From contig NZ_CACVBR010000006.1 of assembly GCF_902728265.1 (NCBI RefSeq), forward strand, positions 62,001-126,000: a DNA stretch of 64,000 nt, given 5' to 3'. Source of the stretch: Chryseobacterium potabilaquae (GTDB lineage Bacteria > Bacteroidota > Bacteroidia > Flavobacteriales > Weeksellaceae). A program made the translations under genes and the position numbers. Below are positions 1 to 64,000 of the stretch, one piece after another. Every line of letters begins with the position of its first letter. Positions within the stretch are counted from its first letter, which is position 1. The notes under the pieces were generated by a model that made no database searches, was not told the DNA's origin, and saw nothing but the letters and a program-made list of their open reading frames with translations.

Positions 1-512
1 TTTTTATCTTTTAATTTTTTTAATATATCCCATCGGGGATCATTTTTTTGTTCTTCCTCTTCTTTTGGATGAAATTTCTCAAGAATTTCTAAATCTTGAT
101 CACTTACATTGGGTGATATTTTTTTCATTGGAATTGAAAGAACTACATTTTCGTAGACCAATTGTGCTACATTAAAAGCATGGTCTGCGGTAGGAATAGT
201 GATTACATCTTCGTCACTATCATCATACTCTTCGCCAAATTTTACCAAAACTTTAATTTGATTTTCAATAGCATGGTCAAATTTATCATTTGTGATATCA
301 CAAATGAGCTCTACCAAACCTTGAATTTTTATCTCAAATTCTAAAAAAGTAGTGTGTTTATCTAATAAAACATGCACTGCAATTCTAGGATTAGTAAATT
401 CCTGATCAGTATCAAATAATTGAAAGAACGATTTTTCAATCTCAAACTGGAACTCGTGCTTGCCGTTTTTTAATCCGGAAAAGCTTACGTCGTAGTTTCT
501 TAACTTATCCAT
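1..512 (-). CDS. YceD family (DUF177) protein, 3' end outside window
   Basis: Reading from ATG at 512, the frame is open to the window edge and gives about 170 residues starting MDKLRNYDVSFSG and ending near DPRWDILKKLKDK. The acidic middle (EEYDDSDED) and the late DPRWDxLKKL block are typical of the YceD/DUF177 family, which usually sits just before rpmF (ribosomal protein L32) and is linked to 23S rRNA or ribosome assembly. The gene is downstream of pdxA on the same strand. Only the last few residues should be missing. Function is known from family only. Confidence 0.8.
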   Translation of the reverse strand, partial: MDKLRNYDVSFSGLKNGKHEFQFEIEKSFFQLFDTDQEFTNPRIAVHVLLDKHTTFLEFEIKIQGLVELICDITNDKFDHAIENQIKVLVKFGEEYDDSDEDVITIPTADHAFNVAQLVYENVVLSIPMKKISPNVSDQDLEILEKFHPKEEEEQKNDPRWDILKKLKDK

Positions 513-595
513 AAAATGAGTGTGCAAAAATATGCTTTTTTTTTATAATCAACAAATAAATATAAAACAAATTTAATCTAAAATTTGTTTAAAAA

Positions 596-1687
596 TTAAG
601 ATTCAGTTTCTTCAGGGAGGTCTTCATCTATTCCATTATCAATGGCTATTTTTCTTGGCTGTAAGCGATTGCTCATTAGCTCATTATATTCGGTTCTGTT
701 TTTAAAAATTTTAATAGCAGTAAACATTGCTTCTGTAAAACTTTGTTCATCAGCCATATTTTTCCCCGCAATATCATAAGCTACACCATGATCAGGCGAT
801 GTTCTTATAAAGGGTAGACCTGCAGTATAATTTACCCCCTCTTCATAAGCTATTGTCTTGAATGGAGCTAACCCTTGATCATGATACATGGCTAATATAG
901 CGTCAAAATTTTTGTATTTATGGGGTTGAAAAAAACTATCCGCTGGAAATGGGCCAAACGCTAGAATATCATTGTCTGAAAGTTCTTTAATTGCGGGGCT
1001 AATAATATCTATTTCCTCATTCCCAATTACACCTCCATCTCCTGCATGGGGATTCAGCCCTAGGACTGCTATTTTAGGTTTTTGAATACAAAAATCTTCT
1101 ATTAATGTTTGATTGAGTATACTGATTTGCTTTTTTATTTTTTCTTTAGAAATATTTTCAGCGATATGTGCAACAGGGATGTGGTGAGTGGATACAGCAA
1201 CTTTCAAATCCTCGGTTACGAGAAACATTAGTCCTTTTTTATTGAATTTTTCTTCAAAATATCCCGTGTGGCCTGCATGTTGAAAGCCCATTTTCATCAT
1301 CTCATCTTTATTGATCGGTGCGGTGATAAGAACATCGATTTCGTTTTTTATTAGTGCTTCAGTAGCTGCTTCCAAGGAAGAAATCGCTAATTTGGTAGAT
1401 TCTTCCGTAGGAGTGCCGAGTTCTACATTCATGTTTTCTTTCACGAGATTCACCATGTTCAGTTTTCCCTCTTGTGCTTGTGAAGCTTCATTAATATAAT
1501 TGAAATTCAGATTTAATTTGAAAATGTTTTTTTGATAGGTAAATATTTTTCCCGAACCAAAAATGATAGGAGTAAAAAAATCTGTAATTGTTTTGTCTTT
1601 CAATGACTTCATAATAATTTCTGGACCAATGCCGTTGAAATCACCTATTGAAATTCCTACTCTTATTTTGTGGTTTTTTTGGCTCAT
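596..1687 (-). CDS. pdxA: 4-hydroxythreonine-4-phosphate dehydrogenase PdxA
   Basis: PdxA oxidises 4-phosphooxy-L-threonine in the DXP-dependent vitamin B6 (pyridoxal phosphate) pathway in the cytoplasm. The 363 residues begin with RVGISIGDFNGIGPEI and carry the metal-binding His motifs HAGHTGYFE, GLNPHAGDGG and MYHDQG, followed by GLPFIRTSPDHGVAYDIAGK. It is somewhat longer than E. coli PdxA because of an acidic C-terminal tail. It is divergent from ribE, with a minus-strand -7 box at 1716-1723, and is followed by yceD on the same strand, an arrangement I recall from other flavobacteria. Confidence 0.96.
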   Translation of the reverse strand: MSQKNHKIRVGISIGDFNGIGPEIIMKSLKDKTITDFFTPIIFGSGKIFTYQKNIFKLNLNFNYINEASQAQEGKLNMVNLVKENMNVELGTPTEESTKLAISSLEAATEALIKNEIDVLITAPINKDEMMKMGFQHAGHTGYFEEKFNKKGLMFLVTEDLKVAVSTHHIPVAHIAENISKEKIKKQISILNQTLIEDFCIQKPKIAVLGLNPHAGDGGVIGNEEIDIISPAIKELSDNDILAFGPFPADSFFQPHKYKNFDAILAMYHDQGLAPFKTIAYEEGVNYTAGLPFIRTSPDHGVAYDIAGKNMADEQSFTEAMFTAIKIFKNRTEYNELMSNRLQPRKIAIDNGIDEDLPEETES

Positions 1688-1693
1688 TTTAGT

Positions 1694-1701
1694 TATCTTT
1701 G
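1694..1701 (+). promoter_or_regulatory. -7 promoter box for ribE
   Basis: TATCTTTG matches the Bacteroidetes sigma-A -7 consensus TAnnTTTG and lies 34 nt upstream of the ribE ATG. It is interleaved with the opposite-facing pdxA promoter in a 48-bp intergenic space. Confidence 0.65.
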
Positions 1702-1715
1702 AACATTATAATTTA

Positions 1716-1723
1716 CAAATTTA
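1716..1723 (-). promoter_or_regulatory. -7 promoter box for pdxA
   Basis: On the minus strand this reads TAAATTTG, a TAnnTTTG match 28 nt upstream of the pdxA ATG. It lies 15 nt from the ribE box on the other strand, so the two promoters probably compete for polymerase. Confidence 0.55.
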
Positions 1724-1735
1724 GCAAAAAATAAT

Positions 1736-2332
1736 ATGTTTACAGGAATTATTGAGGGAGTTGGTGTAGTTGAAAAAGTAGAGGAACATGGAGGAAATGT
1801 TGATTTTACTCTAAAATGTCCTTTTGTTAATGAGTTAAAGATAGATCAAAGTGTTGCTCATAATGGATGTTGTTTAACTGTTGTTAAAATTGAAGGTGAT
1901 CAATATGTGGTCACGGCGATTAATGAAACATTGGAAAAGACTAATCTGGGTCAATGGAAAGTTGGTCATGTTGTGAACCTGGAGAGATGTATGAAAATGG
2001 ATGGGAGATTAGACGGACATATTGTTCAGGGGCATGTTGATAAAACGGGAGAGGTGATCAATATTGAGAGTAAAGAAGGAAGTTTTTTTATCACTATTAA
2101 ATATGAAGGAGAAGGTAGCTTTGTAACTGTTCCTCAAGGCTCTATTACAGTCAATGGAATCAGTTTAACGGTTGCAAAAAGTGAAGAATCTCAGTTTTCG
2201 GTAGCAATTATTCCATATACTTGGGAATTTACTAATATGCAAAATATAAAGGTAGGAGACCAGGTAAATCTGGAATTTGATATTATTGGTAAGTATATTG
2301 CTAGGTTAATTAAAAAACAGGGTGTCAATTAA
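1736..2332 (+). CDS. ribE: riboflavin synthase alpha subunit
   Basis: This enzyme converts two 6,7-dimethyl-8-ribityllumazine molecules to riboflavin. The 198-residue protein has the two tandem lumazine-binding barrels expected of the family. The first starts MFTGIIEGVGVVE, with NGCCLTVV near residue 45. The second has GHIVQGHVDKTGEV near residue 97 and NGISLTVA near 140. Length is normal. It shares 11 nt with the following histidine kinase, so the two are probably translationally coupled. No FMN riboswitch is visible in the short leader. Confidence 0.96.
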   Translation: MFTGIIEGVGVVEKVEEHGGNVDFTLKCPFVNELKIDQSVAHNGCCLTVVKIEGDQYVVTAINETLEKTNLGQWKVGHVVNLERCMKMDGRLDGHIVQGHVDKTGEVINIESKEGSFFITIKYEGEGSFVTVPQGSITVNGISLTVAKSEESQFSVAIIPYTWEFTNMQNIKVGDQVNLEFDIIGKYIARLIKKQGVN

Positions 2333-3776
2333 TATATATAAAGGATATAGTCTCAGAAACCGTGTGTTTTTTGGTTTCTTACTTGTGTGTCTTTTGAGCG
2401 TTGTTGCTGTTTCCTTGGTTCCTTATTTTGTTCTAAGGAAAAATTCTCAACAGCAAAGTAAAATAGATATGCAGGATAAGACGAATGCTGTTATGAGGTT
2501 TCTTGATTATGCGGTAAGTCGTACAATTATTCATACCAAAGATCTTCCTCAGGTTTTAGGTAATAAAATATTTGAAATTGCCGATATTAATCAACACGAT
2601 GTCATTATTTATGATTTAAAGGGGAATTATTTACTTTCAAATAAGGATGAAAGCCTTATTGAGCAAAAATCTATTCCTATCAGTATGGTGAATAAGATTC
2701 TATCTACTGATGCAAGGGTTGATACGAAAGGATATGATCAATCTAAAGAAGCTGTTTTTACGTCTTCATATTTGGTTCTAAAAAATAATGTATTAGAGCC
2801 TATCGGAGTAGTATATATTCCTTTATATCATAATGAATCCGCAAATTTTGAAGTTCTACATCAATATGTTAAGTATATTCTTTTAGTAGACTTTTTTCTT
2901 ATTCTTTTTAGTGTTTGGGTAAGCTGGGTCACTTCGAATAGTTTGGCTAAAAATATTACCAAGTTTTCTGATATGATTACTCGTATTACGTTATTCGAAA
3001 ATGAAATGCGCCCTATTCGATACTATAAAAATGATGAACTGAACGCTTTAGCCCGGGCTTATAATAGAATGATATTGCAAATCCAGGATCAAAAAGAGAG
3101 GTTAAGGTTTAAAGCTTCTGAGGAAGCTTGGAGGGAAATGGCTAAACAGGTTGCCCATGAGGTTAAAAATCCTTTAACGCCTATGAAGCTTACTATTCAG
3201 AATTTTGAAAGAAAATTTGACCCTGAAGATCCTAATATAAGAGAGCGTGTAAAGCAAATGAGTAAGACAATGGTGGATCAGATTGATCTTATTGCTACGG
3301 TAGCATCTGCGTTTTCTGAATTTGCTAAACTTCCTGAAAAAAATAATGAGGTAATTAATCTTAATATAGAGGTGGAAGGAATTCTTAGGGTGTTTAATGA
3401 TGATAGTATCTTTTTCCATACCAATAAAAATAATATTATGATCAATATGGATAGGATTTACCTTTCCAGAATCATTACTAATCTAGTTACCAATGCAAAG
3501 CAAGCAGAAAGTGAAGATCGAAAGTTAATCATTAATGTGGATATTGAGCAATATCAAAAACGAGTGATGGTATCTATACAAGATAATGGAATAGGAATTT
3601 CGGAAAATATGTATGATCGAATTTTTGAGCCTAATTTTACATCCAAAAATAGTGGAATGGGACTTGGTTTATCTATGGTGAGAAAAATGGTAGAAGATTA
3701 TAAGGGTGAAATATCTGTTAAATCAGAAGTGGGAAAAGGGTCTACCTTCACTATTACATTACCTACAAATTTATAG
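2322..3776 (+). CDS. membrane sensor histidine kinase (NtrY-like)
   Basis: This 484-residue two-component kinase starts at GTG 2322, overlapping ribE; no in-frame ATG occurs before the first membrane segment. Membrane helices lie at about residues 15-38 and 184-205, enclosing an extracytoplasmic sensor loop of about 145 residues. A HAMP-like linker (about 208-255) follows, then the phospho-acceptor block AKQVAHEVKNPLTPMK with His279, and a C-terminal ATPase with DNGIGI and GMGLGLSMV. The VAHEVKNPLTPMKLTIQ form resembles NtrY-type kinases. No response regulator gene is adjacent, so it is an orphan here and its signal is unknown. Confidence 0.88.
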   Translation: MSINIYKGYSLRNRVFFGFLLVCLLSVVAVSLVPYFVLRKNSQQQSKIDMQDKTNAVMRFLDYAVSRTIIHTKDLPQVLGNKIFEIADINQHDVIIYDLKGNYLLSNKDESLIEQKSIPISMVNKILSTDARVDTKGYDQSKEAVFTSSYLVLKNNVLEPIGVVYIPLYHNESANFEVLHQYVKYILLVDFFLILFSVWVSWVTSNSLAKNITKFSDMITRITLFENEMRPIRYYKNDELNALARAYNRMILQIQDQKERLRFKASEEAWREMAKQVAHEVKNPLTPMKLTIQNFERKFDPEDPNIRERVKQMSKTMVDQIDLIATVASAFSEFAKLPEKNNEVINLNIEVEGILRVFNDDSIFFHTNKNNIMINMDRIYLSRIITNLVTNAKQAESEDRKLIINVDIEQYQKRVMVSIQDNGIGISENMYDRIFEPNFTSKNSGMGLGLSMVRKMVEDYKGEISVKSEVGKGSTFTITLPTNL

Positions 3777-4471
3777 TGAAACCTTTCAGATTCAAGCAGT
3801 TTGAAATACGTCAGTCTACCCATGTTTTTCGTGTAGGGACTGATGGTGTTTTGTTGGGAGCTTTGGCGAGTGTTCAAAATGCTTCAAAAGTTTTAGAAAT
3901 AGGTACAGGTACTGGGCTTATTACTTTGATGCTTGCGCAAAGAAACTCTCAAGCTGATTTTTTAGGTATTGATATCAATGAAGAAGCTGTTAATCTTACT
4001 AAAACTAATTTTAATAATTCTCGTTTTCGCCTTAGGCTTAGCAATATTTTTCATGATTTTAAAACTTTTAAAACAGATGTGAGATTTGACCTTATTGTTT
4101 CTAATCCTCCTTATTTTGAAGAATCTAATTCTGAGAAAGATAAACTAGCAAGGCAAACCATTGAATTGAATTTTAAAGAACTGATTTCGGGAGCATCAAA
4201 GTTGCTGTCCGACAATGGTATTTTTTCTGTCATTATTCCGGTAGAATCGGGAGATTCTTTTGTTGAAATAGCTAAGGATAATGGTTTGATTTTAAATAAA
4301 AAAATTAATATAAAAGGAATTGAAAATTCTAAAGAAAAAAGGCTGATTCTCGAGTTTTCTATATTTGAGACGATCCTCCAGGTTGTTGATTTTGTTATAG
4401 AAAAAAGTCCGAGACAGTACTCGGACCAATATTTAGAACTCACAAAAGAGTTTCATGTTTTTGGAAAATAA
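3776..4471 (+). CDS. trmN6: tRNA1(Val) (adenine(37)-N6)-methyltransferase family protein
   Basis: This is a class I SAM-dependent N6-adenine methyltransferase of the TrmN6/YfiC type, which modifies A37 of tRNA-Val1 in E. coli. The 231 residues show the SAM site VLEIGTGTGLITLMLAQ (about 40-56) and the catalytic motif SNPPYFEES (about 109-117). The start is GTG at 3776, whose G is the last base of the kinase stop codon, so the two are in one transcript with ribE. N-terminal MKPFRFKQFEI is typical of the family. Substrate is inferred from the family. Confidence 0.88.
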   Translation: MKPFRFKQFEIRQSTHVFRVGTDGVLLGALASVQNASKVLEIGTGTGLITLMLAQRNSQADFLGIDINEEAVNLTKTNFNNSRFRLRLSNIFHDFKTFKTDVRFDLIVSNPPYFEESNSEKDKLARQTIELNFKELISGASKLLSDNGIFSVIIPVESGDSFVEIAKDNGLILNKKINIKGIENSKEKRLILEFSIFETILQVVDFVIEKSPRQYSDQYLELTKEFHVFGK

Positions 4472-4476
4472 TATGG

Positions 4477-5187
4477 CTATTCGAATAATTCCGTTGTATC
4501 TAGTACAGAAACTTTTCCATCTTCACATCTAATTGCTTCTCCAGGGAAATTTTGAATCATATGATAATCGTGTGTTGCCATTACTACTGCAGCGCCATTT
4601 TCTAATGCTACTTGCTTTAATAAAGTCATAATTTCATTAGAGGTTTCTGGATCTAAATTTCCGGTTGGTTCATCTGCTAGAATAAGGTCTGGATGATTTA
4701 ATAGAGCTCTTGCAATTGCAATACGTTGTTGTTCACCACCGGAAAGTTCATGAGGCATTTTGTGTTTTTTACTTTTCATATTTACACTTCCTAGAACTTC
4801 GTTAATTCGTTCTTCTATTTTTATAGAATCATTCCATCCTGTAGCTTCAAGAACGAATTTTAGATTTTTTTCTACAGTTCTGTCAGGAAGCAATTGAAAG
4901 TCTTGAAAAACAATACCTAATTTTCTTCTGAGGTTTGGAATATCGGATGGTTTTAGTTTTGCGAGGTCAAAGCCTACTACTGCGCCGTGTCCTGAGGCTA
5001 GCGGAATGTGTCCGTATAATGTTTTTAAAAGGGAACTTTTTCCTGAACCTGTCTTTCCTATAAGATAGCAAAATCTGCCTTTTTTAATGTTTAGATTTAC
5101 ATCAGAAAGGACAGTAAAGTTTTTTTGAGCTATTTTAGCATGTGCTAAGCTTATAATATTATCTCCAGAGATATTGGTATGTGGCAT
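4477..5187 (-). CDS. ftsE: FtsE-like cell-division ABC transporter ATPase
   Basis: This 236-residue ATPase resembles FtsE, which with FtsX activates septal peptidoglycan hydrolases. Walker A GKTGSGKS is at about residues 44-51, the signature LSGGEQQRIAIARAL at about 143-157, and Walker B LILADEPTGNLDPE follows directly. The Q-loop VFQDFQLL is the FtsE form. ftsX is not next to it; the downstream neighbour is trmN6 on the opposite strand. A LolD-like lipoprotein exporter ATPase is the main alternative. Isolated ftsE, with ftsX elsewhere, is common in Bacteroidetes as far as I recall. Confidence 0.8.
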   Translation of the reverse strand: MPHTNISGDNIISLAHAKIAQKNFTVLSDVNLNIKKGRFCYLIGKTGSGKSSLLKTLYGHIPLASGHGAVVGFDLAKLKPSDIPNLRRKLGIVFQDFQLLPDRTVEKNLKFVLEATGWNDSIKIEERINEVLGSVNMKSKKHKMPHELSGGEQQRIAIARALLNHPDLILADEPTGNLDPETSNEIMTLLKQVALENGAAVVMATHDYHMIQNFPGEAIRCEDGKVSVLDTTELFE

Positions 5188-5282
5188 AATTCAATTTTAT
5201 AGTGCTATTTCTAAAGAAATTTTTCAATTTTTAAAAATAGAAAAAGAAATGTAAGAAACCTAAATTTTAGTAAATTTTAACA

Positions 5283-5320
5283 ACAACAAAAAATGCCTGA
5301 AAAGCTACTTTTCAAGCATA
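5283..5320 (-). terminator. rho-independent terminator after rpmH
   Basis: The arms 5293-5304 and 5308-5319 pair with one mismatch, and on the minus strand the hairpin is followed by a T-rich run. It lies 24 nt past the rpmH stop codon. Confidence 0.65.
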
Positions 5321-5343
5321 ATTTGTATATGATTATAAGAAGA

Positions 5344-5502
5344 TTATCTCTTAGCGCGTGATGCACTTACAGTTAATCTCTTTCTGCCTTTAGCTCTTCT
5401 TGCAGCCAAAACTCTTCTTCCATTTGGCGTAGACATTCTTTCTCTGAAACCATGTTTGTTTCTTTTCTTTCTTTCTGATGGCTGGAATGTTCTTTTACTC
5501 AT
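5344..5502 (-). CDS. rpmH: 50S ribosomal protein L34
   Basis: This 52-residue basic protein is a structural part of the large ribosomal subunit. It starts [19 protein letters not shown] and contains the hallmark stretches [22 protein letters not shown], ending SASRAKR. Length and sequence match bacterial L34 throughout, with the usual Bacteroidetes C-terminal extension. A TATATTTG -7 box is on the minus strand at 5547-5554 and a hairpin terminator follows, so it looks like a single-gene transcript. rnpA and dnaA, its usual partners, are not beside it. Confidence 0.96.
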
Positions 5503-5546
5503 TACTATATATTTAAGTCGTAATTATCTATTGATTTTTCAGGTTG

Positions 5547-5554
5547 CAAATATA
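5547..5554 (-). promoter_or_regulatory. -7 promoter box for rpmH
   Basis: The minus strand reads TATATTTG followed by GC, a close match to TAnnTTTG. It is 44 nt upstream of the rpmH ATG. Confidence 0.6.
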
Positions 5555-5697
5555 TAGATTTTTTTAAAATTTACAAACTTTAATTATCTTTTTTTAAAAT
5601 TATTTGACTTAACTACCATGTTGTATGCTTATTGATTAAGACTCGCTTAGATGTTTTATGTTTTTAAAATAATGATTAATGATTTATATAAAAGTTC

Positions 5698-5705
5698 TAT
5701 CTTTG
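5698..5705 (+). promoter_or_regulatory. -7 promoter box for nrnA
   Basis: TATCTTTG, a TAnnTTTG match, lies 25 nt upstream of ATG 5731. Confidence 0.6.
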
Positions 5706-5730
5706 AGGTTTTAAATTTAAATAAACATTG

Positions 5731-6735
5731 ATGTTTACACCTGCAGAGCTTTTAGAAATTAAGACACTCCTTACTCGTGAGAATAAAATAGTTATACTTA
5801 CACATTATAATCCGGATGGGGATGCTGTGGGCTCTAGTTTAGGATTGAAACATTATTTAAAAGAAAAAGGAATTCATGCTGAGGTTATTGTACCCAATGA
5901 TTTTCCGAAGTTTTTAAAATGGATGCCTGAAGCTAAAAAGACCATTGTTGCTGAGTATAAAAGAAAGGTGGCATTTGATTTTATTAATGAAGCGGATGTT
6001 ATTTTCTGTTTAGATTTTAATTCTCCTTCAAGAATAGGGATCTTAGGAGAGTGGTTATCTAAAGCTAAAGGTAAGAAAATTCTGATCGATCACCATCAAC
6101 AACCCGAGCTCTTTGATTTTGTATACTCTGATACAATCATTCCTGCAACCTGCCAGATGGTTTATCATTTTATTGAAGCAATGGGTGATGAAAAATTAGT
6201 AAATAAAGATATAGCAGAGTGTCTTTATACAGGTATTATGACAGATACAGGGGGGTTCCGTTTTAGATCTACTAGCGCGACTACTCATAGAATTATTGCT
6301 AATTTGATTGAAAAGGGCGCAGACCCGTCAATTATTACCTCTAATACTTGGGATACTAATACTGTTTCGCGTCTTTATTTATTAGCTTTGATTTTGGGTA
6401 GAATTGAAGTCGTGAATGATGGAAAAGTAGCCGTTTTATACTTAACAAGGGAAGAGCTTAAGAAATATGGGTTCCAAAAAGGAGATACAGAAGGGTTTGT
6501 AAATTATGGATTGAGTATTGTAGGGGTAAGTATGTCTGCCTTTTTTATGGAGGATTTATATGATGACTTTATTAAAATTTCATTTAGAAGTAAAGGAGAT
6601 GTGGATGTAAATCAATTCTCAAGAAAATTCTTTAATGGAGGAGGACATATTAATGCGGCAGGTGGTAAGTCATACGAGTCACTCAAAGATACAATCGAAA
6701 CATTCAAGACTAGGGCTAGGGAAGAGTGGTTATAA
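5731..6735 (+). CDS. nrnA: DHH/DHHA1 phosphoesterase, NrnA-like (nano-RNase / pAp phosphatase)
   Basis: Enzymes of this family degrade 2-5 nt RNAs and/or dephosphorylate 3'-phosphoadenosine 5'-phosphate. The 334 residues contain the metal-binding DHH motifs HYNPDGDAVGSSLG (about 23-36), DFNSPSRIG, LIDHHQQPE and GIMTDTGGFRF, and the C-terminal DHHA1 substrate motif GGGHINAAGG. The start is taken as ATG 5731 rather than the TTG one codon earlier. Length is normal. It stands alone behind its own promoter and converges on the patatin gene six bases later. Confidence 0.9.
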   Translation: MFTPAELLEIKTLLTRENKIVILTHYNPDGDAVGSSLGLKHYLKEKGIHAEVIVPNDFPKFLKWMPEAKKTIVAEYKRKVAFDFINEADVIFCLDFNSPSRIGILGEWLSKAKGKKILIDHHQQPELFDFVYSDTIIPATCQMVYHFIEAMGDEKLVNKDIAECLYTGIMTDTGGFRFRSTSATTHRIIANLIEKGADPSIITSNTWDTNTVSRLYLLALILGRIEVVNDGKVAVLYLTREELKKYGFQKGDTEGFVNYGLSIVGVSMSAFFMEDLYDDFIKISFRSKGDVDVNQFSRKFFNGGGHINAAGGKSYESLKDTIETFKTRAREEWL

Positions 6736-6740
6736 TATAA

Positions 6741-7520
6741 CTATATTTTGCTATATCCTTTACTTTCTAGTTCATTGCAAGTATATACATATACTTCTTG
6801 AAACATATGATCTAGAAATTTTTTATTGAATATGCTAAACCTATTCATTTTAGGGGGATCTAAAAAGATATTACAATATTTTGCTTTAGAGTAGACTGAT
6901 TTTCCAATAGCTAAATGTAAAATTCTATCAAATTCTTTCATTAAGCTCATACTTTGAAACGAATCATAACTTATTGAATTGACATGTGAAGCTATTAAAA
7001 TATCACATTGATCCATAATAGGTTCAATAGGTAGGTTATCTAATACTCCTCCATCGATATATACTTTTTCACCAATTCTTACAGGAGATAGGATAAAAGG
7101 AACGCTCGAAGAAGCTAATAGAGGAGCAAAAAGTTCGCCTTCTGAGAAAAAATCAATAATACCGTGGGTCATCTCTGTTGCGGCAACATAGACGGGGATT
7201 TTAAGAATTCTAAAATCGTCTTCAGGAAAGTGATCTTTAAATAACTTTAAAATAAAATTAGAACTGAAAATACCATTTTTTGAAAGTCTTAGATATGATC
7301 TAGACAAAAATGTGGTTTGTTTTATAATATCCATCATTTCCTCAGGAGTTTTTCCGTAGGAATAAAATGCTCCCACAATGGCTCCTGCGCTAGTTCCGGA
7401 AATAATATCAGGTTTCAGATCATATTCTTCTAATGCTGTTAAAACGGCAATGTGAGCAACTCCACGCATTCCTCCGCCTGAAAGTGTCAAACCAACTATG
7501 GGTTTCTTTTGTATTCCCAT
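6741..7520 (-). CDS. patatin-like phospholipase (RssA type)
   Basis: This is a predicted serine lipase or acyl hydrolase with a Ser-Asp dyad. The 259 residues start with the oxyanion loop LSGGGMRGVAHIAVL (about 13-27), then the nucleophile elbow GTSAGAIVGA (about 41-50) and the catalytic Asp in DGGVLDNLP (about 153-161). There is no signal peptide, so it is probably cytoplasmic. Size and motif spacing match short bacterial patatins such as RssA. Its substrate is unknown. Confidence 0.9.
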   Translation of the reverse strand: MGIQKKPIVGLTLSGGGMRGVAHIAVLTALEEYDLKPDIISGTSAGAIVGAFYSYGKTPEEMMDIIKQTTFLSRSYLRLSKNGIFSSNFILKLFKDHFPEDDFRILKIPVYVAATEMTHGIIDFFSEGELFAPLLASSSVPFILSPVRIGEKVYIDGGVLDNLPIEPIMDQCDILIASHVNSISYDSFQSMSLMKEFDRILHLAIGKSVYSKAKYCNIFLDPPKMNRFSIFNKKFLDHMFQEVYVYTCNELESKGYSKI

Positions 7521-7670
7521 TTAATATTTTAATATAATCTAATTTACATGATTTTTTTGAGAAAAATAATAAAATCTAGGGTATTATAAACCAATTTTCA
7601 CAATAGATTTTAGAAGGAAGTTTTGTTTTTCAGAAAAGCTAAAAGAAAGATGTAACTTCTTCAAGTCGCT

Positions 7671-8453
7671 TTAAAGAATAAGATTTTTCGGCATATTGTG
7701 AAGAAGTTCAATATTGATAATTTCTGCACAAATGCTTGGTTTTTCCCAATGACCATTATGCCCGCAATCGATAATATAAGATTTGATATGTGTTCTTTCC
7801 GGAAGATTTTGAATCATTATTTCTGTTTTTACGGCATTATCATGCTTTCCGGCAAGAATCAAAATTTTTGCATCAAGGTTTTCTAAAATATGCTTTTTAT
7901 CTGTTCTTTCTACCATTCCTTTTACACAGGCTAAGGCTCCTAAGTTATTGGTAGATAGAGCGACTTCTAAAGCGGTCTCTATTTTGCCTTCCAAAACATC
8001 TCTTTCATTGGGATTAAATAAATTAGGGATGCCTGCTTTTACATAGTTTGGAAAGGCTTCTTTTATAATTCTATAACTTTTAATACGTTGTTGTTTTTTA
8101 TCATCATCATCAGGAAAATATGTTGAAAAGAAAAGGGTTAAGCTTTTGAGCTTTTCAGGATATTTCTCAGCAAATGCAAGGGAAATATAACCTCCCATGG
8201 AATGACCTAATAAGTGGATTTTATCTAAGTTTTGAGTATCTATCACTTTCTTTACTTCTTGAGCCATGAGTTCCATTGTGTGTACCTCAGCTAAAATATC
8301 GGACTTTCCATGACCGGGAAGATCAATTTTTAATAATGAAAAATCCTTGGAAAGATGCATTTCCAAATCATTCCAAATCGAAAGATTCTCCATAAAACCA
8401 TGTAGTAAAACTAATGTTTCTTTACCACTCCCTTTTTTCTCAAAATGTAGCAT
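7671..8453 (-). CDS. alpha/beta hydrolase
   Basis: A 260-residue alpha/beta-fold hydrolase. It shows the oxyanion segment VLLHGFMEN (about 16-24), the nucleophile elbow LLGHSMGGYISLAFAEKYP (about 81-99, with Ser in GHSMGG), an acid in ILAGKHDNAV and the catalytic His in CGHNGHWEKP near the C-terminus. It has no secretion signal. It sits downstream of a lipoprotein gene on the same strand with a 12-nt gap. The substrate cannot be read from the sequence. Confidence 0.88.
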   Translation of the reverse strand: MLHFEKKGSGKETLVLLHGFMENLSIWNDLEMHLSKDFSLLKIDLPGHGKSDILAEVHTMELMAQEVKKVIDTQNLDKIHLLGHSMGGYISLAFAEKYPEKLKSLTLFFSTYFPDDDDKKQQRIKSYRIIKEAFPNYVKAGIPNLFNPNERDVLEGKIETALEVALSTNNLGALACVKGMVERTDKKHILENLDAKILILAGKHDNAVKTEIMIQNLPERTHIKSYIIDCGHNGHWEKPSICAEIINIELLHNMPKNLIL

Positions 8454-8465
8454 AATTTTAAAATA

Positions 8466-8972
8466 TTAAAAATAAATGTCAATATAATCAACAAAGCCCG
8501 AACTATTTACCATATCTTGTAATCGATAGGTTTTCCCTCCATCTTTTGACATAAAAGTTTTTGTTCCTTTTCGAGTGTAAGGCTTTCCATTGTCATTTTC
8601 ACCAATGCTTTGTTTTATTTCTCCCGTAAAGTTGATGTGCTTGGAAGAAACAGCTATAGCAGTTCCATTAATCGTTACATAGTTTTTTCCAGCCTTTATA
8701 CTTCCTGAAACATCATAATCATCTCTTCCCATTTTTTTGAAATTCACAGACCCTGGTGCTTTAATGAGGTTGTGAGTGAATTTATGATCTCCACTCAGAT
8801 CTTGGAAACGGTTTTTACTATTGATAGTCTTGATACTATCATTAATTTTTGTCCTCACTGAGTTGATAGAATCAATGGTTTTATTGTCCGTTTGAGATGG
8901 TAGAGTACCTGACTCTTTTTTAGAACAAGATAGGAGAGTCGCTATTACTATAGGGATTATTAAATACTTCAT
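8466..8972 (-). CDS. hypothetical lipoprotein
   Basis: I do not recognise a family. The 168-residue product from ATG 8972 (an earlier ATG at 8984 adds four residues) starts MKYLIIPIVIATLLSCSKKE, a lipoprotein signal with Cys about 16 residues in. A Ser/Thr/Lys-rich low-complexity linker follows. The C-terminal half reads like a small beta-rich domain, with alternating polar and hydrophobic strands (KNYVTINGTAIAVSSKHINF). It probably sits in the outer or inner membrane. It is 12 nt upstream of the alpha/beta hydrolase and may share its transcript. Confidence 0.75.
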   Translation of the reverse strand: MKYLIIPIVIATLLSCSKKESGTLPSQTDNKTIDSINSVRTKINDSIKTINSKNRFQDLSGDHKFTHNLIKAPGSVNFKKMGRDDYDVSGSIKAGKNYVTINGTAIAVSSKHINFTGEIKQSIGENDNGKPYTRKGTKTFMSKDGGKTYRLQDMVNSSGFVDYIDIYF

Positions 8973-9063
8973 GGATGAGATCAATTATAATTCCAAATTT
9001 AAATAAAAAATGATATTGGCTAGACTTTTTTATTGAAGGTAATTATGATATAAGAAAAAGAAG

Positions 9064-9071
9064 TACCTTTG
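9064..9071 (+). promoter_or_regulatory. -7 promoter box for the first T9SS type A paralog
   Basis: TACCTTTG matches TAnnTTTG and lies 108 nt upstream of the ATG. The long leader contains an inverted repeat ATATTCC / GGAATAT at about 9121-9143. Confidence 0.5.
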
Positions 9072-9179
9072 TTGTACTAAAATAATAGCGCTTACAATAC
9101 GAGATTAGTGTATGTAATTTTATATTCCTTTTGATGGAATATTCCGGGTTAATTCTAATGTTTAACACGAATAATTAAA

Positions 9180-10019
9180 ATGATGACAAAAAAAATCTCA
9201 ATTACCAAAAGCGCGGCAGAAAGCTTGTTATTCTGCATTATGTTTTTATTAGCACTATCTGCAAATAGGGTACAGGCCCAAACAACCTGTTCCAATACAG
9301 CGGATATTTTGCCTAATGGAGTTACATCTGTTAACGGTGTGCAAGTTCTCTCTACTTCTACAGGTTCTGTACAAAATGTAGGATTTATTGGGTTTCCCTT
9401 AGTTTGTAGCCCTTTGAATCTTGGGACGGGTCAAGGCATGGCCGTTGGGGCTACTGGAGGTTGGTCTATAAACCTTATTTTTGATAAACCGGTTAATGAT
9501 TTGATGGTATTAATTAGTGGTGCTGATACTAGTAGTGGTGCTGAAAATTTTATTTTTAATTCTAATATGGGTACTGTCTCCATTTCTTCTGACAATTATT
9601 GTGGAATGGTTATTGCCGGAAATCAAATTATTACTACCGCTGTTGGGGGAGGTATTTATAAAATTCATTCTCCGATTTCTTATACACAATTGACCATGAG
9701 TGGAGGAGGAGGTTCTGATGGAAGTAATATCGGAATATGCTCAGCAAGTATTAATGTATTAGGAGTGCATGATATTGTTGGTATGAAAAATGATATCGTA
9801 GATATTTTTCCAACTCCCACAAAAGGCTTAATCACCATTTCATCTAAGGAAAATTTAAAATCATATAACATTTTTGATGAATCGGGAAAAATGGTCTTAT
9901 CATCTTTTTTAAAAGGAAATAAAAAAGAAGTTGATTTATCTATTTTGAAGCCAGGAAACTATATCATAACGATAGAAACAGAAACGAAAACGATCAACAA
10001 AAAAATAATTAAGCAATAA
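9180..10019 (+). CDS. secreted T9SS type A sorting-domain protein (paralog 1)
   Basis: This 279-residue secreted protein has three parts. A signal peptide covers residues 1-34 (ends VQAQ). A unique beta-rich domain of about 150 residues follows, with VNDLMVLISGADTSSGAENFIFN and a Gly-rich SGGGGSDGS motif. The last 70 residues are a type A C-terminal sorting domain (IFPTPTKGLITISSKE to KKIIKQ) that directs export by the type IX system and anchoring or release at the surface. Close paralogs occur at 22102 and 23389, a truncated one at 20774 and a deleted one at 21744. The passenger domain function is unknown. It is followed by its own terminator. Confidence 0.85.
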   Translation: MMTKKISITKSAAESLLFCIMFLLALSANRVQAQTTCSNTADILPNGVTSVNGVQVLSTSTGSVQNVGFIGFPLVCSPLNLGTGQGMAVGATGGWSINLIFDKPVNDLMVLISGADTSSGAENFIFNSNMGTVSISSDNYCGMVIAGNQIITTAVGGGIYKIHSPISYTQLTMSGGGGSDGSNIGICSASINVLGVHDIVGMKNDIVDIFPTPTKGLITISSKENLKSYNIFDESGKMVLSSFLKGNKKEVDLSILKPGNYIITIETETKTINKKIIKQ

Positions 10020-10074
10020 CAAAGAAATTTTATAGTCCAAAAAGAATATCTTAAGCCCCCGGTTTTACATACAC

Positions 10075-10106
10075 AATCCCTAACAGTTAGTTGTTGGGGA
10101 TTTTTT
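10075..10106 (+). terminator. terminator after paralog 1
   Basis: The arms 10075-10085 and 10092-10102 form an 11-bp stem (one G-T pair) followed by six T. The same stem-plus-T layout follows the other complete paralogs. Confidence 0.7.
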
Positions 10107-10126
10107 ATGCTCTTTGTAAGTGTTTC

Positions 10127-11329
10127 TTAAATAGAATTGGTGAGTTTTTTTGTATAGGTAAAATAAATTCCTGTGATAGAAATTATAATCAATATACAAA
10201 CAACTAACCATAGACTTCTAAAACCATAATTTTGAGCTAAGAATGTACCTAGAAATGGAGATATAAATAGGGCTGTCGAAAAGATAGCTCCAAATAAACC
10301 CATATAAGAGCCTATGTTTTTACCTTCTGCCCGGATAGAAGTAATGGTAGACAAAAATGGAATTACTAATATGTTGGAAATAGATATACAGGTAATGGAA
10401 ATAAGGATAAGATATATATCCGAAAAAAATACCAATATGAAATATCCTGTGAACAATAAAAATAGGCCTAATATTACAATATGAATTATATTTAAAACTT
10501 TTGTGAGCCATTTTACTAAAGGCATTTCTATCATAAAAAGCAAAAGACCACAATAGCCAAAGATCATTCCGATTTCTATTTTAGATAATCCTACATTTTT
10601 ATAAAATAGGGGTAATGTACTGAATAGCTGCATGAGGCATACTGCATAAACAACACAAAAAAGAATAAAAATCAAAAAATATTTGTCTTTATATGGGGAA
10701 TGCTTATTTTGAGAAATAGTATCATTATTTTTGGAGGTTGTTTTTATTTTATCTTTAAAGAAAAGATAGAGAATGCTTCCCGAAATGAATGCTGCGATCG
10801 CATTTACATAGAATATAAGGTTATAAAAAACAGAGGAAAGAATCCCTCCCAAGAAAGGTCCTATGAAAAAGCCTAAGTTTAAAGCTAATCTGTTTAAAGA
10901 AAATGCTCTAGCTCTGTTCTCTAATGAGGAATATTTTGTAATGGCAACAGAGTTGGCAGGTAAAAAAATCTCACTGAAGGTACTCTGCAAGAAAAGAATT
11001 ATAGATAGAAGGTGAAAGTTTTTTATTTCCGGAATTAATAGAAGTCCGGGAATACACAAAAATAGACTTACAATCTGGACTTTGAAATATCCCATTTTGT
11101 CCACCATCTTACCTCCTAAGTAGGATCCTAGAATGGCACCTAAACCATAAAAACTTAGCAATGTTCCTGTTTCTTTTAATGAAAAACCAAGTTTCTCTGT
11201 TAGATACACTCCAAGAAAAGGAAGTACCATAGAGCCTGAACGGTATACTAGCATAACAACAGATAGCATCCATGATTCTTTAGCTAATCCTTTATATGGA
11301 CTAATAAAAAAATTAAATATGCGATTCAT
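10127..11329 (-). CDS. MFS transporter, possible exporter of the peptide-cluster product
   Basis: A 400-residue, strongly hydrophobic protein with about 12 predicted membrane helices. Its fold is that of a major facilitator drug/H+ antiporter. GAILGSYLGGKMVDKMGYF at about 69-87 corresponds to the conserved loop 2-3 motif GxLxDRxGR, and helix 5 has GFFIGPFLGG. It is the last gene of an unbroken minus-strand series that begins at 16895, 66 nt after the acetyltransferase. Its position suggests export or self-protection for that cluster, but this is inference and it could be an independent efflux pump. Confidence 0.85.
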   Translation of the reverse strand: MNRIFNFFISPYKGLAKESWMLSVVMLVYRSGSMVLPFLGVYLTEKLGFSLKETGTLLSFYGLGAILGSYLGGKMVDKMGYFKVQIVSLFLCIPGLLLIPEIKNFHLLSIILFLQSTFSEIFLPANSVAITKYSSLENRARAFSLNRLALNLGFFIGPFLGGILSSVFYNLIFYVNAIAAFISGSILYLFFKDKIKTTSKNNDTISQNKHSPYKDKYFLIFILFCVVYAVCLMQLFSTLPLFYKNVGLSKIEIGMIFGYCGLLLFMIEMPLVKWLTKVLNIIHIVILGLFLLFTGYFILVFFSDIYLILISITCISISNILVIPFLSTITSIRAEGKNIGSYMGLFGAIFSTALFISPFLGTFLAQNYGFRSLWLVVCILIIISITGIYFTYTKKLTNSI

Positions 11330-11395
11330 GTGAACTTAGCAATACTTAATTTATTGGATATTGATAACGTATTGCGAATTTTAAATAGCTTGCTC

Positions 11396-11908
11396 CTATC
11401 CATTCTTAACTAATAAATAGAAACGGTGAAGATTATGAAATTGATTATTCTTATAAACAGCGTCTATTGAAATTCCTTCTTCTATAAAACCATTATTTTT
11501 TAATACTTTCATAGATGCTATATTATGCTCAAATACGTTAGCAAAAATTCTATTTACATCTAAGCTATTTTCCGCATAATCTATCATTTTTTTTATTGAA
11601 GTACTGGTAATTCCTTTTTTCCAATATTCTTCTCCGATCCAAAATCCAATTTCTATACTTTTTCTATATACATCAGGTTGCTTAATGAAACTTATGACCC
11701 CAACAAGTTGGTTATTGAAATCAATGCCAAATGTTAATTGCAAATCTTCTTTAGAGACCATTGCTATAAAGTTTTTTGCATCATCAATAGTATATGGATG
11801 AGGGAAAATATCCCTCATGTTATTCCATATATTTCTATTGTTTGCTAATGTACTCAGCACTTCTGTATCATGTACAGATAATTTTCTTAATATTATTACA
11901 TCTTCCAT
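11396..11908 (-). CDS. GNAT N-acetyltransferase (RimJ/RimL type)
   Basis: A 170-residue acetyl-CoA dependent acetyltransferase. The start IILRKLSVHDTEVL, the middle block IEIGFWIGEEYWKKGITSTS (acetyl-CoA site, about 100-119) and the late VFEHNIASMKVLKNNGFIEEG are the standard RimJ/RimL features, with NIASMKVLKNNGF the most diagnostic. Targets of this type are often the N-terminus of a protein or an amino group on a small molecule. It lies 101 nt after the second TrpRS-like gene and 66 nt before the MFS gene, so it may be a tailoring or immunity enzyme of the cluster. Confidence 0.88.
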   Translation of the reverse strand: MEDVIILRKLSVHDTEVLSTLANNRNIWNNMRDIFPHPYTIDDAKNFIAMVSKEDLQLTFGIDFNNQLVGVISFIKQPDVYRKSIEIGFWIGEEYWKKGITSTSIKKMIDYAENSLDVNRIFANVFEHNIASMKVLKNNGFIEEGISIDAVYKNNQFHNLHRFYLLVKNG

Positions 11909-12009
11909 TGGTGAAATTAATTATTGACCTGTTCCATTAGTAGGAAAAGGTTAATGTTTTCCTCTCATTTTTTGGATAGGGTATTTTTTTAGTATTTATT
12001 ACTTTTGTA

Positions 12010-12957
12010 TTAAATGCTATAGATGTTTAGAGAGTCTTTCAGTGGAAATAATGATTCTTTTAAAAGGTGTTCCACAGAATTCTTTCCTTTATCAAGTACA
12101 TCGAGTAAAAACTCATTAGTCAATTGGTTTTCTCTAAAAGGTCTTAATTCTTCGGCTAAAATATGGAAAAAATTCATTTTTGCATCTGTTGTTAAATTAG
12201 AAAGCTCTAACTCTTTTGACAGATCTTCTCTGTGTAGAGAGTTGTACCATTCTTGGAATACTCTTTTGTCATTTATAGACATAATTTTAGATTCCAGGTC
12301 TTCCAATTTTTCGCTTAGGAAAACACAGTTTTTTTGGATCATATATTTACCATCCACTCCATTAATATATCCGATCTTTGAAGGTACGTACTCGGGGATA
12401 TTAATAGAAATTCCGTTTCGTCTTTTAAGATTTTCAGCTATTTCTTGCATGATATAGATGTAGCCGATAATTTCTTCACCTCCTTGGAAGTAATCTGCAT
12501 TAAGGCTTAATGCCATAGACGCTATTCCAAGTTGGGGGTATAGCCATTCTGTGACAGATGGATAATTGCTAAGCCCTAATTCTTTTCTCTGATAAGATTT
12601 CAAAGATCCTAGAAATGAATTTTCATATAAGTGATTACAATATTCAGTATCAATTACTGTGCTATAATATAGCATATGTTCCAGGAACAAATGAGCAATA
12701 TCTGATGTTAATACAATATTATTATTTTCTATATCAAATCCTGAATTGATAAAATCTTGTACCACATACAATGTTCTATTTTGAATGTATTCTCTTTCTT
12801 TCGGATACATAAAATAAGCCAAAAGGTCATCTAATACTACAATTGTATTGTATTCATGTTGGCATTCAACTAAAGATTTCATTGCTCCGAAATAATGCCC
12901 CAAATGTCTAGGTCCTGTTACTGGATTGTGTGCACTTATTAAATTTTTTCTTTCCAT
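12010..12957 (-). CDS. TrpRS-like class I aminoacyl-tRNA synthetase paralog A, altered KMSKS
   Basis: The 315 residues follow the tryptophanyl-tRNA synthetase outline from end to end. They have an N-terminal HIGH-type motif TGPRHLGHYFGAMKS (about 15-29), YPQLGIASMALSLNADYFQGGEEIIGYIYIMQEIAENL at the position of the TrpRS helical and GxDQxxHLExTRDIA blocks, and ELRPFREN near the C-terminus like TrpRS PIRERR. The KMSKS loop is not conserved: it reads GKYMIQKN followed by FLSE. Paralog B at 14789 has GEYMFQHN at the same place. The start is ATG 12957, chosen because it lines up with paralog B. It is not expected to be the housekeeping enzyme. A role in peptide or amino-acid activation is inferred from its neighbours. 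Confidence 0.8.
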   Translation of the reverse strand: MERKNLISAHNPVTGPRHLGHYFGAMKSLVECQHEYNTIVVLDDLLAYFMYPKEREYIQNRTLYVVQDFINSGFDIENNNIVLTSDIAHLFLEHMLYYSTVIDTEYCNHLYENSFLGSLKSYQRKELGLSNYPSVTEWLYPQLGIASMALSLNADYFQGGEEIIGYIYIMQEIAENLKRRNGISINIPEYVPSKIGYINGVDGKYMIQKNCVFLSEKLEDLESKIMSINDKRVFQEWYNSLHREDLSKELELSNLTTDAKMNFFHILAEELRPFRENQLTNEFLLDVLDKGKNSVEHLLKESLFPLKDSLNIYSI

Positions 12958-13043
12958 TTTTATTATTTTTTTTATGTTGTGGTAAATAGAGACCAATAAA
13001 ATTGGCCCCTATATAATACTAAGGAATTACAGTTAAAATTGGT

Positions 13044-13244
13044 TTATTCGCAGTCCTGTTTTATATCACTGTCATGAATTATGATATTTTCATCGACCAT
13101 ATTCATCATTCTAAGTTTATCTCTTGTTATTTCCAGAGGAGTACTTAGCATAGGCTTTACGTTTTCAAAAACGGGTGTTGCCTTACTGTCAAGAGATTTT
13201 ACTTTCCCTTTGATTTCTTGGGTGTTTTCTTTTACTGTTTTCAT
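13044..13244 (-). CDS. 66-residue candidate precursor or scaffold peptide A
   Basis: A 66-residue peptide running from MKTVKENTQEIKGKVK through TPVFENVKPMLSTPLEI and RMMNMVDENI to the C-terminus HDSDIKQDCE. It has no signal peptide and no double-Gly leader site. It is identical to peptide B except Gln9 instead of Lys9, yet 21 of 66 codons differ, so it is under protein-level constraint. It lies 15 nt after peptide B and next to a radical SAM gene with a peptide-recognition domain. I infer a modified peptide precursor or carrier. I do not recognise a named family. Confidence 0.85.
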   Translation of the reverse strand: MKTVKENTQEIKGKVKSLDSKATPVFENVKPMLSTPLEITRDKLRMMNMVDENIIIHDSDIKQDCE

Positions 13245-13259
13245 TGTAATACTTTTTGA

Positions 13260-13460
13260 TTATTCACAATCTTGTTTTATATCACTATCATGAATGATGA
13301 TATTTTCATCAACCATATTCATCATTCTAAGCTTATCTCTTGTTATTTCAAGGGGTGTGCTCAACATGGGCTTCACATTTTCAAAAACAGGTGTCGCCTT
13401 ACTGTCAAGGGACTTTACTTTCCCTTTAATTTCTTTGGTGTTTTCTTTTACTGTTTTCAT
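13260..13460 (-). CDS. 66-residue candidate precursor or scaffold peptide B
   Basis: First of the two tandem peptide genes in transcription order, 15 nt after the radical SAM gene. It has 65 of 66 residues in common with peptide A (Lys9 here). The N-terminal half is Lys-rich and amphipathic, as expected of a leader bound by a recognition domain. The C-terminal half has three Met (RMMNM), an Ile triplet and one Cys next to the terminal Glu. Candidate sites for radical or C-terminal chemistry are the Met/Asn stretch and the CE terminus; this is inference. Confidence 0.85.
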   Translation of the reverse strand: MKTVKENTKEIKGKVKSLDSKATPVFENVKPMLSTPLEITRDKLRMMNMVDENIIIHDSDIKQDCE

Positions 13461-13475
13461 TTTAATACTGTTTAA

Positions 13476-14777
13476 TTATAGTAATTCCTTAATATTTACT
13501 GTTTTTCCAAAATAATTATCAGCAGTGGTTAAACTTCTCCACTTATTCATGTTATCGGATTCTTGCCAAACATGGATAAGATCGCGTCCTATAATATTTC
13601 CTGCATCCCATTCATGATTATTTTCGACATCCACTCTTTTAAGTTTTACTGAAACATAGCATAATCCTTGAGGTGTTATTCTCATTAATCGCTCTCCTGT
13701 TCTGGTGAGTAAAGGTTGGTCGTTAATTAATCCTCTGAATACTTCTTCATCCACATCATTTACAATTTCTTGCCATGCTGAGTCAGCGGGTTTAATAATT
13801 TTATCATCGACCAGTTGCTTCAATAGAAGATTCGCCTGATACAGTTCTTCATTATTTGGCATATCTTTTTCTAGGTTAAGAGCTCTTCCTGCGATATATA
13901 GAGGTGCAAAACTATATCCTAAAGGTTTGTATGGGGATATCAATTTTCCAATATTATAAATGTCATCTTTATTATATTTTGTCAATACAGTACCCACTAT
14001 AAAAGGAACATTATGCTTTTGAAGTAGCTCCATTCCCTTCATCACTTTTAAGAAATTTCCTTTTCCTCTGTATTGTTCACATATTTCTTTAGTAGAACCG
14101 TCTAGTGTTGTTTGCAGGAAAACAAAATTCTTTAGCTGGCTCAAATAAATAATATCTTCTTCAGTTGTTAATGTTAAATCTGAACCAATTGACACCATTA
14201 AGCCTAAGCTATCTGCATATGCTACCATTTCTAAAAGGTCTTTCCTCCTTGTAAATGGATCTCCTCCTGTAAATCTTACATAATAAACACCTGAATCTGA
14301 AATATTTTTAATAATAGGAAGCCATTGCTCAACGGTGAGTTCTTGAGAAATATCTACACGAGGATTACTGAAATATGAACAATAAGAGCATTCTCTAGCA
14401 CATTTATTAGTACTTTCAATCTCAACACCTAAAGGGGAATAGAAATATTCATCAGAGAAAGCTTCATCCGGAATATCTTCAAAATAAAAAATAGGTTTGT
14501 TTATAGGGTCTTGGTTTTTAAAGTCAACGCAGATATCTACTCTTTTTAAAAGATCTACAAAACTTTCTATTTCCTCGAGGGTAACTTTTGATATATCAAA
14601 ATCTTCTGATATTTTTTCATAAATTTCTAAAATATTCTTAGGGCTTTTTAAAGCCAATATGATTTGGTATCCTAGTTTGTTGAAAAATCTTACTGATCTT
14701 CTTTTGTTGATTAACACAATACAGCCGAAACTTTCTTTTCGTATTTTCAATTGTGAATGTAAGATGAGCTTTTCCAT
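13476..14777 (-). CDS. radical SAM peptide-modifying enzyme with N-terminal PqqD-like domain
   Basis: A 433-residue protein. Residues 1-90 look like a PqqD-type peptide recognition element (FGCIVLINKRRSVRFFNKLG, then ILEIYEKISEDFDI and FVDLLKRVDI). The radical SAM core follows, with CxxxCxxC at Cys126, Cys130 and Cys133 binding the 4Fe-4S cluster, and GGDP at 171-174. The C-terminus keeps a SPASM-like shape (RITPQGLCYVS, AGNIIGRDLIHVWQESD) but has only one Cys (373), so the usual auxiliary clusters are probably missing. It lies 11 nt after TrpRS-like B and 15 nt before peptide B. Likely substrate: the tandem peptides. Confidence 0.88.
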   Translation of the reverse strand: MEKLILHSQLKIRKESFGCIVLINKRRSVRFFNKLGYQIILALKSPKNILEIYEKISEDFDISKVTLEEIESFVDLLKRVDICVDFKNQDPINKPIFYFEDIPDEAFSDEYFYSPLGVEIESTNKCARECSYCSYFSNPRVDISQELTVEQWLPIIKNISDSGVYYVRFTGGDPFTRRKDLLEMVAYADSLGLMVSIGSDLTLTTEEDIIYLSQLKNFVFLQTTLDGSTKEICEQYRGKGNFLKVMKGMELLQKHNVPFIVGTVLTKYNKDDIYNIGKLISPYKPLGYSFAPLYIAGRALNLEKDMPNNEELYQANLLLKQLVDDKIIKPADSAWQEIVNDVDEEVFRGLINDQPLLTRTGERLMRITPQGLCYVSVKLKRVDVENNHEWDAGNIIGRDLIHVWQESDNMNKWRSLTTADNYFGKTVNIKELL

Positions 14778-14788
14778 ATTATTTCGGT

Positions 14789-15769
14789 TTAAAAATTATT
14801 ATTTATGCTGGTTGATGACATTTTATAAATCCCTTTTTTTATAGTTCCAATATGATTGACCAATTGATCTTTTATTTTTTCATAGTTGGAGAGGATGATA
14901 CTGTCTAAATAATCTATTCCCAATTGGTTTTCTCTAAAAGGTTTTAATTCATTTACTAGTATATCTTTAAGAAGTGTTTTGAGGTATGTGAAGTCTGTAT
15001 CTATGGAATAAAATTCAAAGACATTTTTATGTCCTGCTGAGGTAAGCCAATCTTTGAGAATGTTTTTATTTTCAATGGTTTCAATTTTTTCAATGATAGA
15101 ATCTTCATCCTCTGATAAGAAAATGCTATTATGTTGAAACATATATTCGCCATCTAATCCTAGTACATATCCATTTCTTGAGGGCTCGTATACTGGGGGT
15201 GGATTATAATCATCATATACTTTCTTTATATTATTCTTTATATTATTCATAATATAGGTATAGCCAATGATCTCTTCACCGCCTTGGAATAGTTCTGTCT
15301 CCAAGGCAAGGGAAACGGCAGGCATCCCTAATTGTGGATAAAGAAGCTCAAAAACAGAGGGGTATAAATTAAGTCCCAATTCTTCACGTTGATAAGACTT
15401 TAAACCTCCAAGGAAAGAATTCTCATATAAATAATTGCAAAATTTATAGTCAATGAAATCGGCATAAAAAATCACGATCTCCATGATGTATGGCAAATAA
15501 GAACTTGTTAAAACTACATGATTTTTTTCCGTGTCATAACCACAATTAATGAAATCCTGTAATACAAAATAAGTCCTGTTTTTAATGGCATGAGCTTCTT
15601 TTGGATTCATTAATATCGCCATAATATCATCTATGACCAGATAGGATTCGTGTTTATATTGATTATTAACAAAATCTTTCATGGATCCCCAATAATGGCC
15701 TAAATTTCTAGGGCCGAAGATGGGGTTTTGTACGCACACTTGCTTTAATTTATACCTATTATCTTCCAT
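14789..15769 (-). CDS. TrpRS-like class I aminoacyl-tRNA synthetase paralog B, altered KMSKS
   Basis: A 326-residue relative of the protein at 12010. Shared blocks include GPRNLGHYWGSMKDF, YENSFLGGLKSYQREELGL, LYPQLGMPAVSLALE, FQGGEEIIGYTYIM and ELKPFRENQL. The first His of the HIGH motif is Asn here (NLGH), which is tolerated in some TrpRS. The KMSKS position reads GEYMFQHN with FLSE following. A C-terminal Ser/Asn-rich tail is unique to this copy. It overlaps the upstream AAA+ gene by 11 nt and precedes the radical SAM gene by 11 nt, so these three are surely one operon. The substrate is unknown. Confidence 0.82.
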   Translation of the reverse strand: MEDNRYKLKQVCVQNPIFGPRNLGHYWGSMKDFVNNQYKHESYLVIDDIMAILMNPKEAHAIKNRTYFVLQDFINCGYDTEKNHVVLTSSYLPYIMEIVIFYADFIDYKFCNYLYENSFLGGLKSYQREELGLNLYPSVFELLYPQLGMPAVSLALETELFQGGEEIIGYTYIMNNIKNNIKKVYDDYNPPPVYEPSRNGYVLGLDGEYMFQHNSIFLSEDEDSIIEKIETIENKNILKDWLTSAGHKNVFEFYSIDTDFTYLKTLLKDILVNELKPFRENQLGIDYLDSIILSNYEKIKDQLVNHIGTIKKGIYKMSSTSINNNF

Positions 15770-16895
15770 ATTTTTTAGTGTAAAATAAATTGATGAAGTC
15801 TTTTGTTAGCTCTATTTTATTCTCCTGAATTTCATTGATGATAGAAGGCACAATGACGTCTAGGATTTCTGTAGATTTTGAGTCATAACCTTGCTTTTTC
15901 ATTGAGCTAGCTTCCTTTTTATAGGTGTTCAATAATTTTAATTTATTTTTTTGCTCAATAAAATTTTTTCTATTTATATCAAATGTTTCAATGATTCTTT
16001 TCTTGGTTTTTTTTAAGGAAAGGACATCAATCTCATTCGTTTCTTTAAAGATATTTTTGAATAAGGGGTCTTCAATTAAATTGGCATGGAAATCTTCCTG
16101 ATATTCTAGCTCAATAAGTTGATCAGAATATCTGAATTCATTATCCATAACTAAGCTAGAACATGCCAGATCTATCAAGTCAATAGCTTTATCCGGGAAG
16201 TAAGAATCCGGAATGTTCTGAGTAAGATATATTGCCTCAAGAATCGCTTCATCACTAATTAATATTTTATAAAATTCTTCATATCTGTATTTTAGTTTTT
16301 TTATAATTAAATAAGTGATATAATCTTCAGGTTCTTCGATAGTTATTTTATGAAACCTTCTATCTAATGCTTTATCTAATGAAATGGAAGTACTGTATTC
16401 CATAAAAGTAGTGGCTCCGATGAGTTGTATATCACCTCTTGCAATGAAAGGTTTAAGGAGATTTACAAAATCCACTGAACCTTCAGAGGCACCTGCTTTC
16501 ATAATAGTATGTAATTCATCTATAAATAAAATGACATCGCTATTGCATATTTCTTTTAAAAGTTGTTCGGCTCTTTCTTCAAATTCTCCCCTATAACTTG
16601 TTCCAGCAAGCATAGTGGACATTTTAATTCCATATATTTTTTTGTTTTTCAGTGCATCTGGTACCTCATTTTGAACAATCATTTGAGCAATACATTCAAT
16701 AATTGCTGTTTTTCCAACACCGGGATGCCCTAGCAGTATTACATTATTTTTAATTCTTCTGCATAAAGTTTCGATCACTTTTTTTATTTCTATATTTCTA
16801 TAAAAAACAGGGTCGTATCTCTTTAATTTAGCGTTTTCGTTAAAGTTAATAGCATACTTTTCAATCGAAGACTCAATGGATCTATTATTTTCCAT
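15759..16895 (-). CDS. single-domain Clp D1-like AAA+ ATPase
   Basis: A 378-residue ATPase matching only the first AAA+ module of ClpA/ClpB/ClpC. It has EKYAINFNENAKLKRYDPV, Walker A GHPGVGKT (56-63), pore loop SYRGEFEER (100-108), Walker B VILFIDELH (121-129), sensor 1 GATT (160-163), arginine finger DRRF (178-181) and FPDKAIDLIDLA. The Clp N-domain and the second AAA+ module are absent; the last 130 residues are charged, probably coiled coil. No ClpP docking loop is seen. It is the first gene of the minus-strand cluster. It might remodel or thread the peptide or the synthetase-like proteins; this is inference. Confidence 0.88.
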   Translation of the reverse strand: MENNRSIESSIEKYAINFNENAKLKRYDPVFYRNIEIKKVIETLCRRIKNNVILLGHPGVGKTAIIECIAQMIVQNEVPDALKNKKIYGIKMSTMLAGTSYRGEFEERAEQLLKEICNSDVILFIDELHTIMKAGASEGSVDFVNLLKPFIARGDIQLIGATTFMEYSTSISLDKALDRRFHKITIEEPEDYITYLIIKKLKYRYEEFYKILISDEAILEAIYLTQNIPDSYFPDKAIDLIDLACSSLVMDNEFRYSDQLIELEYQEDFHANLIEDPLFKNIFKETNEIDVLSLKKTKKRIIETFDINRKNFIEQKNKLKLLNTYKKEASSMKKQGYDSKSTEILDVIVPSIINEIQENKIELTKDFINLFYTKKYGR

Positions 16896-18094
16896 TTTAT
16901 AATAGTGTTAATAGTATAGGTAATATTTCTGATTATTGATTTATTTCAATTATTTAGCATTCATATGAAGGGTAAATAATTTGCTTTTATTTAATTTATT
17001 TAATCCAAATCGTTATAAATTATTAAGTGTATTGTATTAAAAAATCTATTATTTGAAACAAATGATAGTATTTTATTTTACTCCCATTACTGTGATCTTT
17101 TCAAATGTATTAATTAAATGAATATCTCATTTTACTGCAGATTTAATTAACACTAAATAATTATTTATTATTGTAATTTTAGTTTATATGTTATTTTATT
17201 TATTGAATATGTTGTTTTTGATAAATAAAATATTCTTTTTGTTTTATTGGTATTTTTTTTATTAAAAAAATGATTTACCATAATTAATCTTAGTTAATTT
17301 AACGGTTATTTTAATGTCTTATGTGGGCATTTAATGATGAAATCATATAATTTCATGGAAAATAATCCAATAATTTAGAGATGAATTAATAGTCCCGAAA
17401 AGTCTGAATAATGTATAAAAGGGAGGGCAAAAATGCTAGTTGCAAAAAAAGCATATTGTAAAAAAGAAACTTTTGTTCAAAACTGATCTTAGCTGAGTGA
17501 ATTACTTACCCTTTTTCTATTGAACTACAATGCTCAGACAAAAAAAATAAATACTCGTTTTATTAAAATTATATCTTACTTCTTTTTTTAATAATAATAA
17601 TGAGATAGCATATAGGGCATTAGGAGAGATATAATCAAAAAATAGACACAAAAACTTTGATTAATGATAGAATAAAAAAGCGGATGTTGTAATTATAATA
17701 TTACAAAGTGAACTGCAATAAAACTCATGAATTAGAGTTAGTTATAAAAAATAACAATCTTTTTAAAACATATAAAATGATAAAAAAATACCTTTGCTTA
17801 CACTTCTTATTTTTATTTTTTACGAATTACTTTTATTTTTATTCAAAAAAATAGAAGTTGTAGTTATTTTCAGGTGAGATTATTAAAAGCTTGAATGCTG
17901 GTACTTTTATAATATTTAATTGTTACCAGTATAAAAATCAGAGTCCTGAAAATCTGTAAAATATCTTTATTGTTATCAATGGAAACACTTTTATTAACCT
18001 CTATCAGGAGATGGTCTTGTCATTTTAAGTAATAATCTTAAAAGACTTAAAAGAATCATGAGTCTTGGATATTATATTTTAAACACAAATACTA
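16896..18094. other. 1.2-kb AT-rich gap between divergent transcription units
   Basis: This region separates the minus-strand cluster from the plus-strand lectin-like gene. I see no tRNA, repeat array or long reading frame. Two very short frames occur: 17433-17486 (17 residues, MLVAKKAYCKKETFVQN) and 17777-17854 (25 residues, signal-peptide-like MIKKYLCLHFLFLFF, ending SKK). Neither is convincing. The region must hold the cluster promoter, but I found no clear TAnnTTTG box on the minus strand near 16895. Confidence 0.6.
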
Positions 18095-20761
18095 ATGAAA
18101 AATAAATTATGGTTATTTCTTGGCATGCTTCTATTCTGCATTTCAAGTAAATTTTCATCTCAAACCTATCAGTTAACAGGCAATCCAATAAATACAACGG
18201 GATGGACAATAATACCTAACGCGACTGCCACTGGTGACTTTATAAAACTTACCGCAAACTTGCTCAATCAAACGGGAGGTATTAAATTAAACGAACCTAT
18301 AAATTTAAAATTCTGTGAGAAATGGAAGGTAGAATTTGATTTTGAAATTGTTGGAAGTAATAGTTTTAGAGGTGATGGTCTATCATTTTGGTATTTATCA
18401 AATCCTCCCACTTCGTTTGTTGATGGGGCAGGGCTAGGACTACCCCCCAATTCCAATGGTCTTATGGTAGGTTTTGATATTTTTAATAATATGGCGAACC
18501 AAATTCCCTTTTCTACCACAGCCATGAGCAAGGTTCACGTTTTGTATGGCTCAAATAATCAGTTTACCGGGAATTTAGACTCAGATTACAATATAGAGTT
18601 TAATAATACTCCCGGAAGTACCTATCATACTCCTGATCTTAATTCAACAATTCCCTTTGTTGGAAGTGGATACAGACATGTTGAAGTCAACGGACAGATT
18701 GATCCGGTTAATAATGCGAACTGGATTATAACGATTAAAATCGATAATACTACGGTGGTCAATCAGTCTTTTCAGCCATCGGGAAGTGCTGTAGGTATGA
18801 CCCAGGGGTATTTTGGCTTTTCAGGAGCAACAGGAGGAGCAACAGCCGAACATTCTATTAAAAATGTTAAAGTATATGTTGATAAAATCCCAACTTTGCA
18901 AAATATAGCGAATACTACCTTATGTATAGATCCCATAACAGGAAATGCAAATGTTGATTTAACTTCTTTTAATTCACAGTTTGTAAATAATCCTAATAAC
19001 TATACTTTTTCTTATTTTATTCAAGGAAGTAATACCCCTATTACAAATCCCACCAGTTTTCAATTGAGTACAGATACAACAGTTTCTGTAATCATATCAG
19101 ATCCTTCCTCTTCTTTATGTGACAACGGAGATCCCAAAATATACCTTACAATCACACCAGGTATCCCACCAGTAATAACAAGTTCGTCTCCTACTATATG
19201 TTTCGGCGGTAGTGTAATATTGACCTCTAATCAATCCACAGGAAACCTATGGTCTACAGGAGAAACAACTCAGTCCATTACGATAACTACACCAGGAACC
19301 TATACGCTGACCAATTCCAATGGTACATGTGTAAGTAATCCTGCCTCTATCATTATTACTGAGGAAACAGATCCAAATGTACAAATTACAGGAAACCTTA
19401 ATTTATGTCAGGCTACGTCTACCCTCTTAACTGCCTCTGCCAACGGAACCGGAAATACATTTGTTTGGTCGAATGGTGCTACCACAGCAAATAATACCGT
19501 CACATCTCCAGGAATATATACTGTTACTGTTACTGCTTCTTCAGGATGTCAATATCAAAAGTCGGTAACCGTTACAGCAGAACCTCTTATTACAATAAAT
19601 ATAGCCCCTCCATTGCCCATTACCTGTACAAACCCTCAGGTTACATTAGATGCTACCAATTCTGTTTATCAATCGGGAGCTACTTTCTTATGGACCTCTG
19701 CGTCAGGTGGAAACATAGTTTCTGGAGCTAATACATTAACCCCATTGGTGAATGCAGGAGGAGTTTACACACTTACCATTACAAATCCGGGACTATTAAC
19801 TTGTGCAAAACAAAGCTCAGTAGCTGTGGCCGAGAATTTGAATCCTCCAGTAATATCTCTTAGCTCATCTGCTTTAACTATATGCGAAGGAGATTCTGTT
19901 ATTCTTACTGCTTCTGGAGGAGTGACTTATAATTGGGTAGGTCTATCTGGAACAGGAAATACTCAAACTGTTACTCCAACATCTACAACCACTTATATGG
20001 TTACCGGAATAGGAACAAATGGTTGCATTTCAACGCCTGCTACCATTACAATCAATGTAGTTCCTAAAATTATTTCTCCTTTACATAATATAGAAATATG
20101 TCAAGGTGATTCTGCTATATTAGATGCCGGATCAGGTTCTAATTATACCTATATGTGGAATACGGGAGCTAATACTCAAACTATTAACGTCACTCTTCCG
20201 GGGACTTATACTGTTACTATAAACAACGGAGGATGTTCTGATGCATTTACAGCCATAGTTTCTTATATTCTTGCTCCGGAAATTTTGGATGTTATTTATA
20301 AGGATAATTCTTTAACCATTAATGCAAAAAATCACGGAACAATCTCTTTGGAATATTCTATTGACGGAGGAGTGACTTGGCAGGCCTCTAATGTTTTTTA
20401 TAATGTATTTAAAAACACAAAATATTCCATCTATGTAAGAAACAAAGGGGTATTGTGTTATTCAGCGATAGACTATTATACTTTTTTTATGACAAATGTT
20501 ATTACACCCAATGATGACGGGATAAATGATGTAATAGATTTCACTACAATTAGTAAATATAAAAACTTTTCAGGAAATATATTTGATCGATACGGAGCAG
20601 CGGTGTTTAAGGTAAGCTCTCAAAACCCTATTTGGAATGGGAAATATTTGGGAAGACCTCTTCCGACAGCCACTTATTGGTACGAATTGTCATGGGAAGA
20701 TAATGTAAGTAAAAAAACAACTCATACATCCGGTTGGGTTTTATTAAAAAATAGGGATTAA
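18095..20761 (+). CDS. large secreted lectin-like protein with T9SS type B sorting domain
   Basis: An 888-residue cell-surface protein. A signal peptide (about 1-24, ending KFSSQ) leads to an L-type lectin-like domain (about 25-265) with WKVEFDFEIVGSNSFRGDGL, GLMVGFDIFNN and the late GYFGFSGATGG. Several Ig-like or PKD-like repeats rich in Thr, Ser and Cys follow (about 265-760; recurrent VxLTAS, WSTG/WSNG and GTYTVT motifs). The C-terminus is a gliding-motility type sorting domain with FMTNVITPNDDGINDVIDF, FDRYGAAVFK, WNGKYLGRPLPTATYWY and GWVLLKNRD. It probably binds surface or environmental glycans. Its stop codon is immediately followed in frame by a truncated paralog. Confidence 0.88.
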   Translation: MKNKLWLFLGMLLFCISSKFSSQTYQLTGNPINTTGWTIIPNATATGDFIKLTANLLNQTGGIKLNEPINLKFCEKWKVEFDFEIVGSNSFRGDGLSFWYLSNPPTSFVDGAGLGLPPNSNGLMVGFDIFNNMANQIPFSTTAMSKVHVLYGSNNQFTGNLDSDYNIEFNNTPGSTYHTPDLNSTIPFVGSGYRHVEVNGQIDPVNNANWIITIKIDNTTVVNQSFQPSGSAVGMTQGYFGFSGATGGATAEHSIKNVKVYVDKIPTLQNIANTTLCIDPITGNANVDLTSFNSQFVNNPNNYTFSYFIQGSNTPITNPTSFQLSTDTTVSVIISDPSSSLCDNGDPKIYLTITPGIPPVITSSSPTICFGGSVILTSNQSTGNLWSTGETTQSITITTPGTYTLTNSNGTCVSNPASIIITEETDPNVQITGNLNLCQATSTLLTASANGTGNTFVWSNGATTANNTVTSPGIYTVTVTASSGCQYQKSVTVTAEPLITINIAPPLPITCTNPQVTLDATNSVYQSGATFLWTSASGGNIVSGANTLTPLVNAGGVYTLTITNPGLLTCAKQSSVAVAENLNPPVISLSSSALTICEGDSVILTASGGVTYNWVGLSGTGNTQTVTPTSTTTYMVTGIGTNGCISTPATITINVVPKIISPLHNIEICQGDSAILDAGSGSNYTYMWNTGANTQTINVTLPGTYTVTINNGGCSDAFTAIVSYILAPEILDVIYKDNSLTINAKNHGTISLEYSIDGGVTWQASNVFYNVFKNTKYSIYVRNKGVLCYSAIDYYTFFMTNVITPNDDGINDVIDFTTISKYKNFSGNIFDRYGAAVFKVSSQNPIWNGKYLGRPLPTATYWYELSWEDNVSKKTTHTSGWVLLKNRD

Positions 20762-20773
20762 TGGAAGAAAGAA

Positions 20774-21475
20774 TTGAGGATTTTTTCCGTAAATATAGGT
20801 GGAGTGCAAGTGACGAGTTCTTCTTTTGGATCTATACAATATTCAATTATTGGAGACTTTTATAGAGCTTGTGAGGGTGGACTCATGTCTACAGGAAGCG
20901 GTTTACATGTGGGTGAAAATGGTTCTTGGTCTGTAACTCTTTCTTTCAGTAAAGCAGTGAACAATGTAGCTGTGGTAATCAGTGGTGCTGATACTGTTAC
21001 TAGGCCTGAAGATTTTATTTTTAGTACGAATGGAGGATCGGTTTCTATTATCCCGGGAGAGTCTTGTAGAATGAATATTGTTGGTAATACAATAACTCCT
21101 TTGCCGGGGCAAGCTGGATCAGGTTTCTATTTGATCAATTCTACCCCTTATACACAATTAACAATTAATGGAGGTGGTGGATCTGGGGGGAGTGTAATAG
21201 GTGTATGTTCCGCAAGTGTTTTGGGGACACAAGATGTGAAAAGTATTCAAAACGAAATGATAGATCCTACTCAAGTAAAAGATATATTGACTATTTCCTC
21301 TAAAGAGCCTTTGAAATTCTATAGGATTTTTGATGAATCTGGAAAACTTATTGTATCTTCTACTATTGAAGGTAATAAGAAAGATATTAACTTATTAGGT
21401 ATTATGACCGGAAGCTATATTATTGCAGTAGAAACGAAGACGCAAACTATAAATAAAAAAATAGTCAAAAAATAA
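20774..21475 (+). pseudogene. 5'-truncated T9SS type A paralog (paralog 2)
   Basis: This frame encodes the passenger domain and sorting domain of the paralog family (SGADTVTRPEDFIF, NGGGGSGGSVIGVCSAS, ending TINKKIVKK) but lacks the signal peptide and the first 20 or so mature residues. Homology starts around VNIGGVQVTSSSFGS. The only available starts are TTG 20774 or later codons. It lies in the same frame as the 888-residue gene, separated by its TAA at 20759-20761, so a deletion probably joined the two. Without a signal it could not be exported unless the TAA is read through. A terminator remains downstream. Confidence 0.75.
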
Positions 21476-21511
21476 TTCATTATAAGGAAGAATCCCGATA
21501 TTGCATATGTT

Positions 21512-21543
21512 ACCCCTGATAGTTTCTGTTAGGGGTATTTTTA
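21512..21543 (+). terminator. terminator after truncated paralog
   Basis: The arms TACCCCT (21512-21518) and AGGGGTA (21532-21538) form the core stem, followed by five T. It has the same position and style as those behind the intact paralogs. Confidence 0.7.
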
Positions 21544-21743
21544 TGATTCGGAGATTAATTTGTATTTTGTTTTTAAAATATAATACTCAGTTATTTATAT
21601 TTGTTTTTTTTAATGAATATGTGGGGGTTTTAATTAAAATAGTATTAAATTTGGTATATGCCTTACTTGATCTCTTTGAGATATTGAATAGTTGGGGATG
21701 TGTACTAAAAATAGTCCTAATTGTATAACAAATAAAACAAAGA

Positions 21744-21884
21744 ATGATGAGTGAAAAATTATTTTTTAAAAGATTTACTTTATGTAGACTTTTGTTTATA
21801 ATTCCACTGAATTTATATGTGGGATTTTTTTCAGGTAATATGCGAAAACTCAAATAATTAATAAGAAAATAATTAAAAATTAAT
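21744..21884 (+). pseudogene. T9SS type A paralog remnant with internal deletion (paralog 3 relic)
   Basis: A 46-codon open frame joins a family-like N-terminus (MMSEKLFFKRFTLCRLLFII, compare MMAKK or MMTKN plus a hydrophobic signal) to the family's exact C-terminal end (KTQIINKKIIKN, compare KTQTINKKIVKK and KTKTINKKIIKH). The passenger domain and most of the sorting domain, some 230 codons, are missing, yet the frame is intact. I read this as a gene that lost its interior by an in-frame or lucky deletion. A chance match is unlikely given the 12-residue C-terminal identity and the location in the array. Confidence 0.65.
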
Positions 21885-22101
21885 TAATCATAGACATTCT
21901 AAAGATCGTCGCTATTGTATGTTCTATTCTTTATAACATATTCTGATAGTGGTTTTTTATAGGATGAGATCTTTAAATAAATTGGTTTTGTGATTATTTA
22001 ATTGAAAAAAATATAGCCATATTCTCTAATAATTAAGATATGTATGGGTTGAGATATGTGCTATGTGAATCGTTCTAATTTTATAATAATTAAATTAAAA
22101 G

Positions 22102-22938
22102 ATGATGGCAAAAAAAATCTCAATGGATAAAAGCTTTACTCGTGGGTTTTTATCACGTTCCTTAGTTTTAGGAGCATTTTTAAGTGTTTGTTCCATACAG
22201 GCTCAACTATGTGGCAATACTGCAGATATCAATACCAGTGGAACAATAAGTATTGGAAATGTACAAGTAAGTAGTTCTTCTTCTGGATCTGTACTGTATG
22301 AAATGGCTGCCAATTTTTTTGACGCTTGTAATTTAGGTGCTACTCTTTCATCGGGAAGTGCATTAAGAGTAGGAAGTAATGGCTCTTGGTCGGTAACTTT
22401 TTCTTTCAGTGTTCCTGTAAACAATGTAAGAATTGTAATTAGTGGTGCAGATATTTTTACTAGGCCCGAAGATTTTATATTTAATACAAATGGCGGCTCT
22501 GCGTCTATTATACCTGGCGGCTCTTGCGGAATGGGAATTAATGGCAATACAATTACTGCTATTGGGACTCTTGGAGCAGGTGTCTATATCATTAATTCCT
22601 CTCCTTATACACAGCTAACAGTCAGTGGCGGGGGGGGGTCTGGAGGTAGTGTGATAGGTGTTTGTTCTTCGAGTGTTTTAGAAAATCAAGAGATTAAAAA
22701 TCTAAAGAATGATGCAGTAGATATTTATCCTTCCCAGGTAAAAGATATGATGACTATTTCTTCTAAAGAAACGCTAAAATCTTATAAAATTTTTGACGAA
22801 TCCGGAAAACTTATTTTGTCAGCACCACTTGGAAGTAATAAAACTGAGATTAACTTATCTGGTTTTATGCCTGGGAGCTATATTGTTGCGGTAGAAACAA
22901 AAACAAAAACAATTAATAAAAAAATAATTAAACATTAA
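22102..22938 (+). CDS. secreted T9SS type A sorting-domain protein (paralog 4)
   Basis: A 278-residue member of the local family. It has a signal peptide at about 1-35 (ends CSIQAQ), and a passenger domain with GSWSVTFSFSVPVNNVRIV, SGADIFTRPEDFIFNTNGG and SGGGGSGGSVIGVC. The sorting domain of about 70 residues starts DIYPSQVKDMMTISSKE and ends TINKKIIKH. Four Cys in the mature part (in LCGN, FFDACN, GSCGM and IGVCSS) recur in the paralogs and may form disulfides. The start is ATG 22102, with a second ATG next to it. A perfect-stem terminator follows. It is closest in sequence to paralogs 2 and 5. Confidence 0.85.
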   Translation: MMAKKISMDKSFTRGFLSRSLVLGAFLSVCSIQAQLCGNTADINTSGTISIGNVQVSSSSSGSVLYEMAANFFDACNLGATLSSGSALRVGSNGSWSVTFSFSVPVNNVRIVISGADIFTRPEDFIFNTNGGSASIIPGGSCGMGINGNTITAIGTLGAGVYIINSSPYTQLTVSGGGGSGGSVIGVCSSSVLENQEIKNLKNDAVDIYPSQVKDMMTISSKETLKSYKIFDESGKLILSAPLGSNKTEINLSGFMPGSYIVAVETKTKTINKKIIKH

Positions 22939-23388
22939 TATTCTACTAGCATAACCAAAGAGTTTCTGGTATTACAATTTAGATCCCCCAATAAGCAATT
23001 AGCTATTGGGGGATTTTTATGATAATAGAAAATGCTCAGTAATTATTGAAACAACTTATTATAATCTCATTTTTTGTTTTAAAAATTAATGCCAAAATAA
23101 TAGTTATACAATTAAATGACACTTTAATAGCGATAAATCTATAGCTATTTATATTAAAATTTACGGTTGGTGTTCTATTATTAAAGCTTGATATTTTTAC
23201 ATTTGTCTTAAATGAAAATTAGAAAGAGAGTAGTTTTTATTCGACTAGTATTTCCCTTTATGCTAGATATAAAATCAAAAGTAGTAGTATTAAAATTATT
23301 ATTCGCTTCCATAAGTTTGACTAGAACTTTCTTTTGATTTATAGACGAACCTTATTAATGGTTAATTACAAAATAATATAAAACGAAA
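22939..23388. other. 450-bp intergenic stretch
   Basis: It holds the terminator at 22983-23019 and the leader of the next paralog. The rest is AT-rich with one 41-codon frame at 23212-23337 that has no recognisable features. Confidence 0.55.
22983..23019 (+). terminator. terminator after paralog 4
   Basis: An uninterrupted 11-bp stem (22983-22993 with 23004-23014) with five central G-C pairs, followed by T. This is the strongest of the terminators in the paralog array. Confidence 0.8.
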
Positions 23389-24231
23389 ATGATGACAAAA
23401 AATTTATTTATTGATAGCACTTTTAAAAGAAAGTTTCTATCAGGTTCTATAATTTTTGGCCTATCTCTAAGTGCATGCTCAGTACATGCACAAATATGCC
23501 AAAATACGATTAATATGCCAGCTAATGGATCTATAAATGTAGCAGGTGTAAACGGGAGTGTAAGCTCATCAGGGTCAGTGATATATGTGCCTGCAAGTGT
23601 TTTCTTAGGAAGTTGTCCGGGAGTGGATGTTCTTTCAACGGGCAGCAGTTTGGACGTTGGAGTGAATGGCAGTTGGTCAACAACTATTTCTTTTAACACA
23701 CCCGTTAACAATATAGCATTTGTAATTAGTGGTGCTGATACTCTGACTAGGTACGAGGACTTTATTTTTAATTCTAATGGAGGTGGAATCAGTATTTTTC
23801 CTGCGAATTCTTGTGGAATGAATATTAGCGGTAATACGATAGCAGCTGCACCTGGAGGCCTAGGGGCTGGAGTATATGCTATTCATGCTTCGAGCCCTTA
23901 TACCCAATTAACCATCACTGGAGGTGGTGGATCTGGGGGAAGTAGGATAGGGATTTGTTCTGCGAGTTTTCTAGGAGCACAGGAGATAAAAAATATAGGA
24001 AATAGTACTGTTGATATCTATCCTTCTCAAGTTAAAGATGTGATGACTATCTCTTCTAAGGAGAATTTAAAGTCTTATAAAATTTTTGATGAGGCTGGAA
24101 AGCTTATCTCATCTGCACCACTTGGAATCAATAAAAAAGAGGTTAATATGTCTGGTATTATGCCTGGAAACTATATTATTTCAGTAGAAACACAGACACA
24201 AACAGTCAATAAGAAAATAATTAAACATTAA
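23389..24231 (+). CDS. secreted T9SS type A sorting-domain protein (paralog 5)
   Basis: A 280-residue member of the same family. The signal peptide covers about 1-35 (ends CSVHAQ). The passenger domain has GSWSTTISFNTPVNNIAFV, SGADTLTRYEDFIFNSNGG and TGGGGSGGSRIGICSAS. The sorting domain runs from DIYPSQVKDVMTISSKE to TVNKKIIKH. It differs from paralog 4 mainly in surface loops and the signal region, while the SGAD and Gly-rich blocks are fixed. It has its own terminator, so each paralog appears to be a separate transcription unit. Function is unknown; adhesion is a guess from export route only. Confidence 0.85.
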   Translation: MMTKNLFIDSTFKRKFLSGSIIFGLSLSACSVHAQICQNTINMPANGSINVAGVNGSVSSSGSVIYVPASVFLGSCPGVDVLSTGSSLDVGVNGSWSTTISFNTPVNNIAFVISGADTLTRYEDFIFNSNGGGISIFPANSCGMNISGNTIAAAPGGLGAGVYAIHASSPYTQLTITGGGGSGGSRIGICSASFLGAQEIKNIGNSTVDIYPSQVKDVMTISSKENLKSYKIFDEAGKLISSAPLGINKKEVNMSGIMPGNYIISVETQTQTVNKKIIKH

Positions 24232-24282
24232 AAAGTCTTAAGACTCTCTTATTATCCAACTCACCATCTATAACTATCATAT

Positions 24283-24315
24283 AACACCTTCAATACTTTT
24301 TGAAGGTGTTTCTTA
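24283..24315 (+). terminator. terminator after paralog 5
   Basis: A 10-bp stem AACACCTTCA / TGAAGGTGTT (24283-24292 with 24301-24310), loop of eight, then T-rich. Confidence 0.75.
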
Positions 24316-24378
24316 TTTAAAATAAGGTGTGTAAAGGTGTGTATTAGAAGAGTTTTTTGATGGCATATTATGAAATAT

Positions 24379-24408
24379 AAAGGCAGTTTAACACATTAAA
24401 CTGCCTTT
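24379..24408 (-). terminator. terminator after dsbD
   Basis: A 12-bp perfect stem AAAGGCAGTTTA / TAAACTGCCTTT just past the dsbD stop codon on the minus strand. Confidence 0.7.
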
Positions 24409-24429
24409 GTTATAATTATAAAAATTATT

Positions 24430-26499
24430 TTATTTTTTCTTTTTAAAATATTGAACGCCACATTCTAAAAATTTTTTGAAATCTTCTTTAGGCATGTATC
24501 CGGAAACAGGAGTGTTGATTACTTTTCCATCTGGTGTTATTAAAACGTAATGAGGTTGAGAATTATTATTAAAATTTACCTGTTGGAAAAGGCTCCATCG
24601 ATCTCCAATGGTCTTTACTTTTTTGAACTGTCCATCACCAAGGTCAATTTTCGTTTTTTGATCTTCAGGAAGCTCTTCTTTATCATCAACGTATAGTGAG
24701 GCTAATACAACTTCATTTTGGAGTATGGACAATATATCGGCTTCGCTCCACACAAATTCTTCCATTTTTCTACAGTTTTCACATCCATATCCCGTAAAAT
24801 CAATTAATATAGGTTTGTTTTCACTTTTTGCAATTTCTATGGCTTTAAAGAAATCATGCTCAGGATGCATACCTAGGATTCCCTCTTTTTCATCGTGGAA
24901 ATAACTGACATTTAATGGAGGTAAAATACCACTTAATAATTGAAGTTTTGGACGTTCAGAAGGAATTAACCCTTGAAGTAAATAGATGACAAATCCTATT
25001 CCCAAGAACCCTATAACTTTTCTTGTTATTGAAATTTTAGGTTTCTTATCATCATGTGGAAATCGAATGATACTGAACAAATATAAAACTAATCCAATTG
25101 CAATGATCATCCAGATGGCAATAAAAAGCTCTCTTTTTAAGAAAAAAGTTTTAGATACAAGATCGGCTTTTGATAAAAACTTTAAAGCCAAAGCTAATTC
25201 TACAAAACCTAGAACTACTTTTACAGTATTCATCCATCCACCCGATTTAGGTAAGCTTTGTAAGGCTTGTGGAAATAGAGCTAACAGTCCAAAAACAATA
25301 GCCCAAGAGAATCCGAAACCTGCTAAAGCAAATGTTAATAACATAGGTACATTAGTAGAGCCTGTTACCGCACTTCCTAGTAAGCTCCCTAAAATAGGAC
25401 CGGTACAAGAAAATGAAACAATTACCAAAGTAAGAGCCATGAAGAAAATTCCAATCATTCCTCCTGCTTCTTCTGCTTTTGAGGATTTGTTGGCAATTGA
25501 GCTAGGTAATGTAATATCATAGTATCCGAAGAAACTTCCTGCAAAGAATATGAATATAATGAAGAATGCGATATTTAACCAGATACTGGTCGAAATTTCA
25601 TTAAAAATATTTCCTGCAATTCCATCAATTAAATGAAATGGGACACTTAGTAAAACAAAAATTAAAAGAATAAAAAAACCATACATTAATGCATCTCTTT
25701 TCCCTTTGGCCTTGTGCTTATTTCCTTTTGTAAAGAAAGATACCGTTAATGGAATCATAGGAAAAACGCATGGTGTTAATAAAGCGATTAAACCTCCTAT
25801 GAAGCCTAACAATAAATAAGTCCAATAATTTTCATCAACTTTTGTAGAGCCTGTTCCGCAATCGGTTAATGGCTTTTTAAAGTCTAATGTTTCTATCTTT
25901 AGCTGTTTGGGATCTAATGTTGAGGTTGCAGCAATAGTTATTTCTTCTTTTACTGGTTTCCCATCGATACTCTCTTCAGTTATAATAGAATCTTTAAGGC
26001 TTTTAACATTTTCCTTTTCAACTGCTGTTACCTCAGTTTTTGCCGGAATTACCTTTTGATTAAATTCTAGCGTGTTGGGTGCAAGACATACTCTGTCATC
26101 ACAAGTTTGGTAAGTGATTTCAGCGGTGACATCACCTTCTTTTGTTTCATCCTTTAACTTGAACTTTTGTTTGAAACCTGCCGAATTAGAATAAAAAATA
26201 ATTTTACCTCCAAAAGCTTCAGAAAACTCTTCGTGTTTTTTTCCAACTTCAATAAATTTCCCGATTAATTCAATATTTTTTCCCGAAACTTTATATTCTG
26301 TAGGAATTCCTGTATCTTCAGGAATATCTCTAGAATAAATATGCCAGCCACTTTCCAAGGTCGCATTCAGAACAGCTTCATATTGATTATTTCCTAAATC
26401 ATTAATTGTAAATTTAAATTTTACAGGATTTTTTATTTGTGCATTAATTACTGTTGTTAAAAATATCAGAATTAATAAAAACCAGTTTCTAAATTTCAT
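24430..26499 (-). CDS. dsbD: DsbD-type protein-disulfide reductase
   Basis: This inner-membrane protein passes electrons from cytoplasmic thioredoxin to periplasmic thiol proteins. From ATG 26499 the product has 689 residues: signal peptide MKFRNWFLLILIFLTTVINAQ, an N-terminal immunoglobulin-like domain with the Cys pair in YQTCDDRVCLAP, a block of eight or so membrane helices with CVFPMIPLTVSFF and FSCTGPILGSLLG carrying the transmembrane Cys, and a C-terminal thioredoxin domain with GYGCENCRKM. All three electron-relay Cys pairs are present. An earlier in-frame start at 26544 would run into tilS and is less likely. tilS ends 2 nt upstream. Confidence 0.93.
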   Translation of the reverse strand: MKFRNWFLLILIFLTTVINAQIKNPVKFKFTINDLGNNQYEAVLNATLESGWHIYSRDIPEDTGIPTEYKVSGKNIELIGKFIEVGKKHEEFSEAFGGKIIFYSNSAGFKQKFKLKDETKEGDVTAEITYQTCDDRVCLAPNTLEFNQKVIPAKTEVTAVEKENVKSLKDSIITEESIDGKPVKEEITIAATSTLDPKQLKIETLDFKKPLTDCGTGSTKVDENYWTYLLLGFIGGLIALLTPCVFPMIPLTVSFFTKGNKHKAKGKRDALMYGFFILLIFVLLSVPFHLIDGIAGNIFNEISTSIWLNIAFFIIFIFFAGSFFGYYDITLPSSIANKSSKAEEAGGMIGIFFMALTLVIVSFSCTGPILGSLLGSAVTGSTNVPMLLTFALAGFGFSWAIVFGLLALFPQALQSLPKSGGWMNTVKVVLGFVELALALKFLSKADLVSKTFFLKRELFIAIWMIIAIGLVLYLFSIIRFPHDDKKPKISITRKVIGFLGIGFVIYLLQGLIPSERPKLQLLSGILPPLNVSYFHDEKEGILGMHPEHDFFKAIEIAKSENKPILIDFTGYGCENCRKMEEFVWSEADILSILQNEVVLASLYVDDKEELPEDQKTKIDLGDGQFKKVKTIGDRWSLFQQVNFNNNSQPHYVLITPDGKVINTPVSGYMPKEDFKKFLECGVQYFKKKK

Positions 26500-26500
26500 T

Positions 26501-27814
26501 TTACTTTTTATTAAAAATTTTGAGAATCCTATTCGTTTCCTCATTCCTTGCTTTTCGTCTGTCTTGTCTTAAAGGAATAATTCCCAGTATAGAATTGCTG
26601 CTGTCAGTCAATATCCAGATTTTTTGTCTCGCTAAAATAGATAATTTTTCGTCCCTAAAAAATTTAGAAACTTTCTTTTTTCCTGAAAACCCAGACGGAT
26701 AAAACTCATCTCCATTGTATTGTCGCCTCAACCGTAAAGGAAACTGAAGTTTTGCCGCATCAAAGTCCCATTCAAAAACAGTATTGATTTCTTCTATCTC
26801 TTCCATTATATTTTCGAGATTTATGGTCATTTGGTTTTGTGAAACGTCATTATTTTCAATCAGGATATATTCATTACGGGTTTCTTTTTCCTTTTTGATA
26901 TTAATGACAATCAATTCTTCTCTATTTATGATTAATTGAAAATCTTTCGAAAAAAAAGAACTTCCTGATGCGGCACTGAAAATCTTTACAATTTCTTTTT
27001 CGTGAGTAAAACCATATTTTCTTAAAATCTCAAACTTAACAAAATCACTTTCTTGTATCAATTTGTTCTTGGATATAATGATATGATTTTTGTTAAATGT
27101 GGTGAGTTGTTTTTCTATTTCTGCAATTTGCTTTTGAACGAATTCCTTTGTTTGATAGAGGTAAGAAGAGCTTTTCCTGAAATTTTCTAAAAAGTGTTCA
27201 TTGGTTTCTACCAGCTTAGGAACTATCTCATTTCTGATTTTATTTCTTAAATAATCACTTTTTTTGTTGGAAAGATCTTCACGATATTCAATATGATGTT
27301 CTTTTGCAAATTGATAAATCTCATCTTTTGTAAAAGATAACAGGGGACGAAGTATATTATGATCATTGGAAGGAATCCCACTTAGGCCACTTAATCCGGC
27401 TGCTTTTGAAAGGTTAATAATGAATGTTTCGAGTTGATCATTCAAATGATGTGCAGTAACTAGAAATTCAAGATTTTCTTTTTCTTGAATTTGTTTAAAG
27501 AATGTATATCGAAGCTCTCTTGCCCAAACTTGGATGGAATTTTGAGGTTTATTATCTTCTTCAGAAACTTCATATAAATGAAATTTAATATGATTTTTCT
27601 CACAAAAATTTTGAACTACATTTTGGTCGGAATCAGAGTCTTTTCCACGAAGTTTATAATTGATATGAGCGATCTCAAATTTTAATCTAAAATGTTGGAA
27701 AAGAAATGCTAAAGTCATAGAGTCAGCCCCTCCACTCACCGCCAAAAGGTAGGTGTGATTAAGGGGAGTTTGAATGAGTTTTTCTAATTGATTTTTAAAG
27801 CTTGACTTTTTCAA
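26501..27814 (-). CDS. tilS: tRNA(Ile)-lysidine synthase TilS
   Basis: TilS converts C34 of the CAU-anticodon tRNA-Ile to lysidine, allowing AUA decoding. The ATP pyrophosphatase loop LLAVSGGADSMTLAF is near the N-terminus, HINYKLRGKDSD and TAHHLNDQLETFIINL follow, and the C-terminal substrate domain includes FYPSGFSGKKKVSKFFRDEK. I place the start at TTG 27814 (KKSSFKNQLEKL). The open frame continues upstream to 27949, but that extension crosses a TATCTTTG promoter box at 27840-27847 and the start of the divergent ompA gene. The resulting length of about 437 residues is normal. Confidence 0.88.
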   Translation of the reverse strand: MKKSSFKNQLEKLIQTPLNHTYLLAVSGGADSMTLAFLFQHFRLKFEIAHINYKLRGKDSDSDQNVVQNFCEKNHIKFHLYEVSEEDNKPQNSIQVWARELRYTFFKQIQEKENLEFLVTAHHLNDQLETFIINLSKAAGLSGLSGIPSNDHNILRPLLSFTKDEIYQFAKEHHIEYREDLSNKKSDYLRNKIRNEIVPKLVETNEHFLENFRKSSSYLYQTKEFVQKQIAEIEKQLTTFNKNHIIISKNKLIQESDFVKFEILRKYGFTHEKEIVKIFSAASGSSFFSKDFQLIINREELIVINIKKEKETRNEYILIENNDVSQNQMTINLENIMEEIEEINTVFEWDFDAAKLQFPLRLRRQYNGDEFYPSGFSGKKKVSKFFRDEKLSILARQKIWILTDSSNSILGIIPLRQDRRKARNEETNRILKIFNKK

Positions 27815-27839
27815 TATCTTTATGTGAGTTTTCTTTATG

Positions 27840-27847
27840 CAAAGATA
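27840..27847 (-). promoter_or_regulatory. -7 promoter box for tilS (and dsbD)
   Basis: The minus strand reads TATCTTTGC, a good TAnnTTTG match 25 nt upstream of the chosen TTG start. It argues against longer versions of tilS. Confidence 0.6.
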
Positions 27848-27873
27848 ATCTATATAATTCAATTGAATTTTCC

Positions 27874-27881
27874 TAACTTTG
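27874..27881 (+). promoter_or_regulatory. -7 promoter box for the OmpA-family gene
   Basis: TAACTTTG lies 21 nt upstream of ATG 27903, back to back with the tilS promoter. Confidence 0.6.
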
Positions 27882-27902
27882 ATTCGTCTAAAATGATTAT
27901 TT

Positions 27903-28739
27903 ATGAAAATTTTAAAAATCTTCGCAGTTTCTGCAATGGTGTTGGGCATGACGTCTTGTGTAAGTAAAAAACAATATGATGCACTTAGTGTAAACTACAA
28001 ACAGTGTATTGAAAACGTAGGTGAAAGACAAAGAGAAATTCAGGATCTTAAATCTCAGAATTCGGCTTTGACGGGTGAAAACAACCTATTAAAAAGCCAA
28101 CATGAGGCATTAAAGTCATCTTTAGATGCTTGTTTATCAAATACAGGAAAAAGTTCGTCTAATATTGATAAGCTAGTAGGTGAGATCAATGCATCGAATG
28201 CTTATATTAAGCAGCTTATATCAAGCAATGCCAAAAATGATAGTTTGAATTTAGCATTGTCAAACAAGCTTAAGAGATCGTTGGATAATGTAGCGGATGG
28301 GGATGTACAAGTTAAAGTATTGAAAGGGGTTGTGATGATTTCACTTTCAGATAAGATGTTGTACAAAACAGGAGATTATAATGTATTGCCAGCAGCTCAG
28401 GAAGTACTTGGAAAAGTAGCTAAAGTGATTAATGATTACGATAAATATTCAGTATTGATTGAAGGAAATACAGATAATGCACCACTCAATTCTCCAAATC
28501 TTCCAAAAGATAACTGGGATTTATCAGCTTTAAGAGGAACTGCTGTTGCTAAAATTTTACAAACTCAATTTGCCGTGGACCCTGCAAGAATTACTGCGGG
28601 AGGACGTTCCGAATATAATCCTAAAGCGACCAACATGAGTGTTACAGGAAGATCTGAGAATAGGAGAACCGAAATTATCATCATGCCAAAACTTGATGAA
28701 TTTATGAAGCTAATGGATATTGCTCCTGTTAAGAAATAA
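27903..28739 (+). CDS. OmpA-family peptidoglycan-binding lipoprotein
   Basis: A 278-residue envelope protein. The lipoprotein signal is MKILKIFAVSAMVLGMTSCV with Cys19. A coiled-coil region of about 90 residues follows (QREIQDLKSQNSALTGENNL). The C-terminal OmpA/MotB domain has VLIEGNTDNAPLNSP, NWDLSALRGTAVAKILQ, and GRSENRRTEIIIMPK, with the Asp and Arg that bind diaminopimelate in peptidoglycan. There is no beta-barrel, so it is a tether rather than a porin. It is transcribed alone, with a strong terminator behind it. Confidence 0.92.
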   Translation: MKILKIFAVSAMVLGMTSCVSKKQYDALSVNYKQCIENVGERQREIQDLKSQNSALTGENNLLKSQHEALKSSLDACLSNTGKSSSNIDKLVGEINASNAYIKQLISSNAKNDSLNLALSNKLKRSLDNVADGDVQVKVLKGVVMISLSDKMLYKTGDYNVLPAAQEVLGKVAKVINDYDKYSVLIEGNTDNAPLNSPNLPKDNWDLSALRGTAVAKILQTQFAVDPARITAGGRSEYNPKATNMSVTGRSENRRTEIIIMPKLDEFMKLMDIAPVKK

Positions 28740-28765
28740 AAAGAAATAAAATATATTTAAATCTA

Positions 28766-28795
28766 AAAAATCCCAGGAAAGCCTGGGATTTTTAG
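28766..28795 (+). terminator. terminator between ompA-like gene and small minus-strand ORF
   Basis: Stem AATCCCAGG / CCTGGGATT followed by T. It can serve both converging genes. Confidence 0.75.
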
Positions 28796-28948
28796 TTAGA
28801 TTACATCTTCTTTTTTTAGTAAAGAAATAATCCATTGTCGAAAAGAATGTTTTTTTCTAAGTTGTTTTTTTCTTTTAGAATCTATCATACTTTTTTGAGA
28901 TAGGACAGTTGGATTCTCATGGTTATTTTTTTTGACCTCCTCATGCAT
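28796..28948 (-). CDS. small basic protein of unknown function
   Basis: I do not recognise it. From ATG 28948 it gives 50 residues starting MHEEVKKNNHENP and ending FRQWIISLLKKEDVI, very rich in Lys/Arg with an amphipathic C-terminal helix. The frame is open further upstream to 28990, but a TATATTTG -7 box on the minus strand at 28973-28980 lies inside that extension, so the shorter start is preferred. It ends exactly at the shared terminator. A real gene is likely but not certain. Confidence 0.5.
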   Translation of the reverse strand: MHEEVKKNNHENPTVLSQKSMIDSKRKKQLRKKHSFRQWIISLLKKEDVI

Positions 28949-28972
28949 ATTTTGGTGTTTTGTATTTGATTG

Positions 28973-28980
28973 CAAATATA
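28973..28980 (-). promoter_or_regulatory. -7 promoter box for small basic protein
   Basis: TATATTTGC on the minus strand, 24 nt upstream of ATG 28948. Confidence 0.45.
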
Positions 28981-29093
28981 GGTTTTTCATTATTTCATAC
29001 GACTTATATTTTCATAGAATTTTATACGTAATTTTACTTTTAGAGATAAATATTAGTATGAGAATCGATTGCTTTTGTTTCTTATATTTTGGC

Positions 29094-29101
29094 TAAATTT
29101 G
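29094..29101 (+). promoter_or_regulatory. -7 promoter box for O-methyltransferase
   Basis: TAAATTTG overlaps the region just before an ATG at 29103. Transcription would begin near 29107, so the later ATG 29121 is the better start. Confidence 0.5.
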
Positions 29102-29120
29102 GATGATAAAAATTTATAAA

Positions 29121-29768
29121 ATGAGCTTTTTTGAAGAAAAAAACCCTGAAATGGATAGGTATTTGGAAACACACGCCTCTTCAGAACCCGAAGTTTTAAA
29201 AAAATTAAGAAAAGAAACGTATCAAAAAACCACCCAGCCTCATATGATTTCAGGCTATCAACAAGGAAGGTTATTGACTATAATTTCCAAAATGATACAA
29301 CCTAAAAATATTTTGGAAATAGGAACGTTTACAGGATATGCAACACTTTGCCTAGCTTCAGGACTTGCAAAGGATGGGAAAATTACAACGTTGGATATTA
29401 ATGAAGATCTAGCCTATATTCCCCAAAAATATTTCTCAGAAAGTGAATATTCAAATCAAATTGATTTTAAACTGTGTAATGCTAAAGATTTTTTACAACA
29501 GACTGATGAGGTTTTTGATCTTGTTTTTATTGATGCCGATAAAGAAAGCTATGCTGAATATTTCAGATTAATTAAGCCCAAAACAAAGTCGGGATCTGTA
29601 TTAATGTTTGATAATGTGTTATGGTATGGAAAAGTGTTAGAAGAATACCCCACTCTTAAGTCAACACAGATTATACAGGAATTAAACAATTTGATCGCAA
29701 AAGATGATGATTTTGAAAATCTTATTTTACCTTTGCGTGATGGAGTGAATTTCCTTAGAAGAAAATAA
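29121..29768 (+). CDS. SAM-dependent O-methyltransferase (caffeoyl-CoA OMT family)
   Basis: A 215-residue class I methyltransferase of the metal-dependent catechol/caffeoyl-CoA type. Features are QGRLLTIISKMI, the SAM loop ILEIGTFTGYATLCLASGL (about 70-88), the acidic TLDINED, the metal motif VFIDADKESYAEYF and FDNVLWYGKV. The start is ATG 29121, because the promoter box at 29094-29101 leaves no room for 29103. The natural substrate is unknown. It is followed by a C40 peptidase gene 47 nt later on the same strand. Confidence 0.88.
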   Translation: MSFFEEKNPEMDRYLETHASSEPEVLKKLRKETYQKTTQPHMISGYQQGRLLTIISKMIQPKNILEIGTFTGYATLCLASGLAKDGKITTLDINEDLAYIPQKYFSESEYSNQIDFKLCNAKDFLQQTDEVFDLVFIDADKESYAEYFRLIKPKTKSGSVLMFDNVLWYGKVLEEYPTLKSTQIIQELNNLIAKDDDFENLILPLRDGVNFLRRK

Positions 29769-29815
29769 TATTAATTTTTAACCCCTTCAATCCTCTAATT
29801 TTTAATCGATAGCTC

Positions 29816-30535
29816 ATGAATAAAGGGATTTGTATTGTTACGGTAGCACCTGTGCGTGCAGAAAACTCTGATAAAGCAGAAATCGTTACAGAGATTTTGT
29901 TTGGAGAAAGTGCCGATATTTTGGAAGTCAATAAAAATTGGACCAAAATAAAAATGCACTATGATGGCTATGAGGGATGGATGGATACGAAGCAAATAAA
30001 ACATGTTTCAGAGGCAGAATTATCAAAACGAAAAGTTACGGTCGTTACAGAAGATTTTTCTTCTGTAATTATGAATGATGGCAAAACACTATTGTCCATT
30101 GGCTCAGAAGTAGACTTTCCGGTGGTAGCATCCAGAAGAAGCCATGATTTACGTGAAAGTATTGCTTTAGCTGCAAGAGAATTTCTTAATGTCCCCTATT
30201 TATGGGGAGGAAAGAGTTTCTTTGCTGTCGATTGTTCCGGATTTACTCAGCTTGTTTATAAAGTACATGATATCAAATTGCCGAGAGATACTTATCAGCA
30301 GGCAGAAGTAGGAAATCCACTTACATTTGTCGAAGAAAGTCAGCCTGGAGATTTGGCTTTTTTTGAAAATGAGGAGGGAAGGATTATTCATGTAGGAGTT
30401 ATGCTAGAAAATCAAAAAATTATTCATGCTTCAGGAAAAGTAAGAATTGATACGCTTGATTCGACAGGAATTTTTAATAAAGAAATGAATAAGCACACTC
30501 ACAAGCTTAGGGTGATTAAAAATGTAATTAACTAG
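29816..30535 (+). CDS. NlpC/P60 (C40) cell-wall peptidase with SH3-like domain
   Basis: A 239-residue putative gamma-D-glutamyl-diamino acid endopeptidase acting on peptidoglycan peptides. Residues 1-75 form an SH3b-like domain (GICIVTVAPVRAENSDKAEI, WTKIKMHYDGYEGWMD). The catalytic domain has LWGGKSFFAVDCSGFTQ with the nucleophile Cys, and HVGVMLENQKIIHASG with the catalytic His. No N-terminal signal peptide is visible, which is typical of YkfC-like cytoplasmic enzymes that recycle muropeptides. The next gene starts 5 nt later. Confidence 0.9.
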   Translation: MNKGICIVTVAPVRAENSDKAEIVTEILFGESADILEVNKNWTKIKMHYDGYEGWMDTKQIKHVSEAELSKRKVTVVTEDFSSVIMNDGKTLLSIGSEVDFPVVASRRSHDLRESIALAAREFLNVPYLWGGKSFFAVDCSGFTQLVYKVHDIKLPRDTYQQAEVGNPLTFVEESQPGDLAFFENEEGRIIHVGVMLENQKIIHASGKVRIDTLDSTGIFNKEMNKHTHKLRVIKNVIN

Positions 30536-30540
30536 CTTTT

Positions 30541-30996
30541 ATGAAGGTTTCTGGAATATTACTGGGTATTAATATCACTTTGCTCTTATTTATATGGATT
30601 TTTACAGCATACAATTATGCGGGACTTCCTGAAATTATTCCTACCCATTTTCTTATCAATCGAGAGATTGATGGAGAAAGTCATAAAGGGATTATTTGGT
30701 TTTTACCATCAATAGCAACCTTCATTTTTTTTATTCTGTTTGCTATTACTAACGATCCTAAATCCCCAATGCTTACTATTCCGGATAGCTTCCGAAATGG
30801 AGAAACATTAAAGCTATTTTCTTTTACCATATCTATTCCACTGCTATTGTTATTTGGAGATACACTAGTTGAAACTGTTCTTATTACTCAGGGCAAACTT
30901 CAAGCTCTTAGCTATATGGCCATGTTTTTATTAAGCCTTCTATTTTTTACTTTGGGAGTTTGGATTTTTGTAATGAATAAAAAAGAAAAATCTTAA
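30541..30996 (+). CDS. small membrane protein with DUF1648-like region
   Basis: A 151-residue protein with four predicted membrane helices (about 5-25, 52-70, 93-112 and 123-145). The segment AGLPEIIPTHFLINREIDGES between helices 1 and 2 is the signature of the DUF1648 family, found near ABC and SdpI-type immunity proteins. It is 5 nt after the C40 peptidase and 21 nt before waaA, so it is probably cotranscribed. Function unknown. Confidence 0.75.
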   Translation: MKVSGILLGINITLLLFIWIFTAYNYAGLPEIIPTHFLINREIDGESHKGIIWFLPSIATFIFFILFAITNDPKSPMLTIPDSFRNGETLKLFSFTISIPLLLLFGDTLVETVLITQGKLQALSYMAMFLLSLLFFTLGVWIFVMNKKEKS

Positions 30997-31017
30997 CAGG
31001 TAGAAATTTTTGATTAA

Positions 31018-32250
31018 ATGTCTATATTCTATAACATATTTATCCATGTACTCATCGTAGGGCTGAAGTTGCTTGGATTGTTCAATAATAAAGCCAAAAA
31101 AGGATTTGAAGGTAGGAGAAACTCATTAGAGTCGGTAAGGTCAGCTTTTTCAAAAGAAGATTTTGTTATATGGATGCATGCGGCAAGTTTGGGAGAATAT
31201 GAACAAGGATTACCTGTTTTACAAAGACTAAAAAAGCAATTCCCGGATCATAAAATTCTCATAACTTTTTTTTCACCTTCAGGATACGAAAATGTCATTA
31301 ATAAAAAGCACTTTGCAGATGCCATTTGTTATTTACCATTTGATAAAAAGAGTATTATCAGGGAGTTTATATCAGGATTTAATACTAAACTATTTTTTAC
31401 GGTAAAATATGATTATTGGTATAATTTATTACATGAGCTAAAGAGTAATGGAGTAAAAGTCTATGTGATTTCGGCCTTGTTTTATGAAAAACAAGTATTT
31501 TTTACAGTGTATGGAAAATGGTTTGTGAGTCAGTTGCAAAAAAATGTAGATTGGTTTTTTCATCAAACAGAAATTTCGTGTATGCTAGCTAAAAGAATTG
31601 GACTCAATAATTCTTCTTTTACCGGAGATACTCGTTTTGACAGAGTAAAACAATTAAGAGAAAGAGATAACCATGTGAATTTTATAAAAGAATTTATTGG
31701 TGATAATAAGACTGTTGTTTTTGGAAGTTCTTGGCATGCCGAGGAAAAAATGGCAGTACAGATCGCCGAAAAAAATACTGAGATAAAAATTATTATTGCG
31801 CCTCATGATTTGAAAAGAATATCACATATAAAGCAACTCTTTCCCCATGCTTTATTATATAGTGAGATAAATACATCTCAATTTCCTGTTTCTAATGCTC
31901 AAATATTAATTATTGATAGTATTGGAATGTTATCTAAATTATATTCGTACGCTGATATAGCTGTTGTGGGAGGAGGGTTTCATGATGCGGGGCTTCATAA
32001 TATCTTAGAAGCAGCCACTTTTGGAATTCCCGTAATTTTTGGAAATCATTACAAAAAAAATCCGGAAGCTGATGATTTAATTAGGGTAGAAGGAGGTAAG
32101 TCTTTCAAAGATGATGAGTCGGCTGCAGCATTTCTTTTATTTATTCTTAAGGATAATAAAACCCTTCAGTATATGTCTCAAAATGCTCAAAGGTTTGTTG
32201 ATGAAAAACCTGATGCAACGGAATTAATTGTTGAAAAAATATTATTTTAG
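31018..32250 (+). CDS. waaA: 3-deoxy-D-manno-octulosonic acid transferase
   Basis: WaaA/KdtA adds Kdo from CMP-Kdo to lipid A on the cytoplasmic face of the inner membrane. The 410 residues begin with a membrane anchor (YNIFIHVLIVGLKLLGLF), followed by IWMHAASLGEYEQGLPVL with the catalytic Glu, and the GT-B second half with VFGSSWHAEEK, DSIGMLSKLYSYADIAVVGGGF and HNILEAATFGIPVIFG. Length is normal. It ends over the tail of the converging gene at 32242 by 9 nt. Together with lpxB at 61632 it shows that this organism makes lipid A with Kdo. Confidence 0.95.
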   Translation: MSIFYNIFIHVLIVGLKLLGLFNNKAKKGFEGRRNSLESVRSAFSKEDFVIWMHAASLGEYEQGLPVLQRLKKQFPDHKILITFFSPSGYENVINKKHFADAICYLPFDKKSIIREFISGFNTKLFFTVKYDYWYNLLHELKSNGVKVYVISALFYEKQVFFTVYGKWFVSQLQKNVDWFFHQTEISCMLAKRIGLNNSSFTGDTRFDRVKQLRERDNHVNFIKEFIGDNKTVVFGSSWHAEEKMAVQIAEKNTEIKIIIAPHDLKRISHIKQLFPHALLYSEINTSQFPVSNAQILIIDSIGMLSKLYSYADIAVVGGGFHDAGLHNILEAATFGIPVIFGNHYKKNPEADDLIRVEGGKSFKDDESAAAFLLFILKDNKTLQYMSQNAQRFVDEKPDATELIVEKILF

Positions 32251-32868
32251 AAAACCTTGGCTTTTTATTTCTTTTAAGATGAGATCTATATCTTTAGGAA
32301 TCTCATCACATTTCAGCCAATTGAAATTTAAATGATTGTTGCTACATAGCTTTTCTAGAGAAGGGTTTTTATGAATTCTTATATTAGTATTTTTAAATAA
32401 TTCATCTATTTCTATCCAATAGTCTTCATCTAGTTTTTTAATTAAAACTAAAGTTTTAAAGATCTTATTAATGAGGTAAAGATATAACTTATAGGTATTA
32501 TTAAACCTTAGTTTAATGAGGTCCTCATTGGATTCTAAAATTTTATTAATTAATAATAGATTAAGATAAACGTCTCCAAATTTGTCGGTGGTTATTTTAA
32601 CATGTTCGGTAATCTCGGCACTTATTTTTCGAATAATACTTAAGTAATATTGGGGATTTCCTATATGCTTTGAAGCTAATAAAAGTTTTTCGTGAATATC
32701 CTCCTCCATTTTTTCTCTCTTATCATCGGTGGTTTCCAAGTCAATAAGTTCAAAATATAATTTTTTAGATAAAAGCTTATCCTTTTTTAATAACCTGAAT
32801 ATAAGACGATCTTTGTCTTTGGAAGAAAATGCGCTTATGGCTGCTTTAAATTCTTTTGAATATTCCAT
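32242..32868 (-). CDS. hypothetical cytoplasmic protein (DUF5929-like size, unassigned)
   Basis: I do not recognise this 208-residue protein with confidence. It is charged (Lys, Glu, Asp), almost fully alpha-helical by appearance, with no signal or membrane helix and a C-terminal motif FNWLKCDEIPKDIDLILKEI. It starts at the same base where the upstream glycosyltransferase gene ends (32868), so they are translationally coupled. It converges on waaA with a 9-nt overlap. A structural or regulatory partner of the surface-glycan genes is a guess. Confidence 0.7.
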   Translation of the reverse strand: MEYSKEFKAAISAFSSKDKDRLIFRLLKKDKLLSKKLYFELIDLETTDDKREKMEEDIHEKLLLASKHIGNPQYYLSIIRKISAEITEHVKITTDKFGDVYLNLLLINKILESNEDLIKLRFNNTYKLYLYLINKIFKTLVLIKKLDEDYWIEIDELFKNTNIRIHKNPSLEKLCSNNHLNFNWLKCDEIPKDIDLILKEIKSQGFLK

Positions 32869-33623
32869 TAATTGAATATTTTAGAATATTTCATGAATCC
32901 GTTCATTGCCCAATTAGCCGTATAATAGAGCGATTTTAATGTGGAAAACCCCATGAAATCTTTATATACAAGATATTGATCTTTAATAATGTTTTTTTTC
33001 TTTCGGGAAACACTATTTTCCCTCATTCTATACTTTGCCATAGTTTTATCTATGGGATGTCCTTCGGTAATTACTTTTAAAAGATTAAGCCACATCACGT
33101 GATCTTCGCGTTTACTTTTTATGGGAAAATAAAATTTTCCTGCTCTTTTGGTATCATACATGGTAGAAACAGGAGCAAGTCTACATGTTTTTAATAAGTT
33201 ATGAAAAGTGACAATCCGATCTGCTTTAAAGACTTTTAATATAGGTTGTAACTTTTCATCACATCTAGAATAATTACAATATACAAGTTCTGCATGATGA
33301 TCTTGCATATAATCAATCATAGTTTCAAGATATTCCGGGTACCAAAAATCATCTGAATCCAAAAAAGCAATATATCTTCCCTCAGCTCTTTCAAGACTTT
33401 TATTTCGGGCATTTCCTGCTCCTCCATTTTTTTCAAGAACAACTAATTTTATTCTAGGATCATTATACTTGTTAATTATTTCAATCGTTTTATCATGGGA
33501 TAGATCATCCGTAATTAGCCACTCCCAGTTTTCATAGGTTTGATGTAGAACGGACTGTATTGTTTCCTCAATAAAATCTGCAGAATTATAGCATGGTGTA
33601 ATAATTGAAACAAGTTCTTTCAT
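32868..33623 (-). CDS. family 2 glycosyltransferase
   Basis: A 251-residue GT-A glycosyltransferase. The nucleotide-sugar site is SIITPCYNSADFIEETIQSV (about 6-25), then WEWLITDDLSHDKT, GGAGNARNKSLERA and the metal-binding DxD in YIAFLDSDDFW (about 88-98). The acceptor-side block SKREDHVMWLNLLK matches family members that build lipopolysaccharide or capsule sugars, such as ones resembling WcaA. It lies between a membrane acyltransferase and a hypothetical gene on the same strand, so a surface polysaccharide role is likely. Confidence 0.9.
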   Translation of the reverse strand: MKELVSIITPCYNSADFIEETIQSVLHQTYENWEWLITDDLSHDKTIEIINKYNDPRIKLVVLEKNGGAGNARNKSLERAEGRYIAFLDSDDFWYPEYLETMIDYMQDHHAELVYCNYSRCDEKLQPILKVFKADRIVTFHNLLKTCRLAPVSTMYDTKRAGKFYFPIKSKREDHVMWLNLLKVITEGHPIDKTMAKYRMRENSVSRKKKNIIKDQYLVYKDFMGFSTLKSLYYTANWAMNGFMKYSKIFN

Positions 33624-33646
33624 TGGTGTTTTATCAATTAATTAGG

Positions 33647-34690
33647 TTATAAAAATTTTTTCTCGTAAAAATGCCAAGATGTTACGCCTACTGTTATAAC
33701 AAATAATAAACATACGATTCCCATAAGAAAAGGATTGTAATCTTTAAATAACCCTAAACTTGTAAATGTTCTAATAATAGGAAAGTGAAATATATAAATA
33801 CCATAAGTGAAATCGCCGTATTTTCCGAAATTATTCAAGAATTTGAAAGAGTATACGATATACATAACGATTATACTTATCATGATAGGAGATACAAATT
33901 TAATGTGAAATATTAAATCTGTCCACACAGTAATTAATGCAATAATAATAAGCTTATTTTTATATTGTATAAATTTATCAAAGTTGAAGTAAACCAACAT
34001 ACCTCCTATAAAATAGCATAAGGATCCGGGAAGCTGTCGGGCGATGGAGGCCTGACCCTTCATCTCAAAGAAGTTGAGAAAAACTAATGAGAGGAAATAT
34101 AAAATAATCAAACTTATATTTCTGTATCGGTTATTTTTACCAAAAAGCAAAAATATCAAAGGAATAGCAAAGTAAAAAGACATTTCTATTTTCATTGTCC
34201 AGAGTGCTCCGTTTACCGCTTGATTGTTAAATACACAGGGTAGACTTGGAGCCTTGAAATTCATAAAAAGAGAGTTCCAAAATAAATATTTGTATACTTG
34301 AGAATTGCTAAAATATTCACTAAATGATAAACAGCTGATTAAGCTTAAAAGACTTGCCGCAAGAAAAACAACCAAAAGATATCCGGGAAGAATTCTACTA
34401 AATCGTTTCTTAAAATAACGAGATAGGCTAGAGGTTCTTTCGTAACTTCTAGCAATTAAAAATCCACTTACAATAAAAAAACCAAAAACGGCGATCTCTA
34501 CGGGACTATTTTCCAAGATTGCTAATTCTTTGGAAGAACTGAGAGTTCCCAGATGTCCGACAAAAACAATAAAAGCGAGAAGAACACGGATAAAATCAAA
34601 ATTATTTTTCGTTATGTCTTGCATTGACGTCTTATTTCTTGCAAAAATAACTTTTAAAAATAACTTTTTAATAAAATTTGAAATCCTCAT
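33647..34690 (-). CDS. membrane acyltransferase 3 family protein (OafA-like)
   Basis: A 347-residue integral membrane protein of the acyltransferase 3 family, which O-acetylates surface polysaccharides. It has about ten helices. The family signatures are NFDFIRVLLAFIVFVGHLG, with the essential His in FVGHLG (about 43), SGFLIARSYERTSSLSRYFKKR with the conserved Arg, and WTMKIEMSFYFAIP. It precedes the GT2 gene by 23 nt. The donor is presumably acetyl-CoA; the acceptor is unknown. Confidence 0.9.
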   Translation of the reverse strand: MRISNFIKKLFLKVIFARNKTSMQDITKNNFDFIRVLLAFIVFVGHLGTLSSSKELAILENSPVEIAVFGFFIVSGFLIARSYERTSSLSRYFKKRFSRILPGYLLVVFLAASLLSLISCLSFSEYFSNSQVYKYLFWNSLFMNFKAPSLPCVFNNQAVNGALWTMKIEMSFYFAIPLIFLLFGKNNRYRNISLIILYFLSLVFLNFFEMKGQASIARQLPGSLCYFIGGMLVYFNFDKFIQYKNKLIIIALITVWTDLIFHIKFVSPIMISIIVMYIVYSFKFLNNFGKYGDFTYGIYIFHFPIIRTFTSLGLFKDYNPFLMGIVCLLFVITVGVTSWHFYEKKFL

Positions 34691-34837
34691 AAGTATTTGC
34701 TATTTGCTAAATAAAGGTGATTTTAGGGGTAAAAGCATTTAAATTTTTGAAAATAAACAACTTTAGAATAATTTTTCACAAAAAACTATTAAATAAATCA
34801 AAAAAATTATAATTTTAGCGTCTGAAAAAATTGATAT

Positions 34838-35308
34838 ATGAAGAAATTAGCAGTGCTATTGGCAGGCTTATCACTATGGGTTGCTACTGGTTGTAACAAT
34901 GACGACAATACTATAGTAGAATACTCCCTTGTGGGAACTTGGATGCCCGTAAAAGAAGTTCTTACGACTGTCGAAACAGGAGAGGATCCTGTAACCGACG
35001 TCATTACTTATAATTCTTGCCAACAAGAATCCCGATGGGTATTTAATGAAGGATCAGGAGGAAAAAGAACAGATAAAGTGGCGAGTGGAACCGTGGGGCA
35101 GTGTGATACAAGCTTTGAACGTAATTTTACATATACATACGATAAAGGTGAAAAAAAAGTAAACATAAAATATCAAGGAATAGTAGAACCGGATAAAGGT
35201 AAAGTCGTTACACTTAATGATACTACATTCAATCTTATGATAGAAGATACGACAGACCCAACTGAATATCATTCTAAAACGTATACTTTTAAAAGAGTTA
35301 CACAATAA
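34838..35308 (+). CDS. lipocalin-like lipoprotein
   Basis: A 156-residue lipoprotein with signal MKKLAVLLAGLSLWVATGC (Cys19) followed by an Asn/Asp spacer. YSLVGTWMPVKEV then starts a small beta-barrel of the lipocalin-like type common in flavobacteria, with short antiparallel strands such as RWVFNEGSGG and FTYTYDKGEKKVNIKY. It has two further Cys, at SCQQES and GQCDTS, that may form a disulfide. It is a single-gene unit with its own terminator. The ligand is unknown. Confidence 0.82.
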   Translation: MKKLAVLLAGLSLWVATGCNNDDNTIVEYSLVGTWMPVKEVLTTVETGEDPVTDVITYNSCQQESRWVFNEGSGGKRTDKVASGTVGQCDTSFERNFTYTYDKGEKKVNIKYQGIVEPDKGKVVTLNDTTFNLMIEDTTDPTEYHSKTYTFKRVTQ

Positions 35309-35330
35309 CTCTGTATCCCAATATAATGAT

Positions 35331-35362
35331 AAAGACCGTATCGTAAGATGGGGTCTTTTAGT
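35331..35362 (+). terminator. terminator after lipocalin-like gene
   Basis: Stem AAAGACC / GGTCTTT (35331-35337 with 35352-35358) with a 14-nt loop, followed by T. Confidence 0.6.
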
Positions 35363-35415
35363 TTATACTTCCTTATAATAATTGAAAATTAAATTCTCAT
35401 TTCTTTTAAAATCGC

Positions 35416-35423
35416 TAATTTTG
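35416..35423 (+). promoter_or_regulatory. -7 promoter box for leuS
   Basis: TAATTTTG, a TAnnTTTG match, leaves a leader of about 60 nt before the leuS GTG start. Confidence 0.5.
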
Positions 35424-35455
35424 TCCTTCTTTACTTTTAAAAGAAAAATCTTAAA

Positions 35456-35483
35456 TATTTAAAGTCTAACCTCTAACATCAAA
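35456..35483 (+). repeat. degenerate heptad repeats in leuS leader
   Basis: Four consecutive 7-mers read TATTTAA, AGTCTAA, CCTCTAA and CATCAAA. They lie between the promoter and the GTG start, in the same sense as the gene. The same style of repeat precedes aspS at 56976-57010, and both share TCTAACATC. Confidence 0.6.
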
Positions 35484-35488
35484 ATAAA

Positions 35489-38400
35489 GTGTTTTACGAT
35501 CATCAGCAGATAGAAAAAAAGTGGCAGAAATATTGGAAAGATAACCAAACGTATAAAACTTCCAATTCTAAAGATAAACCTAAATTTTATGTACTCGATA
35601 TGTTTCCATATCCTTCTGGAGCAGGGCTTCACGTGGGGCATCCACTGGGATATATTGCTTCCGACATTTATGCGAGATATAAAAGACATCAGGGGTTTAA
35701 TGTGCTTCATCCGATAGGGTATGATAGTTTTGGTCTTCCTGCTGAACAGTATGCTATTCAAACAGGTCAGCATCCTGCGATCACCACTGAACAAAACATT
35801 ATAAGATACGAAGAACAGTTAAGAAAAGTTGGATTTTCATTTGATTGGAGTAGAGAAGTAAGGACTTCGGATGCTACTTACTATAAATGGACACAATGGA
35901 TATTCATTCAGCTATTTCATTCTTGGTATAATAAAAATAAAGACAAAGCAGAGTCTATCGAGACGTTGATCAAACATTTTGAAGCTAAAGGAACAGAAGG
36001 ATTGTTTGCTAATCAAAATGAGGAATTAAATTTCACAGCAGACGAATGGAATGACGCTTCGGAGATTGATAAGGAAGATATCTTATTAAATTACAGATTA
36101 TCATACAGAGCTGAAACTACAGTTAACTGGTGTCCTGCTTTAGGAACTGTTTTGGCAAATGATGAGGTTAAGGACGGGAAATCTGAAAGAGGAGGTTTTC
36201 CTGTTTTTCAGAAAAAAATGATGCAATGGAGTATGAGAATCTCAGCCTACTCTGAAAGATTACTACAAGGCTTAAAAACGTTAGATTGGCCACAACCATT
36301 AAAGGATTCTCAAGAATATTGGATAGGAAAGTCTCAAGGAGCTCAGGTTAGATTTGATGTTGAGGGTCATAATGAAATTGTTGAAGTCTTCACCACAAGA
36401 CCTGATACAATTTTTGGTGCCACTTTTATGGTATTGGCTCCGGAAAACCCATTAGTGGAGAAGATTACTACAGAAGCTCAAAAGGCGGAAATAGAAAATT
36501 ATATTGAAGAGACTTCAAAGAAAACGGAAAGAGATAGAATGTCTGACGTGAAAAACGTTTCAGGGGCTTTTACAGGAAGCTATGCAATCAATCCTTTCAG
36601 CAATAATAAGATGCCTATTTATATTTCAGATTATGTGTTGATGGGGTATGGAACAGGAGCCGTAATGGCGGTTCCTGCACATGATGAACGTGATCACAGA
36701 TTTGCAAAGAAATTTAATCTGGAAATTAAGAAAGTAGTAGAGACTGATGAAGATATTCAAGAGAAATCTTTTGATTCTAAAGATTCAGTTTGTGTAAACT
36801 CAGAATTTTTGAATGGACTTAAGTATAATGAGGCAAAATCAAAAATAATTACTGAAATCGAAAACAAAGGAATTGGTCACGGAACAACCAACTACAGACA
36901 ACGTGATGCTATTTTCTCAAGACAACGATATTGGGGGGAGCCTGTTCCTATATATTATAAGGACGGAATGCCTTACACATTACCAACTTCTGCATTGCCT
37001 TTGGAACTTCCTCAGGTTGAAAAATATTTACCTACAGAAGATGGGGATCCACCTTTAGGAAATGCAAAGACCTTTGCTTGGGATGAGGTAAATCAAAAAG
37101 TAGTAGATGTTAAGTTGATTAATGATACGACCGTATTTCCATTAGAACTATCTACGATGCCTGGATGGGCGGGAAGTTCTTGGTATTTCCTTCGATATAT
37201 GGATCCTACTAATGAAGGAGAGTTTTGTGCAAAAGATCTTTCGGATTATTGGGGGCAAGTTGACCTATATATAGGAGGAAGCGAACATGCTACAGGTCAC
37301 TTATTATATTCTCGTTTCTGGAATATGTTCTTAAAAGACAGAGGATACATCAATCAAGATGAACCTTTCCAAAAGTTGATTAATCAGGGAATGATTTTAG
37401 GAATGAGCGCTTTTGTGTATAGAGTTGCCCCATTTATTAAAAATCAAAATAATGTTTATGAGCCATTGGCCGGGATTTTTGAAAATACAATACTTATACC
37501 TAAAAATAAAATAGATAAAGAATTTTTCGAAAATAATGATTTAAGGGAGATCGTTATCGATAATTTAAATAGGAAATTACCAATTTTACTAAATCAAAGT
37601 TTAAATAATTTTTTTGGTTTCAAGACTTGTTTAGAAATTAAAAAAAATGATTTTAATGGAAAGCAAGAATTAATTCACTTTTTAAGTGATAAAATTGTTT
37701 TTGAAGCTCAACAAATTCCCGTTGATATTTCTTTATTAAAAGGAACGTCTGATGAATTAGATACGGAGGCATTTAAAGCTTGGAGACCAGATTATGCAGA
37801 TGCAGAATTTATTTTAGAAGAGGGCAGATATATCACAGGTCGTGAAGTCGAAAAGATGTCTAAATCAAAATATAATGTGGTGAATCCTGATGACATCTGT
37901 GAAGAGTATGGAGCAGACGGGTTAAGATTGTATGAAATGTTCTTAGGTCCATTGGAGCAATCAAAGCCTTGGAATACACAAGGACTAAGCGGAGTGTATG
38001 GTTTTCTGAAAAAATTCTGGAATTTATATTTCAATGGAGATGTTTTTGAGGTTTCAGACGAAGAACCGACAAAAGCTGAATATAAAGTTTTGCATACATT
38101 AATAAAGAAAGTGGTTTCGGATATAGAAAGCTTCTCTTTTAATACCTCTGTGTCCTCATTTATGATAGCAATAAATGAATTACAGAAAATAAAATGCAAT
38201 AAGCGCAATATTTTAGAACCTTTAGCCGTTATCATCTCTCCATATGCTCCCCATATCTGTGAAGAAATTTGGAGCTTGCTAGGGAACAGTACTTCTATTG
38301 AATTTGAGAAGTTCCCTGTATTGAATGCGGAATATTTGGTAGAGGATGAAATTGAATATCCGGTGAGCGTAAATGGGAAAATGAAATTCAAAATTTCGCT

Positions 38401-38533
38401 TTCTGCACAACTTTCACCCCAGGAGGTAGAAGATTTGGTGATTAAAAGTGATAAAATGCAAGAGATTTTGGAGGGTAAAACACCCAAGAAAATCATTGTA
38501 GTGCCTCACAGAATTGTGAATATTGTAATTTAA
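35489..38533 (+). CDS. leuS: leucyl-tRNA synthetase
   Basis: LeuRS charges tRNA-Leu. The 1014 residues start at GTG 35489 (MFYDHQQIEKKWQKYW). HIGH is HVGH at 48-51 in PSGAGLHVGHPLGY. The editing (CP1) domain contains VFTTRPDTIFGATF and YGTGAVMAVPAHDERD. KMSKS is at 789-793. The C-terminal domain has PYAPHICEEIW. It is longer than most LeuRS: between GMILG (about 635) and GTSDELDTEAF (about 752) there are about 117 residues, rich in Asn, Ile and Lys, where I recall far fewer in relatives. It is a single-gene unit. Confidence 0.96.
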   Translation: MFYDHQQIEKKWQKYWKDNQTYKTSNSKDKPKFYVLDMFPYPSGAGLHVGHPLGYIASDIYARYKRHQGFNVLHPIGYDSFGLPAEQYAIQTGQHPAITTEQNIIRYEEQLRKVGFSFDWSREVRTSDATYYKWTQWIFIQLFHSWYNKNKDKAESIETLIKHFEAKGTEGLFANQNEELNFTADEWNDASEIDKEDILLNYRLSYRAETTVNWCPALGTVLANDEVKDGKSERGGFPVFQKKMMQWSMRISAYSERLLQGLKTLDWPQPLKDSQEYWIGKSQGAQVRFDVEGHNEIVEVFTTRPDTIFGATFMVLAPENPLVEKITTEAQKAEIENYIEETSKKTERDRMSDVKNVSGAFTGSYAINPFSNNKMPIYISDYVLMGYGTGAVMAVPAHDERDHRFAKKFNLEIKKVVETDEDIQEKSFDSKDSVCVNSEFLNGLKYNEAKSKIITEIENKGIGHGTTNYRQRDAIFSRQRYWGEPVPIYYKDGMPYTLPTSALPLELPQVEKYLPTEDGDPPLGNAKTFAWDEVNQKVVDVKLINDTTVFPLELSTMPGWAGSSWYFLRYMDPTNEGEFCAKDLSDYWGQVDLYIGGSEHATGHLLYSRFWNMFLKDRGYINQDEPFQKLINQGMILGMSAFVYRVAPFIKNQNNVYEPLAGIFENTILIPKNKIDKEFFENNDLREIVIDNLNRKLPILLNQSLNNFFGFKTCLEIKKNDFNGKQELIHFLSDKIVFEAQQIPVDISLLKGTSDELDTEAFKAWRPDYADAEFILEEGRYITGREVEKMSKSKYNVVNPDDICEEYGADGLRLYEMFLGPLEQSKPWNTQGLSGVYGFLKKFWNLYFNGDVFEVSDEEPTKAEYKVLHTLIKKVVSDIESFSFNTSVSSFMIAINELQKIKCNKRNILEPLAVIISPYAPHICEEIWSLLGNSTSIEFEKFPVLNAEYLVEDEIEYPVSVNGKMKFKISLSAQLSPQEVEDLVIKSDKMQEILEGKTPKKIIVVPHRIVNIVI

Positions 38534-38775
38534 ATAAAAATTAATATTAGTAATTTTAAAAAAATGATGCGTTAAATTTTTAGAATTATTAATAATTTTT
38601 TTTAAATTAGATATTATTGCCAAAAAAAGGAAAAATAATTGAAATTTATAAATCGTATTAAAATTTCTTTATCAAAAAAAACTAAAATGTTTATTTAAGA
38701 CTCTTGCATTTTAATAAATTTTGCCTTTAATTTACACCTTGTAAAAATTTTTAAAACAATATAATTTAGTTAAAT

Positions 38776-39639
38776 ATGGAAATGAATGTTTCAAAAAATG
38801 ATGAGCAAGTAATTGCTAGAAAAGCGGGAGGTTTAAACCCAGCTGTAATTATTCCTATTTTATTTGCGATAGGAGTTTGTATTTATTTATTCGTGTTAGG
38901 TAGTCCAGGGAATTTTAAGGATGCTGATAAACTGGGGGGCGGATCTGTCGCTTTCTCAAGTGTTGAAGGAAAAGATATTCACCCGGATTCATTCTTAGGA
39001 ATTATCTATAAAGGAGGTGTGATTGTACCAGTTTTGATTACTTTCATGATCACGGTAATTGTATTCTCTTTTGAAAGATATTTCGTTCTTGGCAAAGCTG
39101 CTGGGAAAGGGAACTTAGATAACTTCGTAGTACAAGTAAGAAGCCTATTAAACCAAAACAAAATTGATGAAGCTTTAGAAGAGTGCGACAGACAACAAGG
39201 TTCTGTAGGTAATGTAGTGAAAGAAGGTCTTACTACGTACAAAGCTCTTTCTCATGATTCTACACTAAATAAAGAGCAGAAAATGGTAGCTCTTAACAAA
39301 GCAATCGAAGAGGCTACAACTCTTGAAATGCCAATGTTGGAGAAAAATATGATGATTCTTTCTACATTAGGTACTGTAGCAACATTAGTAGCACTTTTAG
39401 GAACGGTAATCGGGATGATCAAAGCATTCTTTGCATTAGGTTCTGGTGGTGGTACTCCAGATGCGGCTGCACTTTCTACAGGTATTTCTGAAGCATTGAT
39501 TAATACTGCTTTAGGTATTGGTACTTCAGCAATCGCTATTATCCTTTATAACTTCTTTACTTCTAAAATTGATGGATTAACTTATAAGATCGATGAGATT
39601 GCAATGAGTATCCAACAGTCTTTTGCTGAATTTAACTAA
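38776..39639 (+). CDS. exbB: ExbB/TolQ proton channel subunit
   Basis: A 287-residue inner-membrane subunit of the ExbB-ExbD-TonB complex that uses proton flow to energise outer-membrane transporters. It has an extra N-terminal helix (VIIPILFAIGVCIYLFVLG), then helix 2 (GGVIVPVLITFMITVIVF), and the hallmark LSTLGTVATLVALLGTVIGMIKAF and SEALINTALGIGTSAIAIILYNF. It heads a four-gene set ending with tonB. The spacing to exbD is 62 nt. Confidence 0.94.
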   Translation: MEMNVSKNDEQVIARKAGGLNPAVIIPILFAIGVCIYLFVLGSPGNFKDADKLGGGSVAFSSVEGKDIHPDSFLGIIYKGGVIVPVLITFMITVIVFSFERYFVLGKAAGKGNLDNFVVQVRSLLNQNKIDEALEECDRQQGSVGNVVKEGLTTYKALSHDSTLNKEQKMVALNKAIEEATTLEMPMLEKNMMILSTLGTVATLVALLGTVIGMIKAFFALGSGGGTPDAAALSTGISEALINTALGIGTSAIAIILYNFFTSKIDGLTYKIDEIAMSIQQSFAEFN

Positions 39640-39701
39640 GATTAGTTAGCTAGACATTTATACTACGTAACAAGAAGTTTAATTAAAAATCATTAATAAT
39701 A

Positions 39702-40310
39702 ATGGCGAGAGTCAAACCTAAAAGACACGGGGTAATTACGGATATGACCGCAATGTGTGACGTTGCATTCCTACTACTTACGTTCTTTATCTTGACCACT
39801 CAGTTTAAAAAACCTGACGTGGAGCAGATTAAACCGCCATCTTCAATATCAGAGAAGTTACTTCCTGATGCAAGTTTGATGACTATCAATGCTACGCCGG
39901 AAGGAAAATTTTATTTTCAGCCAGTAGAAAATGCATCAGAGAGACTACAGCTTTTGGATAATATGGGTCAAAAATATGGAATTACTTTTGACAACAAAGA
40001 AAAAGCTGCATTCCAAAAAGTACAAGCGATAGGGGTTCCTATGAACCAGCTAAAAAGCTATCTTGATTTGTCAGATGAGGAACAGAAAAATTTTAAGAGT
40101 CCTACAGGGATTCCTATGGATAGTACAAATAAACAATTAGTGGATTGGGTACAACAAAGTTTAAGCGTAAATCCTGATTACAAATTAGCAATCAAAGGAG
40201 ACGTAAATACTGAGTATCCGAAAGTTAAAAGTTTATTTGAAGGTTTAAGAGATATTGATTTTCTTAAATTTTGGTTGATTACAGCACAAGAAGGTAAACC
40301 TAATGAATAA
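39702..40310 (+). CDS. exbD: ExbD/TolR family protein (first copy)
   Basis: A 202-residue inner-membrane protein with one N-terminal helix (MCDVAFLLLTFFILTT) preceded by the conserved membrane Asp-containing ITDMTAMCDVAFL, and a periplasmic domain that is unusually long (residues 35-202). Its late motif YKLAIKGDVNTEYPKVKSLF is the ExbD peptidoglycan or TonB-binding region. Two ExbD-like genes in a row are the norm in Bacteroidetes. It ends 12 nt before the second copy. Confidence 0.92.
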   Translation: MARVKPKRHGVITDMTAMCDVAFLLLTFFILTTQFKKPDVEQIKPPSSISEKLLPDASLMTINATPEGKFYFQPVENASERLQLLDNMGQKYGITFDNKEKAAFQKVQAIGVPMNQLKSYLDLSDEEQKNFKSPTGIPMDSTNKQLVDWVQQSLSVNPDYKLAIKGDVNTEYPKVKSLFEGLRDIDFLKFWLITAQEGKPNE

Positions 40311-40322
40311 TATCAATTAGAA

Positions 40323-40895
40323 ATGGCAGAAGTACAAGTACAGGAAAAAGGCGCCAAAGGCGGCAAGGTACGTTCCAAGAAGCAGAGTACCAGAGTTGAT
40401 ATGACTCCGATGGTGGACTTGGGTTTTCTATTGATTACCTTCTTTATGTTCACGACCACATTCAGTAAACCGAATGTAATGGATTTGGGGCTTCCGGCAA
40501 AACCAAAAAAGGATCAGCCGAAACCCCCTCCAACTGAGATTAAACTTTCTAATTCGATATCTTTATTATTAGGTAAAGACAATAGGATATTTTGGCACCA
40601 ACAAGATAATACATCTTTAACAGATCAAAATCTGAATGAGACTCATTTTGATAGAGAAGGGATTAGAAAAATAATTGGGCAAGCAAAGGCAAATGCTGCA
40701 GATAAAGCAAAATTTACTGTAATTATTAAGCCTACTGATGATGCTGTGTATAAAAACTTTGTTGATATTCTTGACGAAATGGCAATTACAAAGACTGAAC
40801 AATACGGGGTTACCGATTTAAAGCCTTGGGAAAAAGCTATTTATGATAAGAAAGTAGGGAATTCAGGAGCACCTGCTGCGCCTGCAACAAAGTAA
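40323..40895 (+). CDS. exbD: ExbD/TolR family protein (second copy)
   Basis: A 190-residue second ExbD. The start AEVQVQEKGAKGGKVRSKKQ is basic; RVDMTPMVDLGFLLITFFMFTT holds the conserved Asp and membrane helix. The periplasmic domain is shorter than that of the first copy and ends in an Ala/Pro tail. The pair may form a heteromeric channel-plug. It is followed by tonB after 23 nt. Confidence 0.92.
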   Translation: MAEVQVQEKGAKGGKVRSKKQSTRVDMTPMVDLGFLLITFFMFTTTFSKPNVMDLGLPAKPKKDQPKPPPTEIKLSNSISLLLGKDNRIFWHQQDNTSLTDQNLNETHFDREGIRKIIGQAKANAADKAKFTVIIKPTDDAVYKNFVDILDEMAITKTEQYGVTDLKPWEKAIYDKKVGNSGAPAAPATK

Positions 40896-40918
40896 TTTAA
40901 CCATAAAATTTAAAATCT

Positions 40919-41761
40919 ATGGCAGATGAAAATGTATACAATCCTAATCTAACGTTAGATGAGATTGTATTTGAAAATAGAAATAAGGAATATGGTGCTT
41001 ATGATCTTAGACATCAGTATCCAAGGCTTCTAACAAAATCTTTTATTATTGGAACTGTTTTATTCCTAGTTTTGGCATTGTCTCCGTTTATTTATCTTAC
41101 TATTAAAAGACTTACAGAGCCACCTAAACAGGAAGTAAAAGCTGATCTTGTAGAGATTCTGCAGGAAGATAAAATTATCGAACAGCCAAAAGAGGAAGAA
41201 CCACCACCACCACCTCCACCTCCAAAAGAGGAAGAGAAAATTGAAATTATTCAAAATGTGGTTCCTGAGCCTGTAAAAGCTCCTAAAATTGAAACTCCAC
41301 CACCTCCAATTTCTAAGCAATTAGAAACTACGACAGGATTGGTTAACCAAGAAGGGGTTAAGGCTCCGGCATATACGCCACCACCTCCACCACCTTCTAC
41401 AGGTACAAGAACTTCCACAGCTGAGGTAAAGCCTCAGGTAAGTGATACCCAGGTCTATACTGAAGTAGAGCAAACGGCAGAATTCCCTGGAGGTATTAAT
41501 GCCTTCAGAAACAAAGTATCTAGCAACTTTGATGGATCTGCAATGAATGGTGATGAGGGTACAGTAAAAGCGGAAGTTACTTTCGTTGTAGAAAGAGATG
41601 GAAGTATTACTGACGTTAAGGCGAGCGGTGCTAATTCTGACTTTAACTCAGAAGCAGTAAGGACGATTAAGTCTATTAAAAACAAATGGACACCGGCTAA
41701 AATTAACGGTCAATCCGTACGATATAGATTTAGATTACCATTGACTATGAATTTTGAATGA
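40919..41761 (+). CDS. tonB: TonB energy transducer
   Basis: A 280-residue inner-membrane anchored protein that transmits energy to SusC/TonB-dependent receptors. It has a cytoplasmic N-terminus with NRNKEYGAYDLRHQYPR, one helix (FIIGTVLFLVLALSPFIYL, about 41-59), a Pro/Glu-rich linker with three poly-Pro runs (PPPPPPPP, PPPPIS, PPPPPP) and a C-terminal TonB domain (about 190-280) with EFPGGINAFRNKV and SEAVRTIKSIKNKWTPAK. It is followed by a terminator and then another gene group. Confidence 0.93.
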   Translation: MADENVYNPNLTLDEIVFENRNKEYGAYDLRHQYPRLLTKSFIIGTVLFLVLALSPFIYLTIKRLTEPPKQEVKADLVEILQEDKIIEQPKEEEPPPPPPPPKEEEKIEIIQNVVPEPVKAPKIETPPPPISKQLETTTGLVNQEGVKAPAYTPPPPPPSTGTRTSTAEVKPQVSDTQVYTEVEQTAEFPGGINAFRNKVSSNFDGSAMNGDEGTVKAEVTFVVERDGSITDVKASGANSDFNSEAVRTIKSIKNKWTPAKINGQSVRYRFRLPLTMNFE

Positions 41762-41787
41762 TAATCTTTTATCTTTAAATAATAATT

Positions 41788-41823
41788 AAAAAAGAGAAGC
41801 ACATGCTTCTCTTTTTATTTTTT
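41788..41823 (+). terminator. terminator after tonB
   Basis: A stem of about 12 bp around AAGAGAAGC / GCTTCTCTT (41790-41815), followed by a long T run. Confidence 0.75.
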
Positions 41824-41839
41824 TTGGTATTTTTGTTGG

Positions 41840-42037
41840 ATGATGTTCAACTGGTTATCTCTTATTACGGGATTGTTTTATATTGTATTAGGAATTGTAG
41901 TTATTATTTACAAGTTCTTTTTTACTATCCTGGAGCCGGCTATTGCCTATCCTTTAGGTGGAGTTCTTATTATCTATGGGATATTTAGAATTTTTAGAGC
42001 TATTTCAAAAATCAAAAATTCAAGGAATGAAGAATAG
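41840..42037 (+). CDS. small two-helix membrane protein
   Basis: A 65-residue protein with two hydrophobic helices (about 5-26 and 38-55) and a basic C-terminus (AISKIKNSRNEE). The family is not named in my memory, but a gene of this kind sits between tonB and a PstS-like gene in other flavobacteria as I recall it. Its last 11 nt overlap the start of the next gene, which suggests coupling. ATG 41843 is an equally good start. Confidence 0.7.
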   Translation: MMFNWLSLITGLFYIVLGIVVIIYKFFFTILEPAIAYPLGGVLIIYGIFRIFRAISKIKNSRNEE

Positions 42038-42899
42038 CTTAAATTGGAGTATAGTATTTATTCTTAGTATACTTTTCATAGGGTGTAAAAAAGAAGAAAA
42101 GTCCCCATCTTATCACAAAGGTGATCTTACCGTACTTACTGATGAATCATTTAAAAGTGTTACTGAGGCTTTAGCGGAAGGATATATGATTAATTATCCA
42201 GATACTCATATTAAAGTAGTGACCAAAAAAGAAGATTTAGGTTTTTTGGATGTAATAAATGACAAAGAGAGATTGGCAGTAATGTCTAGAGATCTTTCTC
42301 TAGAAGAAATTAAAACCTATGAAGATCAAGTAGATCTAAAGTTCTTACCAGCAAGATTTGCAGCGGATGCAGTTATTTTTATTGTACCCAAAAATGCATC
42401 CAAAGAATATATTTCTATGGATGAAATTACGAGAGGGATGCAATCTGAAAATAAAGAATTTATTTTTGATGGGACTAATTCCAGTAACTTAAACTTTGTT
42501 GCTCAAAAACTTAAAAAACAACCAAAAGAATTGAAGTTTTCAGTTATTTCTGGAAATAAAAATATTATTGAAGAACTGTCCAAGTATCCGGATAAAATAG
42601 GTGTTATTGGTCTTAACACATTAAGTAGACCTTATGATAGAGCATCACAGGAACTTAGGGATATGGTTAAAATTTTACCTATTGAAGATAAAGGGAAGCA
42701 ATATCAACCTGATTCTTATGGATTAAGAGAAATGAAATATCCGTTTACTAGGGTACTGTATTTTTTAACAAATGAAGGTAATTTTAACATTGCAAATGGT
42801 TTCATTAGGTACTCGTGTACCCAATTAGGACAAATGATCGTGCAAAAAGAAGGATTACAACCTTATAATATTTATAAGAGAGAAGTCCAAATGCGTTAA
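42027..42899 (+). CDS. PstS-like substrate-binding lipoprotein
   Basis: A 290-residue periplasmic binding protein-like lipoprotein. From ATG 42027 the signal is MKNSLNWSIVFILSILFIGC with Cys20. The fold signatures are GDLTVLTDESFKSVTEALAEGY, AVMSRDLSLEEI, FAADAVIFIVPKNA and a C-terminal YPFTRVLYFLTNEG. These match the phosphate-binding PBP-like superfamily used with Pst. There is no Pst permease nearby. The gene is in line with the ExbBD-TonB set, so a role in TonB-linked uptake is possible. An upstream ATG at 41958 lies inside the preceding gene and is rejected. Confidence 0.82.
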   Translation: MKNSLNWSIVFILSILFIGCKKEEKSPSYHKGDLTVLTDESFKSVTEALAEGYMINYPDTHIKVVTKKEDLGFLDVINDKERLAVMSRDLSLEEIKTYEDQVDLKFLPARFAADAVIFIVPKNASKEYISMDEITRGMQSENKEFIFDGTNSSNLNFVAQKLKKQPKELKFSVISGNKNIIEELSKYPDKIGVIGLNTLSRPYDRASQELRDMVKILPIEDKGKQYQPDSYGLREMKYPFTRVLYFLTNEGNFNIANGFIRYSCTQLGQMIVQKEGLQPYNIYKREVQMR

Positions 42900-42987
42900 A
42901 AAATATTAAATTAAATATTTACCAGAGATAAATATATTATTTTGGTCTGAAAATTGTGTATAATATACTCGATTTAGAAATTTAAAA

Positions 42988-44637
42988 ATGAAAGATATAA
43001 TGATTATGAATGTAAAGAAGTTTGCTTTTGGAGCAGCTGTAGTGTTTTTTGCCAACTTTGCTTCGGCACAAACATTACAAGATGGTATTAACAGCATAGA
43101 CAGTGATAAATTTGCGCAAGCTAAAAATAATTTCACTCAAATGATTGCTAAAGAACCAACAGCTGAAAATTATTTTTATTTAGGAAATACATTTTTGAAA
43201 CAAGGAGAACCTGATTTCGCCAAAGCTACAGAAAATTTTAACAAAGGTCTTGCTGCAGATGCTAAAAGCAATCTTAATAAAATAGGTCTTGCTGCAGTAA
43301 AATTAGGAAAAGGAGATAAAAGTGCAGTAGCAGAAATCCAAAAAGTAGTAGCTGATTCAAAAGAAAAAGATGCTGAAGTATTATTCAGAGCTGCAGAAGC
43401 TTTAACTTTATTTGAGAAAAATAGTTCACCGGATTTAGCAATTGAATACTTGAATAAAGCGATTGAAAGAGCTCAGAAAAAAGAAGTTCCGGCGAATTAC
43501 TATTATACGCTTGGAGATGCTTATAGATTAAAGAAAATTCCTGGAGATGCAATGACAGCTTATGACAAAGCATTACCACTAGCCAAAAATAAAGCATCAG
43601 TTTATACAAGAATTGGAACTTTGTGGATGGCAGCTCAACAATGGCAACAAGCGAAAACAAGTATTGAGAAAGCAGTTGCTACCGATGCATCATATGCTCC
43701 GGCATATAAAGCTATGGCAGCTTACAACATCAGATATCAAGATAATGCGAAGGCAACTCAAGATCTTATCAATTATACAAAATATGCCGATGAAGATCCA
43801 TATACACAATTGGAAATTGCAAAATTGTACTTTACCAATGATGACTATGCCAATTCTAAAATGACCTTAGATAAAGTATTTGATAAAGTTGAAGATCCTA
43901 TTAAGTTCAAATTAAGAGCTTATCAGTTATATTCAGAGGGAAAATATGCAGAGGCTAAACAAAGTATGGATACTTTTGTTTCACAAGCGGATAAATCTAG
44001 AGTACAACCTGCAGATCAGGGTCTTCAAGGTCTAATTGCTGCTGGTTTAGCAAAAACCGAGGCTGATGAGGCTAAAAAATCGGCTTTAATGGCTGAATCA
44101 CAACAAAAAATTGCGATGGCTAAAGCGGCTAAGGATGAAACTATGAAATGGGATATGGAATTAGCTAAAATATCTGGAGGAGGAGCTTCTCAAGCAGATG
44201 CTGATTCAGGGCCGACAACTCCGGAGATTGAAGCGTTGAAAAAACAAGTAGCAGCAAATTCTCAAGATTCTGATGCGTTATTTAAATTAGCAACAGCTTA
44301 TCAAGATGCTAAAAATTGGAATGGAGCAATTCTTACATGGCAAAAAATGATAGCTCTTCTTCCTGATTGGGCTCCAGGTTACTATAGCCAGGGATATTCT
44401 TATCAACAGGCAGGAAATAATGATGCCGCAAAAATATCCTATGAGAAATTTATTAGTACAGTAAAACCTGCTGATCAAGAAGCAAATAAACAAACACTTG
44501 CGTATGCTTATTTTGCAGTAGCCTATATGAGTAAAGATACGGATTTGCCTAAAGCAAAAGATTATGTGGCAAAATCTGTGCAACTTGATCCAACTTATCA
44601 AGATGCTGTAAAATTAAACTCAGAAATTAACAAATAG
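42988..44637 (+). CDS. secreted tetratricopeptide repeat protein
   Basis: A 549-residue periplasmic or outer-membrane TPR protein. The likely signal is MNVKKFAFGAAVVFFANFASAQ from ATG 43006, with earlier ATGs at 42988 and 43000. At least ten helix pairs of the TPR type follow (PTAENYFYLGNTFLKQGEPD, ANYYYTLGDAYRLKKIPGDA, ASVYTRIGTLWMAAQQWQQA), with a low-complexity break near residue 395 (SGGGASQADADSG). Its place at the end of the ExbBD-TonB-PstS group is conserved in flavobacteria as I recall it, suggesting an envelope scaffold. Confidence 0.88.
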   Translation: MKDIMIMNVKKFAFGAAVVFFANFASAQTLQDGINSIDSDKFAQAKNNFTQMIAKEPTAENYFYLGNTFLKQGEPDFAKATENFNKGLAADAKSNLNKIGLAAVKLGKGDKSAVAEIQKVVADSKEKDAEVLFRAAEALTLFEKNSSPDLAIEYLNKAIERAQKKEVPANYYYTLGDAYRLKKIPGDAMTAYDKALPLAKNKASVYTRIGTLWMAAQQWQQAKTSIEKAVATDASYAPAYKAMAAYNIRYQDNAKATQDLINYTKYADEDPYTQLEIAKLYFTNDDYANSKMTLDKVFDKVEDPIKFKLRAYQLYSEGKYAEAKQSMDTFVSQADKSRVQPADQGLQGLIAAGLAKTEADEAKKSALMAESQQKIAMAKAAKDETMKWDMELAKISGGGASQADADSGPTTPEIEALKKQVAANSQDSDALFKLATAYQDAKNWNGAILTWQKMIALLPDWAPGYYSQGYSYQQAGNNDAAKISYEKFISTVKPADQEANKQTLAYAYFAVAYMSKDTDLPKAKDYVAKSVQLDPTYQDAVKLNSEINK

Positions 44638-44659
44638 TAATTTAAATTATATTTATTCA

Positions 44660-44697
44660 AACTTCCCATTCATTGTGTATGGGAAGTTTTGTTTTTA
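44660..44697 (+). terminator. terminator after TPR gene
   Basis: A perfect 10-bp stem (44660-44669 with 44679-44688), then T-rich. It ends four bases before the bshB1 -7 box. Confidence 0.8.
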
Positions 44698-44701
44698 ATC
44701 T

Positions 44702-44709
44702 TATCTTTG
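44702..44709 (+). promoter_or_regulatory. -7 promoter box for bshB1
   Basis: A perfect TATCTTTG placed only 5 nt before ATG 44715. A start site about 5-7 nt past the box would coincide with the A of the ATG, so the mRNA is probably leaderless. Confidence 0.65.
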
Positions 44710-44714
44710 AAAAT

Positions 44715-45434
44715 ATGAAAACAGATATACTTGCTTTTGGAGCGCATCCTGATGATGTAGAGTTGGGGTGTGGAGGAACAATTGCTAAATTGGTTTCAGA
44801 GGGTAAAATATGTGCTATTGTTGATCTTACAAAGGGTGAATTAGGTACAAGAGGAACCGATGAAACACGAAAAGTTGAAGCAATGAATGCAGCAAAAATT
44901 TTAGGTGTTTCTGCTAGAGAAAACCTTGGAATGAAAGATGGTTTTCTAGAGAATTCTGAAGAGTATCAAATGAGGATAGTAAAAATGATTCGCAAATATA
45001 GGCCAGAAATCGTCTTGGCTAATGCAATTGATGATAGACATCCAGACCATGCTAAAGGAGCGAAATTAGTGTCAGATGCTTGCTTTTTAGCAGGGTTAAG
45101 AAAGATTGAAACTGTTGTGGAAGGAGAAAGTCAGGAAGTATGGAGACCTAAACATGTTTTTCATTATATTCAATGGAAGGATATAAAGCCGGAATTTGTC
45201 ATTGATATTTCGGAATATCTTGATCAAAAAATTGAAGCGTGTATGGCTTTTAAAACACAATTTTATGATCCTACATCAACAGAACCTGTCACTCCAATTG
45301 CTACAAAAGACTTCTATGAGAGTTTAACCTACCGAGCTCAGGATTTAGGACGCCTTTCGGGAGTTGCTTATGCTGAGGGATTTACGACTGAGAAGCTCAT
45401 TGCGATGAAAAATTTTGATGGAATTGTTTGGTAA
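44715..45434 (+). CDS. bshB1: bacillithiol biosynthesis deacetylase BshB1
   Basis: BshB1 removes the acetyl group from N-acetylglucosaminyl-malate in bacillithiol synthesis. The 239 residues begin MKTDILAFGAHPDDVELGC, the zinc site AHPDD of PIG-L deacetylases, with the third ligand in DRHPDHAKGAK. The C-terminal region has FKTQFYDPTSTEPVT, as in the BshB1 subgroup. An ATG at 44673 lies inside a terminator hairpin and is rejected. bshA and bshC are not in the window. tRNA-His follows 35 nt later. Confidence 0.92.
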   Translation: MKTDILAFGAHPDDVELGCGGTIAKLVSEGKICAIVDLTKGELGTRGTDETRKVEAMNAAKILGVSARENLGMKDGFLENSEEYQMRIVKMIRKYRPEIVLANAIDDRHPDHAKGAKLVSDACFLAGLRKIETVVEGESQEVWRPKHVFHYIQWKDIKPEFVIDISEYLDQKIEACMAFKTQFYDPTSTEPVTPIATKDFYESLTYRAQDLGRLSGVAYAEGFTTEKLIAMKNFDGIVW

Positions 45435-45449
45435 TTAAAAAATCTTCCC

Positions 45450-45457
45450 TATATTTG
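45450..45457 (+). promoter_or_regulatory. -7 promoter box for tRNA-His
   Basis: TATATTTGC lies 12 nt upstream of the mature tRNA 5' end, so the primary transcript has a very short 5' leader. Confidence 0.6.
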
Positions 45458-45469
45458 CACTCACAAAAC

Positions 45470-45547
<78 letters not shown>

Positions 45548-45551
45548 TATT

Positions 45552-45588
45552 AAACACATTTTCTTAATGAAAATGTGTTTTTTTTTGT
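45552..45588 (+). terminator. terminator after tRNA-His
   Basis: A perfect 12-bp stem AAACACATTTTC / GAAAATGTGTTT with a 5-nt loop, followed by a long T run. Confidence 0.85.
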
Positions 45589-45618
45589 TTTAATTGGATC
45601 CCTTATTTTTATTTTTGA

Positions 45619-45657
45619 GCATAAAAAAAGCATCATTTTCAGATGCTTATGTTTTTT
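45619..45657 (-). terminator. terminator after DUF3276 gene
   Basis: Stem AAGCATC / GATGCTT with A/T runs on both sides, able to act on the minus strand 15 nt past the stop codon. Confidence 0.6.
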
Positions 45658-45671
45658 TAATATTGATTAAT

Positions 45672-46007
45672 TTAAACTTCGTCGTCAGAATCTATGGTGT
45701 ATGATCTGCTTTTGAAGTCTTTGTCATGTTTTTCTGAAATTACATCCTCACCTTTTTCGTTAATGATGAAATCTGTGGACTCATTAAACATCTCCTGAAA
45801 ACTTTTAAAATCTTCTTTATAAAGATAAATTTTGTGTTTCTCGAATGTAGCTTCTCCATTCTCCCCGAAATTCTTTTTACTTTCGGTAATTGTAAGGTAA
45901 TAATCCCCTGCTTTCGTCTCGCGCACATCAAAGAAATAAGTTCTTCTTCCTGCTTTTAACACCTTGGTGAAAATCTCATTTTCATGGCGTTCCTTGTATT
46001 CACTCAT
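45672..46007 (-). CDS. DUF3276 (PUR-alpha-like) protein
   Basis: A 111-residue protein of the Bacteroidetes DUF3276 family, related to the PUR fold that binds single-stranded nucleic acid. Typical segments are IFTKVLKAGRRTYFFDVRET, DYYLTITESKK and HKIYLYKEDFKSFQEMF. The C-terminus is acidic and charged. The promoter box TATATTTG is at 46037-46044 on the minus strand. It is a monocistronic gene; nucleic-acid binding is inferred from the family. Confidence 0.9.
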   Translation of the reverse strand: MSEYKERHENEIFTKVLKAGRRTYFFDVRETKAGDYYLTITESKKNFGENGEATFEKHKIYLYKEDFKSFQEMFNESTDFIINEKGEDVISEKHDKDFKSRSYTIDSDDEV

Positions 46008-46036
46008 TGTTAGATATTTTTTAATCTTGTTAAGAA

Positions 46037-46044
46037 CAAATATA
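46037..46044 (-). promoter_or_regulatory. -7 promoter box for DUF3276 gene
   Basis: TATATTTG on the minus strand, 29 nt upstream of ATG. Confidence 0.55.
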
Positions 46045-46106
46045 AAAGTTTTCTTTTAATCACAAAATTTTTTTTATGATTTAATTAACATTCCTGAATA
46101 AATTAG

Positions 46107-47768
46107 CTATGCAGTTACAGAATTGTTAAATTCTGTAAGATTAATAATCTTATCCGCTTTTTGCGCGCTAGACTCTCTGTGTGTGATAATTATGGATGTT
46201 GCGTTGCGTATTTTTTTATCTATATTTTCTAAAATATTTTGTTCTGTTTCGGTATCGAGAGCAGACAAAGAATCATCAAAAATTATAATATTTGGGTCTT
46301 TAATTAAGGCTCTTGCTATACATATTCTTTGTTTTTGCCCTCCGGAAAGCATAACGCCTCGCTCGCCAACAAGTGTTTTATATCCTTCTTTGAACTCTAT
46401 AATATTTTTATGAACATCTGCTATTTTAGCATATTCATATACTTTTTCATGGGAAGGATGATCAATAGCAAAACCAATATTGTTTTCAATAGAATCTGAA
46501 AATAAATAGCTTTCTTGAGGAATATAGCCTATAAAGTTTCTATAATTATCTAAATTATGCTCTTTTAGGTTTTTTCCATCAATTAAGATTTCCCCTTTAC
46601 TAGGGTCAATTAAGCGACAAAGAAGCAAGGCAATAGTAGATTTTCCACTGCCTGTTTTACCCATAATGGCAATAGATTGCCCGGCGTTTACCTTAAAGCT
46701 TAAATTATCTAAAGCTTTTATTCCTGTATTTGGATACACATAAGAGACGTTCTTGAACTCTATATCTCCTTTAATGGGATAATGATCGAAATTTGTATTA
46801 ATAATTTCTGTCTTTTTATCCAAAAATTCATTAATTCTTTGCATTGAAGCTTCTGCTCTTTGGTTAACAGAAGTTACCCAGCCCACCATAGAAAACGGCC
46901 AAATTAGGATGTTGATATACATGAAAAAATCTGCAATCTTTCCTACACTTAATTGCCCATCAATATACTTTTGTCCTCCAATAAGTATAATGGCTACGTT
47001 TAGTAATCCGATAACAAATAGAATGATAGTAAAGAAATAAGCTTCTGTCTTGGCTAGATTAAGCGCTTTATCTTGATAATCGGTTACTTTAATGCTGTAG
47101 TTTTTTTTGATATAATTTTCTCTCGCAAAAAATTTAACCACTCGGATCCCAGAAAAACTATCTTGAACAAAAGTGGAAATCGCAGATTGGCTTTTTTGCA
47201 TAATTTTCGACTTTCGATTGATAATCGAGCTTACTTTGAAAATTATATAAGATAAAATAGGAAGTGGTAGTAATGTCCATAAAGTCATGGATACATCTGT
47301 TTTTATCATATAAATACTCGTGATCAATAGGAGTATTATTAAATTGACCACATACATTACTCCGGGGCCAAGATACATTCTTACGGCTACGACATCTTCA
47401 CTTAATCGGTTCATAAGGTCACCAATAGTAGTTTGTTTGTAATCCGTTAAAGATAGCTCTTGATAATGTCTATAAATTTTATTCTTGAGTTCATATTCAA
47501 TTCTTCTTGAAGCGACAATGATTGTTTGTCTCATCATAAAGGTAAAGAATCCGGTTAACAAGGAACAGCCTACAATAATTCCTACATAAATTAATACTTG
47601 ATTGTTAAAACCTAGATTTCCATTTTTTGTGAGTTCATCCACAGATTTTCCCACAAATTGGACTTTGTATATATTGAAAAAGTTACTTGCTATGATAAAT
47701 AATAACCCCCAAAACAAAAGTGCTTTGTGTTTCCAAAAATAAGGGTTTAACGTTTTTAATGCTTTCAT
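46107..47768 (-). CDS. ABC exporter, fused permease and ATPase
   Basis: A 553-residue half-transporter of the MsbA/LmrA type. Six membrane helices occupy about residues 15-310, with intracellular loops like LKNKIYRHYQELSL. The ATPase has Walker A IMGKTGSGKSTIALLLCR (about 368-385), the signature LSGGQKQRICIARAL, Walker B IIIFDDSLSALD and the H-loop SIIITHRESS. It uses Asp rather than Glu after Walker B (FDDS), a change often seen in the degenerate half of heterodimers, so it may pair with another half-transporter. Substrate unknown; no partner gene is adjacent. Confidence 0.9.
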   Translation of the reverse strand: MKALKTLNPYFWKHKALLFWGLLFIIASNFFNIYKVQFVGKSVDELTKNGNLGFNNQVLIYVGIIVGCSLLTGFFTFMMRQTIIVASRRIEYELKNKIYRHYQELSLTDYKQTTIGDLMNRLSEDVVAVRMYLGPGVMYVVNLIILLLITSIYMIKTDVSMTLWTLLPLPILSYIIFKVSSIINRKSKIMQKSQSAISTFVQDSFSGIRVVKFFARENYIKKNYSIKVTDYQDKALNLAKTEAYFFTIILFVIGLLNVAIILIGGQKYIDGQLSVGKIADFFMYINILIWPFSMVGWVTSVNQRAEASMQRINEFLDKKTEIINTNFDHYPIKGDIEFKNVSYVYPNTGIKALDNLSFKVNAGQSIAIMGKTGSGKSTIALLLCRLIDPSKGEILIDGKNLKEHNLDNYRNFIGYIPQESYLFSDSIENNIGFAIDHPSHEKVYEYAKIADVHKNIIEFKEGYKTLVGERGVMLSGGQKQRICIARALIKDPNIIIFDDSLSALDTETEQNILENIDKKIRNATSIIITHRESSAQKADKIINLTEFNNSVTA

Positions 47769-47777
47769 AAGGTTTTA

Positions 47778-47785
47778 CAAAATTA
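47778..47785 (-). promoter_or_regulatory. -7 promoter box for ABC exporter
   Basis: TAATTTTG on the minus strand, 9 nt before the start codon, so the leader would be only a few nt long. Confidence 0.45.
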
Positions 47786-47829
47786 CGAAAATGTGATTAG
47801 AATACGAATTTCATAAATTTTAAATTTTG

Positions 47830-47837
47830 TATCTTTG
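47830..47837 (+). promoter_or_regulatory. -7 promoter box for nusB
   Basis: TATCTTTGC, 23 nt upstream of ATG 47861. Confidence 0.65.
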
Positions 47838-47860
47838 CACTTATAAAAAAAGCTCTTTGA

Positions 47861-48766
47861 ATGTTAGGAAGACGACAAATCCGTGAAAAAGTGGTACAAT
47901 CAGTATATTCGTACTATCAGAATCCTGTAAAGTTTGATGTTTTAGAGAAAAATATGTTCTCTGGTATAGAAAAAATCTATTATCTGTATGTTTATGAACT
48001 CAATTTTTTAGTGGCCTTAAAAGAATTGGCTGAGAATCAAATAGAAATTGGGAAAAATAAATATCTTAAAACGGAAGCGGATATTAATCCTAACCAAAAA
48101 TTTATCAATAATCAGGTTTTAATCAAGTTAGAAGAAAACCCTGAGCGATTATTTTTTACCGGCCAGCATAAGCAGTTAAAATGGGATCTTCATGATGATT
48201 TACTAGTCAAGACTTTTCAGAAAATTACGGCAGGTAAGAGATATCAAGATTTTATGAAAGTTGATGGATATTCCTTTGAAGAAGATCAGAAATTTATAGG
48301 GAAATTATTCTTAAGATATATTGCTGAAAATGACGATTTCCATGATTATCTTGGGGATAAAGAATTAAGCTGGTATGATGATATTCATATTGCGAATTCT
48401 ATGGTTCAGAAAACAATTGGATTTTTAAGAGAAGATGAAGATAGCAGAACTTTAATTAAAATGATTAAAGATGATGATGATAAAACGTTTGCAAGCAAGT
48501 TGTTGAGAGATACATTAAATAGCTGGGAAAATAACGAAAAGAAATTAGCGGAAAGATTAGAAAATTGGGATTTGGAAAGAGTTTCTTTAATGGATAAGGT
48601 TATCTTATCAATAGCGATATCAGAGCTGGATAACTTTTCTTTTACCCCTTCAAGAGTAATTATTAATGAATATATAGAAGTAGCAAAAGTATTTGCGACA
48701 GATAGGTCTAATATTTTTATTAATGGTATTTTAGATAAATACTGTAAAGATCAAAATAGAATTTAA
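47861..48766 (+). CDS. nusB: transcription antitermination factor NusB, long Bacteroidetes form
   Basis: NusB binds boxA RNA with S10 and promotes rRNA antitermination. At 301 residues it is about twice the length of E. coli NusB. The start LGRRQIREKVVQSVYSYYQN and the C-terminal block VSLMDKVILSIAISELDNF with VIINEYIEVAKVFATDRSNIFINGILDK are family hallmarks. The middle 130 residues are a lineage-specific helical insertion. The next gene, a DUF1573 lipoprotein, follows directly; nusB-DUF1573-yajC is a common Bacteroidetes order. Confidence 0.93.
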   Translation: MLGRRQIREKVVQSVYSYYQNPVKFDVLEKNMFSGIEKIYYLYVYELNFLVALKELAENQIEIGKNKYLKTEADINPNQKFINNQVLIKLEENPERLFFTGQHKQLKWDLHDDLLVKTFQKITAGKRYQDFMKVDGYSFEEDQKFIGKLFLRYIAENDDFHDYLGDKELSWYDDIHIANSMVQKTIGFLREDEDSRTLIKMIKDDDDKTFASKLLRDTLNSWENNEKKLAERLENWDLERVSLMDKVILSIAISELDNFSFTPSRVIINEYIEVAKVFATDRSNIFINGILDKYCKDQNRI

Positions 48767-48803
48767 TATGAAATCAATGATTTGTGAATACATTTTAAGA
48801 AAT

Positions 48804-49316
48804 ATGAAAAATATGAACAAAAAAGCGTTATCAATTTTCGTTTTGTCTATTATAGGCATGGGTTTGGTCTCTTGTAAAAAAGAAAATAAAGCACAAGAAC
48901 AAGTTATTTTATCAGGTCATCCTAAAGATGGAATTGATAGTGCAGCTCAAATTTCTTCATCTCCTGCTGAGGAAGTAAAAATGCCTGCTCAATCTACTCA
49001 ACCATCAACAACAATTGCCTTATCTGAAAGTAATTTTGATTTTGGAAAAATTAAGAAAGGAGATAAGGTAGAACATGAGTATGAAATAACCAATACAGGA
49101 AAAAATCCTTTGGTAATCTCTGAGGTTAAACCAGGATGTGGATGTACAGCTCCGGATTTTACAAAAGAGCCTATTATGCCAGGTAAAAAAGGGAAGATTA
49201 CATTGCATTTTGATTCTACAAACTTTGAGGGAAATGTTCAAAAGTATGCAGATGTTTTTGCTAATGTAGATGATGCTCCTATCCAGTTAACATTCACGGC
49301 GAATATTCAACCTTAA
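48804..49316 (+). CDS. DUF1573 lipoprotein
   Basis: A 170-residue lipoprotein from ATG 48804 (an upstream ATG at 48768 adds 12 residues with no lipobox function; ATG 48813 is also possible). The signal is MNKKALSIFVLSIIGMGLVSC. A Pro/Ser-rich linker follows, then an Ig-like DUF1573 domain with NFDFGKIKKGDKVEHEYEI, NTGKNPLVISEVKPGCGCT and GKKGKITLHFDS. The KPGCGCT motif is diagnostic. It is in line with nusB and yajC. The family is found across Bacteroidetes; function is not established. Confidence 0.88.
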   Translation: MKNMNKKALSIFVLSIIGMGLVSCKKENKAQEQVILSGHPKDGIDSAAQISSSPAEEVKMPAQSTQPSTTIALSESNFDFGKIKKGDKVEHEYEITNTGKNPLVISEVKPGCGCTAPDFTKEPIMPGKKGKITLHFDSTNFEGNVQKYADVFANVDDAPIQLTFTANIQP

Positions 49317-49336
49317 TATTATAAATAGTAAAAAAT

Positions 49337-49699
49337 ATGCTAACAATGTTTTTACAAGCACAACCACAAGGGTCCTCTTCTATGATGTTGATCATGATGG
49401 GTGTGATGTTTGTAGGATTTTATTTTCTGATGATTAGACCTCAGATGAAAAAACAAAAGCAAGAGAAAAACTTTCAAGAAACTCTAAAAGTGGGAACTCG
49501 AGTAGTGCTTACTTCAGGCCTTCACGGAAGAATTGCTCAGGTTCAAGAGGATGGTTTCGTCATTGAAACGTTGTCAGGAAAATTAAAATTTGAAAAAGCT
49601 GCTGTTTCAAGAGAGTTTACAGAAGCTCGTTTTGGAGATAAATCAAAAACAGCTGATAAGCAGACAGAGAAAAAAGAAATTGAAACTGAAAAAAAATAG
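49337..49699 (+). CDS. yajC: preprotein translocase accessory subunit YajC
   Basis: A 120-residue single-span inner-membrane protein of the SecDF-YajC complex. The helix is MMLIMMGVMFVGFYFLMIRPQ (about 17-37) followed by QMKKQKQEKNFQETLKVGTRVVLTSGLHGRI, the cytoplasmic signature of YajC. The tail is Lys/Glu-rich. It ends the nusB group, and a terminator follows at 49724-49763. Confidence 0.94.
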   Translation: MLTMFLQAQPQGSSSMMLIMMGVMFVGFYFLMIRPQMKKQKQEKNFQETLKVGTRVVLTSGLHGRIAQVQEDGFVIETLSGKLKFEKAAVSREFTEARFGDKSKTADKQTEKKEIETEKK

Positions 49700-49723
49700 T
49701 TTTCAATTTTTAAAATATATCTA

Positions 49724-49763
49724 AAACAGCGGTGTGAACTTTGTTCATACCGCTGTTTTTTTA
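49724..49763 (+). terminator. terminator after yajC
   Basis: Stem AAAACAGCGGT / ACCGCTGTTTT with a 15-nt loop, then a T run. Confidence 0.8.
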
Positions 49764-49839
49764 CGGATATTTAGACGTAAGTTAATTACTATGATTATAT
49801 TTTTTTAATTTGCACTTTATAATTTATACTATTTCTCAA

Positions 49840-50571
49840 ATGAATCAAAATAGAGATAAAAATGTTCTCATTTTAGGAGCTAATTCTGATGTAGCAAAGG
49901 AATGTATCAAGCAATATGTGAAGAAAGGATTTTATGTGGTTGCTGCGTCTAGAAATATACAATCATTGAATCATTTTGTAGAAGATAATCAAATGGTTGA
50001 GAAAGTAAGAGTTTTGTATTTTGATTCTATGGCATTTGATACCCATCAAAAATTTTATAATGATCTCCCGATAAAACCTCATATTGTAGTATACGCTGCG
50101 GGTTTTTTAGTGGATAATGAAAGGGCATTGAGAGAATTTAAAGAAACTCAACAAATGATGATCACCAATTATATGGGGGCTGTATCTGTTCTTAATATTA
50201 TTGCGACGGATGTGAATAATAAAAATTTAGAAAGAATCATCGGGCTTTCATCTCTTTCTGGGGTAAGAGGAAGGAAAAGTAATTTTATTTATGGTAGTAC
50301 AAAAGCAGCTTTTACAACTTATTTAGCAGGCTTAAGACAAGAACTTGCTTCCAGAAATATTCGAGTAAATGCTTTGGTAATTGGGTATATCAGAACAAAA
50401 ATTAATGAAGGGCTTAAGCTGAATGAATCTTTAATTATGGAACCTGGCTATGTTGCAAAATTCATCGTCAATGCAGGCAACTCTTTTACAATTGTTCCTA
50501 ATTTTAAATGGAAGATTATTTATTTAATTTTGAAAATTCTTCCTGAGAGCTTAGTTGCCAAATTACCATGA
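49840..50571 (+). CDS. short-chain dehydrogenase/reductase
   Basis: A 243-residue SDR enzyme from ATG 49840. The cofactor motif is VLILGANSDVAKECIKQYVK (about 9-28), a GxxxxxA variant of the usual GxxxGxG. The catalytic Ser, Tyr and Lys are in SSLSGVRGRKSNFIYGSTKAAF, spanning YGSTK. NVA-like NYMGAVSVLN follows the expected order. The substrate is unknown. An ATG at 49810 would add ten residues without support. It converges on the gene at 50572 with no gap. Confidence 0.87.
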   Translation: MNQNRDKNVLILGANSDVAKECIKQYVKKGFYVVAASRNIQSLNHFVEDNQMVEKVRVLYFDSMAFDTHQKFYNDLPIKPHIVVYAAGFLVDNERALREFKETQQMMITNYMGAVSVLNIIATDVNNKNLERIIGLSSLSGVRGRKSNFIYGSTKAAFTTYLAGLRQELASRNIRVNALVIGYIRTKINEGLKLNESLIMEPGYVAKFIVNAGNSFTIVPNFKWKIIYLILKILPESLVAKLP

Positions 50572-51528
50572 TTAATAAGCGTCTCTTACCCAAAAGAAAT
50601 CCTCCTCCTTTTTACTTGTTTTTAACTTTTTTAAAATGATTCGGAATTGTTCTATTTGTTTGTTATTTAAATGATTATGTTTTTTGTAAAATTGAGCTAG
50701 ACGTTCTATTTCACGATCATAAAAATCACTCTGATCATTGGGACTAGTATAACCATATTCATTGTAATAAGTATCCATGTCACTCATGAACTCATTCAGT
50801 TTTTTCTCAAGCTCGTCCGATAAGTAAAATTCTTCTACGATAAATTTACAGTAAAAAGGTTTGTTCTTTTTGTCATTGGGAAAGGGGTTTTCATTAATAT
50901 AAGCATTAATATAATCCTGATTAAACAATAAATTCTGTGTTTCAGAAGATATCTTGACTAAGTCGAAAAAATTAAAAAGAGCTTCATTATTTTGATTGAA
51001 CATCATGGCTTTGACAATAACATGATTTTTAGGTAAAGGGGGAGTATGTATTCCTACTTGGTTAGCTAACATGAATTTATTCATCTCGGAATAATCATAG
51101 TTATCATTCATCACAGTGCAATAAATCATTAAATAATTATTGTCTTTTTTGTTTTTTTCTACCCCTTTATAAGCAATACAGTTTTTGTAAGAATCAACTT
51201 CGTAGAGATTTTCGTCTTTTTCAAAATCCATTTGTAAAGTACCCATGTATTCGCTACTGCCACTCTGATGAAGAAATTTTTCATTCAACAGATAGCCGGT
51301 AAGATAATGGTCTTTATGCTGCCAGGAAAAGTGCTTTTTATAGCTGCTATCCCAACTTTCCCCATAATCGATGATTAAATTGTCGGTTTTTGAATCGTTA
51401 CTATAAATACTGAAATTATTATCTTCTTTAATACTATAATGAAGTATACGATCGTAGGACAATTTTTTAATCTGAGCATTAATAATTATAGAAAATAAAA
51501 ATAAAATAAGAAAAATTTTTTTTTTCAT
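50572..51528 (-). CDS. hypothetical secreted protein
   Basis: I do not recognise a family in this 318-residue protein. It has a classical signal peptide (MKKKIFLILFLFSIIINAQ) and a mature part rich in Asp, Lys, Asn and Tyr, with beta-strand like stretches (NFSIYSNDSKTDNLIIDYG) resembling GLPGLI-type proteins only loosely. The last 60 residues are charged helices. No Cys cluster or sorting domain is visible, so it is probably periplasmic. It precedes no obvious partner; ligD lies upstream across 41 nt. Confidence 0.7.
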   Translation of the reverse strand: MKKKIFLILFLFSIIINAQIKKLSYDRILHYSIKEDNNFSIYSNDSKTDNLIIDYGESWDSSYKKHFSWQHKDHYLTGYLLNEKFLHQSGSSEYMGTLQMDFEKDENLYEVDSYKNCIAYKGVEKNKKDNNYLMIYCTVMNDNYDYSEMNKFMLANQVGIHTPPLPKNHVIVKAMMFNQNNEALFNFFDLVKISSETQNLLFNQDYINAYINENPFPNDKKNKPFYCKFIVEEFYLSDELEKKLNEFMSDMDTYYNEYGYTSPNDQSDFYDREIERLAQFYKKHNHLNNKQIEQFRIILKKLKTSKKEEDFFWVRDAY

Positions 51529-51569
51529 CAGAAATGTGTTTCTTCAAAAATACTAATAAAGTTAAATAG

Positions 51570-53420
51570 TTAATCATTATTTTGTAACAATTCCAGGGCT
51601 TTTATCATATCAATCCCTTTTCCCAAAACAGATTTAAATAAATCTCCCTTTTCTTTAATCCTATCCAATGCATTATGGATATTGAAATCTGTAGCTTTTA
51701 ACCCTTCTTTCAACTCTTCCCATTCCAAAGGCATTGACACCGGGGCTCCTTCTTTTGGACGTAAACTATAAACGCTTGCCAAAGTCTGTCCTGTTATGTT
51801 TTGAAGATAATCTAGATAAATTTTTTTATCGTCTCTTTTTTGTAAGCTCCTTTCCAAAGTGGTAATTTGGAGTGATTTTTCATTAACATGTTTCATTAAA
51901 ATATGGGCAAAATCTTTCACTTGATCAAAATCGTATTTTTTACCCATGGGAATGTAGATATGCATCCCGGTACTTCCTGAAGTTTTACAGTATCCTTTAA
52001 TGTTAATGGAGCTCAATACTTCCTTTACTTGTAAAGCTGTTTCAATGACATTATTAAAGCTGTTTTTTTTCGATGGATCAAGATCTAAAACTAAAAAATC
52101 GGGATGTTCTAAATCAGGAAGCGAGCTATTCCAAGGGTTAAGGTCGATACAGCCTAAATTATTAAGATAAGCTAAAGTTGCTTTATCGTTACAGTAAATG
52201 TAGTCAATGTATTTGTCATTGGACTCTGAATATACCTGTGTAGTTTTTATCCAATCCGGAATGGCATCACCTGCATCTTTTTGATAAAAACCAGGTTTTT
52301 CGATTCCATTAGGAAAACGGTTTAATGATAAGGGACGGTTTTTTAAATGGGGTAAGATGTAGCTAGCAATCGATTGGTAATATTCGATCACCTCTCCTTT
52401 GGAGATATTATCTGTAGGAAAATATATTTTATCCTGATGAGTTAATTTTACTTTATGGCTATTCAACGTAATTTCTTTTTCAGTGGTTTTGATGTTTTTT
52501 GAGGAAGTTTTGGTTTTCATTTTTTGCGATTTTAGGTTAACATCTTCAGGATTTTTATCTTCGCGGATAGCTATAAAAACAGGATGGCGAAAAATCCCAT
52601 CTTTGGTAATTTCAGAATATTTTATTTCGCATACAAGTTCTGGCTTGGTCCATGTAACAGGCATATTTGTTTTAAGAACGATAGTAAATGGTGATGTTTT
52701 TATGATAAGCTTTTTTAATCTTTCATGAAGTTGATTCAGCAAATCTTTATTAAAACCGGTTCCTGTATGTCCGGAATAGATGAGTTTTCCATTTCTATAT
52801 TTTCCTAAAATAAGTGCTCCGAAACCTTCTCTGGAACCGCGTGGTTCTGTAAATCCGCAAATTATCGCTTCTTCTGTATTAGTAAATTTTATTTTTAACC
52901 ACTCTGACGTTCGATGATTTCTTGTATATAGGCTATTTGATTTTTTTGCAATCATACCCTCTAACTTCATTTTTTTCATCTGATTAAAAAACTCGATGCC
53001 TTTTTCGGAAATATGGTCACAGTATTTAATACGTTCAGTTTCAGTTAAAGCCTCTTTTAAAAGTTCCTTTCTTTGAATTAAAGGGAGTTCTTCTATAGAA
53101 TGACCATTCAGCCATAAGATGTCAAAGACTTGGTATACAAGGGCTAAGTTGGGGTTATCTCCACTTTGTTGTAGTAATTGAAAATTAGGCCTTCCACTTT
53201 CATCATAGGCCACAATCTCACCATCCAAAATCATGGTATGTTTTTGTTCTTTGAAATCTTGCGAAATTTTTTCAAATTTTGATAAAAAAGAAATTCCATT
53301 CCTAGAGTAGAATAGGGGGTGATTTTTGCTAAGGTCTGCAATAGCGCGATAACCGTCCCATTTTATTTCAAAAATCCAGTTTTCATCATTAAATGCTTTT
53401 TCAAAAGATTTGGCGAGCAT
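51570..53420 (-). CDS. ligD: LigD ligase and polymerase part (frame 2 of a split ligD)
   Basis: A 616-residue product holding an ATP-dependent DNA ligase followed by a primase-like polymerase, used in bacterial non-homologous end joining. The ligase has the nucleotidyl motif FEIKWDGYRA with catalytic Lys (about 20), MILDGEIVA and GMIAKKSNSLYT. The polymerase (about 320-600) has LSLNRFPNGIEKPGFYQKDAG, LVLDLDPSK and TGMHIYIPMG. The same frame is open upstream to at least 53547 and overlaps the end of the phosphoesterase gene. The two would form one LigD of about 843 residues if one A were added to the A9 run at 53527-53535. ATG 53420 is a plausible internal start. Confidence 0.88.
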   Translation of the reverse strand: MLAKSFEKAFNDENWIFEIKWDGYRAIADLSKNHPLFYSRNGISFLSKFEKISQDFKEQKHTMILDGEIVAYDESGRPNFQLLQQSGDNPNLALVYQVFDILWLNGHSIEELPLIQRKELLKEALTETERIKYCDHISEKGIEFFNQMKKMKLEGMIAKKSNSLYTRNHRTSEWLKIKFTNTEEAIICGFTEPRGSREGFGALILGKYRNGKLIYSGHTGTGFNKDLLNQLHERLKKLIIKTSPFTIVLKTNMPVTWTKPELVCEIKYSEITKDGIFRHPVFIAIREDKNPEDVNLKSQKMKTKTSSKNIKTTEKEITLNSHKVKLTHQDKIYFPTDNISKGEVIEYYQSIASYILPHLKNRPLSLNRFPNGIEKPGFYQKDAGDAIPDWIKTTQVYSESNDKYIDYIYCNDKATLAYLNNLGCIDLNPWNSSLPDLEHPDFLVLDLDPSKKNSFNNVIETALQVKEVLSSINIKGYCKTSGSTGMHIYIPMGKKYDFDQVKDFAHILMKHVNEKSLQITTLERSLQKRDDKKIYLDYLQNITGQTLASVYSLRPKEGAPVSMPLEWEELKEGLKATDFNIHNALDRIKEKGDLFKSVLGKGIDMIKALELLQNND

Positions 53421-53497
53421 AGGTTTGATGAAATTTTTTAATTTTTTTTCTTCACTTAAAGAGTTAAATCTATGATATTTTGACTGGGTATGCGAAG

Positions 53498-54100
53498 TTA
53501 TAATTTCTTTTTGCTGCTTTTTAGGCTTTTTTTTTCCTCTAAAAAGTGCGTTACCAAAGAGGTTTTAGAAGTATTTTCCTCGGCATCATAATGTTCTTCT
53601 GCAAATTTGTCAGCGTGTTTAATGAGAAGCCATGCATTGTTTTCTGCATTTTTCATTTTGACTAAGGCAAATTCACCTTTTAATTTTTTTCCGTGGAGGA
53701 CAAACTTTAATGATCCTGTTTTTAATTCTTTCAATAATTCCTTTTCATCCGAAAGTTTACTGTCCTTATCTAATGGTTCATACGTACCGTTATCCCAAAC
53801 CTCCACTTGTCCTGCTCCATAGTTTACTTCAGGAATATTTCCTTCAAAATCTTTGTAATCATACGGATGATCTTCTACCATCATTGCTAATCGTTTGTCT
53901 TTTGGGTCTAATGAGGGGCCTTTAGGTATAGCCCAACTCTTTAGAACTCCTTCCATTTCCAATCTAAAATCATAATGAAGCCGAGAGGCAGCGTGCCGCT
54001 GAATCACAAAAACCAGTTTGTCTTTACTTTTTTTTGTTTTTCCCTTGGGTTCGCTGGTTTCAGTGAATTTTCGTTTTGCGTTATAATCTTTGAGAGCCAT
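53498..54100 (-). CDS. ligD: LigD 3'-phosphoesterase part (frame 1 of a split ligD)
   Basis: A 200-residue product equal to the N-terminal phosphoesterase domain of LigD, which trims 3' ends before sealing. It has FVIQRHAASRLHYDFRLEM, KSWAIPKGPSLDP, VEDHPYDYKDFEGNIPEVNYGAG and WLLIKHADKFAEEH, with the catalytic His and Asp residues. The start is ATG 54100, overlapping the ku stop codon by 1 nt. After HFLEEKK the frame leaves the LigD sequence and ends at 53498, because of the A9 run; in the other frame the linker continues KPKQQKEIITSHTQSK up to the ligase. Slippage or mutation are the options. Confidence 0.85.
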   Translation of the reverse strand: MALKDYNAKRKFTETSEPKGKTKKSKDKLVFVIQRHAASRLHYDFRLEMEGVLKSWAIPKGPSLDPKDKRLAMMVEDHPYDYKDFEGNIPEVNYGAGQVEVWDNGTYEPLDKDSKLSDEKELLKELKTGSLKFVLHGKKLKGEFALVKMKNAENNAWLLIKHADKFAEEHYDAEENTSKTSLVTHFLEEKKSLKSSKKKL

Positions 54101-54885
54101 CACGATGCGGTTTTAGATTTGGGACTTTGTAAGCTAGCTTTTAATTGTGCCATTAAGTCAATCACTTTTCCTTCTTTTGCAGGAGTAGACTTTTGAGTTC
54201 TACTATTTTTACCTTTCGCTTTTTGCTTGATAATTTTCAGGAGGGCTGTAGAGTAAGTGTCTTTATACATTGCCGGATCGAATTCCTGTGAAAGTTGTTC
54301 TATCAGACTCACTGCCATTTTTAATTCGGCGGGTTTAGGTGCTTTTTTAGCAGGTATTTTTAAGTCATTATAATCTCGTATTTCTTGAGCGAATCGTAAT
54401 CGATTTAGTACCAAAATATCATCATTATAAGGTCGGATCATTCCAATGGCTTCACTTTCCCGAAGCACAAATGTTCCGATACCTACCATTTTTGTTTGAT
54501 GTAGAGCTTTCAATAAAAGTCTGTATGCATTCTCTCCATTTTTCTGAGGTTCCAGATAATAAGGGTTTTCAAAATAAACAGAATCGACTTCTGCTTCTTT
54601 TACAAACTGATCAATGGAAAGTATTTTTGATTTTTCGGGGCTTGCAGCTTCATAATCTTCATCTTCCAGAACAATATATTTGTCGTCCATGAGATATGCC
54701 TTTACAATGTTTTCCCATTTTACCTCCTTCCCAGTTTTTTCATTCACTCTTTTGAATTTAATATTCGAAAAATCGGATTTGTCAAGCATATCTAAATCCA
54801 ATTTACTGGTTTCTGTGGCGGAATAAATCTTTACAGGAATATTGACTAAACCAAAGCCAATGGCGCCGTTCCAAATTGCTTTCAT
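54100..54885 (-). CDS. ku: Ku DNA end-binding protein
   Basis: A 261-residue bacterial Ku, which forms a homodimeric ring on double-strand ends and recruits LigD. It starts MKAIWNGAIGFGLVNIPVKIY, and shows FKRVNEKTGKEVKWENIVKAY, SIDQFVKEAEVDSVYFENPYYL and LVLNRLRFAQEIRD. The C-terminus is Lys-rich (KAKGKNSRTQKSTP). It is the first gene of the ku-ligD operon. Its start codon lies in a hairpin (54883-54915). Confidence 0.95.
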   Translation of the reverse strand: MKAIWNGAIGFGLVNIPVKIYSATETSKLDLDMLDKSDFSNIKFKRVNEKTGKEVKWENIVKAYLMDDKYIVLEDEDYEAASPEKSKILSIDQFVKEAEVDSVYFENPYYLEPQKNGENAYRLLLKALHQTKMVGIGTFVLRESEAIGMIRPYNDDILVLNRLRFAQEIRDYNDLKIPAKKAPKPAELKMAVSLIEQLSQEFDPAMYKDTYSTALLKIIKQKAKGKNSRTQKSTPAKEGKVIDLMAQLKASLQSPKSKTAS

Positions 54886-54915
54886 TGTCTTACGTTTTGT
54901 TTAAAACGTACAATG
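54883..54915 (-). promoter_or_regulatory. inverted repeat over the ku start codon
   Basis: CATTGT/ACAATG (6 bp) and ACGTTTT/AAAACGT (7 bp) nest into one hairpin with a 3-nt bulge and a 4-nt loop. The outer arm includes the ku ATG (54885-54883), so the RNA would hide the start codon, or the DNA could be an operator. Confidence 0.6.
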
Positions 54916-55183
54916 ATTGTGCCGTTGAAGGTTTAATAAAATAACTAAATGATTTTTAATTTTGATTTTTTGTTTATATAATTAGTTTTTTTTGTTGAAT
55001 TTATTTCATGTGTTTTTTTGTTTAAACCAAAACAGATATAGTAATACTCGATAATTATACAGGGATTGATTATTCCAAACACAGTCGGAAATACCAATGA
55101 AAGTTTGAATTGATGCTATGAAATCAGAAAATTTAAAAACGACTTGTAAATTCCCTAATGGCATCATTTATATTTTATCAATA
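54916..55183. other. non-coding stretch between aspS and ku
   Basis: AT-rich, with no reading frame, tRNA or repeat that I can support. It presumably holds the ku promoter; no clear TAnnTTTG box was seen on the minus strand. Confidence 0.5.
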
Positions 55184-55212
55184 AAAAAGCGGAGAATTTT
55201 TCTCCGCTTCTA
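55184..55212 (-). terminator. terminator after aspS
   Basis: Stem AAGCGGAGAA / TTCTCCGCTT directly past the aspS stop codon on the minus strand, flanked by an A run (T run in the transcript). Confidence 0.75.
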
Positions 55213-55215
55213 AAT

Positions 55216-56970
55216 TTATGCTTTTAAATTCAATTGTAATTCCAGTTCGTCCAGTTGCTCATTAGCAATCGAAGAAGGTGCATCAATCATCACATCCCGT
55301 CCTGAGTTATTTTTAGGAAATGCAATATAATCTCTGATCACTTCATTTCCATCCAGTATGGCTACCAAACGGTCAAAGCCGAAAGCTAAGCCGCCATGAG
55401 GAGGGGCTCCATATTTGAAGGCATTCATTAAAAATCCAAACTGAGCTTCTGCTTCTTCTTTTGAGAACCCTAATAAGTCAAACATTTTCGATTGTAAATC
55501 TTTATCAAAAATTCTGATAGATCCACCTCCAATTTCGTTTCCATTCAATACCATATCGTAGGCGTTTGCTCTCGCTTTTCCCGGATCGGTTTCTAATAAA
55601 TGAATGTCTTCGGGTTTTGGAGATGTAAAAGGGTGGTGCATAGCATGATAGCGTCCACTTTCTTCATCAAATTCTAATAATGGAAAGTCAACTACCCAAA
55701 GCGGTGCGAATTCATTTCCTTTTCTTAAGCCTAGGCGGTTTCCCAGTTCCATTCTTAAGGCTGAAAGCTGAGTTCTTACTTTATGTTCGTTTCCTGAAAG
55801 AATTAACATTAAATCTCCTCCTTTTGCTCCAAATTTTTCAATGATTTTTGCTAAATCTTCTTCATTGTAGAATTTGTTTACCGAAGATGTTTTTACTCCA
55901 TCATTTTGAAATTTTACCCAAACCATTCCTGAAGCTCCGATTTGTGGTCTTTTTACCCATTCTACAAGTTCATCAATTTGTTTTCTTGTATATTCTGCAC
56001 ATCCTTCAACATTGATTCCTACCACTAATTCTGCATCATCAAATATTTTGAAATCTTTTCCTTTTACCAATTCATTTAACTCCACGAATTCCATTCCAAA
56101 GCGAATATCGGGCTTATCGTTACCGTATTTTTGCATTGCATCTGCGAATGTCATTTTTGGGAAAGCTCCGAATTCCTTACCGGTGATCTCTTTTAATAAG
56201 GTTTTGGTCATCCCTTCAAAAACATTCATCACATCTTCTTGCTCTACAAAAGCCATTTCACAATCGATTTGTGTAAATTCTGGTTGTCTGTCGGCTCTTA
56301 AATCTTCATCTCGGAAACATTTTACAATCTGGAAATATTTATCCATTCCTCCTACCATGAGCAATTGTTTAAACGTTTGGGGAGATTGTGGTAGTGCATA
56401 GAATTGTCCTGGATTCATTCTGCTTGGAACAACAAAATCTCTAGCCCCTTCTGGAGTAGACTTGATTAAAACCGGAGTTTCCACTTCGATAAACCCTTCA
56501 TTGGAAAGATAATTTCTCACTTTTTGTGCCATGGTATGACGGAAAATTAACTTCTCTTTTACAGGATTTCTTCTGATATCTAAATAGCGGTATTTCATTC
56601 TTAATTCTTCACCTCCGTCTGTTTCATCTTCAATGGTAAAAGGGGGAAGTTGGGATTCATTAAGAATAACTAATTTTTCCACTAAAATTTCAATTTCTCC
56701 TGTCGGAATATTGGGATTTTTACTTACTCTTTCAATTACTTTTCCTGTAATTTGAATAACGAATTCACGGCCTAATTTTTTCGCTTCTTGCATCAATTGT
56801 GGCGAAGAACGCTCTTGATCAAAAACAAGTTGAGTAATTCCGTAACGATCTCGAAGATCTATCCAAATCATAAATCCTTTATCACGAATAGTTTGTACCC
56901 ATCCTGATAGTGTAACTTCTTCATTAAGATTTTTTAGAGATAACTCTCCGTTTGTGTGTGATCGAAACAT
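55216..56970 (-). CDS. aspS: aspartyl-tRNA synthetase
   Basis: A class II synthetase that charges tRNA-Asp. The 584 residues have an N-terminal OB-fold anticodon domain ([20 protein letters not shown], about 19-38), motif 1 near [13 protein letters not shown], motif 2 [18 protein letters not shown] and motif 3 [14 protein letters not shown]. The bacterial GAD insertion domain lies between motifs 2 and 3. Length is normal. The leader contains heptad repeats (56976-57010) and a TATCTTTG box at 57033-57040. Confidence 0.96.
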
Positions 56971-56975
56971 GTGTT

Positions 56976-57010
56976 CTAGATGTTAGATATTAGACGTTAA
57001 GTATTAGATT
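56976..57010 (-). repeat. degenerate heptad repeats in aspS leader
   Basis: On the sense (minus) strand five 7-mers read AATCTAA, TACTTAA, CGTCTAA, TATCTAA and CATCTAG, ending 5 nt before the ATG. The repeat lies in the transcribed leader. The leuS leader carries the same type. Confidence 0.65.
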
Positions 57011-57032
57011 TATATTCTAATTTTTTCGTTTG

Positions 57033-57040
57033 CAAAGATA
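57033..57040 (-). promoter_or_regulatory. -7 promoter box for aspS
   Basis: TATCTTTGC on the minus strand, giving a leader of about 55 nt. Confidence 0.6.
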
Positions 57041-57063
57041 AGATTTTTAGGTGTTTTATAATA

Positions 57064-57088
57064 AAAAAACTTCCATAGAGGAAGTTTT
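57064..57088 (-). terminator. terminator after ankyrin-repeat gene
   Basis: Stem AAACTTCC / GGAAGTTT with a short loop, 25 nt past the stop codon of the gene at 57113. Confidence 0.6.
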
Positions 57089-57112
57089 ATTGATTTATTT
57101 TGTGTGTCAGAA

Positions 57113-57469
57113 TTATTTTTTAGCTCCTTTTTTTACCAATGTTTTCATCATTTCAGTTCTATTATTGTTCTGAGCGATTTTAAGAGGTGTTAATGTGCCG
57201 CATTTTTTATTTACATCCACTTGGTTTTCAATTAAGTAATTGAAAATATTCTTTTTGTCATAGAAAATACTATAGGTTAAAAGGCTATAAGAATCTGTTT
57301 TTACAGAAAAGCATTTGTTATAATCCTCTGTTGAAAAATATTTTTTAAATGTTTCGATATTATCTGTTTGAAAAGCTCTTCTTTGATCTTTTGTCATTTG
57401 CTGGGCGAATACCATATTGGTAAATGCTACAATTCCGAATACTAAAATAGTAGAGATTATTTTTTTCAT
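57113..57469 (-). CDS. small exported ankyrin-repeat protein
   Basis: A 118-residue protein with a signal peptide (MKKIISTILVFGIVAFTNMVFAQ) and about two ankyrin repeats (YSLLTYSIFYDKKNIFNYLIENQVDVN and LTPLKIAQNNNRTEMMKTLVKKGA), written here in parts: helix pairs around YSIFYDKKNIFNYLI and IAQNNNRTEMMKTLV. A single Cys pair (KCFS, KKCGT) could form a disulfide in the periplasm. It has its own TAGATTTG box at 57492-57499. Its binding partner is unknown. Confidence 0.82.
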   Translation of the reverse strand: MKKIISTILVFGIVAFTNMVFAQQMTKDQRRAFQTDNIETFKKYFSTEDYNKCFSVKTDSYSLLTYSIFYDKKNIFNYLIENQVDVNKKCGTLTPLKIAQNNNRTEMMKTLVKKGAKK

Positions 57470-57491
57470 AAAGTTCAGTTTTAAGAATATA

Positions 57492-57499
57492 CAAATCTA
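57492..57499 (-). promoter_or_regulatory. -7 promoter box for ankyrin-repeat gene
   Basis: TAGATTTG on the minus strand, 22 nt upstream of the ATG. Confidence 0.5.
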
Positions 57500-57546
57500 A
57501 TTTTTTTTTGATAAAGTTTTATTTAAATTAATAAGATTTGAATTTG

Positions 57547-57554
57547 TATTTTTG
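57547..57554 (+). promoter_or_regulatory. -7 promoter box for MATE gene
   Basis: TATTTTTGC, 27 nt upstream of ATG 57582. The open frame starts inside it (57552), which supports the later ATG. Confidence 0.55.
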
Positions 57555-57581
57555 CGCTCTTATTTTAATAATTTATTGAGG

Positions 57582-58976
57582 ATGACAAAGTATATAGACT
57601 TTTTTAAAAAAGCATTTAATGGGGAGGAGGTTGACTTAACTACTGCAAATATTCGGAGCGCAGTGCTCCTTTTGGCTATTCCCATGATGTTGGAAATGGC
57701 TATGGAATCAGTTTTTGCATTAGTAGACCTATATTTTGTTGGTCATCTAAAAGAAAGTGGATATGCAATACAAACTGTAGGGTTAACAGAATCTGTTCTT
57801 TCTGTAATGTATTCAATTGCGATTGGTATGAGTATGGCAGCAACTGCACTGGTTGCAAGGAGGATTGGAGAAAAAAGCCCGGAAAAAGCATCTCGAAGTG
57901 CAGCGCAAGTTATTCTGGTTTCTTTTATCATTACATTTCTTTTAAGTTTATTTGGAGTTCTTTACGCTGAGGAGATTTTAGTTCTTATGGGGGCTAAACA
58001 AGAGGCTGCGATGTATGGTAAAGATTTTACCAGAATTATGATGGGAAGTAGTGTTGTTATTATGCTTTTATTTCTGATTAATGGGATTTTTAGAGGAGCA
58101 GGAAATGCAGCTATTGCGATGAAAAGTCTTTGGTTAGCCAATGTTGCGAATATTATACTATGCCCAATTTTAATTCGAGGATTAGGACCAATACCGGCAA
58201 TGGGGCTTACGGGAGCAGCTATAGCTACCACAATAGGAAGAAGTTTAGGGGTAATATATCAGTTATATCATTTGTTAATCTCCGATACGCAGATCCGTAT
58301 AAAGATGAGCTATTTCAAACCGGATTTTGAATTAATCAAGTCTATTGTTAAAATTGCTACTCCTGGAATTTTTCAATTTGTGATTGCATCTTGTAGTTGG
58401 ATATTTCTTGCTCAGTTAGTAGCCACTACGGGAGGTGAAAATGCATCGGCTGGATATCAGACAGCTCTTCGTCTTATGATGTTTTTTATGCTGCCTGCAT
58501 GGGGGCTTAGTAATGCCGCTTCAACGTTGGTGGGACAAAATATGGGAGCGAATGAAATGGTTCGTGCAGAACAATCCGTAATGAAAACCGTAAAATATAA
58601 TGTAGTATTTATGGTGGTGGTGAGCCTCATATTTTTTCTCTTAGGTGATTTTTTAATCGGTTTTTTCACGCAAGAAATAGAAATTAAAAATTTTGCTAAA
58701 AATGCATTGCATATTATGAGTATTGGATTTATTTTCTATGGAATAGGAATGGTAATGGTCAATGCATTTAATGGTGCTGGAGATACATGGACTCCTACTT
58801 GGATTAATCTTTTTGGCTTTTGGATATTCCAGATTCCTTTTGCTTATTTTCTTTCAAAGTATTTAGAGATGGGACCTACAGGAGTATTTATTTCTATTCC
58901 CGCAGCCGAAACTCTAATCACTATATGTGCTTTTATTTTGTTTAGAAGAGGGAAGTGGAAAACGATTAAAGTTTAG
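57582..58976 (+). CDS. MATE family efflux transporter
   Basis: A 464-residue integral membrane protein with 12 predicted helices, exporting drugs or metabolites by Na+ or H+ exchange. Both halves are visible: half 1 from IPMMLEMAMESVFALVDLYFVGHL (about 28-51) with SMAATALVARRIGE, and half 2 from IATPGIFQFVIASCSWIFLAQLV with SNAASTLVGQNMGA. FNGAGDTWTPTWINLFGFW in helix 10-11 is typical of MATE. Start ATG 57582 is chosen over 57552 because of the promoter position. Confidence 0.92.
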   Translation: MTKYIDFFKKAFNGEEVDLTTANIRSAVLLLAIPMMLEMAMESVFALVDLYFVGHLKESGYAIQTVGLTESVLSVMYSIAIGMSMAATALVARRIGEKSPEKASRSAAQVILVSFIITFLLSLFGVLYAEEILVLMGAKQEAAMYGKDFTRIMMGSSVVIMLLFLINGIFRGAGNAAIAMKSLWLANVANIILCPILIRGLGPIPAMGLTGAAIATTIGRSLGVIYQLYHLLISDTQIRIKMSYFKPDFELIKSIVKIATPGIFQFVIASCSWIFLAQLVATTGGENASAGYQTALRLMMFFMLPAWGLSNAASTLVGQNMGANEMVRAEQSVMKTVKYNVVFMVVVSLIFFLLGDFLIGFFTQEIEIKNFAKNALHIMSIGFIFYGIGMVMVNAFNGAGDTWTPTWINLFGFWIFQIPFAYFLSKYLEMGPTGVFISIPAAETLITICAFILFRRGKWKTIKV

Positions 58977-59002
58977 AATAACGTTTATCAAAAAATAAAG
59001 AT

Positions 59003-59034
59003 AGAAAGTCCGAAGGTTTAACCTCGGACTTTGT
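59003..59034. terminator. bidirectional terminator between MATE and DUF937 genes
   Basis: Arms AAAGTCCGAAGG and CCTCGGACTTT pair with a one-base bulge; A/T runs flank both sides, fitting two converging genes. Confidence 0.75.
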
Positions 59035-59057
59035 TATTTTTAGATATAATTTTATTT

Positions 59058-59705
59058 TTATTTCCCACCTAAAATATTTCCTAGAATACTTCCTAATCCT
59101 CCTTGCTGCTGTTGATTTCCGCCAAGTACATTACCTAAAATGTCGTTTAAAGGATTTCCTGAAGACTGAGATTGACTATTGCCAAGTACACTTCCTAAGA
59201 TATCATTTAGAGGGCTTGATTGTTGCTCTTGAGCTTGGTTTGAAGCATTTCCTAGAATTCCTCCTAATAAATCACCCAGGCCTCCGGCTCCTACATTATT
59301 TTGTTGTTTTTCTTTTCCTATATATCCCATGATGACAGGGGCAAGCATAGCAAGTATAGGTCCTATTTTATCTATAGAAATTCCTGTGTTTTGGGATAGA
59401 CTGCTTTCTACATTTTGTTTTTCTCCTCCAAAAATATGATTGAGAATAGAACCGCCTTCTACTTGTCTTTCTTCGGCTTGTGATGTATTATTTAGGATGC
59501 TTCCATCATGATCTTTATCTAAAGCAGTATTCAATGCTTCTGCTTCTTTTGCGTCTTGAGATTTATTTCTAAGATGAGAAATAATTAAAGGTGCTGCTAC
59601 AGCTAATAAAGCAATAATTTGATTTTTGCTTATTCCGAATTTGTTTTCAGCTTGCTGAGCAACCTGATTTCCGGTATTTCCGGTAAGTAGATCGATGAGG
59701 CTCAT
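59058..59705 (-). CDS. DUF937 (YidB-like) protein
   Basis: A 215-residue protein of the DUF937 family. An N-terminal helical domain (LIDLLTGNTGNQVAQQAENK, ISKNQIIALLAVAAPLIISHL) is repeated in part near residue 110 (ISIDKIGPILAMLAPVIMGYI). The C-terminal third is Gln/Gly/Asn-rich low complexity with repeats of NDILGSVLG, NDILGNVLGG and GSILGNILGG. No signal peptide. Function is unknown for the family. Confidence 0.87.
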   Translation of the reverse strand: MSLIDLLTGNTGNQVAQQAENKFGISKNQIIALLAVAAPLIISHLRNKSQDAKEAEALNTALDKDHDGSILNNTSQAEERQVEGGSILNHIFGGEKQNVESSLSQNTGISIDKIGPILAMLAPVIMGYIGKEKQQNNVGAGGLGDLLGGILGNASNQAQEQQSSPLNDILGSVLGNSQSQSSGNPLNDILGNVLGGNQQQQGGLGSILGNILGGK

Positions 59706-59727
59706 AGTTTTGGGTTTATTTGTTATA

Positions 59728-59735
59728 CAAACTTA
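59728..59735 (-). promoter_or_regulatory. -7 promoter box for DUF937 gene
   Basis: TAAGTTTG on the minus strand, 22 nt upstream of the ATG. Confidence 0.5.
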
Positions 59736-59786
59736 AAGTTATCAAAAAATATTCCTGATTGATCTTTTTAATTAGAAATTTTAATC

Positions 59787-61067
59787 TTAAAAATTTTTTA
59801 TTTGTTCAGTGGTGTAACCTTTTTCTTTTAGTATACTAATATATTCTTCTGCACTGGCGGTCATCCAGCTAATATCTTCAGAAGCTGTTTTTTTGTCAAT
59901 GGTAAATTCTAGAATTCCTACATTCTTATTCATCCAAGGAACCAGATAATATTTTAGCCCACCTTTATAGGCTTTTAAATCGTTGAAATCTTTTCCCTGT
60001 GGAGTTATTAATACCAATTGAAGAGTGAAATAATATAAAAAAGGTATTAAAAAAGATAACCAATAAGCTTTTTTTAGAAATGAATATTTGTTTAATGATA
60101 AACCATACCCGATGGAGAGAGCAAATATAATATTAAATGGTAGAAAAAATACATAATTATCAGTTACTGCATAAAAAGCGGAAAAGCCATAAATGCATAC
60201 AGAAGCCACGAAAAAGGTATAGAACATCTTAACATTGACTTTATAGAGTGTGATGATTCCTATAATTCCGAAAAAAATGAAAATAGAAAAATTATAAAGC
60301 AGATAAGCCAAGGACTTTATAAAATCTTGGATATATTGAGAAAAGCTTTTTTTTAATGAGTCTTCTACCCAACTGGCCTTATCTGATGATATAGGAGATT
60401 GAAGGGGTAACCCTTGAGAATAGTTGACAATGAAGAGTAGCGCAAAGAAAATTAAAAAAAATAATAATGAATAGCAGATTTCTTTTTTTTCTGACCGAAA
60501 GCAATATAGAAATAATAGGAATGCAGGAATCAATAAAATATTCCCTATATGAAGCCATACACTTATTCCTAATAGGATCCCTGCTGATATAAGGTATTTT
60601 TTATGAGGTGTAAGGAAACTTTTAATTATACATAAAAAGAAGAGACTTATCCATGCTGTGTTATAAGTATATACTTCAACTATTTCGGCATTTTTCCAAA
60701 AAGTAAAGCTAAAGCCAAACACGATTGCAGCCACTATGGAAGGCGTATTTTTTTTGGTTAGATCATGAACAGTAATATAGATAAGAGAAACTGTTATAGC
60801 AGCAGAAAGTATGACTAGGAGTCTATTTGCTTCTATGGCATTGATATTTAAAATGCTTTTTAGTAAAATGGAGGTATTTACATAGAGTAAATGTGAGTTT
60901 AAAGTTGCTGTAGTTATATACTCACCCTTTTCCACTAGAAATACAAACCCTACACAGTCTCCAAAAGGAATTTTTGAGAAACTTCCCCAATAATAAATAG
61001 TGGAAAATGATAAAAAGATTAATACAAAAAGACTACGTTTGGTATTAGTTTTTAAAAATAGGGACAT
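59787..61067 (-). CDS. membrane glycosyltransferase-like protein (DUF2723 / GT-C fold)
   Basis: A 426-residue integral membrane protein with about 11 helices, like the GT-C protein O-mannosyltransferases and Bacteroidetes DUF2723 proteins. The first external loop has IPFGDCVGFVFLVEKG with an acidic residue near the expected catalytic position, and FGFSFTFWKNAEIVEVYTYN (about 120-140) matches the DUF2723 FWxxAxxxEVYTLN motif. Start ATG 61067; 61085 is possible. It overlaps the DUF2480 gene by 23 nt, so the two are coupled. Possible role: protein O-glycosylation in the envelope. Confidence 0.75.
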   Translation of the reverse strand: MSLFLKTNTKRSLFVLIFLSFSTIYYWGSFSKIPFGDCVGFVFLVEKGEYITTATLNSHLLYVNTSILLKSILNINAIEANRLLVILSAAITVSLIYITVHDLTKKNTPSIVAAIVFGFSFTFWKNAEIVEVYTYNTAWISLFFLCIIKSFLTPHKKYLISAGILLGISVWLHIGNILLIPAFLLFLYCFRSEKKEICYSLLFFLIFFALLFIVNYSQGLPLQSPISSDKASWVEDSLKKSFSQYIQDFIKSLAYLLYNFSIFIFFGIIGIITLYKVNVKMFYTFFVASVCIYGFSAFYAVTDNYVFFLPFNIIFALSIGYGLSLNKYSFLKKAYWLSFLIPFLYYFTLQLVLITPQGKDFNDLKAYKGGLKYYLVPWMNKNVGILEFTIDKKTASEDISWMTASAEEYISILKEKGYTTEQIKNF

Positions 61068-61554
61068 TTGAGCACGCTTCTCCAAACATTAAAGATTTTA
61101 CAATGGGTTTTAATTGTTCTACTAGTTCGATATAGGCATTTTCAGGAATTTCGTGATCTGAACATCCTTTAACAAGAATTCTTTTGCCTCTTAATTGATC
61201 AAAGTCGTAGGTTTGGATGGCGTTATGCATTAAAATTATTTCTAAATCCTCACGACTTCCGAAAACAATTTTTTTCGCAACATCCGTAAGCTGAGCAGTA
61301 AGTAAAAAATAAGCCCAAAGTGGAACAATTGCATCTGCAGAATTGTATATATAGATATAAGAGTCTCTGTATTCTTCAATATCTAAAGCGGATACTTTTT
61401 CTCTAAAATCTTTTTCTTTTAAGATCGTTTCCATGAAAAGGAAATCTTTCAAATCAATACCTATTCTTTCCCCTTTAGGAACCAGGTAAGTGAGATCAAA
61501 ATTAACTAAGCCGCTTTCTGCAACTTTATTTCGGATTTCAAATTCTTGTGACAT
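61045..61554 (-). CDS. DUF2480 family protein
   Basis: A 169-residue Bacteroidetes-specific protein from ATG 61554. Segments IRNKVAESGLVNFDLTYLVP, KGERIGIDLKDFLFMETILKEKDFRE, SADAIVPLWAYFLLTAQL and the late YGEACS-like SLMFGEACSNVPIFK match DUF2480 as I remember it. Conserved Cys in KGCSDHE and GEACSNVP might bind metal. Function unknown. The first ATG at 61575 overlaps the minus-strand -7 box at 61573-61580 and is less likely. Confidence 0.85.
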   Translation of the reverse strand: MSQEFEIRNKVAESGLVNFDLTYLVPKGERIGIDLKDFLFMETILKEKDFREKVSALDIEEYRDSYIYIYNSADAIVPLWAYFLLTAQLTDVAKKIVFGSREDLEIILMHNAIQTYDFDQLRGKRILVKGCSDHEIPENAYIELVEQLKPIVKSLMFGEACSNVPIFKN

Positions 61555-61562
61555 TTTATGAT

Positions 61563-61570
61563 TATCTTTG
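61563..61570 (+). promoter_or_regulatory. -7 promoter box for lpxB
   Basis: TATCTTTG on the plus strand, 61 nt upstream of ATG 61632. It abuts the opposite box at 61573-61580. Confidence 0.5.
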
Positions 61571-61572
61571 GT

Positions 61573-61580
61573 CAAATTTA
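61573..61580 (-). promoter_or_regulatory. -7 promoter box for DUF2480 gene
   Basis: TAAATTTG on the minus strand, 18 nt upstream of ATG 61554. Confidence 0.5.
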
Positions 61581-61631
61581 CAAATTATGTTCCACATCGG
61601 ACGTAAATTGTTATTTATCTTTACAATAGAA

Positions 61632-62735
61632 ATGAAATATTATATTATTGCAGGTGAAGCCTCTGGTGACTTACATGGAAGTAATTTGATGAAAGCCTTA
61701 AGAAAAAAAGATCCTAATGCAGAATTTAGGTTCTGGGGAGGTGATTTAATGAGTCAGCAAGGAGGTGTTTTAGTAAAGCATTATCGAGATCTCGCTTTTA
61801 TGGGATTTTTGGAGGTTGCTATGAACTTGAGGACGATACTTAATAATATTAAATTTTGTAAGCAGGATATAAAAAAATATAGACCAGATATCTTAATCCT
61901 AGTTGATTATCCCGGTTTTAACTTAAGAATTGCAAAGTTTGCAAAAGAGCTAGGAATTAAGGTGATATATTATATTTCGCCTCAACTTTGGGCATGGAAA
62001 GAAGGCCGGGTAGAAATTATTAAAAAATACGTAGATGAGATGATGGTCATTCTTCCATTTGAAGAAGAGTTTTATATAAAACATGGTGTTCATTCTCATT
62101 TTGTGGGACATCCTTTATTGGATGCTATTTCAAATTTACCAGAGATCTCAAGTAAAGAGTTTAAAGCTAAGAATGGCCTAAATGATAAAGAAATTATAGC
62201 ATTATTACCGGGATCTAGAAAACAAGAGGTTGATAAAATGTTGGCTATAATGCTTTCTGTGAGATCTTATTTTAAAGAATATCAATTTGTTATTGCAGGT
62301 GCGCCTAGCCTTCCTAAAGAATTTTATGAAAAGTATGTGGATGAAAACGTGCATTTTGTTTCGAATAGAACTTACGATTTGTTAAGGTGCTCAAAGGCAG
62401 CTTTGGTTACATCTGGAACCGCGACTTTAGAAACTGCATTGTTGAACATTCCGGAGGTGGTTTGCTATAAAGGCAGTACAATTTCATATGCTATTGCCAA
62501 AAGATTGGTTAAGAATATCAATTATATTTCTTTAGTTAATCTCATTATGGATAGGGAGGTTGTTAAAGAATTAATTCAAGATGATTTAAATACAAAAAAT
62601 CTGGTAGAAGAACTTAAGGGAATTTTGGAAGGAGATAAAAGAGATCAAGTTCTAAAAGATTATGAACTTTTAAGAGAAAAGTTAGGAGGTGAAGGAGCAA
62701 GTGAAAATGCAGCAAAATTGATATTTGAATCTTAA
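61632..62735 (+). CDS. lpxB: lipid-A-disaccharide synthase
   Basis: LpxB joins UDP-diacylglucosamine and lipid X in lipid A synthesis at the inner membrane. The 367 residues start MKYYIIAGEASGDLHGSNL, with FWGGDLMSQQGG, the core YYISPQLWAWKEGRVEIIKK, HFVGHPLLDAI, LLPGSRKQEV and TSGTATLETALLNIPEVVCYK. All family blocks are present and the length is normal. The open frame extends 28 codons upstream to 61548, but that part has no LpxB similarity. It is followed by comEC on the same strand. Confidence 0.95.
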   Translation: MKYYIIAGEASGDLHGSNLMKALRKKDPNAEFRFWGGDLMSQQGGVLVKHYRDLAFMGFLEVAMNLRTILNNIKFCKQDIKKYRPDILILVDYPGFNLRIAKFAKELGIKVIYYISPQLWAWKEGRVEIIKKYVDEMMVILPFEEEFYIKHGVHSHFVGHPLLDAISNLPEISSKEFKAKNGLNDKEIIALLPGSRKQEVDKMLAIMLSVRSYFKEYQFVIAGAPSLPKEFYEKYVDENVHFVSNRTYDLLRCSKAALVTSGTATLETALLNIPEVVCYKGSTISYAIAKRLVKNINYISLVNLIMDREVVKELIQDDLNTKNLVEELKGILEGDKRDQVLKDYELLREKLGGEGASENAAKLIFES

Positions 62736-62908
62736 TTGCGGAAAGTATATTGTAAACAGGCTTAAAATATAGAATTAATGATATAAATCGTAGAATTTTT
62801 TTCTGCGATTTTCTAATTATAGCCTTAAAGTCCCTTAATTTTTCAAAATTTTAAATTTTTGATAATACTTTAATATTGGATTAACTATTTTGGTCGATAA
62901 AATCATAG

Positions 62909-64000
62909 TTGAGTAAACAACCACTTCTTATTCTTGTCATTTGTTTCATCTTGGGAATTTTCTGTCAGGATATATTTTTCTTTCAAGAAAATGTAATGTA
63001 CTTAATTGTTTTAGGGTATATTGTTGTTTTGATTTTTACCTTCTTCAAATCTTTTATGATCTATAAACTAATGCCATACTTGCTTGGTATAATGTTTTTG
63101 GGGATAGGTATTATTTTTCATTTCCTGAATACGGTTTCATTCGAAAACCATCCTATTTCTAAAAATGAAACCATTGTTTTTACCATTTCAAAAAAATTAA
63201 ATTCAAACAACCAATTCAAAAAATATGAAATTGTTGCACAGACTGTAGCTACTAATTTTAAGGCCGTATTTTATGTGCCGAAAGAAAAAAAAGAATTAGA
63301 CTTTAATCATATTTACAAGGCCAATGTATATGTTGCATTATTAAATCCTCCTCAATATGATTTTCAATTTGATTACAGCCAATATTTGAAAAGGAAAGGA
63401 ATTGATTATCAGTGTTATTTTTCTGGAAATTTGTTAGAAAGCACTAAGGAGTCTTTTTATTTGAATGAAAAAATTCGTCAAAAAAGATGGGAGCTATTAC
63501 AGACTATGGACAAACTGAAGATGTCTTCTCAAAGCCGAGAGTTTTTAAAAGGAATTATTTTAGCCGATAGAACAGAAATGGACTATCAAACAATGGAAGA
63601 CTTTAATAAAACAGGGTTAATTCATTTATTGGCTATTTCAGGGACACATATAGCTGTTATTTTTGGACTTTTTTATTTTATCTCCACTCGATATTCTCCT
63701 GTGAGATTCAAAAAGTACGGGGTTATTGGAAGCGTTATCTTGATTTGGATATTTGCTGCTTTTATTGGGTTTGGTAATTCTGTTTTGCGATCTTGTATTA
63801 TGCTAACAGTTTATTTTATGTATGTTTTGTTGGAAAGGAAGCCGGACGTTTTACATTCAATGGCTTTAGCGAGTTTTATTATTTTGATTTCGGATACACA
63901 ACAAATATTTGATGTTGGTTTTCAATTGAGTTTTCTTGCAGTATTGGGAATTTATTGGCTAAATCAGCCTATTTTAAAATGTTTTCCAAGACAAGATAAT
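62909..64000 (+). CDS. comEC: ComEC/Rec2-type DNA uptake channel, N-terminal part
   Basis: The frame runs from TTG 62909 (just after an in-frame TAG) to the window edge, giving 364 residues of a longer protein. N-terminal helices (LLILVICFILGIFCQ, YIVVLIFTFF, LLGIMFLGIGIIFHFL) precede the DUF4131 domain. The Competence core starts LKGIILADRTEMDYQTMEDF and GLIHLLAISGTHIAVIFGLFYF, which is the family signature, with FVGFxxS-like FIGFGNSVLRSCIM after it. ComEC takes single-stranded DNA across the inner membrane. Start codon uncertain; the metallo-hydrolase end is outside the window. Confidence 0.88.
   Translation, partial: MSKQPLLILVICFILGIFCQDIFFFQENVMYLIVLGYIVVLIFTFFKSFMIYKLMPYLLGIMFLGIGIIFHFLNTVSFENHPISKNETIVFTISKKLNSNNQFKKYEIVAQTVATNFKAVFYVPKEKKELDFNHIYKANVYVALLNPPQYDFQFDYSQYLKRKGIDYQCYFSGNLLESTKESFYLNEKIRQKRWELLQTMDKLKMSSQSREFLKGIILADRTEMDYQTMEDFNKTGLIHLLAISGTHIAVIFGLFYFISTRYSPVRFKKYGVIGSVILIWIFAAFIGFGNSVLRSCIMLTVYFMYVLLERKPDVLHSMALASFIILISDTQQIFDVGFQLSFLAVLGIYWLNQPILKCFPRQDN

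Follow-up and report, generated by a model that had tools for sequence, protein, structure and literature searches.

Organization of the locus

The window, a stretch of 64,000 nt of Chryseobacterium potabilaquae (contig NZ_CACVBR010000006.1) within which all positions are numbered, carries eight ORFs in a row on the minus strand between 10127 and 16895 (Table 1). The ORF coordinates bear out the eight minus-strand genes and the spacing given for them in the first-pass annotation: calculated from the coordinates, the AAA+ gene overlaps that of TrpRS-like protein A (TrpA) by 11 nt, a spacing of 11 nt separates TrpA from the radical SAM gene (rSAM), and 15 nt lie between rSAM and peptide 1 and again between the two peptides. 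The ORF of TrpRS-like protein B (TrpB) has a further start, TTG, at 12996. Domain scans of the eight genes found no protease family and neither a LanB-like enzyme nor an ATP-grasp ligase.

Table 1. Features of the locus, with positions in the window
Feature	Position	Strand	Evidence
AAA+ ATPase, ClpB NBD1-type single module, 378 aa	15759-16895	-	ORF, domain match
TrpRS-like A (TrpA), 326 aa	14789-15769	-	ORF, tRNA-synt_1b
Radical SAM enzyme (rSAM)	13476-14777	-	ORF, Radical_SAM, CxxxCxxC
Peptide 1, 66 aa, C-terminal DCE	13260-13460	-	ORF
Peptide 2, 66 aa, 44-residue core same as peptide 1	13044-13244	-	ORF
12-pair hairpin in the spacer from peptide 2 to TrpB	12986-13012	-	
TrpRS-like B (TrpB), 315 aa from ATG	12010-12957	-	ORF, tRNA-synt_1b
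GNAT acetyltransferase	11396-11908	-	ORF, GNAT family
MFS transporter	10127-11329	-	ORF, MFS family

Conservation and distribution of the cassette

Among 173 genomes of the genus, counted for rSAM, the peptide and both TrpRS-like genes, these genes occur together in the same five and are all absent from the 168 others; within this patchy distribution the gene order of the cassette is conserved in the Chryseobacterium sets and the places where it lies differ between genomes. A sixth set was found in Flavobacterium sp. LHD-85 (L049), with enzymes 51-69% identical. The AAA+ gene adjoins the rSAM, peptide and TrpRS-like genes in 6/6 loci, and the co-occurrence of the peptide, the AAA+ gene and both TrpRS-like genes with rSAM, on which the earlier proposal turned, holds at all six loci at an rSAM identity of at least 65%, the window included. 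The core of AAA+, TrpA, rSAM, peptide and TrpB is a real unit, and the gene set is more than a chance association given its recurrence in five further genomes and the silent-only divergence of the tandem peptide cores described below. Of the eight-gene candidate system of the first-pass annotation, these five gene types recur, and the GNAT and MFS genes fall outside the core, C. defluvii having orthologs of neither. A GNAT ortholog is present in four of the five Chryseobacterium sets, and the Flavobacterium cassette contains a 34% relative. Four of all six sets have an MFS ortholog, its place in the remaining two being taken by NRPS and ABC-transporter genes. NRPS genes flank the cassette on both sides in C. 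defluvii and Flavobacterium, and the neighbours scanned in these two contained no LanB-like peptide aminoacyl-tRNA ligase; in each of the remaining four sets the cassette is followed by GNAT and MFS genes. The NRPS link is not general, given that a condensation domain was absent at E 1e-10 from C. oryctis (G463), one of five genomes searched.

Wider searches returned few relatives. Over the order, the rSAM profile matched 2/395 genomes (G000 and G277), and over the class the TrpRS-like profile matched 1/277, the window's own. TrpA matched 61 of the 395 genomes at 1e-5, of which only G000 and G277 were counted as family members; the other 59 were set aside as ordinary TrpRS, with E values of 7e-9 at best and identities of 23-34%. 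Three genomes, G463, G535 and G555, were not among the 61 and may lie outside the 395-genome sample. In the genus of G021, presumed to be Flavobacterium, the rSAM profile matched 0/398 genomes at E 1e-40, an empty result with no positive by which to gauge it. A distant rSAM of 30% identity lies on two Thermus plasmids, and on the one inspected no peptide or TrpRS-like gene is annotated within 8 kb of it. Carriage as phage or plasmid cargo was rejected, TrpA having no match in plasmids and phages. The TrpA/B alignment, run against viral contigs, gave 150 stretches with the pattern and no relatives among them, and peptide 1 had no match in plasmids. TrpB matched 25 plasmid records (24 Staphylococcus and one Streptomyces); the ten listed of these 25 are about 26% identical, nine being annotated trpS and one unannotated. 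No description of such a cassette was found in the literature searched.

The peptides and the downstream hairpin

The peptide is a real gene. Across ten copies, a set which leaves out the second, gapped C. defluvii copy, the C-terminal 44 residues are near invariant and the N-terminus is variable; Cys65 and Glu66 are invariant in 10/10, the window peptide ending in QDCE. Within the 44-codon core, silent codon differences number 14-24 against 0-3 that change an amino acid, and the tandem peptides 1 and 2 are separated by 16 silent codon changes and none that alters an amino acid, a split with a binomial P of about 1e-12 assuming independent random point changes. The cores of the window and Flavobacterium peptides are identical at 42/44 residues, a degree of conservation well above that of the enzymes. 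Each Chryseobacterium set has two tandem copies, the second in C. defluvii being broken by an assembly gap, and a single copy was seen in the Flavobacterium set. Neither peptide matched Pfam, and peptide 1 was unmatched in PADLOC.

The 12-pair hairpin that follows peptide 2 is present in 5/5 Chryseobacterium copies, where the spacers fold with energies 3.4-6.0 sd lower than those of mononucleotide shuffles; for the Flavobacterium spacer the difference is only 1.4 sd. In the alignment 58/58 cells pair; given that 10/12 pairs never vary and that 197/500 shuffles do equally well, covariation gives the hairpin no support. A consensus terminator scan listed no site at the hairpin, which is possibly a partial terminator or a 3'-end stabiliser.

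Properties of the enzymes

TrpA and TrpB match tRNA-synt_1b (E 2.8e-6 and 1.3e-10 respectively) and are two diverged paralogs, about 45% alike. The predicted structure of TrpB, modelled alone, has a TrpRS fold (pLDDT 81); in a Foldseek search with this model 48 of the best 50 rows were TrpRS, and query-normalised TM ranged from 0.63 to 0.79 across all 50. The remaining two rows, among them rank 1, come from 3u1v, an entry whose title describes a de novo designed esterase. The HIGH motif is kept, as NLGH in TrpA and HLGH in TrpB. The KMSKS position instead reads YMFQH and YMIQK, and KMSKS is kept in 0/12 family proteins (ten family rows and the Flavobacterium pair, the set also used for HIGH), whereas canonical TrpRS keep each position in 28-29/29. 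The Asp of the Trp pocket, which we take to be the indole-binding residue of TrpRS, is found in 0/10 family rows (Val, Ile or Met instead) compared with 29/29 canonical TrpRS, a count made on the ten rows without Flavobacterium and on 29 canonical ORFs, one per locus. About 20 C-terminal residues are also lost, and the window genome has separate canonical-looking synthetases. Judged from their sequences, TrpA and TrpB are unlikely to be working TrpRS, given the losses of KMSKS, of the pocket Asp and of the C-terminal residues, and without KMSKS neither protein is likely to carry out adenylation of the ordinary, ATP-dependent kind. With KMSKS lost and the C-terminus shortened, they could instead be non-catalytic binders.

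The rSAM protein matches Radical_SAM at E 1.1e-19 and has the CxxxCxxC motif. Its N-terminal PqqD-like domain is weak, the match in the window (E 0.034) being below the Pfam cut-off; PF05402 is found in 5/7 rSAM proteins with E values no greater than 1 (0.013 for the best), in matches that are likewise below the cut-off. The C-terminus is SPASM-like with one Cys (C373), and Pfam SPASM matches 2/7 of the proteins (best E 6e-4). After residue 300, five of the seven have one Cys, that of C. oryctis has two and that of Thermus has none; with a single conserved late Cys shared by the close relatives (6/6) and missing from the Thermus protein, auxiliary clusters of the SPASM kind appear unlikely. 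Models matched include PqqE, mycofactocin and SkfB maturases, the best NCBIfam match of the window protein scoring 108.5 bits against a cut-off of 400. The AlphaFold2 model of rSAM (pLDDT 47) was too poor for use. The AAA+ protein aligns to positions 152-512 of the 853 in the ClpB model (NBD1), and GxPGVGKTA, ILFIDE, GTSYRGEFEE and DKALDRRF are present in 6/6 relatives.

Discussion

A PQQ- or mycofactocin-like RiPP pathway, in which rSAM would alter a few C-terminal residues of the peptide itself (e.g. Asp-Cys-Glu) that are then cut out as the product, and in which the TrpRS-like proteins would serve as partner proteins or attach a tailoring group, is unlikely, though it is the strongest of the rivals to the reading preferred below. 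The weak PqqD-like domain of rSAM, its matches to the PqqE, mycofactocin and SkfB maturases and the invariant Cys65 and Glu66 speak for it, and PQQ and mycofactocin precursors are conserved since their product is fixed. However, a small product would need fewer than 44 near-invariant residues, the eight genes contain no protease, the SPASM-kind clusters are improbable in this rSAM and two TrpRS-like genes are left unexplained. It is decidedly less probable that the pathway ends in the modified peptide itself, with all its 66 residues, as a bacteriocin, toxin or metal-binding peptide for which MFS and GNAT would serve export or immunity. The tandem Chryseobacterium copies and the hairpin behind them may mean high peptide output, but the core is near invariant and not diversifying, the genes scanned include no peptidase-bearing peptide exporter, the Pfam and PADLOC searches gave no match, Flavobacterium has a single copy and the NRPS setting is unexplained. 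A diversifying bacteriocin was rejected, given that the core codon differences are mostly silent.

The patchy distribution at differing places resembles that of accessory defence loci, and in PADLOC the AAA+ protein matches IetA (E 6e-9) while rSAM matches prokaryotic viperins (E 1e-10), which raises the possibility of a regulatory or defence module in which the AAA+ protein and the synthetase-like pair would be sensors of tRNA or amino acids and the peptide a signal. This is very improbable: the PADLOC matches span parts of domains and look generic to superfamilies, for which reason a known defence system was rejected, and metabolism better fits the NRPS and transporter neighbours. Hardly any weight is given to the TrpRS-like proteins as self-resistance copies against a cluster-made TrpRS inhibitor, following the logic of indolmycin or chuangxinmycin. 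An extra synthetase in a cluster can be a resistance gene, and SbzA is so described (PMC12945691), but two copies that have diverged this far, beside separate canonical-looking synthetases in the genome, do not fit, and self-resistance was rejected on the KMSKS and Trp-pocket residues, absent from 12/12 and 10/10 family proteins respectively, the latter kept in 29/29 canonical TrpRS.

The reading preferred here, to which we give an even chance, is that a ribosomally made carrier peptide covalently holds a small amino-acid-like molecule while the cassette assembles it. It is favoured by the co-inheritance of the genes, the invariant peptide core, the variable N-terminus and the NRPS flanks, and the scaffold-peptide idea of the first-pass annotation gains partial support from the same peptide termini and NRPS setting. 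In the best reading the TrpRS-fold proteins would take the place of a LanB-like or ATP-grasp loading enzyme, with a chemistry, loading site and product that we infer. Five steps are proposed, the most certain first. With its C-terminal part the peptide would offer the enzymes a docking surface, which is reused and not made into a variable product (step 1). The TrpRS-fold pair, possibly as an A/B heterodimer, would attach an amine, or an amino acid other than Trp, to the invariant peptide end (...DCE), and, given the loss of the ATP-handling KMSKS loop, its donor would probably be aminoacyl-tRNA or another activated donor (step 2). Docked via its PqqD-like domain, rSAM would alter the loaded residue by one-cluster radical chemistry (step 3), and the AAA+ module, whose role is a guess, may grip the peptide for release or recycling (step 4). 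The freed unit may then be acetylated and exported by GNAT and MFS, or handed to the adjoining NRPS (step 5). Against the carrier route, the eight genes encode no protease that could release the product, which the described pearlin pathways do have; nothing points directly to the loaded group or to its attachment site; and the PqqD-like domain is below threshold.

Several known systems share parts of this design. LysW has the end motif EDWGE and a globular domain; the cassette, in contrast, has no ATP-grasp ligase, and its peptide ends in QDCE and matches no Pfam family. Amino-group carrier proteins (LysW, Vzb22) are nevertheless alike in being small carriers that end in Glu (here Glu66, 10/10) and in their NRPS link, the carrier-made unit of LysW-type systems being able to feed an NRPS, e.g. 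DADH in vazabitide A (PMC9303977). The pearlins (3-thiaglutamate, 3-thiahomoleucine, ammosamide) resemble the cassette in having a short ribosomal carrier with a conserved C-terminus, its N-terminal part being dispensable and its C-terminus important, together with a radical SAM enzyme and a transporter; radical SAM tailoring and a transporter are described for the 3-thiahomoleucine cluster (PMC9303977). Unlike the pearlin systems, the eight genes of the cassette include an AAA+ module and neither a LanB-like PEARL nor a protease, and the task of loading would fall to TrpRS-fold proteins. Synthetase-like amide formers such as SbzA are likewise class I synthetase relatives in natural-product clusters, and SbzA, which is IleRS-like, makes an amide from Ile-tRNA (PMC12945691), a precedent that a synthetase fold can do amide-forming chemistry. 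The substrate of SbzA is a small molecule, and the protein retains AMSKA (PMC12945691), whereas the cassette proteins are TrpRS-like, without KMSKS, and are two paralogs beside a peptide. In its radical SAM core, and probably in a PqqD-like domain that binds the peptide, the cassette rSAM resembles SkfB, PqqE, MftC and WgkB; unlike them, it scores far under the NCBIfam cut-offs and is without auxiliary-cluster cysteines.

A more specific form of the carrier reading, which is tentative and rather doubtful, is that the TrpRS-fold pair, KMSKS-less and without Trp recognition, forms the peptide-loading amide, with rSAM tailoring the unit, AAA+ unloading the peptide and the unit passing straight to the NRPS. 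If true, ribosomal, synthetase-type and non-ribosomal peptide chemistry would be joined in one cluster, one more fold would be added to the few ways of hanging small molecules on ribosomal peptides, and the cassette would be a plug-in for NRPS clusters and stand-alone export clusters alike. The family would also be a test case for the fate of an aminoacyl-tRNA synthetase after the loss of its ATP-binding loop and amino-acid pocket.

Results

The eight minus-strand genes that the first-pass annotation had described were confirmed in the window with the spacing that it gave. The AAA+ protein matches positions 152-512 of 853 of the ClpB model, which we take to be NBD1 without the N-domain or NBD2. 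Its Walker motifs and a pore-type loop are retained, so that it could grip the peptide; a role in release would be a guess. The two TrpRS-like proteins match tRNA-synt_1b in Pfam (A, E 2.8e-6; B, E 1.3e-10) and, at 44 and 65 bits respectively, fall far below the trpS equivalog cut-off of 176.75 bits. For either 66-residue peptide, Pfam and NCBIfam gave no family at E 1, and peptide 1 matched no family in PADLOC.

Coordinates of the features discussed
Feature	Sequence	Positions	Strand
Eight-gene row	window	10127-16895	minus
Similar DNA, left stretch	window	9439-10000	
Similar DNA	window	20976-21456	
Similar DNA	window	23651-24212	
Assembly gap (N) in second peptide copy	C. defluvii locus L035	11307-11404	
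Radical SAM relative	Thermus plasmid locus L045	7842-10506	

The expectation that the genes would travel together held: the radical SAM gene, the peptide and TrpRS-like B, with TrpRS-like A as its second match, were found in the same 5 of 173 Chryseobacterium genomes, and an AAA+ gene lies at each of these five loci (AAA+, GNAT and MFS genes were sought at the loci only). The order AAA+, TrpRS-like A, radical SAM, peptides, TrpRS-like B is common to all five, and GNAT and MFS genes come after it in four; the C. defluvii locus has no match to the window's GNAT or MFS. Two TrpRS-like motif patterns, run against genome_contigs (84,980 species by its description) in a scan that is blind to relatives without those motifs, gave 59 stretches and four loci with relatives, in C. 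oryctis, a Chryseobacterium MAG, C. defluvii and Flavobacterium sp. LHD-85. The Flavobacterium set (AAA+ 51%, TrpRS-like A 56%, radical SAM 65%, peptide 72% and TrpRS-like B 69% identity) has one peptide copy and a GNAT gene (34%) placed between TrpRS-like A and the radical SAM gene. When flanking DNA was compared among the window, C. oryctis and two further Chryseobacterium genomes (G535 and G555), only the latter two shared any, in part and upstream (77-78%), and the cassette therefore sits at differing genomic places among these four. We infer that it was acquired by transfer. Three stretches of window DNA, lying on both sides of the cassette, are about 65% alike, and the left one falls in a gene whose product has a type IX secretion tail.

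The window's radical SAM protein matches the Radical SAM core at E 1.1e-19, and its N-terminus gives a PqqD-like match below cut-off (E 0.034; five of seven relatives, best 0.013). Beyond residue 300, the six close relatives share a single conserved Cys (C. oryctis has another) and the Thermus relative has none, so SPASM-type auxiliary clusters are unlikely; a Pfam SPASM match occurs in two of seven proteins (best E 6e-4). This relative, encoded on a Thermus thermophilus plasmid, shares 30% identity with the window's protein over 97%, and no TrpRS-like or peptide gene is annotated within 8 kb. Its gene overlaps an MFS gene and has an additional N-terminal stretch, and a second Thermus plasmid carries it as well.

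An AlphaFold2 model of TrpRS-like B (pLDDT 81) has TrpRS in 48 of its best 50 rows of PDB neighbours, while the other two, among them the top-ranked one, belong to 3u1v, an entry whose title names a designed esterase. Ten family rows were compared with 29 canonical TrpRS ORFs of Bacteroidota at residues whose roles (HIGH, pocket Asp, GED Gln, KMSKS) we assume. The HIGH-type motif is retained in the ten, whereas the pocket Asp and the Gln after GED, each present in 29/29 canonical sequences, are found in 0/10, and about 20 fewer residues follow the KMSKS site in the ten (108-117 versus 131-163). KMSKS occurs in none of 12 family proteins, Flavobacterium included, and YM[FI]Q[HK]N in all 12; the alignment shows an insertion at the LKDQ stretch, the site of the canonical Lys. 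The window's genome encodes two further class Ic synthetases of 431 and 323 residues, taken for TyrS and TrpS, the shorter of which has KMSKS and aligns to the canonical set. Given these losses and the separate synthetases, the pair looks like neofunctionalised paralogs and not working TrpRS. Weak plasmid matches to TrpRS-like B included Staphylococcus epidermidis trpS genes (H11-H20), by annotation ordinary TrpRS.

The ten peptide copies vary over the first ~20 residues and are near invariant from residue 23 to the C-terminal DCE. Against window copy 1, the last 44 codons of the nine others carry 14-23 silent and 0-2 amino-acid-changing differences, and comparison with the Flavobacterium copy gives 16-24 and 2-3. 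If 82% of random point changes are expected to alter the protein, and codon differences are taken as independent point changes, the binomial P for two or fewer changing differences among 18 is ~1e-10. The window's tandem cores differ by 16 silent changes and no others, so both copies seem old and kept. The second C. defluvii copy is not readable in full because of an assembly gap. The spacer separating the last peptide gene from TrpRS-like B holds a hairpin of ~12 pairs in 5/5 Chryseobacterium copies; the hairpin is kept at sequence level, covariation is uninformative, and a consensus terminator scan did not call it. It may raise peptide output relative to TrpRS-like B.

Discussion

The peptide core pattern is the opposite of that of a diversifying core peptide and fits a docking or carrier peptide. 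According to PMC9303977, pearlin carriers need the C-terminal sequence alone, whereas carriers of the LysW type bear their substrate on a C-terminal Glu and can supply an NRPS. The window's eight genes resemble the pearlin case in their carrier-like peptide but hold no PEARL, and differ from LysW-type systems in having no ATP-grasp enzyme; nor is a protease among them. By elimination, the TrpRS-like pair are thus the best candidates for loading the peptide. A synthetase-like enzyme, SbzA, forms an amide from aminoacyl-tRNA, according to PMC12945691, where the PEARL mechanism is also summarised. In a literature search that covered few subscription papers, no title or abstract start among the papers listed named the gene set.

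In C. defluvii, the AAA+ gene begins within the end of an NRPS gene with the domains TubC_N, C, A, PCP and C, before which lie genes for an outer-membrane barrel and a small carrier protein. After TrpRS-like B come genes for a fatty-acid-hydroxylase-like protein, a GNAT and an ABC transporter, and then a second NRPS gene extending past the contig end. The arrangement in Flavobacterium is the same; there, 16 nt separate the end of the NRPS gene from the start of AAA+. The window's genome is an NRPS-rich Chryseobacterium with 89 condensation-domain matches (G535 has 7 and G555 has 2); these lie on many contigs, and the four other genomes searched have 0-7. C. oryctis has the cassette and no condensation domain at E 1e-10. 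The cassette hence occurs both with and without an adjoining NRPS, as would be expected if it were the maker of a self-contained small unit.
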